A stretch of DNA of 64,000 bases from Paracoccus haematequi (GTDB taxonomy: Bacteria > Pseudomonadota > Alphaproteobacteria > Rhodobacterales > Rhodobacteraceae). The DNA lies in the NCBI RefSeq assembly GCF_900631945.1, contig NZ_UZWE01000033.1:1-64000 (forward strand), given 5' to 3'. Shown here one piece after another: positions 1 to 64,000 of the stretch. The stretch's first letter is position 1. Each line of letters opens with the position of its first letter. A program made the translations under genes and the position numbers. The notes beneath the pieces were generated by a model. The model searched no databases, was not told the origin of the DNA, and saw nothing but the letters and a program-made list of their open reading frames with translations.

Positions 1-1
1 C

Positions 2-76
2 TGGCACCAGTTCCTCGACGACTTCGTTAGCGATCCTGAACTCGCGCAACGCTTCAAGGCTCAACCGCCGCGGTAA
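2..76 (+). CDS. 3' end of an unidentified gene (partial)
   Basis: An open frame enters from outside the window and ends at a TAA at 74-76. It encodes 24 residues finishing in QPPR. It is too short to identify. The resolvase frame begins just after it, so the two are probably separate genes or the edges of a rearrangement. The reading frame is inferred only from its openness. Confidence 0.2.
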   Translation, partial: WHQFLDDFVSDPELAQRFKAQPPR

Positions 77-84
77 CAATCGGC

Positions 85-525
85 CGGTTACGTTCGGTCG
101 CCAAGCGGCAGCAACTTGAGGCTTGCCTGGACTACCTGAGAGAAGGTGACACGCTGATCGTCACCAAGCTGGACCGGCTGGCCCGCAACGTGGCGCACCT
201 GGGGCAACTTGTCGCGACCCTGAAGGCTAAGGGTGTGAGCCTGCGCATTCTGGACCTGGGCCTAGACACCAGCACCCCAACCGGCGAACTGATCCTGAAC
301 ATGATGGGGGCAGTCGCACAGTTCGAGCGTCAGATGATGCTGGAACGCCAACGGGAGGGCATCGCCAAGGCCAAGGCCGACGGCAAATACAGGGGCCGAG
401 CTCCCACGGCAATGAGACAGGCCCGTAGAGTCCATGAGCTGGCCGCTGAGGGGCTGAAGCGCTCCGACATAGCCCAGAGGCTAGGGCTGTCCGAAAGGTC
501 GGTCTACAGGGCTCTCAGCGTCTAG
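85..525 (+). pseudogene. Serine recombinase (resolvase/invertase), N-terminally truncated
   Basis: The frame encodes the second half of a resolvase catalytic domain (EACLDYLREGDTLIV, then TKLDRLAR with its conserved arginines). It continues with the E-helix/hinge segment (GELILNMMGAVAQFERQMM) and a C-terminal helix-turn-helix (RSDIAQRLGLSERSVYRAL). Family members are about 180-200 residues and carry the nucleophilic serine near residue 10 in a YxRVS motif. That region is absent here, and stops lie upstream at 28-30 and 37-39. A GTG at 190 could start a shorter product. It is probably a dead relic of a mobile element; a functional gene would need an upstream frameshift that I cannot see. Confidence 0.75.
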
Positions 526-609
526 TTTGGTTAGGTGGGACCGTCTCTCTCCCGACACAGAAATATGGTTCCACCTCCCGACGCGGGATGCTTTTTGAAC
601 TGTTTGACA

Positions 610-1884
610 TCATTGCCTCCGCAACCTCATTGCTTTGCTCAAAGTCCGCGATAAGCGATGTCTTCGCTCATCACTCCAAGCCAAATCACAGAACTCATAG
701 AACTCACTAATCGATTTGAGTTTGTAAGGGTTGATTATAAAGTGCTTGAGCATTGGATGTATAAATTGGTTCATTTGATAAATAACAAGCTCGCTGTGCT
801 CTTGGTGAACTACGTGTCCGTGAGATAAAGAGTTCCGGCGCTCGGCTAGGTGAAAACCATAGATCGCAGCAAGCTTTGGATCATCGTAAAAGGCTGAAGC
901 TCGCTCCACTAGCTTGGAATACTTTGTGTCTCGGTCTCCTGCTAGGTGCTCCAAAACTCTCCATCCACCTAGGAAAGCCTCATCGACAGAATGATCACTA
1001 AACGCGTCATAGTATTTAATGATTGCATCTTCGGCTTTGCGATTAGGGTAAATAGACGATGTTATCTTTCTTAGCCAATCTTTCAAATGCTTCTTGAAGT
1101 CTTCGCCACGTCTTGGCAGACGACCAAAAGCAAGGTTTTCCGAGAAGCTCTTGACATGCCAAAACCCTTCAAAAGCTAAATCCCCGTTAGCCGTATGCAC
1201 TGTCATCTGTGGACCGATATGCACTTTTGCTAAGGGTTGTGGATGTCCGAAGCTTTTAACTCTTGAATGTGGAGCTGTTTCCATAAAAACGATGAGGCCA
1301 AGGATAACTCGTATTTCGCGGTAAGTTAATTCATATGCCTCAGTTGCAGAGCGAGCAGCAATGGTTGCCGTGCACCAGCGGGCTTTTTGCAACAGAGTAT
1401 CGAACCTTGTCTGGTGTTGAGGATAGCGTGCCAGAAGCTTTGCTCTTTCCCTAGCTGCTTTCTTGTAGAAGGAGCTGGATGTTGCGGGAGAAAAGTTAAG
1501 AGACACGTTGTTTCTATTAAAGCGACCGATGCATATATTGCTCAGGCCCAGTATAGGGAAAATCACAGAGAATTTCTTGCTGGGTATCTTATCCCGCTCT
1601 TTCTTGATTCTAAAGATTGCTTCTTTTAGGGAGCTCTCAGTGATGGTTTGGTGGTCCCGAATGGCTTTCTCAATAAGAATTTTTGCCTCTGTATCGGAGA
1701 CTTCTGTTATCCTTATATGGGAAAGCAGAACGCTCTCCCATTCAGATAAAGCAAAAAAATCAGTCGTCGAAATGCTTCCGTCTTTATTGACTACCCTACT
1801 TTGTGATATTTCCTGAAGAAGATATGGTATATCAGCAGGTGTCTTTTTCCACTCAATCTTCATCTCGGGCTTGTCGCCTTTCAT
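610..1884 (-). CDS. Uncharacterised protein with a HEPN-like RNxxxH motif
   Basis: This protein of about 424 residues belongs to no family I can name. Near residue 350 it has ERRNSLSHGH, which matches the R-N-x3-H signature of HEPN ribonucleases. The motif sits after a predicted helix (AFLGGWRVLEHLAG) and is followed by further helices, as in Apea-like HEPN domains. The N-terminal two thirds are mixed and unassigned. Base composition is AT-rich compared with the chromosome. Starts at GTG 1896, ATG 1884 and ATG 1863 are all possible, none with a strong ribosome binding site; I chose 1884. The gene converges on nothing and lies back to back with the polymerase-like gene at 1955. HEPN proteins often act in phage defence, so that role is an inference from motif and context. 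Confidence 0.7.
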   Translation of the reverse strand: MKGDKPEMKIEWKKTPADIPYLLQEISQSRVVNKDGSISTTDFFALSEWESVLLSHIRITEVSDTEAKILIEKAIRDHQTITESSLKEAIFRIKKERDKIPSKKFSVIFPILGLSNICIGRFNRNNVSLNFSPATSSSFYKKAARERAKLLARYPQHQTRFDTLLQKARWCTATIAARSATEAYELTYREIRVILGLIVFMETAPHSRVKSFGHPQPLAKVHIGPQMTVHTANGDLAFEGFWHVKSFSENLAFGRLPRRGEDFKKHLKDWLRKITSSIYPNRKAEDAIIKYYDAFSDHSVDEAFLGGWRVLEHLAGDRDTKYSKLVERASAFYDDPKLAAIYGFHLAERRNSLSHGHVVHQEHSELVIYQMNQFIHPMLKHFIINPYKLKSISEFYEFCDLAWSDERRHRLSRTLSKAMRLRRQ

Positions 1885-1954
1885 CGTTAACTTCACTGTT
1901 TGCGGTTGCTAACGATATGTAGATCAAGCCGCAGACGTTCTAACCAGGAATCAC

Positions 1955-3316
1955 ATGCTTAACACTTATCTGACCGCCGAGGCGACCAGGGACCATCTAA
2001 CTGCTGCTCGAATGGCCACGTTGCTGCACGAGGCCAAAAGCCCGGACGCCGTGGCCTTCCGAGAGGAGGTCTTGCCCCTTTTACACGAGTCCAAAGCAAA
2101 GGCTACGCTGGCCCGAGGAGAAAAGCCTCGAAACCCCACACGGAAGGCTTTCGAAAGTCATAGGAAAACACTGGACGCGATCCTGGCCGATCTCATCTGG
2201 GCATCCGACAACACTGAGGCGCTGGGCTACTGCTACCGGAGCGCCAATAGACAAGGCTTCACAGACGAAGCGACGGAAGCGACTTCACGAGTCTACGGAT
2301 GGCAGATGCCTGCTCTTGAGGATGTTGGGCTGCTAGAGCGCATGAAGGGGTTTTCCCGCCTAGAGGATTTCGACGGTGACATTGTTGCGTTCAAAGGCTG
2401 GGCAACCCGGATTAGGGCCACACCAGCGCTGCTTGACCTTGCCCAGCGTTATGGCATCAACGCCGCTAACCTTTATGACCATTACGTCAAGCGTAAGGCC
2501 GCGCTGAGCCAACCTGTCAGCCTGCGAGGTGGAAAGCACCAGGAAGAACGTGGTCCAATCCTTACCTGTCCGGACACAGAGCAAGTGGCAGAACTGCGGC
2601 GACAGGTTGAACGGATCAACGCGATCTACTCTCGTCACCACTTCGAAGGGATGCCAGAGCCCCTGGTTCGAAGAACGTTCAATTGTGCCGATAGCGAAGA
2701 CTTCGCCTTCAACAAAGGTGGCCGCCTCTACGCTGACTTCCAGGGCATGAGACGTGAAAGCAGGCCAAACATCCGCATCGACGGCCAGGAGGCCGTTGAA
2801 CTGGACCTGAAGGCATCGCAACTAACCATCCTCTATGGCATCACCAAGACACCAATGCCGGATGGCGACCCTTACGACATAGTCGGGCTGCCGCGATCCG
2901 TCGTGAAGGCAATCGTAACAGCCATGATCGGTCTCGGGCATACCAACATCAAGCGCTGGCCTAGTGAGAGCAAGAAACGCCTGATGGGTGAACTTGGGGG
3001 CGAACAGCCAATGACCTCCAAGACCTTCGGCAAGGTCTATCCGATCACGGCGACAGCAGCGAAAGTCTTGAAGCGCCATCCGGTCCTGTATCACCTGTCA
3101 CCGGAAAAGCTGGACTGGGCTGACCTTCAGTTCATCGAAAGCGAGGTGCTGATCTCCACTATCCTTGAGCTCGGAGAGAAATACGACATCCCGGCTCTGC
3201 CTATCCATGACAGCATCATCGTTCCCAAATCAGAAGATGAGTGGGGGCACATCTGTCTCGCCAACGCATTCAAGGCGCTTGTCGGGAGGAAGCCCTTAAT
3301 TGAGATGAAGGGATGA
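1955..3316 (+). CDS. Divergent family A DNA polymerase / single-subunit RNA polymerase-like protein
   Basis: This 453-residue protein has an AGGAA ribosome binding site upstream of its ATG. Three motifs appear in the order and at the spacing of Pol I/T7 RNA polymerase palms. Motif A is VELDLKASQLTILYG with D284. Motif B is RSVVKAIVTAMIGLG, with R314 and K318 spaced as in the O helix. Motif C is PIHDSIIVP, H418-D419-S420. The HDS form of motif C and the RSVxK of motif B resemble T7-type RNA polymerases more than Pol I (HDE). The usual O-helix aromatic positions are T322 and G326, and the Pol I steric-gate glutamate position is Q289. The N-terminal 230 residues are unassigned and no exonuclease domain is visible. 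It may replicate or prime the island, or act in defence; activity is unproven. Confidence 0.75.
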   Translation: MLNTYLTAEATRDHLTAARMATLLHEAKSPDAVAFREEVLPLLHESKAKATLARGEKPRNPTRKAFESHRKTLDAILADLIWASDNTEALGYCYRSANRQGFTDEATEATSRVYGWQMPALEDVGLLERMKGFSRLEDFDGDIVAFKGWATRIRATPALLDLAQRYGINAANLYDHYVKRKAALSQPVSLRGGKHQEERGPILTCPDTEQVAELRRQVERINAIYSRHHFEGMPEPLVRRTFNCADSEDFAFNKGGRLYADFQGMRRESRPNIRIDGQEAVELDLKASQLTILYGITKTPMPDGDPYDIVGLPRSVVKAIVTAMIGLGHTNIKRWPSESKKRLMGELGGEQPMTSKTFGKVYPITATAAKVLKRHPVLYHLSPEKLDWADLQFIESEVLISTILELGEKYDIPALPIHDSIIVPKSEDEWGHICLANAFKALVGRKPLIEMKG

Positions 3317-3493
3317 CAGAGGCTGGTTAGGCCAGACCTTTGGAACTACCAAAGAAAGTATGATGATAGATGGCAGCGGCCATCACATGACCCCTGGAGG
3401 AGCTAGAGGAACCTAGAGCATTACCGTGAACGCTAAGGCACCTACAATCGCAGTGCCTTATGATTATCTCTTGCCCAGAGTAGATGTGATTAA

Positions 3494-4972
3494 ATGCGCA
3501 ATCTTGAGCCTAAAACAGATAAAAGCCTTTTGAGTTGGTTGGGACTGTCTGACATTCCAGACTGGCGAGTCGCTCGACCGTTGGGATCTATAGTAGGATT
3601 TCTCCTTTCATCCATACTGCCTCTTCTCTTAATGTTAGCAGTCATTGCGGCATTTGCAGTGATGTGGCACACCATCAGGCTTGGAATATCTGGTGCGACG
3701 CAGGGCATAAATCTCGGCGCAGGTGCTCTAATTGCTACCTTGCTAGGTGCTCCTTTTCTGATATGGTCAACGATCTTGAAGCATCAAACTGTCCGATACC
3801 AGAAAGAGGGTCATATTACTGATCGTATAAACAAAGCCGTTGAACAGTTAGGGGCAGAGAAGCCTATTGAACGTATTGGCCGCGCTGTTACTATTTGGAC
3901 TGGACAGCCAGATCGAGCAGTTGTCTCATCAAGGGTCTTTAAAGCTTGGGCGGATAAGCCGCGAACGAAGTTTTCTGCCCCAGAAGTGAGAGAAGAATAC
4001 AATCACGAAACTGACGAGGTTGAGCAAGACTCTTGGCGCACGGCTTCTACTTGGCCGGAGGAAAGGACGATCATTCAATGGCAGAATGAGGACGTTAATC
4101 TAGAAGGGACCGAAACTGTAGGGGTGGAAGGGGCATGGCAGGTTTTTAAAGAAACGTCTCCAAATATAGAGGTCCGCACTGGAGGAATTTTGTCCTTGGA
4201 ACGGATTGCACAGGATAGTATCCGTTTTGACAATGGCAGAGATCATGTTCGCATCATGGAAATACTGTGTGCTTACATCAGAGAGAATACTGCAGTTCCA
4301 GACTTGGAGGAGAGCGCTGATAGAGTGAGGCCGTTCGTTCCAAGAACCGATGTTCAAATCGCTGTAGATGTCGTTAAACGAAGGAATGCTCAGCAGATTG
4401 AAAGGGAAGAGGCGGCTAAATATCGTTTGGATTTACGTCGTAGCGATCTGCGCGGCATGGATATGAGCCGGGGATCATTCAAAGGTGCGATACTAACTAG
4501 ATGTCGCTTTGAGTTTGCTAACCTGGATGATTCGGATTTTTCCGGCGCACGTTTTGATCACTCGGTCTTGAATTATCTCAGTTGCTACCGAACGTCTTTC
4601 GTGGGTGCGAACATGAATTGGTGTAGAATAAACAGGCCGGAGCCGGTTACTGGTGGGTTTGTGGCAAGCGTAAATATGGGAAACTTGACCGGCGTCTCTT
4701 TCATCGGAGCAAATATAATTTCACTCCAAGATATAGACAGAAATATTCAAACTTTTGGCACGAAGGATACCCGGCTTTTTGGGGAGCTGGACGAAGTTAG
4801 GCAGGAAAATTATAAACTTCGGAAGAACTCCAAATCTCCAAGTGACTCTGATTATAGAACTAAAATGTTTGATGCCTGGTCGGCACATGATTCTAGCGAC
4901 ATGGTAACAGGCCACCTTCTCGCAAAAATGCGCAAATCCCTGGATTTAAATGAGTGGCCATTCAGGGATTAA
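3494..4972 (+). CDS. Two-helix membrane protein with pentapeptide repeats
   Basis: This 492-residue protein has two hydrophobic helices at about residues 30-58 and 70-93. A helical stretch (ITDRINKAVEQLG) follows, then a segment typical of this family (GGILSLERIAQDS, IMEILCAYIREN). About twelve pentapeptide repeats lie around residues 312-385 (for example SDLRG, ANLDDSDFSG). Between the AVEQLG and ILSLERIA blocks sits an acidic insert of about 90 residues that shorter relatives lack. The C-terminus is polar. Related proteins are common in accessory regions of Rhodobacteraceae, and their function is unknown. Composition is AT-rich. No good ribosome binding site precedes the ATG, so the start is only probable. 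Confidence 0.8.
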   Translation: MRNLEPKTDKSLLSWLGLSDIPDWRVARPLGSIVGFLLSSILPLLLMLAVIAAFAVMWHTIRLGISGATQGINLGAGALIATLLGAPFLIWSTILKHQTVRYQKEGHITDRINKAVEQLGAEKPIERIGRAVTIWTGQPDRAVVSSRVFKAWADKPRTKFSAPEVREEYNHETDEVEQDSWRTASTWPEERTIIQWQNEDVNLEGTETVGVEGAWQVFKETSPNIEVRTGGILSLERIAQDSIRFDNGRDHVRIMEILCAYIRENTAVPDLEESADRVRPFVPRTDVQIAVDVVKRRNAQQIEREEAAKYRLDLRRSDLRGMDMSRGSFKGAILTRCRFEFANLDDSDFSGARFDHSVLNYLSCYRTSFVGANMNWCRINRPEPVTGGFVASVNMGNLTGVSFIGANIISLQDIDRNIQTFGTKDTRLFGELDEVRQENYKLRKNSKSPSDSDYRTKMFDAWSAHDSSDMVTGHLLAKMRKSLDLNEWPFRD

Positions 4973-5662
4973 GGGGCAATTTTAATCCTGTTAGCCAAGG
5001 GCTTCGTTCGGGATAGGGTGCTAAGATTAAATATTTCGCTCAGTAGAAATTCCAGACAGTGACCTTCTTCATGGCTAACCTGAAAAATCTCTCTACCTTC
5101 GATAGCGTCTGCTACATTAGTTGGCGCTGCAAGAGCTTTGAAACAATCTCTCATAGTATGACAAAAGCCGTCAATGGTTAGCCTTCACTTACCAGTTCGT
5201 TATCCTTAACTCACTTGCTGAAAGCAGTTGAGACCGATGCCGCATCAATCGGAAAGTCAGGCTTGCTTGGAGCAAAATTCGAAAATAGCAAGTCGCCCTC
5301 GGGGTCTTCAGGCCCCGTTCGGCTACCTATATTGCTTCACTACCAGAAGGATAGTGAGCTAGGAGTCATCGTTTCTTACCTGCAGAAGGACATGGGGCTT
5401 GTTGATGTGTGGAATAGTAGCATCCAGAACAACGTCTGACTTCCAGAGGTGATTATTTCCGAAATGGCTGGGCCTTGTGTCCGAGATCACGGCTATCGCC
5501 CAGCACGGTTGATGTTGGACTGCATACCTGACAATCCCAGCCTCACTTCGACTGACCGCCTTGCTCAGGATGTGGGCCACGTGTGGGGTATACGTGTGGG
5601 TTGCTTCGGGTGACCTCCCAAACAAACCAACCTTTTCAAGCGCTTATGAAAATGATAGAGAT
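4973..5662. other. Island end without a convincing gene
   Basis: This AT-rich stretch of 690 bases lies between the pentapeptide protein and the tRNA 3' end. It has only short frames: 4969-5154 minus (61 codons), 5215-5439 plus (74 codons) and 5359-5625 minus (88 codons). None has recognisable motifs, a clear ribosome binding site or host-like codon use. No integrase fragment is recognisable, although integrases often sit here in tRNA-borne islands. The segment probably carries the attachment-site arm and degenerate sequence. Confidence 0.5.
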
Positions 5663-5738
5663 TGGTGGAGCCGAGGGGAATCGAACCCCTGGCCTCGTCA
5701 TTGCGAACGACGCGCTCTACCAACTGAGCTACGGCCCC
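5663..5738 (-). tRNA. tRNA-Ala (anticodon CGC)
   Basis: On the minus strand a complete cloverleaf of 76 bases can be folded with CCA encoded. The acceptor stem GGGGCCG pairs with CGGCTCC and includes the G3:U70 wobble that identifies alanine tRNAs. The anticodon loop is TTCGCAA, giving anticodon CGC, and the T-arm contains GGTTCGATTCC. It lies 34 bases downstream of the P450 gene in the same direction. Its 3' end marks the abrupt change to the AT-rich island, so it is the likely integration target. Confidence 0.97.
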
Positions 5739-5772
5739 ACTGGCGCCCTTTTTGTCCCGGCAGAGGGGAATG

Positions 5773-7128
5773 TCAAGCGGGTGAATCGCGGCGGATGCGC
5801 GGGGACAGGCGGATCGGGATGCCGTCCTGCCCCCGAACGGTCAGGCGGGCGGCCGGCACCGGGGTGGTCGCGCCGGGGGACAGCTGGAAGGCGGCGGTGA
5901 GGCGGGCGAGCATTACCACGCCCTCGATCATCGCAAGGCCCGCGCCGGGGCAGGCGCGTTCGCCCGCCGAAAAGGGCAGGAAGGCGTTGCGGGCGCTTGC
6001 GCGGGTTTCGGGGCGGGACCAGCGGCCCGGGTCGAAGGCGTCGGGATCTGTCCACAGCCGCTGGTGCCGATGCAGGTGCCAGGGCGAGAGGACCAGTTGC
6101 GCGCCCTGGGGGACCGGGCGACCGCGCATCACGGTCGGCCGGGCCGCTTCGCGCACCATCATCGGGACGGGGGGATACAGGCGCAGCGCCTCGCGGAACA
6201 CGGCGCGGGTCGTTTGCAGGGCGTTCACGCCTGCCATGTCGGGGGTCAGCGCGGCGGCCTCATGGGCCACGGCCTCCTGCCAGTCGGGATGGGCAGCCAG
6301 CAGCCACAGCGCCCAGGCCAGGGCCGAGGCGCTTGTCTCGTGCCCGGCCAGGAAGAAGATCGCCACCTGGTCCACCATCTGGGCTTCCGAAAAGCGGCGG
6401 CCGGTCTGCGGGTCGGGGGTGGTCATGATCCGCGTCGCCAGGTCGTCGGGCGCGGTGCCGTCGCGGATGGCCGTCATGCGGCCGGCCACCAGCCCGGCGA
6501 TCAGGCCGCGGATTTCCGCCGCCGAGCGCCGGGTGCGGCGCGAATGGGGATGCGGCAGCCAGCGGGGCCAGGGCAGCAGCGCGGCCAGGTTCACCACCGG
6601 CTGCGCGTTCTGGTGGGCGCGGAAGGCGGCAAAGACCCGTGCGGCGGTGGCGTGTTCGATGGGCATCGAGAAGAGCGCGCGGAAGATCACGTCTGCGGCC
6701 GCGAAACTGGCCTCGGGTTCGATGTCCTGTTCGCCGGGGCGCAGGCGGGCGACCAGGGCGTCGGCTGCGGCAAAGATCGCGGGCAGGGTCTGGTGCAGGC
6801 GGCCGCTCTCGAAGGCGGGGTCGATGATGCGGCGCTGCGCGGCCCATTGATCGCCATTGGTGACGAAGACCGATTCCCCCAGCAGCGGCGCCAAGCCGGC
6901 GCGTAACCGGTTGGATTTCGGGAAATCGCCGGGCCGGTCCCTCAGGATCAGGCGGATCAGGGCCGGGTCGTTGCAGACGAAGCTGTGGATCAGCGGGCTG
7001 CGGAATTCGGCCATCCAGGCGCGGTACAGCCGTTCGGGCAGCGCCGACAGCAGGTCGCGGCGGAAGGCGCGGGCAAGGCGCAGGACGCTGCCCTTGCCCT
7101 CGGTCGTGCGGGGGCGCGGGGGGATCAT
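5773..7128 (-). CDS. Cytochrome P450
   Basis: This 451-residue haem monooxygenase is predicted to be soluble and to act in the cytoplasm with separate redox partners. The I-helix oxygen-binding motif AGHETS is at residues 261-266, the K-helix EALR at 313-316, and the haem loop FSAGERACPG has the thiolate Cys393. Length is normal for bacterial class I P450s. The longer upstream open frame is a shadow of the neighbouring gene. The true ATG at 7128 overlaps the stop of the upstream hydrolase by four bases, so the two are translationally coupled. No ferredoxin or ferredoxin reductase gene is nearby. The substrate cannot be read from the sequence; a lipid is plausible because of the partner gene. 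Confidence 0.93.
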   Translation of the reverse strand: MIPPRPRTTEGKGSVLRLARAFRRDLLSALPERLYRAWMAEFRSPLIHSFVCNDPALIRLILRDRPGDFPKSNRLRAGLAPLLGESVFVTNGDQWAAQRRIIDPAFESGRLHQTLPAIFAAADALVARLRPGEQDIEPEASFAAADVIFRALFSMPIEHATAARVFAAFRAHQNAQPVVNLAALLPWPRWLPHPHSRRTRRSAAEIRGLIAGLVAGRMTAIRDGTAPDDLATRIMTTPDPQTGRRFSEAQMVDQVAIFFLAGHETSASALAWALWLLAAHPDWQEAVAHEAAALTPDMAGVNALQTTRAVFREALRLYPPVPMMVREAARPTVMRGRPVPQGAQLVLSPWHLHRHQRLWTDPDAFDPGRWSRPETRASARNAFLPFSAGERACPGAGLAMIEGVVMLARLTAAFQLSPGATTPVPAARLTVRGQDGIPIRLSPRIRRDSPA

Positions 7129-8315
7129 GGCAGGCCCGGACCGGGGGGCGTGGCGATGCGGCCGGGCGAGTGTCGGCGGCCCGCGAAGCGGTCGGCCAGC
7201 GTGACCGGCCCGGCGGTGATCGCGAAATAGTCGTAATCGCCCGGCCGGTCGAAGGCGCAGAGATATTGCAGGTGCAGCCGGAACCACCGCCACCGCAGCG
7301 CCCGCTGCTGCGGCGGCGACAGGGTCCGGCTGAAAGCGGCCGAGACCACCAGCGGCCACCGCTGGCCCGGCCCCGCGACGCCCGTCACGGCGACCGGATC
7401 GCACAGCGCGAAGCTGCACGGATCGCCGGGCGCGGTCACGTCCAGCCAGAACAGGTCGGGGTGTTCGGACAGGAAGGCCAGGTCGGCGCGCAGCCGTTGC
7501 GCGTGCGGCAGGAACGAGGCCATCGGCACGACTTGGCCCAGCGTCAGCAGCGACAGGGCAGGGCCGGGCACGGCGCCCCGCCGCAGCAGGTCGGCGACCG
7601 TGGTCACCGCCAGATAGGCGCCCGAGGAATGGCCGACCACCAGAACCTCGTCCAGATCGTCGGACAGCGCCTCGGCCAGGCGGTCGGTGAACTGCGCCAG
7701 CCGCCGTTCCAGATGGGGCGGATAGGCGCCGCGCAGGCTGGCCGCGAAGGCATAGTCGTGCATCAGGTAATAGGCGAACAGGCGATGATCCTGCGCCCTG
7801 GCGAAGGCCAGGACGGCCCAGGCCGCGCCCGCCGCGCAGATCGCCGCCAGCCACAACCAGCCGGTCAGCGCCGCGACCGCCCGACCCGTCAGCGCGGCGG
7901 CCAGACCGGCGGCGAGGGCCTGCGCCGTCAGAACCGCGACCGGATACAGCGCCGCAAGCACCGGCCCGCGCCGCAGCCGCATCAGCCGCCGCAAAGCCCC
8001 CGAGGCCGCATAGATCCAGGCCACGCGGATCATCTGCCCATAGGTCGCCAGGATCCCCGTTCGCATCGACGCCTGCACCAGGTCGGCCCAGACCAGAACC
8101 TCGACCTGCGCCTCGGCCTGGCCCTGGGAAAAGCGGGCGCGGGTCCGCCAGCCGAAGCCGCGATCCCCGGCGGGTTTCGCCAGCGTCAGGTCGTATCCGC
8201 CGACCTGGGCCTGGCGCTGCGATTCGCGGCGATACAACTCTCGATAGCGGCGGGGGGGCATCGGGTCGAAACCGGGCAGATACAGAACCCGGCGGCGGAA
8301 GGGTCGCGTCATCAT
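7125..8315 (-). CDS. Membrane-associated alpha/beta hydrolase (lipase-like)
   Basis: This protein of about 396 residues opens with the core strand RRVLYLPGFDPMPP. It has a hydrophobic stretch around residues 118-172, probably two membrane helices, then the nucleophile elbow GHSSG at 228-232, as in serine lipases. It is longer than a simple hydrolase because of the membrane insert. I chose the first of two tandem ATGs at 8315, preceded by GGGATC; longer starts run into the intergenic region. It overlaps the P450 start by four bases, which suggests that both act on one substrate. The substrate is unknown. Confidence 0.8.
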   Translation of the reverse strand: MMTRPFRRRVLYLPGFDPMPPRRYRELYRRESQRQAQVGGYDLTLAKPAGDRGFGWRTRARFSQGQAEAQVEVLVWADLVQASMRTGILATYGQMIRVAWIYAASGALRRLMRLRRGPVLAALYPVAVLTAQALAAGLAAALTGRAVAALTGWLWLAAICAAGAAWAVLAFARAQDHRLFAYYLMHDYAFAASLRGAYPPHLERRLAQFTDRLAEALSDDLDEVLVVGHSSGAYLAVTTVADLLRRGAVPGPALSLLTLGQVVPMASFLPHAQRLRADLAFLSEHPDLFWLDVTAPGDPCSFALCDPVAVTGVAGPGQRWPLVVSAAFSRTLSPPQQRALRWRWFRLHLQYLCAFDRPGDYDYFAITAGPVTLADRFAGRRHSPGRIATPPGPGLP

Positions 8316-8383
8316 CAGATCCCGTGCTGCGGGGTGCAGCATAGGACAAGCGCCCCGTGCCACAAGCCCAATCAGCCTTGGCG

Positions 8384-9052
8384 CTAGCGGGCGGCCTGCG
8401 CCTGGATCGCGGCGATGCGCCGGGCGGTGGGGGGATGGGACAGCAGCCAGGCGGGGGCGGTGCCGCGGTTGCCCGTCAGCCGGTCCAGCTTCTGGAACAG
8501 CGAGACCTGCGGTTCGGTCCCCAGGCCCGCGCGGATCATCAGGGCGCTGGCGAAGCGGTCGGCCTCGAATTCATCCTCGCGCGACAGACGGGCGGCGACG
8601 GCGGTCGCCACGATGCCCGCGATCCAGGCGCCCAGGCCGGGGATGAACCGGCCCAGCACCCCGGCAAGCGCCATGCGGATGGCGTTCTGGCCCGCGAAGT
8701 CGATCATCCGCCGCCGGGCATGGCCATGGGCGACGTGCCCCAGTTCATGGGCTACGACGCTGGCCAGTTCCTCGGGCGTGACCTCACCCGCGTCCAGCTT
8801 GTCCAGAAAGCCCCGCGTCAGGAAGATCCGGCCGTCCGGGGCGGCAAGACCGTTGACCGGCGCGACCTCGTAGACATGGGCGCGGACCGGGGGCAGGTCC
8901 ATGGCCCGGCCCAGCCGTTCCAGCATCGGCGTCAGGCGGGGATGGTTCAGCGGCGTCGATTTCTGGTTCAGCTCCTGTTTCAGCCGCCACAGGGAAAAGA
9001 ACCACATGGCGGCCAGATACAGGATCAGCAGGATGATCGGCGTGTATTTCAT
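8384..9052 (-). CDS. M48-family zinc metalloprotease
   Basis: This 222-residue protein has an N-terminal membrane anchor (about residues 4-22) followed by an M48 peptidase domain. The zinc-binding HELGH is at 102-106, and a downstream EFEAD segment (161-165) supplies the third ligand. A hydrophobic region at 128-155 may be a second membrane segment. The likely role is membrane-protein or periplasmic quality control, as for HtpX/LoiP relatives. It lies five bases after the DedA gene on the same strand and is probably co-transcribed. It is shorter than HtpX. Confidence 0.88.
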   Translation of the reverse strand: MKYTPIILLILYLAAMWFFSLWRLKQELNQKSTPLNHPRLTPMLERLGRAMDLPPVRAHVYEVAPVNGLAAPDGRIFLTRGFLDKLDAGEVTPEELASVVAHELGHVAHGHARRRMIDFAGQNAIRMALAGVLGRFIPGLGAWIAGIVATAVAARLSREDEFEADRFASALMIRAGLGTEPQVSLFQKLDRLTGNRGTAPAWLLSHPPTARRIAAIQAQAAR

Positions 9053-9057
9053 GGCCC

Positions 9058-9645
9058 CTATATGGTCCCGCCGCCCCGCCGGTGCCAGAGCCATCGCAAC
9101 CCCAGCAGCACGGCGGCAAGGCCAAGCCCGACGGCCACCGCCTTCAGCGCCGCGCCCTCGCTGTGACGAAACCCGCGCGCCATCAGATGGCCCAGAGTCA
9201 GGTGCAGCACCGCCCACAGGCATTCGCCCGCAAGGCTGGCAGCGGCGAACCGGCCCGCCGTCATGCCGGTGGCGCCCGCGACATAGTTCGTGGCCGGGCC
9301 AAGCGGCGTGATCAGCCAGCGGGACAGGAACACAGCCAGCACCCCGCGCCGGGCGATCAGGGCGCGGGCGCGCCCGAACAGCGCCGCGCGGCGGCTGCCG
9401 GGGCGGTTCAGCCAGGGCTCCAGCCGGTGCGCCAGGCCGAAGGCCGCCAGGTCGCCCGCCGTCGCGCCGACAACCGCACCCGCCACCAGTTCCGGCAGCC
9501 ACAGATGACCCGTCCCCGACAAGGCCCCCGCCGTCAGCAGCAGGGCCGAGGTCGGCAGCGGCACCATCATGCAGGACAGGAAGGCCGAGACTGCCAGCAC
9601 CAGCGGCCCCCAATGCGGCAGCAGGGCGGCCAGGCCCTGCGTCAT
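9058..9645 (-). CDS. DedA/VTT-domain membrane protein
   Basis: This 195-residue integral membrane protein has about five hydrophobic segments. A central SRWLITPLGPATNYVAG block resembles the re-entrant conserved region of DedA (VTT/SNARE-associated) proteins. DedA members affect lipid-carrier flipping, membrane potential and envelope integrity. Its ATG overlaps the stop of the VWA gene by four bases, so I chose 9645 rather than longer frames. It ends five bases before the M48 gene. Confidence 0.82.
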   Translation of the reverse strand: MTQGLAALLPHWGPLVLAVSAFLSCMMVPLPTSALLLTAGALSGTGHLWLPELVAGAVVGATAGDLAAFGLAHRLEPWLNRPGSRRAALFGRARALIARRGVLAVFLSRWLITPLGPATNYVAGATGMTAGRFAAASLAGECLWAVLHLTLGHLMARGFRHSEGAALKAVAVGLGLAAVLLGLRWLWHRRGGGTI

Positions 9646-10823
9646 CCCAGGATCCGCATGGCCTGGGTCAGCCCGTCCAGCGTCAGCGGCATCATGCGGT
9701 TCTCGAAAATCCGCCCGATCATCGCGATGGACTGCGTATGGCCCCAATGCGCCTGCGGGACGGGGTTCAGCCAGACGTGATCGGGCCATGTCTCGGTCGC
9801 GCGGCGCAGCCAGACCTCGCCCGCCTCGGGGTTCCAGTGTTCGTTGGCGCCGCCGGGCACCGCGATCTCGTAGGGCGACATCGAGGCGTCGCCCACGAAG
9901 ATGCATTTATAGTCGCGGCCGAAGCGGTGCAGCACGTCCCAGGTCGGCGTCTGTTCGGTCCAGCGGCGGTGGTTGTCGGTCCACACGCCTTCGTAAAGGC
10001 AGTTGTGGAAATAGAAATGCTGCATGTGCTTGAATTCCGCGCGGGCGGCCGAGAACAGCTCGTCCACGACGCGGATATGGTCGTCCATCGACCCGCCCAC
10101 GTCCAGAAACAGCAGCACCTTGACGGCGTTGCGCCGTTCGGGCCGGGTCTGCACGTCGATATAGCCGTGGTCCGCCGTCGCGCGGATCGTGGCGAGCAGG
10201 TCCAGTTCGTCCGCCGCGCCATGCCGCGCCCATTGCCGCAGCCGCTTCAGCGCCACCTTGATGTTGCGGGTGCCCAGATCCACGCTGTCGTCGAAATCGC
10301 GGAACTCTCGCTTGTCCCAGACCTTGACCGCCCGGCGGTGGCGGGATTCGTGCTGGCCGATGCGCACGCCTTCGGGATTGTATCCATAGGCGCCGAAGGG
10401 CGAGGTGCCCGCCGTGCCGATCCACTTGCTGCCGCCCTGATGGCGGCCCTGTTGTTCGGCCAGCCGCTCGCGCAGCTTGTCCATCAGCGCCTCGAAACTG
10501 CCGCTGCCTTGGACTTCTGCCTTCTCGGCATCCGTCAGAAGCTTTTCGGCCAGCTTCTCCAGCCAGTCGCGGGGGATCGCCTGCTCGGTCACAAGGGCCT
10601 GGATTGGGATGGTTTCCAGGCCGGAAAACGCCTCGGCGAAGGCGCGGTCGAAGCGATCCAGGTGACGTTCGTCCTTGACCAGCGACAGCCGCGCCAGATG
10701 ATAGAAGCCGTCCACGGACCAATCGGCCAGACCGGCCTGCATTCCGGCCATCAGGTCCAGCCATTCCCGCAGCGACACCGGAACCCCGTGCCGGCGCAGG
10801 CTGTCCAGGAACGGCACGAACAT
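9642..10823 (-). CDS. VWA-domain protein (CoxE-like)
   Basis: This 393-residue cytoplasmic protein has an uncharacterised N-terminal half and a C-terminal von Willebrand A fold. The MIDAS-type motif DVGGSM is at about 241-246, with a glycine in place of the usual second variable position. Proteins of this kind usually work with MoxR-type AAA ATPases as insertion or maturation chaperones. No MoxR gene is adjacent; the AAA ATPase at 55.3 kb is CobS. The ATG lies within a TGATG overlap with the small membrane gene upstream and overlaps the DedA gene downstream. Confidence 0.88.
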   Translation of the reverse strand: MFVPFLDSLRRHGVPVSLREWLDLMAGMQAGLADWSVDGFYHLARLSLVKDERHLDRFDRAFAEAFSGLETIPIQALVTEQAIPRDWLEKLAEKLLTDAEKAEVQGSGSFEALMDKLRERLAEQQGRHQGGSKWIGTAGTSPFGAYGYNPEGVRIGQHESRHRRAVKVWDKREFRDFDDSVDLGTRNIKVALKRLRQWARHGAADELDLLATIRATADHGYIDVQTRPERRNAVKVLLFLDVGGSMDDHIRVVDELFSAARAEFKHMQHFYFHNCLYEGVWTDNHRRWTEQTPTWDVLHRFGRDYKCIFVGDASMSPYEIAVPGGANEHWNPEAGEVWLRRATETWPDHVWLNPVPQAHWGHTQSIAMIGRIFENRMMPLTLDGLTQAMRILG

Positions 10824-11005
10824 CACATCATCCGATCCAGGATCACGGTGGCGAACAGGCCCAGGACCGCCAAGGCCATGGCAAATCCCGCCGCGTATTG
10901 CGCGCGGTCCCGCCGGGTGCCGCCCAACTGCCCGGCGCGGCGCCAGCCGAGGATTGCGCCGATAAGGGCGGCGGCGATGACGATCATGACGGCTCCTTGG
11001 GACAT
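10823..11005 (-). CDS. Small two-helix membrane protein
   Basis: This 60-residue protein starts MSQGAVM. It has hydrophobic helices at about residues 4-19 and 39-56, separated by an arginine-rich loop (GWRRAGQLGGTRRDR), which suggests a hairpin with a cytoplasmic loop. A GGAGCC ribosome binding site precedes the ATG. Its stop overlaps the start of the VWA gene, so it heads this minus-strand operon. The function is unknown. Confidence 0.65.
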   Translation of the reverse strand: MSQGAVMIVIAAALIGAILGWRRAGQLGGTRRDRAQYAAGFAMALAVLGLFATVILDRMM

Positions 11006-11204
11006 GCGCTTGGCTTTCCTGATAGGCCGTGGCGCCATGCTGCGCAACCGGCCGGGCGGGGGCAGAGGTTTTTCCGCTGCCGCCGTTCGGTCCGGTCGAT
11101 GCGCCCGGCACCATCGACGTGCATCCGCATTTCATGAGCGGCAATGCCCGCCGCTGGATGGGCATCGACCGGCAGGGGGTCCGGCTGGCGGCCTTCTTCG
11201 GCGA

Positions 11205-12548
11205 TCACCCGGCCTGGACCGCAGTCGGGCCGCCCTGACCGCGCAGCATCGCGCGGAAGGCGTGCCAACTGGCCTTGGGCGTCCGCAACTGGGTCGCGTA
11301 ATCGACATGGACCAGCCCGAAGCGCGGACCATAGCCCCAAGCCCATTCGAAATTGTCCAGAAGCGACCAATAGAAGAAGCCGCGCAGATTGACGCCCGCC
11401 TCGATCGCCGCGCGGGCGGCGCGCAGGTGGTCGCCGATGAAGGCGACGCGGCGCGGATCGGCGGCGATGTCGGGACCGGCAGCCTCGGCCATGCCGTTTT
11501 CGGTGACGACGATCGGCAGGCTGCCGACATGGTCTCGGGACAGGCGGGTCAGGAACTCGGTCAGCCCCTCGGGCCGGATCTCCCAGCCCATCTGGGTCTT
11601 GGGCAGGGGGCCGTCCACCGCGCGGTCATGCGGCCACAGCGCGCCGTCGCCCGCGTAAAGCCTGCGGGTGTAATAGTTCACGCCCAGCCAGTCGATGGGC
11701 TGGGAAATCCGCTCCATATCGGCTTGCCAGCCCTGCGGCAGGTGCGGTTCCAAACCGTCGAGCGCCCTCTGCGGATAGCCCTGGCCCATGATCGCGCGAA
11801 TGAACCACTGGTTATAGATCGCGTCCTGCACCTCGGCCGCGCGGATGGCGGCCGGGCCGTCGTCGGCGGGATGCGCGGTTTCGAAATTCAGGACGATGCC
11901 CAGGTTCCGCGCGCCACCGGCCCGCAGCGCCTGCGTCGCGGTGCCATGGGCCAGCAGGACATGGTGCATGGCGCGGGCGGCGGCGCGGATGTCGCGCAGG
12001 CCGGGGGCGTGGTGGCCCAGGAAATGCGACAGCCAGGCGATGCACCACGGCTCGTTCAGGGTGGCCGTGCTGGCCAGCCGGTCGCCCAGACGCGCATGCA
12101 GCGTGGCGCAGTAATCGGCGAAGCGCGCGGCGATGTCGCGGTTCCGCCAGCCGCCGATATCCGACAGCGCGGCGGGCAGATCCCAGTGATAGCAGGTCAG
12201 GTGCGGCTGAAGGCCCCGTTCGACCATCCCGTCCACCAGCCGGTCATAGAAATCCAGCCCCTGCGAGTTCACCGTGAGCCCGTCCGGCATCACCCGCGCC
12301 CACGAGGCCGAGAAGCGATAGGCCGAAAACCCCGCGTCTCGGATCAGGTCCAGATCTTCCTGCCAGCGGTGGTAATGGTCGCAGGCGATGCTGCCGTCGC
12401 TGGCATCCGCGATGGTGCCGGGCGTTGCGGCGAAGGTGTCCCAGTGCGACAGACCCGCGCCGCCATGGCTGGACCCCTCGATCTGATAGGCGGATGCGGC
12501 GACGCCGAAGGTGAAGTCGGGCGGGAAGGTCGCACGGTCTGGCAGCAT
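11205..12548 (-). CDS. bglA: GH1 beta-glucosidase
   Basis: This 447-residue cytoplasmic retaining beta-glycosidase belongs to family GH1. The N-terminal FGVAASAYQIEG signature is at about 14-25. The acid/base is in TLNEPW (E166) and the nucleophile in VTENG (E350). Length is standard and there is no signal peptide. The natural substrate is probably a beta-glucoside disaccharide taken up by a transporter that is not in this window. It starts ten bases after sitD and may be transcribed with the manganese transporter, an odd pairing. Confidence 0.95.
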   Translation of the reverse strand: MLPDRATFPPDFTFGVAASAYQIEGSSHGGAGLSHWDTFAATPGTIADASDGSIACDHYHRWQEDLDLIRDAGFSAYRFSASWARVMPDGLTVNSQGLDFYDRLVDGMVERGLQPHLTCYHWDLPAALSDIGGWRNRDIAARFADYCATLHARLGDRLASTATLNEPWCIAWLSHFLGHHAPGLRDIRAAARAMHHVLLAHGTATQALRAGGARNLGIVLNFETAHPADDGPAAIRAAEVQDAIYNQWFIRAIMGQGYPQRALDGLEPHLPQGWQADMERISQPIDWLGVNYYTRRLYAGDGALWPHDRAVDGPLPKTQMGWEIRPEGLTEFLTRLSRDHVGSLPIVVTENGMAEAAGPDIAADPRRVAFIGDHLRAARAAIEAGVNLRGFFYWSLLDNFEWAWGYGPRFGLVHVDYATQLRTPKASWHAFRAMLRGQGGPTAVQAG

Positions 12549-12558
12549 GGTTTCCCCC

Positions 12559-13386
12559 TTATCCTGTGACGGCGCGGCGGGCGGTCAGTTGCCGCCAGGC
12601 GAAGACCAGCGTGAACAGCGCGGTCATCACCACCACGATGGTCGGGGCGGGGGCGCTGTCCAGCCAGAAGCTGATCCAGATGCCCAGCAGGCTTGACCCC
12701 GTGCCGATCAGCACCGACAGCGCCAGCATCGCCTGCAAGCGCCGGGTCAGCAGAAAGGCGATCGCCCCCGGCGCGATCAGCAGCGACACCGACAGGATGA
12801 TGCCCACCGCCGACAGCATGGCGACGACCACGGCGGAAATCATCGCCAGCATCCCGTAATGCAGCCATGCGACCGGCAGCCCGGCCACCCGCGCCTGCAC
12901 CGGATCGAAGACCAGCAGCGCGAAGTCCCGCCATTTCAGGACCAGCACCAGCGCCACCACGGCCGAGATCGACCCGGCCGAGATGAAGTCCTCGCGGCCT
13001 ACGCCCAGGATATTGCCGAACAGGATATGGTCCAGATGCACGTCGGTCGGGAACTGCGTATAGATGACGATCCCCAGGCCGAACATGCCCGACATGACCA
13101 CGCCCAGGGTGGTGTCGGGTTTCACCCGGCTGTTGGCGTCCAGCCAGCCCGCCGCAAGCGCGCAGATCATTCCCGCCACGAAGGCGCCGATCAACAGCGG
13201 GATGCCCGCCAGATAGGCGATGACGATGCCCGGCAGCACCGCGTGGCTGATGCCGTCGCCCATCAGCGCCCAGCCGCGCAGCACCAGGAAGCAGCTGAGC
13301 AGCGATGCGGGAATCGCGACGATGACGGCGATCAGCAGCGCATCGACCATGAAGGGGAAGGCGAAGGGGGCGGTCAACCAGGTCAT
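12559..13386 (-). CDS. sitD: Metal ABC transporter permease (Mn/Fe type)
   Basis: This 275-residue inner-membrane permease of the ABC-3 (ZnuB/MntC/SitCD) family has about eight hydrophobic helices. The family motif RGWALMGDGISHAVLPG is at about 37-53 and a LLIAPGAIAFLL segment lies near 205-216. It is a paralogue of the preceding gene, and the two should form a heterodimeric channel. The ATG at 13386 overlaps the stop of sitC by four bases. Confidence 0.88.
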   Translation of the reverse strand: MTWLTAPFAFPFMVDALLIAVIVAIPASLLSCFLVLRGWALMGDGISHAVLPGIVIAYLAGIPLLIGAFVAGMICALAAGWLDANSRVKPDTTLGVVMSGMFGLGIVIYTQFPTDVHLDHILFGNILGVGREDFISAGSISAVVALVLVLKWRDFALLVFDPVQARVAGLPVAWLHYGMLAMISAVVVAMLSAVGIILSVSLLIAPGAIAFLLTRRLQAMLALSVLIGTGSSLLGIWISFWLDSAPAPTIVVVMTALFTLVFAWRQLTARRAVTG

Positions 13387-14234
13387 CGCACAGCCTCCCG
13401 GATGCGGCGGCGGGTGGCAAGGATGCCGTGGGTCGGCGCGAAGGCGAAGGCCAGCAGGAAGATCAGCGTCTGCATGACGACGATGATGCCCCCGGTCGCG
13501 CCGTCGAGAAAGAAGCTGAGATAGGCGCCAATACCCGAGGTCAGCGCGCCGATGGCGACCGACAGCGCGATCAGCCGCGGAAAGCGGTCGGTCAGCAGAT
13601 AGGCGGTGGCGCCGGGCGTCACCACCATGGCGATGACCAGGAAGGCGCCTACGGTCTGCATGGCCGCGACGGTCGAGGCCGCCAGCAGCGTGAAGAACAG
13701 GACGCGCAGCCGCCCCGGATGCAGGCCGATGGTGCGGGCATGGCTTTCGTCGAAGAACACCACCATCAGGTCGCGCCATTTCGCCAGCAGCACCACCAGC
13801 GACACCCCGCCGATGATCGCCAGTTGCAGCGTGTCCGCGGGCGAGATCGCCAGGATATTGCCCATGGTGATCGCCTGAAGATCGACCGAGACCGGATTGA
13901 GCGAGATCATGAACAGCCCGATCCCGAAGAAGCCAGTGAAGATCAGCCCGATGATCGCGTCCTCTTTCAGCCCGGTGCGGCTGTTCAGGAACAGCATGGT
14001 CAGCGCCGCCAGCCCGCCGGACAGGAAGGCGCCAAGCGCGAAGGGCAGGCCCAGCATATAGGCGCCCGCCACGCCCGGCACGATGGAATGCGACAGAGCG
14101 TCGCCGATCAGGCTCCAGCCTTTCAGCATCAGATAGGCGGACAGGAAGGCGCAGACCCCGCCGACCAGGGCCGAGACCCAGATGGCGTTCGCCATGTAGC
14201 CGTAGGTAAAGGGGATCAGCAGGGTATCCATCAT
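13383..14234 (-). CDS. sitC: Metal ABC transporter permease (Mn/Fe type)
   Basis: This protein of about 283 residues is the second ABC-3 permease, with the motif KGWSLIGDALSHSIVPG at about 38-54 and a VVTPGATAYLL segment. Two tandem ATGs (14234 and 14231) are equally good starts. It is separated from the ATPase gene by 85 bases that contain a hairpin-rich repeat. This is unusual inside an otherwise overlapping operon and could reduce expression of the permeases. Confidence 0.88.
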   Translation of the reverse strand: MMDTLLIPFTYGYMANAIWVSALVGGVCAFLSAYLMLKGWSLIGDALSHSIVPGVAGAYMLGLPFALGAFLSGGLAALTMLFLNSRTGLKEDAIIGLIFTGFFGIGLFMISLNPVSVDLQAITMGNILAISPADTLQLAIIGGVSLVVLLAKWRDLMVVFFDESHARTIGLHPGRLRVLFFTLLAASTVAAMQTVGAFLVIAMVVTPGATAYLLTDRFPRLIALSVAIGALTSGIGAYLSFFLDGATGGIIVVMQTLIFLLAFAFAPTHGILATRRRIREAVR

Positions 14235-14250
14235 CAGCGCTGCGCCTTTT

Positions 14251-14305
14251 GCGTCCCGCGGCGGCGGGGGGCCAGCCCCCCGGACCCCCCGGGATATTTG
14301 GACCA
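14251..14305 (+). repeat. Hairpin-containing intergenic repeat, copy 1
   Basis: The segment starts GCGTCCCGCG, has a hairpin with arms GGGGGG and CCCCCC, then a GGACCCCCC run, and ends GGGATATTTGGAC. The same parts occur in the opposite orientation at 27932-27993, and a shorter relative lies at 25541-25603. It sits between sitB and sitC. The match was made by eye. Confidence 0.6.
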
Positions 14306-14319
14306 AGGCAAAGAAGCCA

Positions 14320-15168
14320 TCATTCGCCGTCCTTCCTGCGGGCCCGTTGGTCATAGAAGACCAGCGGGCGTTCGTCGTCGGTGAACACGTCCAGGCTACG
14401 GTGGTCGGCGTCGTCGTGCAGGTCGGTGCCGCCCAGCACGAAATGGCGCAGGACGCCGCCGAAAGCCTGGCGCAGGTTTTCCGGCGTGAAGGTCGTCTCG
14501 GTCGGGCCGCTGGCCAGCACGGTGCCCTTCACCATCACCACGCGGTCGCAATATTCGGGCACGGATCCCAGGTCATGGGTCGAGACCAGCATCACCCGTC
14601 CTTCCTGCCGCAGATCCTTGAGCAGGGCGATGATCGCCTCTTCGGTCTTCACGTCGACGCCGGTGAAGGGTTCGTCCAGCAGGATCACCTGGGCTTCCTG
14701 GGCGATGGCGCGAGCCAGGAAGACGCGCTTTTTCTGGCCGCCGGACAGCTCGCCGATCTGGCGGCTTCGGAAATCGGTCATGCCGACGCGCGCGAGGGCC
14801 GCATCCACCGCCTGCCGGTCGGCGGGGCGGGCGCGGCGGAAAAAGCCCATGTGGCCGTAGCGGCCCATCATCACCACGTCCTGAACCAGGACGGGGAAGG
14901 TCCAGTCCACCTCCTCGGCTTGGGGGACATAGGCGACGAGGTTTCTGGCCAGGGCCTGTTCGACACTGCCGCCCAGGATGCGGACCTGCCCGGATTCGCG
15001 GGGCAGAAGGCCCATCAGCGCCTTGAACAGCGTCGATTTGCCGGCGCCGTTCACGCCCACAAGCGCGGTGACGGATCCCTGCGGCACGGTAAAGCTGGCG
15101 TCGCGCAGGGCCGTCACGCCGCTGCGATAGGCGACGGTCAGGTTCTGGACCTCGATCCCCTGGATCAT
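14320..15168 (-). CDS. sitB: Metal ABC transporter ATPase (Mn/Fe type)
   Basis: This 282-residue ABC ATPase has Walker A GVNGAGKST at about 39-47, signature LSGGQKKR near 138, Walker B VILLDEPF, and the switch histidine in STHDLG. A C-terminal tail of about 40 residues (QAFGGVLRHFVLGG onwards) is typical of metal-type importers. It energises SitCD. Its ATG overlaps the stop of the binding-protein gene by four bases. Confidence 0.93.
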   Translation of the reverse strand: MIQGIEVQNLTVAYRSGVTALRDASFTVPQGSVTALVGVNGAGKSTLFKALMGLLPRESGQVRILGGSVEQALARNLVAYVPQAEEVDWTFPVLVQDVVMMGRYGHMGFFRRARPADRQAVDAALARVGMTDFRSRQIGELSGGQKKRVFLARAIAQEAQVILLDEPFTGVDVKTEEAIIALLKDLRQEGRVMLVSTHDLGSVPEYCDRVVMVKGTVLASGPTETTFTPENLRQAFGGVLRHFVLGGTDLHDDADHRSLDVFTDDERPLVFYDQRARRKDGE

Positions 15169-16037
15169 TCGCGCAATCCGTTCACGATGGTTTCCGAGGT
15201 GACGCGCAGCAGGTCCAGATAGGTCGGCACCGGGCCGCCTGCTTCGGACAGGCTGTCCACATACAGCACGCCGCCATAGCGGGCGCCGGTTTCCGCCGCG
15301 ACCCGACGCGCCGGGCGGTCCGACACGGTGGATTCCGAGAACACCACGCCCACGTCGTTTTCGCGCATCACGTCGATCACATGGCGCACCTGCTGGGGCG
15401 TGCCCTGTGCATCGGCGTTGATCGGCCACAGGTAAAGCTCGCGCAGGCCGAAATCGCGGGCGAGATAGGAGAACGCGCCCTCGGACGTGACCAGCCAGCG
15501 GCGATCCTGGGGCAGAGCGCGGGCGGCGTCGCGCAGCGGCGCGATGGTGTCGGCGATCTGGGTCTTGTAGGCTTGGGCATTGGCGCGATAGGTCGCGGCG
15601 TTTTCGGGATCGGCCCCGGCCATCGCCGCGGCGATGTTGTCCACATAGATCAGCGCCGAATCCAGCGACATCCAGGCATGGGGGTTGGGCTTGCCGTCGT
15701 AATCCCCCCCGGCGATCGAGATCGGCTGGATGCCGTCGCTGACCACGGCGACAGGCACATCGCCCAACTGGTCGATGAACTGCTGGAACCAGCTTTCCAG
15801 GTTCAGCCCGTTCATCAGGATCAGATCCGCATCCGCCGTGCGCACCAGGTCGCCGGAGGTTGGCTGGTAGTTGTGAATTTCGGCCCCTGGCTTGGTGATC
15901 GATTCCACCTCTGCCGCGTCGCCCGCCACGTTGCGGGCCATGTCGGCGATGATCGTGAAGGTCGTTGCGACCTTCAGCTGGTCGGCCTGCGCGGGCAGGG
16001 CAGTCAGAGCGAAGGCCAGGGCAAGGGGCAGTTTCAT
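15165..16037 (-). CDS. sitA: Periplasmic Mn/Fe-binding protein of an ABC transporter
   Basis: This 290-residue cluster A-I substrate-binding protein has a signal peptide of about 18 residues ending ALPAQA. The expected metal ligands are present: H55, H120 (PNPHAWMSL), E186 and D261. The H-H-E-D set and the absence of a histidine-rich loop fit manganese/iron binders (PsaA, SitA) better than ZnuA. It heads the sitABCD(-bglA) run and is divergent from a Fur/Mur-family gene with operator-like palindromes between them. Confidence 0.9.
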   Translation of the reverse strand: MKLPLALAFALTALPAQADQLKVATTFTIIADMARNVAGDAAEVESITKPGAEIHNYQPTSGDLVRTADADLILMNGLNLESWFQQFIDQLGDVPVAVVSDGIQPISIAGGDYDGKPNPHAWMSLDSALIYVDNIAAAMAGADPENAATYRANAQAYKTQIADTIAPLRDAARALPQDRRWLVTSEGAFSYLARDFGLRELYLWPINADAQGTPQQVRHVIDVMRENDVGVVFSESTVSDRPARRVAAETGARYGGVLYVDSLSEAGGPVPTYLDLLRVTSETIVNGLRE

Positions 16038-16073
16038 CGGTCTTTATTCCAATCTCGATCCAACCATGGCGCA

Positions 16074-16102
16074 GTTATGTGCGAATGACTCTCAACTGTC
16101 AA
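16074..16102 (-). promoter_or_regulatory. sitA promoter
   Basis: On the minus strand TTGACA (16097-16102) and CATAAC (16074-16079) are separated by 17 bases, about 40 bases upstream of the sitA ATG. The -35 matches the sigma-70 consensus exactly and the -10 at four of six positions. The -35 hexamer overlaps the inverted repeat at 16091-16110, so a repressor bound there would block RNA polymerase. Confidence 0.65.
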
Positions 16103-16110
16103 GAGTTGAG
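16091..16110. promoter_or_regulatory. Probable Fur/Mur-family operator
   Basis: A perfect inverted repeat has arms CTCAACT and AGTTGAG with a six-base spacer, and it covers the sitA -35. Four bases further on there is a second, perfect palindrome, AGTTGCAACT at 16115-16124, close to the start of the fur-like gene. In Rhizobium and Rhodobacter relatives Mur represses sitABCD when manganese is replete. Binding here is inferred from location and symmetry. Confidence 0.55.
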
Positions 16111-16133
16111 AATTAGTTGCAACTGGGCGCCGG

Positions 16134-16580
16134 ATGCTGCATGACGGATTCATGGAAAACCGTGCTTCACAATTGGAACAGGCTTTGCGGCGCGCCGGGG
16201 TGCGCGTGACGCGGCAGCGCGCGGCGTTGCTGCGGGTGATCGCGGCCAGCGAGGATCATCCCGACGCCGCCGAACTGCACCGCCGGGCCGAGGCTGCGGG
16301 CGCGGGCGTGTCGCTGGCGACGGTCTATCGCACGCTCACCACGTTGCAGACCCAGGGCGTCATCGACAAACTGGAATTCCAGGGCGAACCGGCCCGATGG
16401 GAGGCTGCGGACCAGCGGCACCACGACCACATGATCGACCTGGATACGGGCGAGGTGATGGAGTTCACCAACGACCGCATCGAACGCCTGCAGGCCGAGA
16501 TTGCGGCCGAGATGGGATATGACATCGTCCATCACCGGCTGGAGCTGTATGTGCGGCGGCGCGGCAGCCCCGGCGCGTGA
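16134..16580 (+). CDS. mur: Fur-family metalloregulator (Mur-like)
   Basis: This protein of up to 148 residues has the Fur winged helix (GVRVTRQRAALL, then SLATVYRTLTTLQ with the recognition helix) and the metal-site motif HHDH at 96-99. It lacks the structural CxxC pairs of E. coli Fur, as do the alphaproteobacterial Fur/Mur proteins that sense manganese. It is divergent from sitABCD and is the obvious candidate regulator. ATG 16134 and ATG 16152 (MENRAS) are both possible starts; neither has a strong ribosome binding site. Confidence 0.88.
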   Translation: MLHDGFMENRASQLEQALRRAGVRVTRQRAALLRVIAASEDHPDAAELHRRAEAAGAGVSLATVYRTLTTLQTQGVIDKLEFQGEPARWEAADQRHHDHMIDLDTGEVMEFTNDRIERLQAEIAAEMGYDIVHHRLELYVRRRGSPGA

Positions 16581-16936
16581 TGCAGGTCTTCGACAAGATC
16601 ATCTCGGATCGGGGGTCGCGCTATGCGGTGTCGGGCGGGGCGGCGGCCAGCCGGGCCGAGGTCGCGGCGCTGCTGGCGGAACTGACGCGCGACAAGCGGT
16701 TCGCCAAGGCCACGCATCACAGTTGGGCGGCGGTCCTGGCGGGCGAGCCGGTCAAAGACGACGACGGCGAAGCGGGTGCCGGTGCGCTGATCCTGCAAAT
16801 GCTGGAGCGCGCCGGGCTGCGCGATCAAGCGGTGATCGTGACCCGCTGGTATGGCGGCAAGCATCTGGGCGGCGACCGCTTCCGCCATGTGGCGGAGGCG
16901 GTCAGGATTTATCTGCGCGAGACCGGCTTGGGTTAG
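16580..16936 (+). CDS. YigZ/IMPACT N-terminal domain protein (UPF0029)
   Basis: This 118-residue protein has the UPF0029 core: a KATHHSWAAVL segment, DDDGEAGAGALILQMLE and VTRWYGGKHLGGDRF. It corresponds to the N-terminal domain of YigZ/IMPACT only; the C-terminal domain of about 80 residues is absent, so it is a single-domain version. The biochemical role is unknown, though IMPACT affects translation control in eukaryotes. The ATG overlaps the stop of the fur-like gene and the 3' end overlaps the convergent oxidoreductase by four bases. Confidence 0.88.
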   Translation: MQVFDKIISDRGSRYAVSGGAAASRAEVAALLAELTRDKRFAKATHHSWAAVLAGEPVKDDDGEAGAGALILQMLERAGLRDQAVIVTRWYGGKHLGGDRFRHVAEAVRIYLRETGLG

Positions 16937-17952
16937 CGCCAGCCAAGCGCCGGGGCGACGTGGCGCAGGATGCTGTCCAGCACATGGACGTTGTAATCCA
17001 CGCCCAGCATGTTCGGCACCGTCAGCAGCAGGGTATCGGCCTCGGCGATGGCCTCGTCGTCGCGCAACTGGTCCACCAGGCAGTCGGGTTCGTCGGCATA
17101 GCTGCGCCCGAACACGGCGCGATAGTTGTCGATGTTGCCGATCTGGTCGCTGTCCTTGCCGCCGCGCCCGAAATAGCGGCGGTCCATGTCGTTGACCAGG
17201 GCGAAGATCGACCGGCTGACCGACACGCGCGGGGTCCGCCGATGGCCCGCAGCCTTCCAGGCGTCGCGATAGATGCGGATCTGGCGGGCCTGCTGGACAT
17301 GGAACGGCTCGCCCGATTCATCCACTTTCAGGGTCGAGCTTTGCAGGTTCATGCCCATCCGCGCCGCCCATTCAGCCGTCGCGTTCGAGGCCGATCCCCA
17401 CCAGATCCGGTCGCGCAGACCTTCGGAATGGGGTTCCAGCCGCAACAGGCCCGGCGGGTTCGGAAACATCAGGCGCGGGTTCGGCCGCGCGAAGCCCTTG
17501 CCCTCAAGCTGTTGCAGGAACACCTCGGTATGACGGCGGGCCATGTCTTGGTCGGTCTCGCCCTCGGCGGGGTGATAGCCGAAGTGGCGCCAGCCATCGA
17601 CGACCTGTTCGGGGCTGCCCCGGCTGATGCCCAGTTGCAGCCGCCCGCCCGAGATCAGGTCGGCCGCCCCCGCGTCCTCGACCATGTACAGCGGGTTTTC
17701 ATAGCGCATGTCGATGACGCCGGTGCCGATCTCGATCCGGCTGGTGCGCGCGCCGACGGCCGCCAGCAGCGGGAACGGAGAGGCCAGTTGGCGGGCGAAG
17801 TGATGCACGCGGAAATAGGCGCCATCCGCGCCCAGCTCCTCGGCCGCAACCGCCAGATCGATGGATTGCAGCAGCACGTCCTGGGCGGTGCGGACCTGGG
17901 ATCCGGGTTCCGGCGACCAGTGGCCGAAGGACAGAAAGCCGATCTTCTTCAT
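16933..17952 (-). CDS. LLM-class flavin-dependent oxidoreductase
   Basis: This 339-residue cytoplasmic protein has the bacterial-luciferase-like TIM barrel. Characteristic pieces are the first strand KIGFLSFGHW, GADGAYFRVHHF, RIEIGTGVIDMRYENPLYMVEDAG at about 72-95, and GRLQLGISRGSP. It should use FMNH2 or F420-type flavin to oxidise an unknown substrate. It is monocistronic and converges on the YigZ-like gene. Confidence 0.87.
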   Translation of the reverse strand: MKKIGFLSFGHWSPEPGSQVRTAQDVLLQSIDLAVAAEELGADGAYFRVHHFARQLASPFPLLAAVGARTSRIEIGTGVIDMRYENPLYMVEDAGAADLISGGRLQLGISRGSPEQVVDGWRHFGYHPAEGETDQDMARRHTEVFLQQLEGKGFARPNPRLMFPNPPGLLRLEPHSEGLRDRIWWGSASNATAEWAARMGMNLQSSTLKVDESGEPFHVQQARQIRIYRDAWKAAGHRRTPRVSVSRSIFALVNDMDRRYFGRGGKDSDQIGNIDNYRAVFGRSYADEPDCLVDQLRDDEAIAEADTLLLTVPNMLGVDYNVHVLDSILRHVAPALGWR

Positions 17953-18066
17953 GAATTTCCCTTGCTGCGCGGGATTGCGCGTTACCGGGGATGTAGGGTC
18001 CGGCCCCGCGCCGCCGCAAGGTTCACCGGCGCGCAGGGGCTGTGCGCCGATGTGCGCACCGACCCG

Positions 18067-18939
18067 TCACTTCCAGCGGCGGTGGACCCAGAACCACTGG
18101 TCCATGTGGCGGCGGACCAGCATCTCCAGATCGTCGTTCAGCGCCTGCATCATCGCGGCGGGATCGCTGTGCGGGACCGGATCGCCGACATGGACGCGGA
18201 ACCGCAGCCCGTCCGGGCAGCGGATGCCGTGGACCGGGATCAGCAAGGCGTCGTATCGCAGCGCAAGCTCGGCGGGGGTCAGGACCGTGCGGCTGGGCAG
18301 GTCGAAGAAGCGCAGTTCCGGGGCGTGGCGGTCGTATTGGTCGAAGCCCAGGGCCAGCCAGCCGCCGCCCTTCAGGAACCGCAGCATCGAGGCAAGGCCC
18401 GACCGGCCGCGCGGGAACAGCGGCTCGGCGATGGCGGTGATAGCGGGGATGTAGTGGCGGTTGAACGCCTCGTTGTTCATCGGACGGTACAGCGCGCCGA
18501 CCGGCCAGCCGCGCCCGGCAAGCGCCGCGCGCATGGCGTCGTAATTGCCGAAATGCGCGCAGGCGATGATGACCGGGCGATGCGCGTCGAAGGCGGCCTC
18601 CAACGCGGGCAGGCCGGGGCCTTCCAGCGGGTCGGCGTCGCGGATCCGGGCGGTGAATTCCTCGCCCGAATAGATCTCGGCCACCGACCGCCCGGCATTG
18701 TCGGGGACGGCGCGGGTCAGGGCCTTGACCTCGGCTTCGGTCAGGTCGGGGCGCGCCAGGGCCAGGTTGTCGCGGATCCGCCGGCGCCAGCCTGCCAGCG
18801 GGCCCAGAACATGCCCGAACAGCCAGCCGACCGCAGGGATGCGTCTTTCGTAGGGCAGCAGCCGGGCCAGCCCGATCACCGACAGGAAGGCGGCATTGGC
18901 GATGCGGTCGGACAGGGGAGGCGTGTCGGGATGGCTCAT
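18067..18939 (-). CDS. Lysophospholipid acyltransferase family protein (LpxL/HtrB-like)
   Basis: This 290-residue membrane-associated acyltransferase has the catalytic H-x4-D motif AHFGNYD near residue 130 and an ALGFDQYDRHAP segment where LpxL proteins bind the acceptor. A hydrophobic N-terminal region serves as anchor. It probably adds a secondary acyl chain to lipid A or another lipid. Its ATG overlaps the stop of the EamA gene by four bases. It is the last gene of a five-gene run starting at 22458. Confidence 0.85.
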   Translation of the reverse strand: MSHPDTPPLSDRIANAAFLSVIGLARLLPYERRIPAVGWLFGHVLGPLAGWRRRIRDNLALARPDLTEAEVKALTRAVPDNAGRSVAEIYSGEEFTARIRDADPLEGPGLPALEAAFDAHRPVIIACAHFGNYDAMRAALAGRGWPVGALYRPMNNEAFNRHYIPAITAIAEPLFPRGRSGLASMLRFLKGGGWLALGFDQYDRHAPELRFFDLPSRTVLTPAELALRYDALLIPVHGIRCPDGLRFRVHVGDPVPHSDPAAMMQALNDDLEMLVRRHMDQWFWVHRRWK

Positions 18940-19859
18940 GGCATTCTCCGCGCCGCGCGGGATTCGCGCGACCAGACATAGAGGCCCGCCGCGACGATCA
19001 GCCCGGCGCCCGCGACCGTGAACGGATCCGGCAACTGCCCGAACAGCAGCCAGCCCCACAGCCCCGCCCAGACCAGCCCGGTATAGCCGAAGGGGGCCAG
19101 CACGCCCGCCTCGGCCGTGGCGAAGGCGCGGACCAGCAGATACTGGCTGAGCGTGCCGAAGATCCCCAGCAGCGCGAAGGCCCACAGGTCGGCCATGGCG
19201 ATGGGCTGCCAGACGAAGGGCACCACCAGCGATGTCAGCGCGCTGCCCACCACCGCCGACCACATGACCGAGGTCGCGACCGAATCCGCCCGCGCCATCC
19301 GCGTCAGCAGCGCGCCCGCGGCATAGGTGAAGGCCCCCGCCAGCGGCAGCAGGGCGGCGGGCTGGAAGACGCCCAGGCCGGGGCGGATGATGATCAGCGC
19401 GCCGATCAACGCCACGCCGATGCCCGCCAGCCGCCGGGGGCCGATCCTCTCGCCCAGGAACAGTGCGGCGCCCAGGGTGATCAGGACGGGGTTCAGGTCC
19501 ATGATCGCGGTCGCCTCGGCCAGGCCGATATATTGCAGCGAACTGAAGAACAGCCCGACCGAGCCAAGCTGCATCAGCGCGCGGGAAAATTGCAGGCAGG
19601 GGCGGCGGGTGCGCATCAGCGGAAACATCGCGTCCCGGAAGATCACCGCGAAGATCGCCAGGTTGCCGACGAAGCGCGCCCAGACCACCTGCGCCGGGTG
19701 ATAGGTCTGGGTCAGGTGCTTGGCGGTCGCGTCCATCAGCGTAAATCCCAGGATCGCGGCCAGGATCAGGGCGATGCCCGCCGTCTGCGCGTTGGCGGGC
19801 CTGCCCGTCGCAGGGTTTTTCCGCCCCATCAGGGCAAAGGCCCGCGCCAGAACCTGCAT
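18936..19859 (-). CDS. EamA/DMT-family transporter
   Basis: This 307-residue inner-membrane protein has about ten hydrophobic helices arranged as two EamA repeats, with the signatures YHPAQVVWARFVGN and GEATAIMDLNPVLITLGAALFLGE-type helices (read here as LAEATAIMDLNPV). DMT carriers export metabolites; RhaT- and RarD-like relatives differ in substrate, which cannot be assigned here. It starts three bases after the xerD stop and overlaps the acyltransferase gene. Confidence 0.88.
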   Translation of the reverse strand: MQVLARAFALMGRKNPATGRPANAQTAGIALILAAILGFTLMDATAKHLTQTYHPAQVVWARFVGNLAIFAVIFRDAMFPLMRTRRPCLQFSRALMQLGSVGLFFSSLQYIGLAEATAIMDLNPVLITLGAALFLGERIGPRRLAGIGVALIGALIIIRPGLGVFQPAALLPLAGAFTYAAGALLTRMARADSVATSVMWSAVVGSALTSLVVPFVWQPIAMADLWAFALLGIFGTLSQYLLVRAFATAEAGVLAPFGYTGLVWAGLWGWLLFGQLPDPFTVAGAGLIVAAGLYVWSRESRAARRMP

Positions 19860-19862
19860 TCC

Positions 19863-20840
19863 CTATTCCCCCGCTTCCCGTCCCGCCTTCCTAGAGACGG
19901 CGGGGGCCTGGGCCAAGGGGTGATGGGTCAGGACCAGGTCGCGCATCCGTTCGTCCAGGACATGGGTATAGATCTCGGTCGTGCCCAGGTCGGCATGGCC
20001 CAGCAGGGTCTGGATGGACCGCAGGTCGGCCCCGCCTTGCAGCAGATGCGTGGCGAAGGCGTGGCGGATCACATGCGGCGTGACGCGGGCGGGGGACACG
20101 CCCGCCGCCACCGCCATGTCGTTCAGCAGCCGACCGAAGGTCTGGCGCGGCATGTGCCCCGCCGCGCCGGGGGCGGGAAACAGCCAGCGCGCGCCCTTGC
20201 CCGCGACCAGGCGGCCCAGCGGGCTGTCCTTGGGCGCGTTGTCGCGGACCGCAAGCCAGGCCGACAGGGCGCGCCGGGCGGGCGGCGTCAGGGGCACCAT
20301 ACGTTCCTTGTCGCCCTTGCCGCGGATCAGCAGCACATGGGGATCGCCCCGGCAGGCGGCGGCGGGCAGCGACACCAGCTCGCTGACGCGCATCCCGGTC
20401 GCATACAGAAGCTCGATCAGGCACAGGTTGCGCGCCTGATCGGCGGGGTGGCGCCCGATCCGGGGCGCGGCGGCCAGAAGGGCGTCGATCTCGTCCCGGT
20501 CCAGCGTCTTGGGCAGGCGCTTGGCCCGGCCCGGCCCGCTGATGCGGATCGCGGGATCGTCGTCGCGCCAGCCTTCCTCCAGCGCGAAGCGGGTGAACTG
20601 GCGGATCGAGGACAGCCGCCGCGCCCGCGTGGCCCGCGACAGGCCCTGAGCGTCGCAATGGGTCAGGTAATCTTCGACCCGTTCGCGGGTCAGGTCGGCC
20701 AAGGCCAGCCTGCGCGCGGCCAGCCAGTCGGACAGGTCGCGCAGGTCGCGGCCATAGGCCAGCACGGTGTTGCGCGCCGACCCGGATTCGGCGGCCTTGG
20801 CGTCCAGAAAGGCCGATATGGCGCGATGATCGGCAATCAC
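19863..20840 (-). CDS. xerD: Site-specific tyrosine recombinase XerD
   Basis: This 325-residue protein has an N-terminal SAM-like core-binding domain (residues 1-90) and a tyrosine recombinase domain with all catalytic residues: R151, K175, H256, R259, H282 and Y291. It should act with XerC at dif to resolve chromosome dimers. The start is GTG 20840, in a GTGA overlap with the gene upstream. It is host housekeeping, not the island integrase, as shown by its composition, full catalytic set and operon setting. Confidence 0.92.
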   Translation of the reverse strand: MIADHRAISAFLDAKAAESGSARNTVLAYGRDLRDLSDWLAARRLALADLTRERVEDYLTHCDAQGLSRATRARRLSSIRQFTRFALEEGWRDDDPAIRISGPGRAKRLPKTLDRDEIDALLAAAPRIGRHPADQARNLCLIELLYATGMRVSELVSLPAAACRGDPHVLLIRGKGDKERMVPLTPPARRALSAWLAVRDNAPKDSPLGRLVAGKGARWLFPAPGAAGHMPRQTFGRLLNDMAVAAGVSPARVTPHVIRHAFATHLLQGGADLRSIQTLLGHADLGTTEIYTHVLDERMRDLVLTHHPLAQAPAVSRKAGREAGE

Positions 20841-22294
20841 GGGCTGGGCCGCATGACGGGCAGCAGCGACAGTTGCGCGGCGGCCAGGTCGGCCTCGGCC
20901 CCCAGCCCCAAGGCGCGCAGCATGGCCAGACCGCGCCCGGCGCGGGCCATGTCGCCGTCCAGGCCCGCGTCCACATCGGCCATGGCGGTCAGCAGCGCCT
21001 CGCCCCTTTGGGTGGCGGGCGGCTCGACGGCTTCGGCGTTCAGCGCGGGGTCCAGGACCAGCGGCATCGGCACCGGCAGCCCCTGCCACTGGCGCAGGAT
21101 CGTGGCGATCTCGGCCGACCGGCCTTCGCCCCCCTGCGGCAGGTCGGCAGCGATCATCGCGGCCAGCACATCGGCCATGCCCGCCTTGCGGAATTCGTCG
21201 AAGGCAGCCGGCAGCGCGGGCGAGGGATCGCCGCCCGCCAAGGCGGCCTCCAGCGTGCGCATCGCGCCCGCACGTTCCCAGACCCCGCCCGAGGCGGCGG
21301 GTTTCTGTTCGCTGTACAGCGCGCGCAGCGCGGCGGGGGACATCGCCCCGGCGCGGGCCAGCCGCTCGGCCGCGTCCAGCCGGGCCTTCCAGCCGTTGTT
21401 CGGGCGCAGATCGGAATGGGCGAAGGCGATCGGCAGCGAGGATGTCGGCAGCGGCTGGCCGATCGCCTCGTGGATGCGGAAATCCAGGGGCGTCATGCGG
21501 TCCGACGGCGGCAGCATCTGGTCGCTGTCCACATAGGCATCGTCCAGGAAATGCGTCAGCAGCACCGCCTGGCCCTGATCCAGCAGGCCCAGCGTCTCTG
21601 CCCCGTGCAGGCTGATCGCGGCGGCGGCCCAGTCGCCCGTCTGCGCCAGGCAGAAGATCCGCGCGGCGAAGCTGGGGGCGATGCCGGGGGTGGTGTTCAT
21701 GATTTCGCAGGCGCGCGCCTCGTCCCCTTCCAGCAGGGCGATGTCGAACAGACGGCGAAAGATCTCGGGCGTGGTGGGTCCGGCGGCGGTCAGCAGGGCC
21801 TGCGCCCGGTCCACCGCGCCCGCGTCCAGCAGGCGGTCGGCGCGGGCCAGGAACAGCGTGCCCGGCGGCGCGTCGGCCTGGCTGGGCGGGGTCAGCTGCG
21901 TGGTCAGCAGGCGGTCCAGCAGCGCGTTCATCGCGGGCAGCCGCGCCGGGGTGCGCAGGATCAGCCCGGCCAGCGTGGCGGCGCTGCTGCCCGCCCACAG
22001 ATCGGCCGGAAGCCCCGCCTTGCGCGGCGTCTTCAGGCCCACCGTGTCGGGGTTGCCGATGCCCAGGCGCGTGACCTGGACCGGCCCGACCTCGCCCGTG
22101 GTGGCCACCGGCTTGGGACCGGGCGCGCCCGGAACGCCGGGAGGCGGCGCATCGCCGGGCCGCCAGGCCGAGCTTTCGCGGTCGGGCCCGCGCACGCTGC
22201 CCGACAGCCAGTCGCTGGCCGACAGAGGTTGCTGGGCCTGGGCGGGCAGGGCCAGACCAAGCGCCAGGGCAAGGGGCAGCAGGCGATGGCTCAC
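20837..22294 (-). CDS. Secreted helical protein of unknown function
   Basis: This 485-residue protein has a signal peptide of about 20 residues ending LPAQA. A proline/glycine-rich linker follows, then a long, mainly alpha-helical region with alanine-rich repeats (ERLARAG, RAGRGLAMLRALGLG) that may form a TPR-like solenoid. Two cysteines (EARACEIM, ARIFCLAQ) could form a disulphide. GTG 22294 is the start because it overlaps the upstream stop by four bases. It lies between a small membrane protein gene and xerD, an arrangement I recall in other Rhodobacteraceae. The function is unknown. Confidence 0.8.
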   Translation of the reverse strand: MSHRLLPLALALGLALPAQAQQPLSASDWLSGSVRGPDRESSAWRPGDAPPPGVPGAPGPKPVATTGEVGPVQVTRLGIGNPDTVGLKTPRKAGLPADLWAGSSAATLAGLILRTPARLPAMNALLDRLLTTQLTPPSQADAPPGTLFLARADRLLDAGAVDRAQALLTAAGPTTPEIFRRLFDIALLEGDEARACEIMNTTPGIAPSFAARIFCLAQTGDWAAAAISLHGAETLGLLDQGQAVLLTHFLDDAYVDSDQMLPPSDRMTPLDFRIHEAIGQPLPTSSLPIAFAHSDLRPNNGWKARLDAAERLARAGAMSPAALRALYSEQKPAASGGVWERAGAMRTLEAALAGGDPSPALPAAFDEFRKAGMADVLAAMIAADLPQGGEGRSAEIATILRQWQGLPVPMPLVLDPALNAEAVEPPATQRGEALLTAMADVDAGLDGDMARAGRGLAMLRALGLGAEADLAAAQLSLLPVMRPSP

Positions 22295-22458
22295 TCGGTC
22301 GCGGTCCCGGTTGCGGGGGCGGCGGGGGCCGCCGGGGCGCCGCTGACGGGGCTGCGCACTTCTGACCGGACCGGCTGCATGTCGCCGAAATAGGCATAGC
22401 CCGCCAGGCCGACCACCGCCGCCACGATCAGCACCACCAGAACCTTGAGCAGCCGCAT
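22291..22458 (-). CDS. Small membrane-anchored protein
   Basis: This 55-residue protein has one hydrophobic helix (about residues 4-22) and a short periplasmic tail rich in alanine and proline (GAPAAPAAPATG). It overlaps the following gene by four bases and is divergent from aroK. The function is unknown, but the operon placement suggests a role with the secreted helical protein downstream. Confidence 0.7.
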   Translation of the reverse strand: MRLLKVLVVLIVAAVVGLAGYAYFGDMQPVRSEVRSPVSGAPAAPAAPATGTATE

Positions 22459-22582
22459 CGAATTCGCCTCGTTTCTTTGTCGTTTGCGCTTGCGGCCGGT
22501 CTTTTGCCGGCCTGACCGGAATATATATGGCATTTTCCGAAAGATCACGCCATTCAGTCGGGCCAAGAAACGGGGGACAGAC

Positions 22583-23134
22583 ATGCGCCAGCGTCTGGGG
22601 CGCCATATCGTGCTGATCGGAATGATGGGGGCGGGTAAGACCGCGCTTGGGTCGGAACTGGCTCGGCGGCTGCACGTCCCCTTCACCGATTCGGATGTCG
22701 AGATCGAGACGGCGGCCGCCATGTCCATTTCCGAAATCTTCGCCCGCGACGGAGAGGCCTTCTTCCGCGACCGAGAGGCGCAGGTGATCGCCCGGATCCT
22801 GCGGGAATCGCCGCGCGTGATCTCGACCGGCGGGGGGGCTTGGATGCAGGACCGCAACCGCGCGGCCATCGGCGCGGCAGGCATGTCGGTCTGGCTGTCC
22901 TGCGACTTGGACACGCTGTGGCACCGCGTCCGCCAGCGCAGCACCCGGCCCCTGCTGCAAACCGCCGATCCCAAGGGCACGCTGGCGCGGCTGCTGGCCG
23001 AGCGGAACCCCACCTATGCCCTGGCCGAACTGACCTTTCCCGCCCGCCCCGGCGACAGCGTGGATGCCGCGACGACGCGGCTGCTGGACGCCATCCGAAC
23101 CGCCGATCCCGCCCTTGTGACCGAGACGCCATGA
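22583..23134 (+). CDS. aroK: Shikimate kinase
   Basis: This 183-residue cytoplasmic enzyme phosphorylates shikimate at the 3-hydroxyl in chorismate synthesis. Walker A GMMGAGKT is at about 13-20, the DSDVEIE substrate/Mg motif near 36, FFRDRE near 61 and STGGGAW near 81. I chose ATG 22583 after GGGGGACAG rather than an in-frame upstream ATG, because the former gives the standard length. aroB follows with a four-base overlap. Confidence 0.95.
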   Translation: MRQRLGRHIVLIGMMGAGKTALGSELARRLHVPFTDSDVEIETAAAMSISEIFARDGEAFFRDREAQVIARILRESPRVISTGGGAWMQDRNRAAIGAAGMSVWLSCDLDTLWHRVRQRSTRPLLQTADPKGTLARLLAERNPTYALAELTFPARPGDSVDAATTRLLDAIRTADPALVTETP

Positions 23135-24240
23135 CCTCTGATCCCGTTACCGTCCATGTTCCCCTGGACGACCGCGCCTATGACGTGCGCATCGGCCCCG
23201 GCCTGATCGACCGCGCGGGCAGTGAAATCGCGCCCCTGCTGCGTCGCCCCCGCGTGGCCATCGTCACCGACGAAACCGTGGCCGGGCTGCATCTGCCGCG
23301 CCTGCAAGCCGCGCTGAAGGCCGAAGGCATCGCGTCCGAGGCGCTGACGCTGCCTGCGGGCGAAGCCACGAAAAGCTGGCCGCACCTGACCGCCTGCGTC
23401 GAATGGCTGCTGGAACAGCGGGTCGAACGCCGCGACATCGTGGTGGCCTTCGGCGGCGGCGTGATCGGCGACCTGGTGGGCTTTGCCGCCGCGATCCTGC
23501 GTCGGGGCGTGCGCTTCGTGCAGATCCCCACCACGCTGCTGGCGCAGGTGGACAGCAGCGTCGGCGGCAAGACCGGCATCAACAGCCCGCATGGCAAGAA
23601 CCTGATCGGCGCCTTCCATCAGCCCTCGCTGGTTCTGGCCGACATCGCGGTGCTGGACACGCTGAGCCCGCGCGATTTCCTCGCAGGCTATGGCGAGGTC
23701 GCGAAATACGGCCTGCTGGGCGACGCGGATTTCTTCGAATGGCTGGAAGCGAACGCCCCCCGCCTGCGCGACGATCTGACGCTGCGCCAGCACGCCGTGG
23801 CCCATTCGGTCGCCATGAAGGCCGGGATCGTCACGCGCGATGAAACGGAACAGGGCGAACGGGCGCTGCTGAACCTGGGCCACACCTTTGGCCATGCGCT
23901 GGAATCCGCGACCGGCTATTCGTCCCGCCTGTTGCATGGCGAAGGCGTGGCGGTCGGCTGCGCGCTGGCCTTCGATCTGTCGGCCCGGATGGGCCTGTGC
24001 AGCCAGGAAGCGCCGTCGCGGGTGCTGGAACACCTGCGCCGGATGGGAATGCCCGCCGCGATCCGCGATATTCCGGGCGATCTGCCCGACGATGCGGCGC
24101 TGATCGCGTTGATGGGGCAGGACAAGAAGGTCGTTGACGGCCGCCTGCGATTCGTCCTGGCGCGCGGCATCGGCGAGGCTTTCGTCAGCGACGAGGTGCA
24201 GCCCGACACCCTGGCTGCCGTGCTGCGGGACGCCCGCTAG
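23131..24240 (+). CDS. aroB: 3-dehydroquinate synthase
   Basis: This 369-residue cytoplasmic NAD- and metal-dependent enzyme converts DAHP to 3-dehydroquinate. It shows the [14 protein letters not shown] nucleotide-binding region at about 109-122, [15 protein letters not shown], and metal ligands in [20 protein letters not shown] and [10 protein letters not shown]. Its ATG overlaps the aroK stop, the usual aroKB pairing. Confidence 0.96.
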
Positions 24241-24257
24241 GGCGCCCCGACCGCAGA

Positions 24258-24740
24258 TCAGAACGGGATTTCGTCGTCGTAATCGCTGCGGCTGCTGCCG
24301 CCCTTGTTGCCGCCGCCCGAGGACGAGCCGCCCCGGTCGTAATCGTCATAACCGCCGCTGTCGCGGCCGGCGCCGCCGGCGGATCCGCCCCGGCCTTCCA
24401 GCATCGTCAACTCGCTGCGATAGGGGCGCAGGGCGACCTCGGTCGTATAGCGGTCGGCGCCGGACTGATCCTGCCATTTCCGGGTCTCAAGCTGACCCTC
24501 GACATAGATCTTGCTGCCCTTCTTCAGATATTGCTCGGCCACGCGGACCAGAGGTTCCGAATGGATGACGACGGAATGCCATTCCGTCCGCTCCTTGCGT
24601 TCGCCGGTATTGCGGTCCTTCCACGTCTCCGAGGTGGCGATGCGCAGGTTCGCGATCTTGCCGCCATTCTGAAAGGTGCGGATTTCGGGATCGGCGCCCA
24701 GATTGCCGATCAGGATGACCTTGTTGACGCTGCCTGCCAT
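24258..24740 (-). CDS. ssb: Single-stranded DNA-binding protein
   Basis: This 160-residue protein has the OB fold (residues 1-110, starting [15 protein letters not shown]), a glycine/serine/aspartate-rich linker, and the acidic C-terminal tip DDEIPF that recruits replication and repair partners. It converges on aroB with 17 bases between stops. Size and architecture are standard for SSB. Confidence 0.96.
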
Positions 24741-24905
24741 GACGTTTTCCTGCAAAGATGGTCTTGCGACGGGTCTAGCGCAGCCCCCGCCGCGATGCAA
24801 ATGCGCGCTTTGCCGCCGCGTGCTGCCTGGCCGAAAAGCGATGCTGGCGATGCGGCCCGATTTCTGTATAGTCCCCGCAAAACCCAGAACAACGAGGGAC
24901 GGGAC

Positions 24906-25529
24906 ATGACATTCATCCCTACCATCAAGGCGGGTCTGTGCGCGATGCTGGTCGCCGGCCTTGCGCTGCCCGCCGGGGCCGAGGGGCTGCGCCTGTCGGG
25001 CAGTTCGTCGAAATCGCGCGCCGAACAGTTCGCCCGCCAAACGCGGCTGATGGATTCGCGGCTGGCCGGGCAATACCAGCAATCGGCGCGGCTCCAGCCG
25101 CGCGGCGGCGCCTCCAGTTCGGTCGAGATCGAGCTTTCGGCGAACATCCCCGCCTATCGCGGCAAGCGCAGCGACTTCATCCCCCACGCCCGCGCCGCCG
25201 CCCGGCGCTATGGCATCCCCGAAGATCTGTTCCTGCGGCTGGTCCAGCAGGAATCGGGCTGGAACCCAAGCGCCCGGTCTCACAAAGGCGCCACCGGCCT
25301 TGCGCAACTGATGCCCGGAACGGCGGCCAAGCTGGGCGTGAACCCGCATGACCCGGTGCAGAACCTGCATGGCGGCGCGCGCTACCTGCGGATGATGTAC
25401 AACCAGTTCGGCAACTGGCGCCTGGCGCTTGCCGCCTATAACGCCGGGCCGGGCGCGGTGCAGAAATACAACGGCATCCCACCCTATCGCGAAACCCGCA
25501 ACTATGTGCGGATCATCGCGGGCGGCTGA
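24906..25529 (+). CDS. Lytic transglycosylase (SLT family)
   Basis: This 207-residue periplasmic enzyme has a signal peptide of about 24 residues (LALPAGA) and an SLT domain at about 95-205. The catalytic glutamate is in VQQESGWNP, followed by [15 protein letters not shown] and NAGPGAV. It cleaves peptidoglycan to 1,6-anhydromuropeptides. It is smaller than Slt70, without the superhelical domain. The ATG follows GAGGGACGGGAC. It has its own transcription unit. Confidence 0.92.
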
Positions 25530-25540
25530 AGCCTTTTCTG

Positions 25541-25603
25541 TGTCCAAATATCGTCGGGGGTGAATTGCGCCCCGCGCAAGAGGGGGGCGCGAGCGCCCCC
25601 TTT
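25541..25603 (-). repeat. Hairpin-containing intergenic repeat, copy 2; possible terminator
   Basis: The segment starts GTCCAAATATC, as in the other two copies, then CGGGGG, and ends with a perfect hairpin of arms GGGGGCGC and GCGCCCCC (25583-25600) followed by TTTCTT on the plus strand. It lies between the convergent transglycosylase and homoserine dehydrogenase genes, so it may terminate transcription of the former. Confidence 0.55.
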
Positions 25604-25608
25604 CTTCG

Positions 25609-26913
25609 TCACACTTCCTCGATCCGCAATTCGACCGGCTCGCCCGCCAGGACGCCGGTGCGGGGCAGGGTCTCGATGGCAAAGTCGATCGCCTCGGGCG
25701 TGGTCTTGTGGGTCACGACCAGCACCGGCACGCTGTCGGGGCTGTGCTGGCCGTATTGCCGCATCCGGTCGATCGAGATCCCGGCATCGCCCAGGACCGT
25801 CGCCACCTTGGCCAGGGCGCCCGGCTTGTCCTGCAATTCCAGGCGGATGTAATAGGCCGCCGGCACGGCGGTGCGCGCGGGCTGGGCGGCCTTCAGGGTC
25901 GTGGCGGGCTGGCCGAAAACCGGCATCCGCACGCCGCGCGCGATTTCTACCACGTCGGACAGGACCGCGCTGGCGGTGGGGCCTTCGCCCGCGCCCGCGC
26001 CGCGCAGAACAAGCTGGCCCACGCTGTCGCCTTCGACCACCACCATGTTGGTGCCGCCCATCAACTGCCCCAGGGGGCTGTCGGCGGGAACCAGGCAGGG
26101 CGACATGCGCTGTTCCAGGCCGCGCGGCGTCATCTGCGCCACGCCCAGCAGCTTGATCTTGTAGCCCATGTCGGCAGCGCGGCGAATGTCGTCGATGCTG
26201 ACGCGCTCGATCCCTTCGATCTCGACGGCCTCGAAATTGACCCGGGTGCCGAAGGCGATCGAGGACAGGATCGCCAGCTTGTGCCCCGCGTCGATGCCGC
26301 CCACGTCCAGCGTCGGGTCGGCTTCCAGGTATCCCAGCTGCCGCGCTTCCTCGAACACGGCGTCGTAGGGCAGGCCCGCGCTGTCCATCCGCGTCAGGAT
26401 ATAGTTGCAGGTGCCGTTCATCACGCCCATGACGCGGCGGATCTCGTTGCCGGCCAGCGATTCCGTCATCGCCTTGATGACCGGGATGCCGCCCGCCACC
26501 GCCGCCTCGAAGCGCAGGGTGCGGCCCAGGCTCTCGGCCAGTTCCGCCAGCGCCTGTCCGTGGACCGCCAGCAGCGCCTTGTTCGCGGTGACGACATCCT
26601 TGCCCGACCGCAAGGCGGCCTCGATGCTGTCCTTGGCAATGCCGCTGTCGCCGCCCACCAGTTCGACGAAGACATCCACGTCATCCGCCGTGGCCACCGC
26701 CATCGCATCGTTCTCCCAGCGATAGGACGACAGGTCGGCATCGCGGTTCTTGCGCCTGTCGCGCGCGCAGATGGCGGTGATCGCCACGGTGCGGCCCGTG
26801 CGGCGCGCCAGCAGATCGGTGTGTTTCTGGACGATCTTGACGACACCGATCCCGACGGTGCCAAGCCCGGCGATGCCAAGTCTGAGGGGATCGGGGCGAA
26901 GGGGGGACGACAT
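25609..26913 (-). CDS. hom: Homoserine dehydrogenase
   Basis: This 434-residue enzyme reduces aspartate semialdehyde to homoserine for threonine and methionine synthesis. It has the Rossmann motif [11 protein letters not shown] at about 13-23, the NAD-domain segment [10 protein letters not shown], the catalytic-domain signature [11 protein letters not shown] with the downstream [12 protein letters not shown], and a C-terminal ACT domain (from about 350, [13 protein letters not shown]) for feedback control. It is monocistronic. Confidence 0.96.
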
Positions 26914-26976
26914 AAAGGCCTCTTGTCTGCGACTGCCTGCTGTTAGCGCGGGCCGCGCCGTCATGCAACGCGCGAG

Positions 26977-27498
26977 TCAGCCGCCTTCGTCAAGCCCTGC
27001 CCATTCCCCATCGATGCCCGTTCCGCGCATGATCGACACGACCCGCCGCGCGGCCCGCAGCGTTTCGGCATGGATGGCGTGGACGGCTGCCGGATCCATC
27101 TCGTCGGGATAGCGTTCGCCGCGCGTGTTGATGAAGGTCGGATGCCAATGGCCGGGCTTGCGCCCCGGACGCCACGAGGCATGGCACAGCAGGTTGCGGT
27201 TCAGGCGGATGGCGCGCAGATCCTCGGCCAGCCGGTCACGGCCCTGAACCTCGGCCTGCCGCATCGAGGCCGCGAAACTGTCGATCAGCGTGCCCAGGGT
27301 ATCGTCGGCGATCTCCTCCATCCGCCGCAGCCAGCGCTGCAACGCCTTGTCGTCCGCCTCCTCGCCCAGTTGCTGGCGGGACAGGGAAAAGATCGCCCGC
27401 TTCAACGCCTCCTCAAGAAAGCCGAAGCCCGCCACGGCATGGCCGATGGCCGCGGCCATCTCGTCGGACAGGCGGTCGGGGGCGCGGGGCAGGGCCAT
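26977..27498 (-). CDS. Conserved protein with an RNxxCH (HEPN-like) motif
   Basis: This 173-residue, largely helical cytoplasmic protein starts with an amphipathic helix (GFGFLEEALKRAIF). At about residue 105 it has LNRNLLCHASWRPG, an R-N-x3-H arrangement similar to HEPN catalytic motifs, followed by a strand-rich end (HPTFINTRGERY). I recall homologues with RNxLCHGSW in many proteobacteria, without known function. Composition is host-like. It follows the remnant at 27501 by two bases. A nuclease role is only a hypothesis. Confidence 0.72.
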   Translation of the reverse strand: MALPRAPDRLSDEMAAAIGHAVAGFGFLEEALKRAIFSLSRQQLGEEADDKALQRWLRRMEEIADDTLGTLIDSFAASMRQAEVQGRDRLAEDLRAIRLNRNLLCHASWRPGRKPGHWHPTFINTRGERYPDEMDPAAVHAIHAETLRAARRVVSIMRGTGIDGEWAGLDEGG

Positions 27499-27500
27499 GG

Positions 27501-27866
27501 CTATTCGCGCGACAGCCCCCGGGCCCAGGTCGCGGGCAGCAGGTCATGGCGCAAGTGCCGGGACAGGCTTTCGCAGCGGCGCCCGGAAAAGGCCCGCCGC
27601 AGATGTCTCGGTGACCGACGATGGGTTTCGTTCTTGTGGCAGCGTTCTTCGCCGGCACGGAAGAGGTCGAGGGTGCCTGCAAAAACCGGCACCGGCCTGA
27701 CAGCTATGTCGGGATGCAGCCCCGCCCCGTCATCGGTAAGGCCGAACAGCCGGAAGGGCGGCGTGATGTCGCGCCCGATCATCCCGTGCAGACGGTTGAC
27801 GTATTCCGGCCCGAACGTCGGGCTCCATTTGATGCAGTCGACCTGCCTGATCTCCCGCACGTCCAT
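27501..27866 (-). pseudogene. Glycosyltransferase-like gene remnant
   Basis: The first 60 or so codons (VDCIKWSPTFGPEYVNRLHG, then FRLFGLTDDGAGL) match the N-terminus of a Rhodobacteraceae glycosyltransferase-like family of about 300 residues, as I recall it. After about residue 62 the product is arginine-rich, unlike the family, and ends at 121 codons. It is therefore probably a truncated or frameshifted remnant. The frame stays open up to two bases before the next gene and has a GAAGGAAAC ribosome binding site, so a short translated product cannot be excluded. Confidence 0.5.
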
Positions 27867-27931
27867 CCGCCGTTTCCTTCTTTCTCCGGCAGGGTTTCAC
27901 AGCCGGCCAGGTAAGGCAACGCCTGTTCACC

Positions 27932-27993
27932 TTTGTCCAAATATCCCACAGGGGGTCCGGGGGACGTGAAGTCCCCCGGCTATCGCGGGACGC
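27932..27993 (-). repeat. Hairpin-containing intergenic repeat, copy 3
   Basis: Read on the minus strand, this contains GCGTCCCGCGATAGCC, a hairpin with arms GGGGGAC and GTCCCCC, then GGACCCCC and GGGATATTTGGAC. This is the same order of parts as the copy at 14251. It lies just after the methylmalonyl-CoA mutase stop and could act as a terminator or RNA-stabilising hairpin. Confidence 0.6.
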
Positions 27994-27995
27994 AA

Positions 27996-30131
<2,136 letters not shown>

Positions 30132-30188
30132 GATCCATCCTTTCGCACGGCGCGGCCTGCCCTATATTCAGAACAGGAAGGGGTGCCG

Positions 30189-30695
30189 ATGAAGTTGAAA
30201 TTGCTGATATTCGCGATGCTGGCCGCAGCCATGGGACCGGCCAGGGAGGCGCCCCCGCCCCAGGTCGAGGCCCAGCCCGCCAGTCCCGAGGAGGTTCCGG
30301 CCGATCCGGTGGCGCCGGAACCGCGTGCGGAGCTGCGGATCCTGTCCGCATCCGACGCCAGCCCGGTCGATTTCCTGTGGAACGCGCGTCCGGTGGTGGT
30401 CTTTGCCGACACGCCCGACGATCCGGCCTTCCGCCAGCAGATGCGCGCCCTGGAAGGCCGCAGCGAGGCGTTGGTCGAACGCGACGTGGTGGTCATCGCC
30501 GACAGCGATCCGCAGGCCAACAGCGCCTGGCGGCAGCAGCTGCATCCGCGCGGCTTTTCGCTGGTCATCATCGACAAGGACGGGCAGGTGAAGCAGCGCC
30601 GCCCCTTGCCTTGGGACGTGCGCGAAATCAGCCGGGCCATCGACAAGCTGCCCCTGCGCCGGCAAGAGATCGGCCGGGCGGGACTGTTGCCGTGA
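30189..30695 (+). CDS. DUF4174-like secreted protein
   Basis: This 168-residue protein has a hydrophobic N-terminus (about residues 3-16), a proline/alanine/glutamate-rich linker, and a domain at about 45-150 with RPVVVFADTPDDPAFRQQM and FSLVIIDKDGQVKQRRPLPWD. This matches the thioredoxin-like DUF4174 pattern; no CxxC is present. The ATG follows AGGAAGGGGTGCCG and a -10-like TATATT lies 20 bases upstream. The function is unknown; it is the only plus-strand gene of normal size between 26 and 39 kb. Confidence 0.78.
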   Translation: MKLKLLIFAMLAAAMGPAREAPPPQVEAQPASPEEVPADPVAPEPRAELRILSASDASPVDFLWNARPVVVFADTPDDPAFRQQMRALEGRSEALVERDVVVIADSDPQANSAWRQQLHPRGFSLVIIDKDGQVKQRRPLPWDVREISRAIDKLPLRRQEIGRAGLLP

Positions 30696-30698
30696 GGA

Positions 30699-30727
30699 TT
30701 GAAATGCAGGCGCGCGCCGCCTATATT
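30699..30727 (+). promoter_or_regulatory. Near-consensus sigma-70 promoter for the 24-codon ORF
   Basis: TTGAAA (30699-30704) and TATATT (30722-30727) are spaced by 17 bases. Each matches the sigma-70 consensus at five of six positions. Predicted transcription would start near 30734, a few bases before an ideal ribosome binding site. It begins just after the stop of the DUF4174 gene. Confidence 0.65.
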
Positions 30728-30753
30728 CAACCCGAAGGACAAGGAGGTTCGAC

Positions 30754-30828
30754 ATGAGCACGACATCCTACAACCCGCGCCCCATTACTGGCCGAACCGG
30801 CCCGATGCCGGGTTATTCCCGGCGCTGA
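30754..30828 (+). CDS. Probable 24-residue small protein
   Basis: The ORF MSTTSYNPRP...GYSRR is 24 codons, below normal annotation limits. An exact AAGGAGG (30741-30747) lies six bases before the ATG, a near-consensus promoter precedes it, and a terminator-like hairpin follows at 30863-30894. Together these define a self-contained unit of about 160 nucleotides. The peptide is basic, rich in Ser, Thr, Pro and Arg, with no membrane helix. The 3' half overlaps, antisense, the end of the 225-codon gene on the other strand. It could be a small protein, a leader peptide or a dual-function RNA. Confidence 0.55.
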   Translation: MSTTSYNPRPITGRTGPMPGYSRR

Positions 30829-31458
30829 GCCGCGTCTTTTCAGCCTGAATCCACGTCGTGACGCCCGCTTTGGTTTCCGCAAGGCGGGCTTTTTGCCGCG
30901 AATCGCTCAGCCTGGCGACGGCCTCGCTGCCGCCGGTCAGATGGGCCAGCAGGAAGGCCATCGCTTCTTCGCCCAGGTCGATCGCCTCGATCTTCATCTC
31001 GATATAGTGGCGATACATCCGCGCGGCCCTCTGCGCGCCGATCCGGTTCAGCCGCAAGGCGCGCAGATCGGCGATCATCGCGCCGATGGTGGCAAGCTGG
31101 TTGTAATACTGCACCACCGGATCGACGACGCGGAAGGGCAGGACGTGGATGTCCTCGACGATGGCGCTGAACAGGCGGTCGTTGTGTTCGGTCGGGATCA
31201 CCGGAAAGAAGCCGCCGCCCTTCAGGATCAGCGCCTCGATCTCGGCGCCATAGCGGGGCAGGTTCTGGCCCTTCAGCGTCGCGACATGCACGCGGATTTC
31301 GGCGTAAAGCGCGCCCTGCACGTCGCGGACGCGTTCGGCGCGCGCGGCACGGTCCCGCGCCGCGCTGAGAAGATGCGTCACCACCCAGCCGCCCGCGACC
31401 ACCGCGCCGCCGATCATGGCGGCGACGACGCGGGCGTCGGACAGGGTGGCGGCGACGC

Positions 31459-31462
<4 letters not shown>
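30785..31462 (-). CDS. Single-pass membrane protein of unknown function
   Basis: This 225-residue protein has one N-terminal helix (about residues 10-32, ending WVVTHLLSAARDRAAR), a basic segment, and then a long helical cytoplasmic domain. I recognise no family. Its ATG overlaps the pccA stop by four bases, so it is translated with propionyl-CoA carboxylase. The last 15 codons are antisense to the 24-codon ORF. A role in the pathway is inferred from position only. Confidence 0.7.
30863..30894 (+). terminator. Terminator-like hairpin after the 24-codon ORF
   Basis: GCCCGCTT and AAGGCGGGC pair with one bulged base around a ten-base loop and are followed by five T residues on the plus strand. 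It lies 34 bases after the small ORF stop, inside the minus-strand 225-codon gene, so its sequence is also constrained by coding. Confidence 0.55.
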
Positions 31463-33516
<2,054 letters not shown>

Positions 33517-33540
33517 GGGCGGCCCCCCCGGCCAGGCATG

Positions 33541-33575
33541 AAAAAGCCGCCCAGGGGCGCAAGGCCCCGGGCGGC
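33541..33575 (-). terminator. Rho-independent terminator after the 70-codon lipoprotein gene
   Basis: On the minus strand GCCGCCCGGGG and CCCCTGGGCGGC form a strong GC-rich stem followed by TTTTT. It lies between the small lipoprotein gene at 33619 and the pccA start at 33516, which implies that pccA has its own promoter or depends on read-through. Confidence 0.75.
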
Positions 33576-33618
33576 GATCGATGGGTCGCGGCGCGACGGG
33601 CGCGCCGGGATCAGCGCG

Positions 33619-33831
33619 TTATTGGCAAAGCCGCACGTCGTTGCACAGCGCACCGGCCGCGCCGCCGATGGCAGCGCCCTTGACGACGTTGTGGCCGCCG
33701 ACATGGGCGACGGTCGCACCCACGCCCGCGCCGATAAGCGCGCGGTCGGTGTCGGTCGGGTTGATGCCCTGGGTGCAGCCCGCAACGGCAGTCGTGCCGA
33801 CAAGGGCGGCAATGGCAAGGAACTTGGACAT
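33619..33831 (-). CDS. Small glycine-zipper lipoprotein
   Basis: This 70-residue protein has a signal peptide with lipobox VAGC (Cys about 19). The glycine-rich helix (GAGVGATVAHVGGHNVVKGAAIGGAAGALC) has GxxxG-type spacing, and the C-terminal motif is C-x5-CQ. It is a paralogue of the next gene upstream. Such glycine-zipper lipoproteins usually sit in the outer membrane. The function is unknown. Confidence 0.78.
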   Translation of the reverse strand: MSKFLAIAALVGTTAVAGCTQGINPTDTDRALIGAGVGATVAHVGGHNVVKGAAIGGAAGALCNDVRLCQ

Positions 33832-33888
33832 GTCTGTCTTCCTGTGAGGTGATTGGCTGGACGGGAACGCCCGCCCAGCCGGTCAGGT

Positions 33889-34134
33889 TCAGTAACGACG
33901 CTGGCAGACGCCGGCGTCGTCGCACAGCGCGCCGCCCACGGCGCCGATGGCCGCGCCGGTCGCCAGATCCTCATCCAGGGCCTTGGCGATGACCGCACCG
34001 GCGACAGCGCCGCCAGCCGCGCGCTGCGCATCGGGCGACAGGCCGGTCGCGGTGCCATAGCCCTGGTCGCAGGCCGCCAGGCCCAGAAGAACGAAAGCGC
34101 CAGCGGCGACACGGGTGAACAGCGAAGTCTGCAT
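33889..34134 (-). CDS. Small glycine-zipper lipoprotein, paralogue
   Basis: This 81-residue protein has a lipobox LAAC after a 21-residue signal peptide, a glycine-rich segment (AAGGAVAGAVIAKALDEDLATGAAIGAVGGALC) and the same terminal C-x5-CQ motif as the downstream gene, followed by RRY. The shared end shows a tandem duplication. A promoter-like pair lies about 60 bases upstream. Confidence 0.75.
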   Translation of the reverse strand: MQTSLFTRVAAGAFVLLGLAACDQGYGTATGLSPDAQRAAGGAVAGAVIAKALDEDLATGAAIGAVGGALCDDAGVCQRRY

Positions 34135-34188
34135 GAGGATTTGCCTGTATAGTGGGCCGGATGACCGGCCGTTGAAGGATGGTGACCG

Positions 34189-34216
34189 ACTATCGCACAG
34201 CCGGGGGCAAGGTCAA
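34189..34216 (-). promoter_or_regulatory. Possible promoter for the lipoprotein pair
   Basis: On the minus strand TTGACC (34211-34216) and GATAGT (34189-34194) are spaced by 16 bases, about 55 bases before the ATG at 34134. The match is good at -35 and moderate at -10. Confidence 0.4.
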
Positions 34217-34264
34217 ACTGACATGGGTGTGACTTCAAGGCCCTAGGCAGCAAATTGCGCATTC

Positions 34265-34693
34265 TCAACGATCCGCCGGATGGTCGTCGTCGCCGTTGTC
34301 GCCGTCGTCCCAATCGTCTTCCTCCCAGCCGAAATCGGGCGGGCTGTCCTGGGCGAACAGTTCGGGGAAGGACGCCTCGGCGGCGGCCATGTCGACTTGC
34401 AGCAACTGGTCGTAATCGGCGGGGTCGAAGGCGCCGACGGGCTTGACCTCGCGCCCGATCAGCCAGCCCAGGCGGCCGGCGTCCAGGTTGCCGCGAACGA
34501 AGGGTTCGTCTCCGAAATGTTCGATCAGCGCGGCCAGGAAACCGGCATCGGCGCGGCGGTCGGCGGGCTTGCGGTCGCGGAAGCGTTCGCGCCGGGTGAT
34601 CGGCGTCGCGCCCTTCTTGCGGTTTTCGCGGCGGATGACGAATTGGAAATCGGTGCCGGGAAGGCGTCCCGGAAAGCCCCGGTGTTTCAGCAT
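34265..34693 (-). CDS. Uncharacterised acidic-tailed protein
   Basis: This 142-residue cytoplasmic protein has a basic N-terminus (FVIRRENRKKGATPITRRERFRDRKPADRR) and a very acidic C-terminus (EEDDWDDGDNGDDDHPAD). An AGGGGCAC ribosome binding site supports ATG 34693. I recognise no domain. It sits inside the pccB-pccA interval. Confidence 0.65.
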   Translation of the reverse strand: MLKHRGFPGRLPGTDFQFVIRRENRKKGATPITRRERFRDRKPADRRADAGFLAALIEHFGDEPFVRGNLDAGRLGWLIGREVKPVGAFDPADYDQLLQVDMAAAEASFPELFAQDSPPDFGWEEDDWDDGDNGDDDHPADR

Positions 34694-34774
34694 GATGTGC
34701 CCCTTTTGTCGGGGCGGGCCGGGCCGGAAAGGCGCGGGCAGCCGGACCGCCCGCGCAATGTCAGTCGGTTCGGC

Positions 34775-34921
34775 TCAGTTGGCGCCGTATTTGCCCTGAT
34801 AGACCGGCTCGGTCGTGACCGGGTTGGCGGCGGGCACATAGACTTCGGGTTCGGGGGCCTGACGCTGGCACGCCGCAAAGGCCGAGACCAGCACGAGGCT
34901 GAGGATGATTTTCTTCGACAT
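34775..34921 (-). CDS. 48-residue lipoprotein between pccB and pccA
   Basis: This short gene encodes MSKKIILSLVLVSAFAAC and then a 30-residue tail (EVYVPAANPVTTEPVYQGKYG). The lipobox is FAAC with Cys18. An AGGAG ribosome binding site lies upstream of the ATG. I recall near-identical small proteins ending in EPVYTGKY-type sequence next to pccB in other Rhodobacteraceae, so it is probably conserved in this position. The function is unknown. Confidence 0.75.
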   Translation of the reverse strand: MSKKIILSLVLVSAFAACQRQAPEPEVYVPAANPVTTEPVYQGKYGAN

Positions 34922-35119
34922 GTCGTCACGCTCCTGTAAAGCGGGCGCGGCTGCGCCCGTCTGCTCGGGTTCAGGGGGATGTCTTCATGCACCGCCCCGC
35001 CGGGCATGATAGCGGCGGCACGCAGGCGCAGACAGACGGGCCGGGCGGCGGGCATCAAATGTCCCGCAGCCTGTGGCCAGCCTGCATCATTCACGCGTTT
35101 GTGCAACACCGTTAGCATC

Positions 35120-36652
<1,533 letters not shown>

Positions 36653-36825
36653 CGCAGCACCTCCCGCTTGTTGCGCCGCAGCCTAGTCAGGCGGGGAAGG
36701 GCAGGGAAGCAAAATCAAGAAAATTTGCAAACTATGTTTTTCATCTGAAGAGAAAAATGAAAATCTGCAAACCAACGGACGCCGACGTGCCGCGCGCTGC
36801 TGTCGTTCGAATAGGGGGAGAGGGG

Positions 36826-36922
36826 TGAGAGGCTGGACAACGACCCAAGCGGGGCTCGTTACGGCTGCTTCCTTCCGGACCTGACCGGGTTGGCGAGGCG
36901 CCTGCCCGCGCCAACCTCTCAG
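36826..36922 (-). ncRNA. ffs: Signal recognition particle RNA (small bacterial type)
   Basis: On the minus strand the universally conserved apical region GGTCAGGTCCGGAAGGAAG followed by CAGCC is present, flanked by arms that pair (GAGAGGTTGG with the distal CCAGCCTCTC). Length is about 97 nucleotides. It binds Ffh for co-translational targeting. It is transcribed towards pccB; the ends are set by the terminal pairing and are accurate to a few bases. Confidence 0.93.
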
Positions 36923-36959
36923 GCGGATAGATAGTGCGCCGCGCGGCGCGATGCAACCG

Positions 36960-38816
36960 TCAAAGATGCAGGCGCACCACCGCGAAGTCGCTGTCGGATT
37001 TGCCCACATGCTCCATGTGCCTGCCGCAGCGGGCGGAGATTTCGGGCAGAAGGGGCAGGGCCTGGGGTCCGGTCTCGAACAGGGCCGAGGTTCCGGGCAT
37101 CGGCAGGAAATGCCAGGCGGGGGCGGCTTCGATCGACAGGTGGCGGCGCTGGCGCAGGTAATCGCGGATCACGTCGCGGGTCGGCGGTCCGGGCGGCAGA
37201 ATCACCGGCGTTCCCGCCGTCAGCGGCGCGAACAGCCCGCAGGCCGCCAGGCGATAGGAATTGGTCGCCAGCACGAAGCGATCGTCGTCGGCCAGGGCGC
37301 CGCCGCGCCAGGTCAGGTCGCGCACCCGGCTGCCGCCCGTCGCGCGGCCGTCCTGCGCGAAGGCGGGGGGGCGGGACAGGTCGATGTCCCAGCAGAGATC
37401 CTGGATGACATCGAACTGATAGGCCGGAAAGCCCGGATCGGTCAGCGGCTGGTCAGAACAGCCAGGCCGGATCTGCCGGAACAGGCTGGCCGACCGCTCC
37501 AGCCAGCCGCGCAAGTCCGCCCCGGTGACCAGCAGGGCGCAAATGCGGTTCGGAAAGGAATAGATGTCGGTCAGGTTGCCCAGCCGCAGCCGCCCCGGCG
37601 CCACATCGGTGTAATAGTCAGGCCCGCCCCGGCCCCCTGCGCGGAAGGGCGCGGCGGCGGACAGAACCGGGATTCCGTCCAGCCGCGTGCCCTTCAGGCT
37701 TTTGCGCACGAACCAGCGTTGCGCCATATTCACCAGGCGCAACGCCGGATCGACACCGACCAGGGCGAAATAGCTGCTGATGCGCCGGTCGCTGTGGCCG
37801 ATGCGGCGGCGCAGATGGGTCTGGGTCAACCGATGCGTGGCCGCCACCGCGCGCAGGACGGCGGGCGAGGCGGGCTGGTCGGGCGCCACCCTCTCGCACC
37901 GGGCGGAGGCGTGGGACAGGCGCCATCCCGTTTCCTGGTCGTGAGTCAGCGACAGGTCGATCACCCCCAGGTGCGATCCGCCGAAACCGGGCATCACGGC
38001 GGGCTTGCCCGACAGGGTGGCACCTGCGGCGCCGCTGCCCGCGCGGGGGAAAACCTCGTGCGTGTGGCCCGCGACGATCACGTCCACCCCGTCCAGGGCG
38101 GCCAGGTCGGCTGCGACGTTTTCCGCGCCGGGACGGGACGGGCGGTCGGAAATCCCGCTATGGGCCAGGGCCACGATCAGTTCGGCGCCCTCCGCGCGGA
38201 TCCGGGGCAGGACGCGGCGCGCGGTCTCCAGGATGTCGGCGCAGGCCATCTGCCGCGACAGGTCGCGGTCCCAGGCGGTCGTCTGCGGCGGCAGAAAGCC
38301 CACCACGCCGATGCGCAGCACCACGCGACGTCCTGATGCTGTCAGGACCGGCTTGTCCAGGATAGTGAAGCCGGGAAAATCCGCCCGGCTCCGCAGCCGC
38401 AGGTTGGCCGCCAGAAAGGGAAACCGCGCTTGCCGCGCCGCCGATTGCAGCGCGTCCAGCCCGAAGGCAAAGTCGTGATTGCCGATGGCGGCGGCGTCAT
38501 AGCCCATCAGGTTCATGGCGGCGATGGCGGGATGGCTCTTGGCGCCTGGGCGCGCCGCCTGGTCGCCCAGGGGCGTTCCCTGAAGGAAATCGCCGTTGTC
38601 CAGCAGCAGCGTGTTGCGCGCCGCCGCCCTGTGCCTGTCTACCAGCGAGGCGATTTGCGCCAGGCTGCCCCGCGCGCAGGGCCGGTCTGCCAGATAGTCG
38701 TGGGGCAGCAGCTTCATGTGCATGTCGGTGGTGGCCAGGATCCGCAGGGCCACAGGGTCGGCGGCACCGGCAGAAAGATCGCATGCGCAGATCTCGTCCG
38801 TTGCGTCCCGCATCAC
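36960..38816 (-). CDS. cpdB: CpdB-like 2',3'-cyclic nucleotide phosphodiesterase / 3'-nucleotidase
   Basis: This 618-residue protein has a calcineurin-like metallophosphoesterase domain (LATTDMHMKLLPHDY near 28-42; GDFLQGTP; GNHDF; GHTHEVFP near 240-250) and a C-terminal 5'-nucleotidase domain (YSFPNRICALLVTGADLR, VLATNSYRLA). E. coli CpdB is periplasmic with a signal peptide. Here residues 1-25 are not hydrophobic, so the protein as read is cytoplasmic. Either it is, or the true start lies elsewhere. Confidence 0.9.
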   Translation of the reverse strand: MMRDATDEICACDLSAGAADPVALRILATTDMHMKLLPHDYLADRPCARGSLAQIASLVDRHRAAARNTLLLDNGDFLQGTPLGDQAARPGAKSHPAIAAMNLMGYDAAAIGNHDFAFGLDALQSAARQARFPFLAANLRLRSRADFPGFTILDKPVLTASGRRVVLRIGVVGFLPPQTTAWDRDLSRQMACADILETARRVLPRIRAEGAELIVALAHSGISDRPSRPGAENVAADLAALDGVDVIVAGHTHEVFPRAGSGAAGATLSGKPAVMPGFGGSHLGVIDLSLTHDQETGWRLSHASARCERVAPDQPASPAVLRAVAATHRLTQTHLRRRIGHSDRRISSYFALVGVDPALRLVNMAQRWFVRKSLKGTRLDGIPVLSAAAPFRAGGRGGPDYYTDVAPGRLRLGNLTDIYSFPNRICALLVTGADLRGWLERSASLFRQIRPGCSDQPLTDPGFPAYQFDVIQDLCWDIDLSRPPAFAQDGRATGGSRVRDLTWRGGALADDDRFVLATNSYRLAACGLFAPLTAGTPVILPPGPPTRDVIRDYLRQRRHLSIEAAPAWHFLPMPGTSALFETGPQALPLLPEISARCGRHMEHVGKSDSDFAVVRLHL

Positions 38817-39073
38817 AAAAAACCCCGATTACAGACCAACTTGGCATCCGCGCCAAACCGCAACCTACCCGGAGGGATCGCATCTTCTCAACCCTAGATT
38901 GTCGAAGCGGACGATTAATGCCGGGATCGGAGCATATTCGTCACAGCTGCGGGGATGCGATCGGCGGGCTTCTGCGGGGCGCCGTCCTTGCGGTTGAACA
39001 CGACGCCTCCGGTGCCTTATGAACCCAGCGTCGCGGCAGCCGCGCCGGGATCGGGAGGAGGGTCAAGGCAGGC

Positions 39074-39526
39074 ATGAAATTTTCGTCCCGCATCGACACC
39101 GACAGATCGTCGGCCGAGCTTTTCGACCTGATCGGCGACTTTTCCCGCGGCGAACGCGCCCTGGCCGCCCGAGGTGCCCAGGTCCGCCGGATCGATCCGT
39201 CCCTTGAACCCGGCACCAGCCTTGGCTGGGTGATCCGGTTCCACTGGCGGGGCGGGCTGCGCATCGTGCGGATGGACGTGACGCGCTTCGACCGGCCGTC
39301 GCATATCACGCTGGACGGGCATTCCGACCAGTTCGACCTGGCGATCAACCTTACCGTCGTCGCGCTCAGCCGGGTGAAATCGCGCCTGCTGTTCGAAACC
39401 GAAATCCGCCCCCGCACCATGCGCGCCCGCCTGCTGCTGCAAACCGCCAAGCTGGGCAAGGCGCAGTTGGACCGCAAATACGACCAGCGGATCGCCGATT
39501 TCGTGGCCCACCTGCGCGCGGCCTAG
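39074..39526 (+). CDS. SRPBCC-family protein
   Basis: This 150-residue protein is a single START/SRPBCC-type ligand-binding fold, with the initial strand MKFSSRIDTDRSSAELFDLIGDF and a C-terminal helix (LDRKYDQRIADFVAHL). The ligand is unknown. The ATG follows GGAGGGTCAAGGCAGGC. It converges on pheA with a four-base overlap of stops. Confidence 0.82.
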   Translation: MKFSSRIDTDRSSAELFDLIGDFSRGERALAARGAQVRRIDPSLEPGTSLGWVIRFHWRGGLRIVRMDVTRFDRPSHITLDGHSDQFDLAINLTVVALSRVKSRLLFETEIRPRTMRARLLLQTAKLGKAQLDRKYDQRIADFVAHLRAA

Positions 39527-40380
39527 GCGTCCTGGCGCTGCGTCTCGCGTAGGGGATCGGCGGGATAGACGCCCAGCATGTCCAGCGACGAGGTGAAATA
39601 GCGCAGTTCTTCCAGCGCGCGGTGCAGGGCGGGATCCTCGGGATGGCCCTCGACATCGGCATAGAACTGCGTCGCGGTGAACACGCCGTCGACCATATAG
39701 CTTTCCAGCTTGGTCATGTTGACGCCGTTCGTTGCGAACCCGCCCATCGCCTTGTAGAGCGCGGCGGGAATGTTGCGGACCCGGAAGACGAAGCTGGTCA
39801 GCATCCGGTCCGACCGGCGGCTGTAATCGGGCTGGCGCGACATGATCAGGAAGCGGGTGGTATTGTTCTGCCGGTCCTCGATCTGGTCGGCCAGGCGGTC
39901 CAGGCCATAGATCTCGCCCGCCAGGGGCGAGGCCAGGGCCGCCAGCGACGGATTGCCGCGGGACGCCACCTCTTTGGCGGATCCGGCGGTGTCGGCCCCG
40001 GTCACGGCGCGGATGCCGTGGCGGCGCATGAAGCCCCGGCACTGGCCCAGAAGAACCGTGTGGCTCATCGCCTCGCGCACTTCGGACAGGGCGGCGCCGG
40101 GGACGGCCAGCAGGCTGATATGGACGCGGACGAAGGCTTCCTCGACGATGTGCAGGCCGGATTCGGGCAGCAGGTGGTGGATGTCGGCCACCCGGCCATA
40201 GGTGGAATTTTCCACCGGCAGCATGGCCAGGTCGGCCTGGTGGCTGCGCACGGCCTCGATCACGTCCTCGAAGGTGCGGCAGGGCAGGGCCTCCATGTCG
40301 GGGCGGGCCTTGCGGCAGGCCTCGTGGCTGTAGGCGCCGGGTTCGCCCTGGAAGGCGATGCGGTTGGTGGGGGTCGTCAT
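39523..40380 (-). CDS. pheA: Prephenate dehydratase
   Basis: This 285-residue enzyme converts prephenate to phenylpyruvate. It has the periplasmic-binding-like catalytic domain (FQGEPGAYSHEA at about 9-20, LPVENSTYGRV near 54-64, and NNTTRFL near 175 with the catalytic threonine) and a C-terminal ACT domain (from about 190, NIPAALYKAMGGFATNGVNMTKLES) for phenylalanine inhibition. There is no chorismate mutase domain, as is usual in alphaproteobacteria. Confidence 0.95.
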   Translation of the reverse strand: MTTPTNRIAFQGEPGAYSHEACRKARPDMEALPCRTFEDVIEAVRSHQADLAMLPVENSTYGRVADIHHLLPESGLHIVEEAFVRVHISLLAVPGAALSEVREAMSHTVLLGQCRGFMRRHGIRAVTGADTAGSAKEVASRGNPSLAALASPLAGEIYGLDRLADQIEDRQNNTTRFLIMSRQPDYSRRSDRMLTSFVFRVRNIPAALYKAMGGFATNGVNMTKLESYMVDGVFTATQFYADVEGHPEDPALHRALEELRYFTSSLDMLGVYPADPLRETQRQDA

Positions 40381-40495
40381 GGGCCGCTGTCCGAATTTTG
40401 ACTGGTGGCGCGGTAACTATACCTTGATCCTTCAAAGCGAAAGCGGATAGATACCCGTCGAATTGACGAGCTTACCAATGCGGGGATCGCACGCG

Positions 40496-41032
40496 ATGTT
40501 CAACACCATGACCGTGACCAAGGCCGCAGGCGCGCTGATCGGCGCGCTGCTGTTCCTGATGCTGGCCAACTGGGCGGCAAGCGGCCTGTATCACGTCGGC
40601 GCCGCCGGCCACGGCGGCGAGGGCGAAGAGCACGCGCAGGCCTATACCATCCCGGTCGAGGACGCGGCGGGCGGCGAGGAAGCGGTCGAGGAGACCATCG
40701 ACTTTGCCGCGCTGATGGCCTCGGCCGATGTCGCGGCGGGCGAAAAGGATTTCGGCAAGTGCAAGGCCTGCCACAAGCTGGACGGCACCGACGGCGTCGG
40801 CCCGCACCTGAACGGCGTGGTGGGCCGCGCAGTCGCCTCGGTCGGCGGTTTCAGCTATTCGCCCGCCATGGTCGAACACGCCGCCGAGGCGCCGGAATGG
40901 ACGCATGAAGCCTTGCAGGAATTCCTGGCCAACCCCAAGGGCGTGGTGCCGGGCACCAAGATGTCCTTCGCGGGCCTGAAGGATCCGCAGGACCGCGCCG
41001 ACATCATCGCCTATCTGGAATCCCAGCAGTAA
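40496..41032 (+). CDS. cycM: Membrane-anchored cytochrome c552
   Basis: This 178-residue protein has an N-terminal uncleaved helix (about residues 10-30), a negatively charged linker ([11 protein letters not shown]) and a class I cytochrome c domain with CKACH (Cys89, Cys92, His93) and the axial methionine in GTKMSF near 156. It closely resembles the Paracoccus denitrificans c552 that carries electrons from the bc1 complex to cytochrome aa3. An in-frame upstream ATG at 40463 is rejected in favour of 40496, which gives the family N-terminus. A clear terminator follows. Confidence 0.93.
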
Positions 41033-41054
41033 GCCGGGCCTGCGGCAAGACCCG

Positions 41055-41082
41055 AAGGCGCATCGCGGGATGCGCCTTTTTT
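41055..41082 (+). terminator. Rho-independent terminator of cycM
   Basis: A perfect ten-base stem (AAGGCGCATC with GATGCGCCTT) and a four-base loop are followed by TTTT, 23 bases after the cycM stop. Confidence 0.9.
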
Positions 41083-41178
41083 CATGGCCCGCGCTTGCGC
41101 CGATTTCACGAAATCGCGGCTTGATCGCGCCCCCGGCGCTGCCTAGCGTGCAGCAGACATCACAGCCGGAGTTCGCCG

Positions 41179-43041
41179 ATGCGCCGCCTTGCCCTGATCG
41201 CCGCCCTTGCCCTTGCCCCGGCCTCTGCCGCCCTGTCGCAAGAGGCACCGGCGGCCGAAGGGGGCGAGAAGGTCATCAAGACCCACGCCATCGCGCTGTT
41301 CGGCGAACCGGCGCTGCCCGCCGATTTTCCGCATTACCCCTATGTGAATCCCGATGCGCCGAAGGGGGGCGAGATTTCCTTCGGCGCGGTCGGCGGCTTT
41401 GACAGCTTCAACCCCTTCACCCATCGGGGCCGGGCTATCGCGCTGTCGGTGATCCAGCTGGAACGGCTGATGGACAGCCCGGCGGACGAGCTGGGGGTGG
41501 ATTACTGCCTGCTGTGCGAGACGCTGGAATATCCCGAAAGCAAGGATTGGGTGATCTTCAACCTGCGCCCCGAAGCGAGGTTCAGCGACGGCACGCCCCT
41601 GACCGCCCATGACGTTCTGTTCAGCTTCGAAACCCTGCGCGACAAGGGCCTGTCGTCCTTCCGGATGGCGATGCAGCAGATGATCGCCAAGGCCGAGGTT
41701 CTGGACGACCACCGCATCAAGTTCACCTTCGCCGAAGGCTATCCCCGCCGCGACGTGATTTCCCAGATGGGCAACCAGATCGTCTTCTCGAAAAAGGACT
41801 TCGAGGAGAACAACCGCGATCTGGAGCAGAGCAGCAACATCCCCTTCATCGGCTCTGGCCCCTATATGTTCGACCGCGCCGACATGGGCCGCACCATGGT
41901 CGTCAAGCGCAACCCTGATTACTGGGGCAAGGATCTGCCCATCAACAAAGGCCGCTTCAACTTCGACCGCATCCGGTACGAGATGTTCGGCGATTTCGAC
42001 AGCGCGTTCGAGGCGTTCAAGGCGGGCGAATACACCTTCCGCAACGAGACCTCCTCGATGCACTGGTCCACGCGCTATGACTTTCCGGCGCTCGCCTCGG
42101 GCGCGGTGGTGCGCGAGGAACTAGCCGACGGCACGATCGCCACCGGCGACGGCTGGGTCTTCAACCTGCGGCGCGAGAAGTTCCAGGACATCCGCGTCCG
42201 CGAGGCGATCGGGCTGATGTTCAACTTCGAATGGACCAACCAGACGCTGCTGTACGGCCTGGAAACCCGCGTCAATTCCTTCTGGGACAACAGCGAATTC
42301 CGCGCCGACGGCCCCCCGTCCGACGCGGAACGGGCGCTTCTGGAACCCGTCGCGGGCGATCTGCCCGATGGCATCCTGACCGACGACGCGGTGGTCCAGC
42401 CCGTGTCCGGCGAACGCCAGCTTGACCGCCAGAACATGCGCCGCGCCGTGGCCCTGCTGGATCAGGCCGGGTGGACCGTGGGCAGCGACGGGATGCGCCG
42501 CAACGCCGACGGTCAGACCCTGACGGTCGAGATCCTGAACGACGACGTGGGCAACGACCGCATCATCAACCCCTTTATCCAGAATCTGCGCGCCATCGGC
42601 ATCGACGCCATGAACCGCCGCGTGGACAATGCCGAGATGCAGCTTCGCACCCGGTCCAAGGATTTCGACATGGTCGAGGACAGCCTGGGCCAGTCCTATG
42701 CCATCGGCGGCTATGCGGGCCAGGTCTTCGGGTCCGAGGACAAGGACGACGTGTTCAACCCGATGGGCCTGGCGAACCCGGCCATCGACAGGCTGCTGGA
42801 GATCGGCCAGCAGGCCACCACGCAGGAAGACAACATCGTCGCCATCAACGCGCTTGACCGGGCGCTGCGCAGCCTGCGCTTCTGGGTGCCGAAATGGTTC
42901 AAGGCCGAATACACGCTGGCCTATTACGACATCTATCGCCATCCCCAGGCCATGCCGCCCTATGCGCTTGGCACGCTGGATTTCTGGTGGGCCGATACCG
43001 CGCGCGAGGCCGAGCTGAAGGCCAAGGGCGCGATCCGCTGA
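41179..43041 (+). CDS. yejA: Oligopeptide ABC transporter substrate-binding protein (YejA-like)
   Basis: This 620-residue periplasmic SBP_bac_5 protein has a signal peptide of about 20 residues (ALAPASAALSQ). Family marks are PKGGEISFGAVGGFDSFNPF at about 60-79, SDGTPLTAHDVLFSFE and GSGPYMF. Length and sequence style fit YejA rather than OppA. It feeds the YejBEF transporter encoded next, which in E. coli takes up microcin C and other formylated peptides. A gap of 93 bases before yejB holds GC-rich sequence. Confidence 0.92.
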   Translation: MRRLALIAALALAPASAALSQEAPAAEGGEKVIKTHAIALFGEPALPADFPHYPYVNPDAPKGGEISFGAVGGFDSFNPFTHRGRAIALSVIQLERLMDSPADELGVDYCLLCETLEYPESKDWVIFNLRPEARFSDGTPLTAHDVLFSFETLRDKGLSSFRMAMQQMIAKAEVLDDHRIKFTFAEGYPRRDVISQMGNQIVFSKKDFEENNRDLEQSSNIPFIGSGPYMFDRADMGRTMVVKRNPDYWGKDLPINKGRFNFDRIRYEMFGDFDSAFEAFKAGEYTFRNETSSMHWSTRYDFPALASGAVVREELADGTIATGDGWVFNLRREKFQDIRVREAIGLMFNFEWTNQTLLYGLETRVNSFWDNSEFRADGPPSDAERALLEPVAGDLPDGILTDDAVVQPVSGERQLDRQNMRRAVALLDQAGWTVGSDGMRRNADGQTLTVEILNDDVGNDRIINPFIQNLRAIGIDAMNRRVDNAEMQLRTRSKDFDMVEDSLGQSYAIGGYAGQVFGSEDKDDVFNPMGLANPAIDRLLEIGQQATTQEDNIVAINALDRALRSLRFWVPKWFKAEYTLAYYDIYRHPQAMPPYALGTLDFWWADTAREAELKAKGAIR

Positions 43042-43134
43042 CCGGGGCGCACTTGATTTCCAGCCGGTCCCGACCCACAAGGGCGGGATAAGGAAACAGG
43101 GCCGCGAAGGCCCGGAAGGGGCAAGGTCGATCCG

Positions 43135-44211
43135 ATGGGCGCCTATATCCTGCGGCGGCTGCTGCTGATCATCCCGACGCTGATCGGGATCATGGTGGTG
43201 AACTTCACCCTGACGCAATTCGTCCCCGGCGGTCCCATCGAACAGATCGCGGCCCAAGTTCAGGGATCGGGTGACGCCTTCAGCAACATCTCGGGCGCGG
43301 GCGCTGGCGCCGATACCGGCGCGGTCGAGGGATACGAGGGCGCGCGCGGCCTGCCCCCCGAATTCATCGCCCAGCTTGAAAAGGAATTCGGCTTCGACAA
43401 GCCGCCGCTGGAGCGCTTCCTGACGATGATGGGCAATTACCTGACCTTCGATTTCGGCACCAGCTGGTTCCGGTCGATCAGCGTCATCGACCTGGTGATC
43501 GAGAAGATGCCTGTGTCGATCACCCTGGGGCTGTGGTCGACGCTGCTGGCCTATCTGATCTCGATCCCGCTGGGGATCCGCAAGGCGATGCGGGACGGGT
43601 CGCGCTTCGATACCTGGACCTCGGCCGTCATCATCATGGCCTATGCGATCCCGGCCTTTTTGTTCGCGGTGCTGCTGATGGTGCTGTTCGCGGGCGGCAG
43701 CTATTGGCAGTGGTTTCCGCTGCGCGGGTTGACCAGCGACAATTTCGCGGACCTCTCGCTGTGGGGCAAGATCAAGGACTATGCCTGGCACGCGACGCTG
43801 CCGGTCGTCGCCTCGACCATTTCCAGCTTTGCCACGCTGACCCTGCTGACCAAGAACAGCTTCCTGGACGAGATCAACAAGCAATACGTCATGACCGCCC
43901 GCGCCAAGGGCCTGACCGAACGGCGCGTGCTGTACGGCCACGTTTTCCGCAACGCCATGCTGATCGTGATCGCGGGCTTTCCCGCCGTCTTCCTGGGCGT
44001 GTTCTTCGGGGCAAGCATCCTGATCGAGACGGTCTTTTCACTGGACGGGTTGGGCCGCCTGGGCTTCGAAGCGGCGGTGCAGCGCGATTATCCGGTGATC
44101 TTCGGCACGCTTTACGTCTTCGGCCTTCTCAGCCTGGTCGTGGGGATCCTGTCGGACATGATGTATGTCTTTGTCGATCCCCGCATCGACTTTGAATCGA
44201 GGGCCGGCTGA
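43135..44211 (+). CDS. yejB: Peptide ABC transporter permease YejB
   Basis: This 358-residue inner-membrane permease of the DppB/OppB type starts with [25 protein letters not shown] periplasmic insert (about 40-95) precedes the transmembrane domain, as in YejB. The EAA-type loop is near residue 255 ([21 protein letters not shown]). Its last base is shared with the start of yejE. Confidence 0.93.
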
Positions 44212-45314
44212 TGGCGCTGTCGGAACTCAACCGCCGCCGCTGGCGCAATTTCCGCCGCAACGGCCGCGCCTTCTGGTCGCTGGTGATCTTTTCGGTGCTG
44301 TTCGTGCTGGCGATGTTCGCGGAAATCGTCGCCAATGACAAACCCATCGTCGCCAGCTATCGCGGTGAACTGTATTTCCCGGCCTACAACTTCTATCCCG
44401 AAACGGCCTTCGGCGGCGATTTCGGGACCGAGGCGATCTATACCGACCCCGCCGTGCAATGCCTGATCGTCACCGGCGGCAGTCAGGACTGCTGGGACAC
44501 GCCCGAGGATCTGGTCGCCGCCGTGGATACAGGCACCAGCGACATTCCGAAGGACCAGCAGGGCTGGATGATCTGGCCCCCGATCCCGTTCCATTATTCC
44601 ACCATCAACAATGTCGGCAGCGCGCCAAGCGCCCCGGACGCCACGCATTGGCTGGGCACCGACGACACCGCCCGCGACGTGCTGGCGCGGGTCATCTATG
44701 GCTTCCGCATCTCGATCCTGTTCACGCTGATCGTGACGGTGGTGGCGTCTACCGTGGGGATCGCGGCGGGGGCGATCCAGGGCTATTTCGGCGGGCGAAC
44801 GGATCTGGTGTTCCAGCGGATGCTGGAGATCTGGGCCTCCACCCCGTCGCTCTATGTCATCATCATCCTCTTCGCGATCCTGGGGCGCAGCTTCTGGCTG
44901 CTGGTCTTCGTGACCATCCTGTTCGGCTGGCCCGCGCTTGTGGGGGTGGTGCGGGCGGAATTCCTGCGGGCGCGGAATTTCGAATATGTCCGCGCCGCCC
45001 GCGCCCTGGGCGTGTCCGACCGCACCATCATGTTCCGCCACATCCTGCCCAATGCCATGGTCGCCACGCTGACCATGCTGCCCTTTGTCGTCACGGGCAC
45101 GATCAGCGGGCTGGCCGCGCTGGATTACCTGGGCTACGGGCTGCCCGCCTCGGCCCCGTCGCTGGGGGAACTGGCGTTGCAGGCCAAGCAGAACCTGCAA
45201 GCGCCCTGGCTGGCCTTCACCGCCTTTTTCACCTTTGCCATCATGCTGTCGCTGCTGGTCTTCATCTTCGAAGGCGTGCGCGATGCCTTCGATCCCCGAA
45301 AGACCTTCAAATGA
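44211..45314 (+). CDS. yejE: Peptide ABC transporter permease YejE
   Basis: This 367-residue DppC-type permease has a first helix at about 20-42 (AFWSLVIFSVLFVLAMF), a long periplasmic insert (about 45-140, with two cysteines in VQCLIVTGGSQDCW) and a core domain with the EAA loop RAARALGVSDRTIMFRHILPNA. It pairs with YejB. The ATG overlaps the yejB stop and its stop overlaps yejF by four bases. Confidence 0.93.
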   Translation: MALSELNRRRWRNFRRNGRAFWSLVIFSVLFVLAMFAEIVANDKPIVASYRGELYFPAYNFYPETAFGGDFGTEAIYTDPAVQCLIVTGGSQDCWDTPEDLVAAVDTGTSDIPKDQQGWMIWPPIPFHYSTINNVGSAPSAPDATHWLGTDDTARDVLARVIYGFRISILFTLIVTVVASTVGIAAGAIQGYFGGRTDLVFQRMLEIWASTPSLYVIIILFAILGRSFWLLVFVTILFGWPALVGVVRAEFLRARNFEYVRAARALGVSDRTIMFRHILPNAMVATLTMLPFVVTGTISGLAALDYLGYGLPASAPSLGELALQAKQNLQAPWLAFTAFFTFAIMLSLLVFIFEGVRDAFDPRKTFK

Positions 45315-46909
45315 CCGAAGCCGTCCTGTCGGTCCAAGACCTGCGCATCAGCTTCCGCCAAGAGGGCAGGGTCGTGCCCGCCGTGAAGGGCGTCAGCTTC
45401 CAGATCGGCAAGGGCGAGACCGTGGCCCTGGTGGGCGAATCCGGGTCGGGCAAGTCGGTCACGGCGCTGTCTACCGTCCGCCTGCTGGGCGATTCCGCCC
45501 TCATCGAGGGGTCGGTGAAATACGCGGGGCGCGAGATGGTCGACGCGCCCGAAAAGGTGCTGCGCGACATTCGCGGCGACGACATCAGCTTCATCTTCCA
45601 GGAACCGATGACCTCGCTCAACCCGCTGCACACGCTGGAAAAGCAGTTGGGCGAAAGCCTGGCGCTGCACCAGGGGCTGACCGGCGCGCGGGCGCGGGCG
45701 CGGATCGTGGACCTGCTGACCCGCGTGGGCATCCGCGATCCCGAATCGCGGCTGGCGGATTATCCGCACCAACTGTCGGGCGGGCAGCGGCAGCGGGTGA
45801 TGATCGCCATGGCGCTTGCCAACGGCCCGGAACTGCTGATCGCGGACGAACCGACCACCGCGCTTGACGTGACAATCCAGGCGCAGATCCTGGATCTGCT
45901 GGCGGAACTGAAGGCGGCCGAGGGGCTGTCGATGCTGTTCATCAGCCACGACCTTGGCATCGTCCGCCGCATCGCCGACCGGGTCTGCGTGATGAAGGAC
46001 GGCGAGATCGTCGAGCAAGGCCCGGTCGAGGCGATCTTCGCCGATCCGCAGCACGACTACACCCGCAAGCTGCTGGCGGCCGAGCCGACCGGCCGTGCCG
46101 ATCCCGTGCCCGAGGGCGCCGAGACGATGGTCGAGACGCGCGACCTCAAGGTCTGGTTTCCGATCCAGCGGGGACTGCTGCGCCGGACGGTGGGCCATGT
46201 GAAGGCCGTGAACGGCGCCACCCTGACCGTGCGGGCCGGGGAAACGCTGGGGATCGTCGGCGAATCGGGCAGCGGCAAGACCACGCTGGCCTTGGCGATC
46301 ATGCGGCTGATCGCCAGCGACGGGCCGATCCTGTTCCTGGGCCAGGACATTTCCCGCTGGCAGTCGCGCCAGCTGCGCCGCTTGCGCCGCGACATGCAGA
46401 TCGTCTTCCAGGATCCCTTCGGCAGCCTGTCGCCGCGCATGACTATAGAACAGATCATCGCCGAGGGGTTGGGCGTCCACGGCGTCGAAAAGGGCAGCGA
46501 CCGCCGCCGGATGGTCGCCGACATCATGGCCGAGGTCGGGCTTAACCCCGACACCATGCACCGCTATCCGCACGAATTTTCCGGCGGGCAGCGCCAGCGC
46601 ATCGCCATCGCCCGCGCCATGATCCTGCGTCCCAAGGTGGTGGTGCTGGACGAACCGACAAGCGCCCTGGACATGACGGTGCAGGTGCAGATCGTCGGGC
46701 TGCTGCGCGGATTGCAGCGGAAATACGGGCTGGCCTTCCTGTTCATCAGCCACGACCTGCGCGTGGTCCGCGCCATGTCCCACAAGATCATGGTCATGCG
46801 CGCGGGCGAGGTGGTCGAACAGGGCGCGACCGCCGACATCTTCGACAACCCGCAGCAGGATTACACCCGCGCGCTGCTGGCGGCGGCGTTCCGCGACCGC
46901 AGCGCATGA
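45311..46909 (+). CDS. yejF: Peptide ABC transporter ATPase YejF (two nucleotide-binding domains)
   Basis: This 532-residue ATPase has two complete ABC domains. The first has GESGSGKSV (about 40-48), LSGGQRQRV and [12 protein letters not shown]. The second has GESGSGKTT (about 318-326), FSGGQRQRI and [11 protein letters not shown]. It powers YejBE. ATG 45311 is in an ATGA overlap with yejE; the longer upstream frame is a shadow. The glycosyltransferase gene follows with a four-base overlap. Confidence 0.94.
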
Positions 46910-48123
46910 AGATCCTGTTCGTCCACCAGAATTTCCCCGGCCAGTTTCCGAATCTGGCCCCGGCCCTGGCGGCGCGCGGCCATCAGGTTCTGGCGCTGAC
47001 GGACGAAAAGAACCAGCGGCCCAGCCCGGTCCCGACCGTCCGCTACAAGACCCCCGATGCGGTGCAGGTGAACGGGCTGGGCCGCAGCTATGCCGGTCAC
47101 GCCGAACGCGGCTATCTGGCGGCGCGCGGCGCGCGGGCCTTGCGCGACCGGCACGGCTTCACGCCCGATCTGATCATCGGCCATTCCGGCTGGGGCGAGA
47201 CGCTGTTCCTGCGCGAGATCTGGCCCGACGCCCGGCTGCTGATCTATGCCGAGCTTCTGTACCGCACGCGCGGCCACGATGTCGGATTCGATCCCGAATT
47301 CCAGGAAACCACCGACGAATCCCGGATGCTGGCCATCGCCCGGTCGGCCCATCTGGTCCAGGGTCTTGCCCAGGCGGATGCCGCCATCGCCCCCACCCGA
47401 TACCAGGCCGACAGCTTTCCGCCCGAACTGCGCGGCAAGATCACCGTGATCCATGACGGCATCGACACCGCCCGCGTTCGCCCGAATCCGGCCGCGCGCC
47501 TGGCCCTGCCGGGCGGGCCGGTGCTGCGCGCCGGGGACGAGGTTCTGTCCTATGTCAGCCGCTCTCTGGAACCCTATCGCGGCTTTCACATCTTCATGCG
47601 CGCGCTGCCCGCCGTGCTGGCCGCCCGCCCGCAGGCGCAGGTCGTCCTGGTCGGGGCCGAGGGCACCAGCTATGGCAACGCGCCCAAGGAAGGCGGCAGC
47701 TGGAAGGCGCGGATGCTGGCGGAACTGGGCGATCTGGATCTGTCGCGGGTGCATTTCCTGGGGCGCGTCGCCTATGACGACTATCTGGCGCTGATCCAGG
47801 TCGCGCGCGTCCATTGCTATCTGACCTATCCCTTCGTGCTGTCCTGGTCCCTGACCGAGGCGATGGCGGCGGGCGGCTATGTGGTGGCCTCGGACACGGA
47901 ACCCGTGCGCGAACTGATCCGCGACGGGGAAAACGGGCGGCTGGTGCCGTTCTTCGACGTGGCGGCGCTGTCGTCCGCCCTGGTCGGGGGCCTTGCGGGC
48001 GATCCCGACGCGGGCCGGCTGCGGGCTGCGGCGCGGGCGACGATCCTGGACGGCTATGACCTGCATCGCCACAGCCTGCCCCGCCAGATCGAATGGGTGG
48101 AAAGCCACGCGCCGATGGGCTAA
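46906..48123 (+). CDS. Family 4-like glycosyltransferase
   Basis: This 405-residue GT-B glycosyltransferase begins [25 protein letters not shown]. The donor-binding C-terminal domain has [19 protein letters not shown] near 220, [14 protein letters not shown], and the [13 protein letters not shown] segment near 320. It probably transfers a sugar to a surface polysaccharide. It is coupled to yejF by overlap but unlikely to be functionally linked to it. Confidence 0.87.
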
Positions 48124-48151
48124 GCCCGCAGCGTTGGAAGAAAGGCGCATC

Positions 48152-49570
48152 ATGGTCGACATCCGGCTGACGAATACCCGCACCCGAGCAAAGCAGCCCT
48201 TCACGCCGCTGGATCCGCGGAACGTGCGCCTCTATCTCTGCGGACCCACCGTCTATGACCGCGCGCATCTGGGCAATGCCCGGCCCGTGCTGGTCTTCGA
48301 CGTGCTGGTGCGGCTGCTGCGCCATGTCTATGGCGCGGATCAAGTGACCTATGTTCGCAACATCACCGACGTGGACGACAAGATCAACGCCCGCGCCGCC
48401 GCCACCGGCCGCACCATCCGGGAAATCACCGAGGAAACGGTGGCCTGGTATCATCAGGACATGGACGCCTTGGGCGCGCTGCGCCCCGACCATGAACCCC
48501 GCGCGACTGAATATATCGTGCAGATGATCGCCATGATCGAAACCCTGATCGCGCGCGGCAACGCCTACGAGGCCGAGGGTCATGTGCTGTTCGACGTGCG
48601 GTCCTTCCCGGATTATGGCCGCCTGTCGGGCCGGTCGGTCGATGACATGATCGCCGGCGCGCGGGTCGAGGTCGCGCCCTTCAAGCGCGATCCGATGGAT
48701 TTCGTGCTGTGGAAACCCTCGGATGCCGATCAGCCCGGATGGGACAGTCCTTGGGGCAGGGGCCGTCCGGGTTGGCATATCGAATGCTCGGCCATGTCCG
48801 AGGCGCTGCTGGGGCCCAGCTTCGACATCCACGGCGGCGGCATCGACCTGCAATTCCCGCACCATGAAAACGAGGTCGCGCAAAGCTGCTGCGCCCATCC
48901 GGGGGCCGGCTTCGCCAGTGTCTGGCTGCATAACGAGATGTTGCAGGTCGAGGGCAAGAAGATGTCCAAATCCCTGGGCAATTTCTTCACCGTCCGCGAC
49001 CTTCTGGACCGCCGCATCGCCGGAGAGGTGATCCGCTATGTCCTGCTGTCCACCCATTACCGCAAGCCGATGGACTGGACCCAGGCCAAGGCCGACGAGG
49101 CGCGCGACATCCTGTGGCAATGGCGGCTGCTGACCAAGGACGCGGAACCCGCCGCCGCGCCGCATCCCGAGGTGGTCGAGGCCATTGCCAACGACCTGAA
49201 CACCCCCGGCGCCATCGCCGTGCTGCACCGGCTGAAGGACGATCCGGGTACGCTGCTGGCCTCGGCCCGGTTCATCGGGCTGTTGCAGGCGGGCGATGAC
49301 GACTGGATGCGGGCCGATTACCAGGCGCTCGACAGCCAGTCGGATTACAAGGATTTCGACCAGATCCTGGCCGCCTTGCAGGACAGGCTGGCGGCGATCC
49401 GCGCGCAGGCGATGGACAGCAAGGATTTCTCGCATCTCGACCAGGCCAAATCCGACCTGACCGCCGCCGGGTTGGAGGTGCGCATGTCCAAGGCGGGGAT
49501 CGAACTGTTGGTGCGCCCGACAACCGTCCAGAAGGATGTCGCCCGCATTGCCGAGCGGCTGCTGACGTGA
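48152..49570 (+). CDS. cysS: Cysteinyl-tRNA synthetase
   Basis: This 472-residue class I synthetase has the HIGH-type motif DRAHLGNAR near 36-44, zinc ligands ([26 protein letters not shown]) and KKMSKSLGN near 269-277. ATG 48152 follows GGAAGAAAGGCG. It charges tRNA-Cys with cysteine. The next gene starts inside its stop region at a GTG. Confidence 0.95.
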
Positions 49571-50346
49571 CGCTAGACGCCTGCACCGAGCTGGTGCGGA
49601 CGCAGGATCCCGACCGCTTTGGCGCGACTCTGGTCGCCGCGCCGCCGGATCGCCCTGCCTTGATAACGCTTTATGCGCTGAACCTCGAAATCGCGCGGGC
49701 GCCGTTCCAGTCCGCCGAACCCATGCTGGCCGAGATGCGGCTGCAATGGTGGATCGACCGGCTGGAGGAGATGGGCGCGGGTAAGCCGCCGCCGTTGCAC
49801 GATGTTCTGACGCCCCTGTGGGACGCGTGGGGAGCCGATGCCGGACGGCTGGCGCCGCTGGCCGAGGCGCGCCGTCGCGATTGCGAAAGGCAGCCCTTCG
49901 ACAGCGCCGATGCCGTCGCGGCCTATGTCGCGGATACGGCGGGACGGCTGATGGTCAGGGCCGCCGAACGGCTGGGCGCGCAGGGCGCGACACTGGATGC
50001 CGCCGCCGACCAGGGGCTGGGCGCGGGGCTGGCCGCCTGGCTGCGCGCGCTGCCCCGGTTGCAACCGATCGGCCTTGGACTGGCCGCCGAGGATACCGCA
50101 GAGACCGCCGCCCTGGCGGGCATGGCGCGCGAGGCTCTGGCCCGCGCGGCCCGGTCGCGGGCCATGCTGCCAAAGCGGGCAGCGGCGGCGCTGTATCCCG
50201 GTCCGCGCGTCCTGCCCTTTCTGGAGACGGTTCGTCGAGGCGACATCAACTCCTATCGACAAGTCATTGAGATCACGCCGTTTCAGCGCCGTTCCTCTTT
50301 GGCTTGGCTGGCGCTGACCGGACGCTGGTGGCGGCAGGGCGGATAA
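49567..50346 (+). CDS. Squalene/phytoene synthase-family protein (NDUFAF6-like)
   Basis: This 259-residue protein has the all-helical trans-isoprenyl synthase fold: [28 protein letters not shown] at about 36-63. Canonical DxxxD metal-binding motifs of active squalene synthases are not intact. It is close to the NDUFAF6-type subgroup linked to respiratory complex I assembly in mitochondria, so a synthase function is doubtful. The GTG start overlaps the cysS stop by four bases. Confidence 0.8.
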
Positions 50347-50424
50347 AATCGGCCGCATAAACCCTCTTTTCACCCTTTCCCCGATATGAAAGGAATTGGA
50401 CGGGCGCGCGGCAGGAAGGATCGT

Positions 50425-51294
50425 ATGGCCAAGGGGTTGGATGCACAGGCCAGGCAGGGCTATGCCCTGATCGCGCCGCCGTTCCTGTATGCGCTGCTGA
50501 TCCTGGCCGCGCCCTTGCTGACCATCCTGACCTACAGCTTCCTGACGGACGGCTATCTTGAGGTCGTGCGCGACTTCACCCTTGCCAACTATGTCCAGGT
50601 CTGGACCGATCCCATCGTCCGCACGGTGATGATGCGGTCGTTGACGGTCTCGGCCCTGGTGACGCTGGTCACGGTGCTGCTGGCCTTTCCGGTGGCCTAT
50701 TACGTCAGCTTCATGGTGCGGCCCGAAAAGAAGGCGACCTGGCTGTTCCTGATCACGATTCCCTTCTGGACCAGCTATCTGATCCGCGTGTTCCTGTGGA
50801 AGGTGATCCTGGGCTATAACGGCGTCATCAACTCCAGCCTGACCGGGCTGGGGATCATCGACGAACCGCTGACCTTCATCCTGTATAACGTCAACTCCAT
50901 CGTCATCACGCTGGCCCATGCCTATGCGCCCTTCGCGATCCTGCCGATCTTCGTTGCCCTGGAAAAGATCGACCGTTCGCTGCTGGAGGCCGGGCGGGAT
51001 CTGGGCGAAAGCCGGGCGATGACCTTCTGGCGGGTGACGCTGCCCCTTGCGATGCCGGGGGTCCTGGCGGCGGTGCTGATCGTCTTCATCCCGACCATCG
51101 GCGATTACGTCACGCCCGAACTGATCGGCGGCGGCAAGATCCCGATGATCGCCAACCTGATCCAGGTGCAGATGCTGGCCCTGGACAACCGCCCGCTGGG
51201 ATCGGCGCTGGCGGTGACGGCCATGGCCATCGTGGCGCTTGTCAGCGTGGTCTTCCTGTTCATCAACCGCCGCTTCCTGAAGGTGCGGTTGTGA
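50425..51294 (+). CDS. Polyamine-type ABC transporter permease (PotB-like)
   Basis: This protein of about 289 residues is an integral membrane permease with six helices and the EAA loop EAGRDLGESRAMTFWRVTLPLAMPG near 190. I chose ATG 50425, five bases after AGGAAGGA, over ATG 50386. It is the first of three overlapping genes for a spermidine/putrescine-type importer. No substrate-binding protein gene lies in the cluster. Confidence 0.88.
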   Translation: MAKGLDAQARQGYALIAPPFLYALLILAAPLLTILTYSFLTDGYLEVVRDFTLANYVQVWTDPIVRTVMMRSLTVSALVTLVTVLLAFPVAYYVSFMVRPEKKATWLFLITIPFWTSYLIRVFLWKVILGYNGVINSSLTGLGIIDEPLTFILYNVNSIVITLAHAYAPFAILPIFVALEKIDRSLLEAGRDLGESRAMTFWRVTLPLAMPGVLAAVLIVFIPTIGDYVTPELIGGGKIPMIANLIQVQMLALDNRPLGSALAVTAMAIVALVSVVFLFINRRFLKVRL

Positions 51295-52103
51295 GGGGGC
51301 AGGGGCGCGGTTTGCAGGTCTATGCGGCGCTCTACCTGCTGTTTCTCTATGCGCCGATCATCCTGCTGCCGCTGTTCGCCTTCAATTCCGGCACGATCAT
51401 CGCCTTTCCGCTGCAAGGCTTCACCACCGGCTGGTTCGCGCAGATGTGGGCCAATGCCACGTTGCGCACCGCGCTGACCAATTCGCTGATCATCGCGGTC
51501 AGCGCCTCGATCCTGGCGACCTGCCTTGGCATCTTCGCGGCCCGCGCCTCGACCCGGTTCGAGTTTCCGGGCAAGGGCGGCATGATGGGATTCATCCTGC
51601 TGCCGATGGTGCTGCCGGAAATCATCGTCGCCATGTCGCTGCTGGTCGTGCTGCTGGGCATGGGCGTGCAGCTGTCGATCCTGACCGTGATCGTCGGGCA
51701 TACGCTGATCTGCATGCCCTATGCCATCGCCATCCTGACCACGGCCTTTTCCAGCCTGGACAAGTCGCTGGAGGAAGCGGCCTATGACCTGGGCGAAACC
51801 CGGTGGAGCGCGTTTCGCCTGATCACGCTGCCCCTGGTCATGCCGGGCATCATCAGTTCGCTGCTGATTTCCTTCACGATCAGCCTGGATGAATTCATCA
51901 TCGCCTTCTTCCTGGCGGGCAACCAGCCGACGCTGCCCACCTATATCTTCAGCCAGCTGCGCTTTCCCAAGCAGATCCCGATGATCATGGCCCTGGGCAC
52001 GGCCCTGGTGGCGCTGTCCATCGTGCTGCTGGCCCTGGGCGAATATTTCCGCCGCCGCGGCAATGCCCGCATGGGCGGCAATCCGACCGGAGGCTTCCTG
52101 TGA
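51291..52103 (+). CDS. Polyamine-type ABC transporter permease (PotC-like)
   Basis: This 270-residue second permease has six hydrophobic helices and the EAA loop EAAYDLGETRWSAFRLITLPLVMPG near 163-187, followed by SFTISLDEFIIAFFLAG, a segment typical of PotC. The GTG start overlaps the preceding stop by four bases. Confidence 0.88.
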   Translation: MRGQGRGLQVYAALYLLFLYAPIILLPLFAFNSGTIIAFPLQGFTTGWFAQMWANATLRTALTNSLIIAVSASILATCLGIFAARASTRFEFPGKGGMMGFILLPMVLPEIIVAMSLLVVLLGMGVQLSILTVIVGHTLICMPYAIAILTTAFSSLDKSLEEAAYDLGETRWSAFRLITLPLVMPGIISSLLISFTISLDEFIIAFFLAGNQPTLPTYIFSQLRFPKQIPMIMALGTALVALSIVLLALGEYFRRRGNARMGGNPTGGFL

Positions 52104-53242
52104 GCGAGACCCGATACGATCGGCTGGATGCCGCGACGCCGATGATCGAATGTCGCGGCGTTCACAAGCATTACGGCGATTATCATGCCCTGCGCGGCAT
52201 CGATCTGACCATCCGGGCCGGAGAGTTCTTTTCGCTGCTCGGCCCCTCTGGTTGCGGCAAGACCACGCTGCTGCGCACCATCGCCGGGTTCGAGGATATT
52301 TCCGACGGCGCCATCCTGATCGACGAAAAGCGCATGGACGAGGTTCCGGCGAACAAGCGTCCGACCAACATGGTGTTCCAGTCCTATGCCATCTTCCCGC
52401 ATCTGACGGTCGCGCAGAACGTGGCCTTCGGGCTGCGCCGCGATCCGCGCGGCAAGGCTGAAAAGGCCGCCCTGGTCGAGGACGCGCTGGCGATGGTCGG
52501 GTTGCGCGGCTATGGCAACCGCGCGGCTCACGCCCTGTCGGGCGGGCAGCGCCAGCGGGTCGCGCTGGCCCGCGCGCTGATCCTCAAGCCCAAGGTGCTG
52601 CTGCTGGACGAGCCGCTGTCGGCGCTGGACCGCAAGATGCGCGAGCAGATGCAGGTCGAACTGATCAAGCTGCAACGCCAGGTCGGCATCACCTTCGTGC
52701 TGGTGACCCATGATCAAGAGGAAGCCTTGGTCATGTCCGACCGCATCGCCGTCATGTTCGAGGGCGAGATCGCCCAGCTTGACGGACCCGAGGCGCTGTA
52801 TGCCCGGCCCGCCAACCGCCGCGTCGCGGATTTCATCGGCGTGATGAATTTCCTGCCCGCGCGGATTCTGGGCGAGAAGGACGGGATCGTCACGGCCGAG
52901 GCTCCGGGCCTGGGCGTGGTCGACCTGCCCGCCCGGCAGGTCAGCCGCGCGAATCCGGACGACGACGGCCCGACCATCGGCTTCCGGCCCGAGACCATGA
53001 CCCTGGTGGGGCCGAACCAGACGCACAGCCAGCCGCGCGAAACCAACGCCACCATCGACGAGGTCGTCTATTACGGCGACATGACCTATTACGATCTGCG
53101 GCTGGACGGCGCGGCGGCGATGGACGGCAAGGCCCGGCCGGTGCGGATTTCCATGCGCAACGTCTTCGGCCGCGACGTGCAGGATGTGGGCACCCGCACC
53201 CGCCTCGCCTGGTCGCCGGGATCGCTGGTGCTGTTCCGCTGA
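52100..53242 (+). CDS. Polyamine-type ABC transporter ATPase (PotA-like)
   Basis: This 380-residue ATPase has Walker A GPSGCGKTT near 48-56, LSGGQRQRV near 147, LLLDEPLSALD, the switch in VTHDQEEAL, and a C-terminal TOBE domain (about 255-380) as in PotA. The GTG start overlaps the permease stop. The substrate is inferred from family resemblance only. Confidence 0.9.
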   Translation: MSETRYDRLDAATPMIECRGVHKHYGDYHALRGIDLTIRAGEFFSLLGPSGCGKTTLLRTIAGFEDISDGAILIDEKRMDEVPANKRPTNMVFQSYAIFPHLTVAQNVAFGLRRDPRGKAEKAALVEDALAMVGLRGYGNRAAHALSGGQRQRVALARALILKPKVLLLDEPLSALDRKMREQMQVELIKLQRQVGITFVLVTHDQEEALVMSDRIAVMFEGEIAQLDGPEALYARPANRRVADFIGVMNFLPARILGEKDGIVTAEAPGLGVVDLPARQVSRANPDDDGPTIGFRPETMTLVGPNQTHSQPRETNATIDEVVYYGDMTYYDLRLDGAAAMDGKARPVRISMRNVFGRDVQDVGTRTRLAWSPGSLVLFR

Positions 53243-53304
53243 CGCTTGCGAAACCCCTGTCGCTTGCCTAGAACGCGCCCTGACTTCAACGAAAGGGGCG
53301 CGTC

Positions 53305-54402
53305 ATGGGCTTTCGCATGGGAATTGTCGGCTTGCCGAACGTGGGCAAATCGACGCTGTTCAACGCGCTGACGAAAACCGCCGCCGCGCAGGCCGCGAAT
53401 TTCCCCTTCTGCACCATCGAGCCGAACGTGGGCGATGTCGCGGTTCCCGATCCGCGCCTTGATACCCTGGCCGCCATCGCGGGCAGCAAGCAGACCATCC
53501 CGACGCGCATCACCTTCGTGGACATCGCGGGCCTCGTGAAGGGCGCCAGCAAGGGCGAGGGGCTGGGCAACCAGTTCCTGGCCAACATCCGCGAGGTGGA
53601 CGCCATCGCCCATGTCCTGCGCTGTTTCGAGGACGGCGACGTGACCCATGTCGAAGGCCGCGTCGATCCCATTGCCGATGCCGAGACCATCGAGACCGAA
53701 TTGATGATCGCGGACCTGGAGTCGGTCGAACGCCGCCTTGCCAACATCGCCCGCAAGCTGAAGGGCGGCGACAAGGACGCGGTGGCGCAGGAAAAGCTGC
53801 TGAAGGCCGCGCAGGCGGCGTTGGAATCGGGCAAGCCCGCCCGCACCGTGCAAGTCGCCGATGAGGATCGGCGCGCCTGGGATATGCTGCAACTGCTGAC
53901 CGCCAAGCCCGTGCTGTTCGTCTGCAATGTCGAGGAGGACAAGGCCTCGACCGGCAACGCCCAGTCGGACCGCGTGGCGAAGATGGCTGCCGAACAGGGT
54001 GCGGGCCATGTGGTGATCTCGGCCAGGATCGAGGAAGAGATCAGCCAGCTTCCCGCCGAGGAAGCCGCGATGTTTCTGGAGGAGATGGGCCTGCACGAAG
54101 CGGGCCTCGACCGGCTGATCCGCGAGGGCTACAAGCTGCTTGGCCTGGACACCTATTTCACCGTCGGCCCCAAGGAGGCGCGCGCCTGGACCATCCACAA
54201 GGGCACGCTGGCCCCGCAGGCGGCGGGCGTGATCCACGGTGATTTCGAACGCGGCTTCATCCGGGCCGAAACCATCGCCTATGACGATTATGTCGCCTAC
54301 AAGGGCGAGGCGGGCGCGCGCGAGGCGGGCAAGTTCCGGGTCGAGGGCAAGACCTATGCCGTCAAGGACGGCGACGTGTTGCATTTCCTGTTCAACGCCT
54401 GA
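53305..54402 (+). CDS. ychF: Ribosome-associated ATPase/GTPase YchF
   Basis: This 365-residue Obg-family P-loop protein has GLPNVGKST at about 9-17, DIAGLVKGASKGEG (G3 region), the altered G4 NVEED, and a C-terminal TGS domain (from about 280). YchF/OLA1 prefers ATP and binds ribosomes, and acts in translation and stress. It is monocistronic. Confidence 0.96.
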   Translation: MGFRMGIVGLPNVGKSTLFNALTKTAAAQAANFPFCTIEPNVGDVAVPDPRLDTLAAIAGSKQTIPTRITFVDIAGLVKGASKGEGLGNQFLANIREVDAIAHVLRCFEDGDVTHVEGRVDPIADAETIETELMIADLESVERRLANIARKLKGGDKDAVAQEKLLKAAQAALESGKPARTVQVADEDRRAWDMLQLLTAKPVLFVCNVEEDKASTGNAQSDRVAKMAAEQGAGHVVISARIEEEISQLPAEEAAMFLEEMGLHEAGLDRLIREGYKLLGLDTYFTVGPKEARAWTIHKGTLAPQAAGVIHGDFERGFIRAETIAYDDYVAYKGEAGAREAGKFRVEGKTYAVKDGDVLHFLFNA

Positions 54403-54405
54403 CGG

Positions 54406-55155
54406 TCAGCGGCCCCACAGGAACCAGGCCGCCACGGCGGCCAACAGGATCAGGGCCAGGATGCCGCCGGTGCCGCGCCACCAGGGCGCGCGCTCCAGCG
54501 GATCGACCGACAGGGGCGCCACGCCGTGCCCCAGGCTTTCGCGGATCCGCTGCCAGGCGCGGGCCGGGGCCATGACCGGCGTCAGGTCGTCGGCGAACCG
54601 CGCCAGCCGTTCCCGCCAGTCGGCAAGCTGCGCGCTGTCCGTCGGCTCGCCTTGGCGCAGCCCAAGCGCCTGTTCGGCGGCCGCCACGCTGTCGGCGTCG
54701 TCTGCGGCATGGCCCGCCAGCCGCTCCAGCCCCTCGTGCAGGGCGTGGCGCGCTTCGTCGGCGGAGATGCCATGGCGGTCGGCAAGCTGGCGATAATCCA
54801 GGCCCTCCAGATAGGCGGCGCGCAGCAGCGCCAGGGCATCTGCCGCTCCGCCCCCGGCAAGGACCGGGGGCAGGGCCAGCGCGCCGCGACGCCGCATCGC
54901 CCGGTCGCGGGCCTGGACGGCCAGCCAGGCGGTCGGCGAAAGCCCGCTGTCCGGGAAGCGCGCGGCGTCCTTCCAGATGCCGATATAGACCTGTTCCAGA
55001 ACCTCCTCGGCCTCTCGGCGGTCCTTCAGGATCGACAGGCACAGTGCGTTCAGCCGGGCCGAACTGGCCTGATACAGCGCGTCGAAGGCGCGGCGGTCGG
55101 CCTTGGCGACTCGGCCGATCAGATCCGACAGCATCTTGTGATGAGCGTCCGGCAC
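54406..55155 (-). CDS. ECF sigma-like domain fused to an anti-sigma-like membrane tail
   Basis: This 249-residue protein starts with sigma region 2 (about 12-72; FDALYQASSARLNALCLSILKDRREAEEVLEQVYIGIW). A region-4-like helix-turn-helix follows (about 115-140; YRQLADRHGISADEARHALHEGLERL). Next comes a segment resembling RskA/SigK-type anti-sigma factors (DSVAAAEQALGL, LADWRERLARFADDL, PARAWQRIRESLG) and a single C-terminal membrane helix (about 228-246). Such sigma and anti-sigma genes are normally separate neighbours. The fusion could be a membrane-tethered, self-inhibited sigma factor, or a decayed pair. Confidence 0.7.
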   Translation of the reverse strand: MPDAHHKMLSDLIGRVAKADRRAFDALYQASSARLNALCLSILKDRREAEEVLEQVYIGIWKDAARFPDSGLSPTAWLAVQARDRAMRRRGALALPPVLAGGGAADALALLRAAYLEGLDYRQLADRHGISADEARHALHEGLERLAGHAADDADSVAAAEQALGLRQGEPTDSAQLADWRERLARFADDLTPVMAPARAWQRIRESLGHGVAPLSVDPLERAPWWRGTGGILALILLAAVAAWFLWGR

Positions 55156-55282
55156 TGGCCACGATCCTCTTGTGGTTGCGCGGCCAACTTAGCAGCCGTC
55201 CCGCCCCCGTCAACGCAGGGGCGGCTTGCGCATGGCGGACTTATGCGCAATCAAGGCAACGATACGATGAAAGGGCCTTGCG

Positions 55283-56257
55283 ATGCTGGACATGAACGCC
55301 AAACCGACTGAGGAGATCGACCTGCGCGAGGTGTTCGGTCTGGACAGCGACATGAAGGTCAAGGGGTTCGCCGAACGCAGCGACCGGGTGCCCGAGGTCG
55401 ACAGCACCTACAAGTTCGATCCCGACACCACGATGGCGATTCTGGCGGGCTTCGCCTATAATCGCCGGGTGATGATCCAGGGCTATCACGGCACCGGGAA
55501 ATCCACCCATATCGAACAGGTGGCGGCGCGGTTGAACTGGCCCTGCGTGCGGGTGAACCTGGACAGCCATGTCAGCCGGATCGACCTGATCGGCAAGGAC
55601 GCGATCAAGCTGGTGGACGGCAAGCAGGTCACCGTGTTCCACGAAGGCATCCTGCCCTGGGCGCTGCGCAACCCGACCGCCATCGTCTTCGACGAATACG
55701 ACGCGGGCCGGGCCGACGTAATGTTCGTGATCCAGCGGGTTCTGGAAACCGACGGCAAGCTGACCCTGCTGGACCAGAACGAGGTGATCACGCCGAACCC
55801 CTTCTTCCGGCTGTTCGCGACGGCCAACACGGTGGGCCTGGGCGACACGACGGGCCTCTATCACGGCACCCAGCAGATCAACCAGGGCCAGATGGACCGC
55901 TGGTCGCTGGTCAGCACCCTGAACTATCTGTCGCATGACGCCGAGGCCGCGATCGTGCTGGCCAAGAACCCGACCTATAACACCGAAAAGGGCCGCAAGA
56001 CCATCAACCAGATGGTGACGCTGGCCGATCTGACGCGGACGGCCTTCATGCAGGGCGATCTGTCCACCGTCATGTCGCCGCGCACGGTCATCACCTGGGC
56101 GCAGAACGCGCGGATCTTCGGCGACAATATCGGCTATGCCTTCCGCCTGACCTTCCTGAACAAATGCGACGAGCTGGAACGCCAGACCGTCGCCGAATTC
56201 TATCAGCGCCTGTTCGACGAGGAATTGCCGGAAAGCGCCGCCGCCAAGGCGAAGTGA
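55283..56257 (+). CDS. cobS: Cobaltochelatase subunit CobS
   Basis: This 324-residue AAA+ ATPase of the aerobic cobalamin pathway has Walker [10 protein letters not shown] near 70-78, Walker [11 protein letters not shown] near 135, and [14 protein letters not shown] (sensor 1). With CobT and CobN it inserts cobalt into hydrogenobyrinic acid a,c-diamide. cobT usually follows directly, but here the next gene is an unrelated reductase on the other strand. Confidence 0.93.
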
Positions 56258-56294
56258 CGGGCAGGCGGGCCGGATCGGCCCGCCCACCAGGTCA

Positions 56295-57353
56295 TCAGAC
56301 TTCTTCCGCCACCGGATAATCGACATAGCCCTTGGCGCCGCCGACATAGAAGGTCGCCGGATCCTGCTGGTTCAGCGGCAGACCGCTGCGCAGGCGGGCC
56401 GGCAGGTCGGGCGTCGCAATGAAGTCCCTGCCGAAGGCCACCGCATCCGCGCGGCCCGAGGCGACCAGATCGCGCGCGCTGTCCGGCGTCAGTTGTTCAT
56501 TGGCGATCACCACGCCGCCGAAGGCCGCCTTGATGTCGTCGATCAGGCTGTCCGGCGCCAGATATTCGCGCAGGCAGATGAAGGCGATCTTGCGGGCCGC
56601 CATCTCTTTCGCGACATGGGTGAACAGCGCGCGCGGATCGCTGTCGCCCATGTCGTGGCTGTCGCCGCGCGGCGACAGGTGCAGGCCCACGCGGTCCGCG
56701 CCCCAGACCGGAATGACGGCATCGGCGATCTCTGTCAGGAAACGCGCCCGGTTCTGGATCGGGCCGCCATACTGGTCCGTCCGCCTGTTGCTGCCGTCTT
56801 GCAGGAACTGGTCGATCAGATAGCCGTTCGCGGCGTGGATCTCGATGCCGTCGAAGCCTGCCTCCTTGGCGCGGATGGCGGCCTGGCGATAGGCCTCGAC
56901 GATGCCGGGGATCTCGTCGGTTTCCAGGGCGCGGGGCGTTTCGTATTCCTTTTTCGGGCGCAGTAGGCTGACATGCCCCGCGGGCCGGACGGCACTGGGC
57001 GCGACCGGGGTTTCGCCGTCCAGGAAGGTCGGGTCCGAAATCCGTCCGACATGCCACAGTTGCAGAAAGATCAGCCCGCCTGCGTCATGGACGGCCTTCG
57101 TGACCAGCTTCCAGCCCTGGACCTGGTCATCGTTCCAGATGCCCGGCGTGTCGGCATAGCCCACGCCCATCGGGGTGACGCTGGTCGCCTCGGACAGGAT
57201 CAGCCCGGCACCGGCGCGCTGCGCGTAATATTCGGCCATCAGCGCATTCGGCACACGGCTGGCCCCCGCGCGACTGCGGGTCAGAGGGGCCATGACGATG
57301 CGGTTCTTCAGCGTCAGCGGCCCGATCTGGAGGGGGTCGAAAAGGGTCGGCAT
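56295..57353 (-). CDS. nemA: Old yellow enzyme-type alkene reductase (NemA-like)
   Basis: This protein of about 352 residues is an FMN-dependent TIM-barrel enoate reductase. It starts PTLFDPLQIGPLTLKNRIVMAPLTRSRA, has the substrate-binding H/N pair in EIHAANGYLIDQFLQDGSN, and the C-terminal FMN segment ADAVAFGRDFIATPDLPAR. It reduces activated C=C bonds or nitro esters. ATG 57353 follows AAGGACG; ATG 57368 would add five residues. Confidence 0.92.
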   Translation of the reverse strand: MPTLFDPLQIGPLTLKNRIVMAPLTRSRAGASRVPNALMAEYYAQRAGAGLILSEATSVTPMGVGYADTPGIWNDDQVQGWKLVTKAVHDAGGLIFLQLWHVGRISDPTFLDGETPVAPSAVRPAGHVSLLRPKKEYETPRALETDEIPGIVEAYRQAAIRAKEAGFDGIEIHAANGYLIDQFLQDGSNRRTDQYGGPIQNRARFLTEIADAVIPVWGADRVGLHLSPRGDSHDMGDSDPRALFTHVAKEMAARKIAFICLREYLAPDSLIDDIKAAFGGVVIANEQLTPDSARDLVASGRADAVAFGRDFIATPDLPARLRSGLPLNQQDPATFYVGGAKGYVDYPVAEEV

Positions 57354-57520
57354 GAAAACGTCCTTCATTGGTCTATCGCCTGCACCTGTGCGCGGGCGGC
57401 GATGCTGTCAACGGCGCGCCCGGCGAATTTTCCTTTGTTCCGCGCAAAGCAGCCATGCGCCCTGGGCTTGGCGCAGGCGCGGCGGGCGGTTAGAACGATC
57501 CTCCGGCCAAGGAGGATCGC

Positions 57521-59809
57521 ATGGACACAGCCGCCCGCATCGCCCGCACCATCGCCGCCGAAATCGGCGCCTCGCCCAGCCAGGTGACGGCGGCGGCGGA
57601 CCTGCTGGACGGGGGCGCGACGGTGCCCTTTGTCGCGCGCTATCGGAAAGAGGCGACGGGCGGGCTGGACGACACGCAGCTGCGCACCCTGTCCGACCGG
57701 CTGGCCTATCTGCGCGACATGGAAACGCGGCGGGCGGCGATCCTGTCTTCCATCCGCGACCAGGGCAAGCTGACCGATGACCTGGCCCGCGCGATTGCGG
57801 GGGCCGAGACGAAGGCCGCGCTGGAGGACATCTATCTGCCCTTCAAGCCCAAGCGCCGCACCAAGGCGATGATCGCGCGGGAAAACGGGCTGGAGCCGCT
57901 GCTGCGCGCGATCCAGGCAGACCGCGCCGCCGATCCCGCCGTGCTGGCGGCGGGCTTTGTCTCGGACGCGGTGCCGGATGCGAAGGCCGCGCTGGACGGC
58001 GCGCGCGACATCCTGGTCGAGGAACTGTCGGAAAACGCCGCCCTGCTGGGATCGCTGCGCGATTTCATGCGGGCCGAGGCGTTCATCGCCGCCCGGCTGA
58101 TCGCGGGCAAGGAACAGGCGGGCGCCAAGTTCAGCGACTATTTCGACCACCGCGAAAGATGGTCGGCGATCCCCTCGCACCGGGCGCTTGCGATCCTGCG
58201 CGCGGCCAAGGAAGAGATCGTCACCATCGATATCGCGCCCGATCCCGAGACCGGCGCCCAGCGGGCCGAGGGGATCGTCGCGCGGGCCATCGGCCCCCTG
58301 GGCGACCAGCCGGGCGACCAGTGGCTGCGGCAGGTGGCGGGCTGGACCTGGCGGGTCAGGCTGTCGAACACCATGTATATCGACCTGATGTCCGAACTGC
58401 GCAAACGCGCCCATGACGAGGCGATCCGCGTTTTCGGCCGCAACCTGCGCGACCTGCTGCTGGCCGCGCCCGCCGGGCCGCGGGTGACGCTGGGGGTCGA
58501 TCCAGGGATCCGCACCGGCTGCAAGGTCGCCGTGGTCGATGCCACCGGCAAGTTGCTGGACACCGCGACGATCTATCCCTTCCAGCCGAATAACGACCTG
58601 CGCGGGTCCGAAGCCGTGCTGCTGGCGCTGATCGCGAAGCATGGCGTGGACCTGATCGCCATCGGCAACGGCACCGCCAGCCGGGAAACCGAGCGGCTGG
58701 TGGCCGAGGTGCTGAAGCGCCTGCCCAAGGGCGCCCGCGTGCCGACCAAGGTGGTGGTCAGCGAGGCCGGGGCCTCGGTCTATTCGGCGTCTGAACTGGC
58801 CGCGAAAGAGTTTCCGCAGCTTGACGTGTCGCTGCGCGGCGCGGTCTCGATCGCGCGGCGTTTGCAGGATCCGCTGGCCGAACTGGTCAAGGTGCCGCCC
58901 GAATCCATCGGCGTCGGGCAGTATCAGCACGACGTGGACCAGCGGCAACTGGCCCGGACGCTGGAAGCTGTGGTCGAGGATGCGGTGAACGCGGTCGGCG
59001 TGGACCTGAACATGGCCTCGGCCCCGCTGCTGGCCCATGTCGCGGGGCTGGGGCCGTCGCTGGCCCAGAACATCGTCGCCTGGCGCGATCAGAACGGCGC
59101 CTTCCCGTCGCGCGCGGCGTTGAAAAAGGTCACCGGCCTGGGGCCGCGGGCGTTCGAGCAATGCGCGGGCTTCCTGCGCATCCGGGGCGGCAAGGAGCCG
59201 CTGGACGCCTCGGCCGTCCACCCCGAGGCCTACGGCGTGGCGCGCAAGATCGTCGCCGCCTGCGGACGCGACATCCGCGCGATCATGGGCGACGGGGCGG
59301 CGCTGAGGGGGATCCGCGCCGAACAGTTCGTGGACGAGCATTTCGGCTTGCCGACCATCCGCGACATCCTGGCTGAACTGGAAAAACCCGGCCGTGACCC
59401 GCGCCCAGGCTTCGTCACCGCCAGCTTCGCCGACGGGGTCGAGGAGATCACCGACCTCAAGCCCGGCATGGCCTTGGAGGGCACCGTCACCAATGTCGCG
59501 GCCTTCGGGGCCTTCGTGGATATCGGCGTCCATCAGGACGGGCTGGTCCATGTCAGCCAGCTTGCCGACCGCTTCGTCAAGGATCCGAACGAGGTGGTGA
59601 AGGTCGGCGATGTGGTCCGGGTGCGCGTGACCGAAATCGATGTGCCCCGCAAGCGCATCGGCCTGACCATGCGCAGCGGCGCCGACGCCGCGAAGCCCGC
59701 GTCGAAGACCCAGGCCAAGGCGGGGCCACGGTCGGCCAGTTCTGCCCCGAAAAGCAGCAGTCCGGGCGGTTTCGGCGCAGCCCTGGCCGAGGCGATGCGG
59801 CGGAAATAG
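57521..59809 (+). CDS. tex: Tex-family S1 RNA-binding protein
   Basis: This 762-residue protein has the Tex architecture: helical N-terminus, YqgF-like domain ([16 protein letters not shown] near 327), helix-hairpin-helix pair ([19 protein letters not shown] near 503), and an S1 domain (about 645-715; [24 protein letters not shown]). It acts in transcription/RNA metabolism. ATG follows AAGGAGGATCGC. Confidence 0.95.
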
Positions 59810-59880
59810 CGATCTTTCCGCCCGCACGGATCCGATCCGGCCCGGCCATCGTTCGGTGCGGTGGCAACAAGGCGGATGCG

Positions 59881-60660
59881 ATGCGGATCAGGATCGAAGT
59901 CGAACTTCACTATAAATTCACGACCCCTGGGCCGGCGATCCTGGCGGTCGAGGCCGCCGGGGCCTTCGGCCAGGAAATCAGCAACGCGGCCATCGACTTC
60001 GGTCCCGTCAAGCACCTGGCCCGCATTCCGGGCGAGGAGGGGATCGGCGAAAAGATCATCATCCGCACGGCCGAGGATCTGCACTGCACCTATTCCGCCG
60101 ATGTGGTCGTGACGCGGCCCTGTCCGGTCTTCGAACGCATGTCCGCGGCCGAGGTGGACGAAATGCCGGGCGACGCGCTGCGCTATCTTCTGCCGTCGCG
60201 ATACTGCCCGGCGGAACGCTTCGTGCCCTTCGCGCAGCAGCGGTTCGGCGACAGCCAGGGCGGCGCCAAGGTTCTGGCGATTCGCGATTGGATCGAACAG
60301 CGCCTGGATTATGTCTCGGGCGTCAGCGATTCGAACACCACGGCGGCCGATACCTTTCTGGAACGGCGCGGAGTCTGTCGCGATTACGCCCATCTGATGA
60401 TCGCGCTGTGCCGCGCCGCGCAGATCCCAGCCCGCCTTGCCAGCGTCTTCGCGCCGGGGGTCGAGCCGCCGGATTTCCATGCCGTCGCCGAGGTCTATCT
60501 GGACGGCACCTGGCACCTGATCGACCCGACCGGCATGGCGACCGCCGACCAGATGGCGCTGATCGCCGTGGGCCGCGACGCCGTGGACGTGGCGTTCCTG
60601 ACGACCTTCACCGGAACCGAATTGCTGACGCAGTCGGTCGCGGTGCGCCAATCCCGCTGA
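59881..60660 (+). CDS. Transglutaminase-like protein
   Basis: This 259-residue protein has an N-terminal beta domain and a transglutaminase-like core with the catalytic triad Cys in RRGVCRDYAHL (about 165), His in DFHAVAEVYL (about 199) and Asp in HLIDPTG (about 215). There is no signal peptide. Members can be peptidases or amidases; the substrate is unknown. It follows tex by 71 bases. Confidence 0.88.
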   Translation: MRIRIEVELHYKFTTPGPAILAVEAAGAFGQEISNAAIDFGPVKHLARIPGEEGIGEKIIIRTAEDLHCTYSADVVVTRPCPVFERMSAAEVDEMPGDALRYLLPSRYCPAERFVPFAQQRFGDSQGGAKVLAIRDWIEQRLDYVSGVSDSNTTAADTFLERRGVCRDYAHLMIALCRAAQIPARLASVFAPGVEPPDFHAVAEVYLDGTWHLIDPTGMATADQMALIAVGRDAVDVAFLTTFTGTELLTQSVAVRQSR

Positions 60661-60703
60661 GGCCGGATGTTGACCGGCCCGCCCTTCCGGCGCAGGCTTT
60701 GCC

Positions 60704-60733
60704 TTGACGGCCGGGGGGCGGACGGTCTATATC
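60704..60733 (+). promoter_or_regulatory. liuA promoter
   Basis: TTGACG (60704-60709) and CTATAT/TATATC (60727-60733) are spaced by 17-18 bases, about 45 bases before the liuA ATG. The palindrome at 60739 lies where RNA polymerase would start transcription. Confidence 0.6.
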
Positions 60734-60738
60734 GGAAA

Positions 60739-60752
60739 TGAACGGTCGTTCA
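60739..60752. promoter_or_regulatory. Palindromic operator upstream of liuA
   Basis: A perfect inverted repeat, TGAACG-GT-CGTTCA, sits between the predicted -10 and the liuA start. Its length and symmetry resemble TetR-family operators. No regulator gene is in the window; known liu regulators in proteobacteria are LiuR (MerR) or LiuQ (TetR), so a TetR-type repressor is the likelier partner. This is an inference. Confidence 0.5.
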
Positions 60753-60776
60753 ATAAATCGGGTGGGGGGATTGCCG

Positions 60777-61937
60777 ATGTTCACGCGGGGGATGGAATTC
60801 GATCTGGGCGAGGATGTGAACGCGCTGCGCGACATGGTGCATCGCTGGGCGCAGGACCGCGTGAAGCCCATCGCGGCCGAGGTTGACCGGACCAACGCCT
60901 TCCCGAACGAATTGTGGACCGAGATGGGCGATCTGGGCCTGCTGGGCATCACCGTCCCCGAAGACTTCGGCGGCGCGGGCATGGGCTATCTGGCCCATGT
61001 CGTCGCGACCGAGGAGATCGCGCGGGCCAGCGCCTCGGTCAGCCTGTCCTACGGGGCGCATTCGAACCTGTGCGTGAACCAGATCAAGCTGAACGGCACC
61101 GACGAACAGCGCCGCAGATACCTGCCCGACCTGTGCAGCGGCAAGGCCGTGGGCGCCCTGGCGATGTCCGAGGAAGGCGCGGGCAGCGATGTCGTGGGCA
61201 TGAAGCTGCGGGCGGAGAAGAAGAACGACCGCTATGTGCTGAACGGCAGCAAATACTGGATCACCAATGCGCCCGACGCGCAGACCCTGGTCGTCTATGC
61301 CAAGACCGACCCGGATGCGGGCAGCAAGGGCATCACCGCCTTCATCGTCGAACGCGGCATGGCGGGATTTTCGACCTCGCCCCATTTCGACAAGCTGGGG
61401 ATGCGCGGATCGAACACGGGCGAGCTGATCTTCGAGAATTGCGAAGTCCCGTTCGAGAATGTCCTGGGCGAGGAAGGCCGGGGCGTCCGCGTGCTGATGT
61501 CGGGGCTGGATTACGAACGGCTGGTGCTGTCGGGCATCGGCACCGGCATCATGGCTGCCTGTCTGGACGAGGTGATGCCTTACATCCGCGACCGCAAGCA
61601 GTTCGGCCAGCCGATCGGGAATTTCCAGCTGATGCAGGCCAAGATCGCCGACATGTATGTCGCGCTGAACACCGCCCGCGCCTATGTCTACGAGGTGGCG
61701 AAGGCCTGCGACGCGGGCAAGGTGACGCGGCAGGACGCGGCGGGTGCGGTGCTTTACGCCAGCGAACAGGCGATGGTGCAGGCCCATCAGGCGGTGCAGG
61801 CGCTTGGCGGGGCGGGCTTCCTGAACGACAGCGTGGTCAGCCGGTTGTTCCGCGACGCCAAGCTGATGGAGATCGGCGCGGGCACCAGCGAAATCCGCCG
61901 GATGCTGATCGGGCGCGAGTTGATGGGGCTGGTCTGA
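60777..61937 (+). CDS. liuA: Isovaleryl-CoA dehydrogenase
   Basis: This 386-residue FAD enzyme of leucine breakdown has the acyl-CoA dehydrogenase fold: [28 protein letters not shown] and [15 protein letters not shown]. The catalytic base is in DYERLVL (about E246), a position specific to isovaleryl-CoA dehydrogenases. C-terminal marks are [15 protein letters not shown] and [30 protein letters not shown] 60777 is preferred over ATG 60738, which overlaps the operator. The product, 3-methylcrotonyl-CoA, is the substrate of liuB at 63756. Confidence 0.94.
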
Positions 61938-62452
61938 TGCGTTGGCTGGCCGTGGCGCTGCTGGCGGCGTCTCCCGCCTGGGCGCAGGATGAACCCGAAC
62001 GGCCGCCCTTCGACGCCGGGCTGATCGACGCCTGCCTGGACGATGCCCGGAAATCGGGTTCCGACGCGCCCGATCCCATGGCTTGCGTCGGCGCGGCGTC
62101 AGGCCCCTGCATCGACAGCCCGAACGGATACAGCACCGTGGCCATGTCCTATTGCCTGTCCGAGGAATTGGCCGTCTGGGACAAAAAGCTGAACGACAGC
62201 TATGCCCGCGTGCTGGAAGCCGCCAAGGCCGCCGATGCCGAGATGGCGGAACTGGGATCGGCCGCCGAAAAGCAGGAGCCGCTGCTGCGCCGGATGCAGC
62301 GCGACTGGATCGCGTTCCGCGATTCGGCCTGCTCGTACGAGGGCAGCCGCTGGGGCGGCGGCACCGGCGCCGGTCCGGCAGGCGTCGATTGCAGCCTGCA
62401 CCTGACCGCACAGCAATATTTCCGCCTGCGCGCCTGGGAGCCGGAGGAATAG
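61937..62452 (+). CDS. LprI-like (DUF1311) secreted protein
   Basis: This 171-residue protein has a 16-residue signal peptide (AASPAWA) and an LprI/DUF1311 domain with conserved cysteines, MSYCLSEELAVWDKKLNDSYARVL, and MQRDWIAFRDSACSYEG near 120. Some members inhibit lysozyme. The ATG overlaps the liuA stop by one base, so it is translated with liuA although unrelated in function. The next gene is a paralogue. Confidence 0.85.
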   Translation: MRWLAVALLAASPAWAQDEPERPPFDAGLIDACLDDARKSGSDAPDPMACVGAASGPCIDSPNGYSTVAMSYCLSEELAVWDKKLNDSYARVLEAAKAADAEMAELGSAAEKQEPLLRRMQRDWIAFRDSACSYEGSRWGGGTGAGPAGVDCSLHLTAQQYFRLRAWEPEE

Positions 62453-62455
62453 GCC

Positions 62456-62929
62456 ATGCGAACTGCCGCGCCCGCCCTGATCCTGGCCTTGGCCGTTCCC
62501 GCCGCCGCCTTGTCACAGCCCGCCTCGGTCCCGCTGGATTCGGCTGTGGTCGAGGCCTGCCTGGCCCAGACCCCGCCGCGAGAGACCCAAACCGACTGCA
62601 TCGGCCTGGCCGCGAAACTGTGCCAGACCGCGCCCGACGGCGAGACGACCCTGGGCATCAGCGCCTGCCTGATGGCCGAGCATGACGCCTGGGACGAGAT
62701 CCTGAACCGCGAATATGCCGAGACCCGCGCGCATTTCAGCCAGACTCGGGGACTGACGGATACGCTTCTGGCCGCGCAGCGCGCCTGGATCGCCTTCCGC
62801 GATGCCGAATGCACTCTGGCCTATGACCGCTGGGACGGCGGCTCGATGCGCACCATCGCCAGCGCGGATTGCCGGATGCGCCAAACCGCGCGCCGCGCGC
62901 TGGAACTGCGCGCCATGCGGCAACCATGA
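62456..62929 (+). CDS. LprI-like (DUF1311) secreted protein, paralogue
   Basis: This 157-residue protein has a signal peptide of about 20 residues (VPAAALSQ) and the same domain: ISACLMAEHDAWDEILNREYAETR and AQRAWIAFRDAECTLAYDRWDGG. The cysteine pattern matches the preceding gene, indicating tandem duplication. It begins three bases after that gene. Confidence 0.85.
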   Translation: MRTAAPALILALAVPAAALSQPASVPLDSAVVEACLAQTPPRETQTDCIGLAAKLCQTAPDGETTLGISACLMAEHDAWDEILNREYAETRAHFSQTRGLTDTLLAAQRAWIAFRDAECTLAYDRWDGGSMRTIASADCRMRQTARRALELRAMRQP

Positions 62930-62950
62930 CCATGGCGCGCGCCCGGACAG

Positions 62951-62981
62951 CAAAACGGCGCGCCCACTGCGAGGCGCGCCG
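62951..62981 (-). terminator. Rho-independent terminator of ompW
   Basis: On the minus strand a perfect nine-base stem (CGGCGCGCC with GGCGCGCCG) and eight-base loop are followed by TTTTG, 29 bases after the ompW stop. It may also help to stop plus-strand transcription. Confidence 0.8.
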
Positions 62982-63009
62982 GAAGAATCGGTCCCGTGGG
63001 TTCGGCCGA

Positions 63010-63624
63010 TCAGAACTTCATCACATAGCTGACGCCGGCGACCACCGGGTCCACCTCGACCTGGCCGATATCGGCGCCGTTCAGCGTCACGTCGGCGTCG
63101 ATGTCGATCCAGCGGACATCCGCGCGAACGGCGGAACGGTCGTTGATCCAGTAATCGGCGCCCAGATGCGCGGCCAGGCCCCAGCTGTTCTTCACGCGCA
63201 GATCGCTGCCGGCCAGATCGCCCCTGGATTCGGCGTCATAGAAGCCGGTGAAGTTCACGCCAACGCCCACGAAGGGCTTCAACTGCGGCGTGGCGTCGAA
63301 GTGGTATTGCAGCGACACGACCGGGGGCAGGTGCTTGACAGTGCCGATCTCGGCGCCGTTCGACTTGATCGAATGCTTGAAGGGCAGGGCGCCCAGCAGC
63401 TCCACCCCGATATTGTCGCGGATGAAATATTCGACCGTGACCGAGGGCCGGGTATTGTCGCCGATACTGACCGGAACCGTCCCGCCCGCCAGGGTGCCGT
63501 TGTCGGATTTCGGGTTCACATTGGCAAGGCCCAGACCCACGGTCCAGTCCCCCGCCTGCTGCGCGGCCACCGGAGAGACGACCGCCAGCGCGGCTGCGGC
63601 AGCAATGCACAGAGTTTTCATCAT
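63010..63624 (-). CDS. ompW: OmpW-family outer membrane protein
   Basis: This 204-residue protein has a signal peptide of about 21 residues (VVSPVAAQ) and alternating amphipathic strands of an eight-stranded barrel. Family marks are SVTVEYFIRDNIGVELLGALPFKH, PVVSLQYHFDATPQLKPFVGVGVNFT and a C-terminal aromatic, VSYVMKF. OmpW forms a small hydrophobic channel. Two tandem ATGs (63624, 63621) are possible. Confidence 0.93.
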   Translation of the reverse strand: MMKTLCIAAAAALAVVSPVAAQQAGDWTVGLGLANVNPKSDNGTLAGGTVPVSIGDNTRPSVTVEYFIRDNIGVELLGALPFKHSIKSNGAEIGTVKHLPPVVSLQYHFDATPQLKPFVGVGVNFTGFYDAESRGDLAGSDLRVKNSWGLAAHLGADYWINDRSAVRADVRWIDIDADVTLNGADIGQVEVDPVVAGVSYVMKF

Positions 63625-63755
63625 ACGGCTCCTTCAAAGGTTGCAAGGCGTGGCATGGACCCAGCGAGGCGCCGAAAACATGATCTGGATCAAACCACTG
63701 TGAACATAAGCTCGGCTGCGGCAAAACGCCGCGCCCCTGTCGGGAAAGCCTGCCC

Positions 63756-64000
63756 ATGAAGCTGACATCCTCGGCCCTGACCACGTCGGACACCTTCCGC
63801 GCCAACCGCGAGGCGCATTTGGCGCTGATCGAGGTCGCCCGCGACGCGGCCCTTGCCGCCGCCGCCGGGGGCGGTCCGCGCGCGATGGAGCGCCACACCA
63901 GCCGCGGCAAGATGCCGCCGCGCGAGCGGGTGGCGAACCTGCTGGATCCCGGCAGCCCGTTCCTGGAAATCGGCGCCACGGCCGCGCATGGCCTGTATGA
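63756..64000 (+). CDS. liuB: 3-methylcrotonyl-CoA carboxylase beta subunit, N-terminal part
   Basis: The gene runs off the window after 81 codons. The visible part (REAHLALIEVARDAALAAAAGG, then RHTSRGKMPPRERVANLLDPGSPFLEIG) is the start of an acyl-CoA carboxyltransferase of the MCC beta type. With liuA 1.8 kb upstream it shows that a leucine-degradation cluster continues to the right. Assignment to liuB rather than another carboxyltransferase rests on this context. Confidence 0.85.
   Translation, partial: MKLTSSALTTSDTFRANREAHLALIEVARDAALAAAAGGGPRAMERHTSRGKMPPRERVANLLDPGSPFLEIGATAAHGLY

Follow-up and report, generated by a model that had tools for sequence, protein, structure and literature searches.

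A predicted polymerase of the TV-Pol family in a likely mobile island of Paracoccus haematequi and its relationship to phage divPolA2

Polymerases of the TV-Pol family and their described relatives

Nearly all known primases fall into two structural families (PMC10061031), and the TV-Pols are a candidate third source of primases, predicted in 2008. TV-Pols were defined by Iyer, Abhiman and Aravind in that year on the basis of two Asp residues, an RxxxK signature, and a conserved Arg in a beta-hairpin, and their activity was predicted to be that of a primase plus DNA polymerase (PMC2579912). Some stand alone, some come together with a D5-like helicase, and others carry an N-terminal domain, this last group adjoining gamma-delta resolvases, phage-type integrases, or transposases; a mixture of DNA polymerase I (Pol I) and T7 RNA polymerase features was proposed as their ancestral state, the alignment includes Paracoccus denitrificans and Roseovarius nubinhibens among its species, and the text does not discuss the sugar gate (PMC2579912). 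Our profile of the family described below found exactly one place in the R. nubinhibens genome (L037), which, judging from the species name, is probably the gene aligned in 2008.

To our knowledge, CCPol-MP is the only TV-Pol that has been tested, and we know of no activity demonstrated for close relatives of the protein described here. CCPol and its partner MP, from SCCmec type V, were shown biochemically to prime DNA, while CCPol without MP only extends primers; CCPol polymerizes dNTPs and retains residues equivalent to E710 and F762, and its own authors cite its inclusion in TV-Pol (PMC7581432). MP is predicted to have an OB fold, and the finding was extended to PolA-SSB pairs in Bacillota (PMC10061031). 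In 2024 the divPolA2 proteins of Vibrio phages and barbaviruses were introduced as a novel Pol A of phages whose N-terminal domain was said to be without detectable similarity, and a possible role as a repair polymerase or RNA polymerase was suggested (PMC11348598). The same article uses the term TV-Pol once, as background, and does not apply it to divPolA2. We found the term divPolA2 in a preprint and in the 2024 article, and no paper uniting TV-Pol with divPolA2 was found by title or abstract in a limited literature collection.

Active site, predicted fold, and phage relatives

The window, meaning the whole stretch of 64,000 nucleotides analyzed here, carries near its start a gene predicted to encode a small stand-alone A-family polymerase of the TV-Pol family, with the following parts.

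1955..3316, + strand: TV-Pol gene, 453 aa, ATG start (ORF list, homologues, motifs, and predicted structure)
1955..2569, + strand: N-terminal domain, aa 1 to 205, predicted to be winged-helix-like and common to phage divPolA2
aa about 206 to 453 of the 1955..3316 protein, + strand: thumb, palm, and fingers
2804..2821, + strand: motif A, D284 to Q289 (DLKASQ), from the sequence and a residue census
2894..2932, + strand: motif B, the fingers helix, R314 to G326, with R314 and K318 and with the aromatics replaced by T322 and G326
3206..3214, + strand: motif C, H418-D419-S420, from the sequence and alignment A1

The initial annotation had read this ORF as a polymerase-fold protein mixing features of Pol I and T7-type RNA polymerase, a mixture that matches the ancestral state proposed in PMC2579912. 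Every residue it named is present: D284 lies in VELDLKAS, Q289 occupies the steric-gate position five residues after it (D+5), R314 and K318 lie in RSVVK, T322 and G326 follow at R+8 and R+12 of motif B, and HDS lies in PIHDSII. What it stated about the reference enzymes (HDE and a Glu gate in Pol I and HDS in T7 RNA polymerase) agrees with the E. coli PolA and T7 genes that we fetched. The former reads DYSQIE / RRSAKAINFGLIY / HDE in motifs A, B, and C and the latter DGSCSG / RSVTKRSVMTLAY / HDS, so that the gate, R+8, R+12, and motif C are E/F/Y/HDE in E. coli Pol A and G/M/Y/HDS in T7 RNA polymerase, a correspondence drawn from ungapped spacing to the motif residues rather than from a residue-level structure alignment.

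A search of 5.8 billion proteins (E ≤1e-3), with scoring limited to the 7996 candidates having the most words in common with the query, returned 54 proteins including the query; with these 54 relatives, counting itself, we dropped the reading of the protein as unique to its own genome. Alignment A1 holds 48 of the 54, six partial or weak ones being omitted. The active site is conserved in it: D284, K318, E395, H418, and D419 are present in 48/48 sequences, R314 in 47/48, and S420 in 44/48, and GGR257, which sits in strand 255-259 of the structure model, is invariant as well (48/48). Conservation of D284 and D419 among homologues had been named in advance as a check on the polymerase reading, and both residues are also kept at 54/54 genome loci, window included. 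Judged from the aligned sequences, conservation of the named residues far exceeds chance. Glu never occupies the gate position in A1 (H 23, Q 20, Y 2, F 2, A 1), R+8 is mostly Thr (T 40, N 4, Q 3, V 1), and R+12 is mostly Gly and never Tyr (G 40, S 3, H 3, A 1, N 1). By this alignment, the residue that excludes RNA building blocks in ordinary DNA polymerase I is absent from the window protein.

The predicted model of the 453-aa protein (pLDDT, 89.6; pTM, 0.81) contains the right-hand palm of the Pol A/T7 RNA polymerase superfamily, with palm and fingers, consistent with the polymerase fold first suspected. In structure comparison it resembles T7 and mitochondrial RNA polymerases no less than Pol A. 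Neither an exonuclease domain nor a T7-type promoter-binding domain was recognized in the protein, as had been noted before; the polymerase is nonetheless not palm and fingers alone, since aa 1-205 are confidently predicted as a separate domain in which helices are combined with a winged-helix-like unit that has a beta wing, although the winged-helix match itself falls below significance. Pfam, NCBIfam, and PADLOC gave zero matches for the protein, phmmer and hmmsearch against PDB sequences gave nothing relevant, and PHROG 4756, to which no function is assigned, was the sole significant family-library match (E = 4.9e-28, aa 118-445). A PF00476 search of its own genome found only Pol A. Comparison of the family by hhalign gave a probability of 1.4% against a Pol A set (E. 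coli Pol A together with 17 of the 31 loci fetched for this enzyme; the other 14 were set aside since the stretch, read as given, contained stops, most likely strand related) and 0.3% against T7 RNA polymerase, represented by one sequence. As this profile-profile comparison falls short, it is the predicted structure and the motif spacing that tie the family to Pol A and T7 RNA polymerase. Reverse transcriptases carry xDD in motif C, and a reverse-transcriptase reading was dropped given HDS at that position.

Alignment A2 holds 28 of the 30 divPolA2-like proteins found, two short ones being omitted; one phage match (H12) is AUR84708, the published divPolA2 representative. Comparison of A1 with A2 by hhalign gave a probability of 99.8% (E = 8.7e-29) over 377 columns and aa 29-445, N-terminal domain included. 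We compared the gate in the 48 A1 proteins, in 53 genome loci that partly overlap A1, and in seven further phage proteins (7 of 12 other phage records). Glu is likewise missing from D+5 in the 53 loci (H 33, Q 11, Y 5, F 2, S 1, L 1) and in the further phage proteins (H 6, Q 1), and Ser of motif C is present in 44/48, 51/53, and 7/7 sequences, respectively, whereas the divPolA2-like set has Glu at the gate in 28/28 and Glu in motif C in 28/28, with His replaced by Phe (27) or Tyr (1). In a FastTree phylogeny of 132 of 136 sequences, the divPolA2-like clade has a support of 0.999 and the window protein falls outside it; six of the seven further phage proteins are its nearest group (0.9), and the combined group is joined by six bacterial sequences and next by two more (0.795 and 0.978), the deeper nodes being poorly supported. 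The census and the tree thus indicate that gate and motif C residues differ together between branches, a paired difference that may reflect a single event.

A TV-Pol relative with HDS and a Gln gate also occurs in LR756501 (L179), a 735-kb metagenomic phage record, and a scan of IMG/VR with the window protein alone as the query found no stretch. No recombinases are annotated in six annotated stretches around the HDS phage proteins (the seventh record is without annotation), so the TV-Pol family is not always tied to islands.

The likely Paracoccus haematequi island and gene neighborhoods of the family

The polymerase gene likely lies in a mobile DNA island, where it is flanked by the following features.

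1..91, no strand assigned: insertion-sequence end, multicopy (10 places in its own genome including this one), at the contig edge
92..525, + strand: C-terminal part of a small serine resolvase (Pfam Resolvase, 2.1e-17; tblastn matches start at 85-94)
610..1896, - strand: cargo ORF, 428 aa, for which Pfam, PHROGs, NCBIfam, and PADLOC gave nothing better than E = 0.02
3494..4972, + strand: cargo ORF, 492 aa, with a hydrophobic N terminus and C-terminal pentapeptide repeats (PF00805, 1.7e-12)
5038..5520, - strand: decayed tyrosine-integrase remnant in several frames (tblastn with neighbor integrases, best 4.6e-8)
5663..5738, - strand: tRNA-Ala (cgc), from a tRNA scan

The 610..1896 protein carries RRNSLSH near its C terminus, which recalls the HEPN RxxxxH RNase motif. 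By Pfam, neither it nor the 3494..4972 protein matched an OB-fold partner or a D5-type helicase. The resolvase is split by the insertion sequence, and its N-terminal 44 aa lie at the edge of another contig of this draft assembly (C18:88-219); this makes it likely that the insertion sequence is where contigs C18 and C19 meet. At G000:C18:2006-2022, next to an intact 437-aa integrase, 17 bp of the tRNA-Ala 3' end recur in identical form. The 3' end of tRNA-Ala (cgc) is thus likely the attachment site, G000:C18:1-2026 (L151) is likely the other half of the island, and the island likely measures about 7.5 kb plus the insertion sequence if the two contigs meet there. Five genomes share the P450 side of this tRNA-Ala (L156-L160), none showing an exact empty site; since the opposite side differs in nearly every genome (only L156 and L160 are alike), the site is a probable integration hotspot.

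A second TV-Pol copy in the same genome (C25, L076), 71% identical to the first, neighbors an HSDR_N plus N6-methylase protein, an integrase remnant, and tRNA-Ala (ggc). The catalytic residues are all intact in both copies, and dN/dS between them is 0.166 (NG86; dS above 1). With its resolvase split and its tRNA-side integrase decayed, the window copy of the island may no longer move; its polymerase gene is intact and looks to be under purifying selection.

The wider comparison covered 69 loci. Besides the window, 52 came from GTDB genomes, and 16 were drawn from 22 places detected in 19 of 196 genomes (own genome included). When their neighbors were clustered all against all, a small serine resolvase (45/69) and a tyrosine integrase (45/69; DUF6538 plus Phage_integrase in three tested) emerged as the two main recurrent neighbors; the clusters that follow in size (16, 8, and 6 loci) consist of ORFs overlying the core genes, and no independent cluster occurs in more than 5/69 loci. 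Among the 46 loci with 5 kb on both sides, the resolvase is within 5 kb in 34, the integrase in 29, either in 39, and both in 24, which bears out the mobile-element setting mentioned in the initial annotation; neither is present in the remaining seven (L026, L040, L045, L055, L065, L081, and L083). Because the integrase and resolvase HMMs were built from the same loci, the sole control is the near/far contrast, which is 23 to 6 and 20 to 6 for the two recombinases in the 33 loci with 9-kb flanks. The family is linked to tRNA genes as well: with 60 loci scanned for tRNAs, a tRNA ends 55 to 113 bp before the integrase in 18 of the 42 loci that have an integrase ORF, and 12 of the 18 have this integrase within 1 kb of the polymerase or fused to it. 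The polymerase starts less than 150 bp after the integrase in 9/69 loci, once after a 115-aa fragment. In Bradyrhizobium japonicum in8p8 (L050:8132-11272), integrase and TV-Pol form one 1046-aa ORF, 87 bp after tRNA-Glu, although the two genes are 85 and 83 bp apart in relatives L060 and L061, so this fusion may be a stop loss or a sequencing error. P0093 (702 aa) joins the N-terminal part of an integrase to the polymerase core and is without the polymerase N-terminal domain.

Other arrangements were seen. Microvirga zambiensis (L035) has two oppositely oriented TV-Pol genes (9908-11335 and 16622-17983), and the 5 kb that separate them contain an integrase and tRNA-Leu. P0086-P0090 are TV-Pols with an extra N-terminal stretch of ~150-220 aa containing GHHRIAAY-like segments that recall ParB; P0089, the one scanned, had no Pfam match. 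Restriction-modification domains were confirmed in the cargo of L076 and L079. A scan of 112 neighbors out of 170 counted ORFs, some surely spurious, revealed no recurrent partner among the first 25 of 79 Pfam and the first 25 of 221 PADLOC families; the commonest Pfam family listed was present in 3/112 neighbors, and no helicase family was among the 25 of 79 Pfam families listed. Across the eight short regions examined, we found no convincing iteron-like array and no promoter-like repeat in common.

Possible role and comparison with known systems

On balance, although with no great confidence, we favor the reading that the window polymerase would start and extend new strands on the excised island with no need for a separate primase. 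The gene order and att-like repeat suggest that the integrase would cut the island out at the tRNA 3' end. The N-terminal winged-helix-like domain may then hold island DNA or a single-stranded template in cis, a task that in the case of CCPol falls to a separate OB-fold protein, MP, and the palm with D284 and D419 would make a primer de novo and extend it, as the TV-Pol proposal and CCPol-MP lead us to expect. The island circle could thereby be copied and survive outside the chromosome, after which the serine resolvase would separate joined copies and the integrase would reinsert the island. From its sequence, which has neither the Glu sugar gate nor the O-helix aromatic residue, we predict that the enzyme tolerates ribonucleotides and accepts them more readily than Pol I or CCPol. 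Priming and ribonucleotide use, both raised in the initial annotation, are thus reasonable suspicions, whereas we found no support for its further suggestion of action without a normal template. Counting against priming, no helicase or OB-fold partner was recognized beside the window gene, and CCPol needs MP to prime and keeps the Glu and Phe missing here.

The strongest rival explanations are a primer-dependent gap filler and an RNA polymerase. A DNA polymerase for gap filling or junction repair when the island is excised and integrated would fit the close integrase linkage, the integrase-TV-Pol fusion ORF, and the restriction of CCPol alone to primer extension, but the host has its own Pol A, and tyrosine recombinases leave no gaps, which makes the need for such an enzyme uncertain; we consider this role unlikely. 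A single-subunit RNA polymerase transcribing island genes, an idea raised for divPolA2 in the 2024 article (PMC11348598), would account for the equal structure matches to T7 and mitochondrial RNA polymerases and for the T7-like HDS and non-Glu gate. Against it stand the missing promoter-binding domain, the replacement of the T7 motif B Tyr at R+12 by Gly in 40/48 sequences (Tyr in none), the Glu that the divPolA2-like set carries throughout, as DNA polymerases do, both at the gate and in motif C, and the failure to find a common promoter-like repeat in the eight short regions, so that its chance of being correct is small.

It is improbable that the polymerase is cargo, that is, a defense or host-takeover enzyme of a defense island outside the mobility core, since no PADLOC model matches it, it stays with the recombinases while other neighbors change, and it lies directly behind the integrase in 9/69 loci and is fused to it once. 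Decay might be suspected from the broken resolvase and tRNA-side integrase of the window copy and from a stop codon within the match at 3/22 places in relatives; yet with catalytic residues intact in both own copies and dN/dS at about 0.16, a decayed relic is very improbable.

Combining the favored priming role with the two active-site states, we tentatively suggest, as a possibility rather than an expectation, two TV-Pol chemistries: the island branch, without both Glu residues, may be a one-chain primase starting strands with ribonucleotides, its winged-helix domain replacing the single-strand-binding partner of CCPol, and phage divPolA2, with both Glu residues, may be a deoxy-only DNA polymerase and not the suspected RNA polymerase. 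The divPolA2 link gives an unexplained phage protein a family and a testable expectation. The island branch is small and single chain, and it differs naturally from Pol I at the residue by which that enzyme tells RNA from DNA building blocks, so that priming by a Pol A core and the divergence of DNA and RNA polymerases become simple bench questions; one in vitro assay separates priming from gap filling and RNA polymerase activity.

The family has been known as TV-Pol since 2008, and the window protein belongs there: it has the two metal-binding Asp residues, RxxxK, a predicted palm/fingers fold, and a recombinase neighborhood. The suspicion of a poorly described family is therefore only partly right, given the 2008 description (PMC2579912) and the CCPol-MP biochemistry (PMC7581432), in which priming was shown; it holds in that the family is scarcely tested. 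The size of the window protein is similar to that of the TV-Pol subset with an N-terminal domain, both having an extra domain at this end that may or may not be the same, and R257 is taken from its position as the invariant Arg of the hairpin before the palm. The published domain is called all-helical in PMC2579912, whereas our model adds to the helices a winged-helix-like unit bearing a beta wing. DNA polymerase I differs in its HDE motif C, Glu gate, and DNA_pol_A match (HDS, Q289, and no match here), and T7-type RNA polymerase differs in having Tyr at R+12 of motif B, where the window protein has G326. CCPol is a distant relative and likewise an A-family polymerase, the element that encodes it also having a serine recombinase; it works with MP as a second protein and with a helicase, is without the N-terminal domain of many TV-Pols, and has its E710 and F762 equivalents at the positions of Q289 and T322. 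Finally, sequence comparison indicates that divPolA2 is a homologue of the window family across the N-terminal domain too, with Glu at D+5 and (F/Y)DE in place of Q289 and HDS; this union with divPolA2, the paired active-site states, and the integrase fusion are what the present analysis adds.
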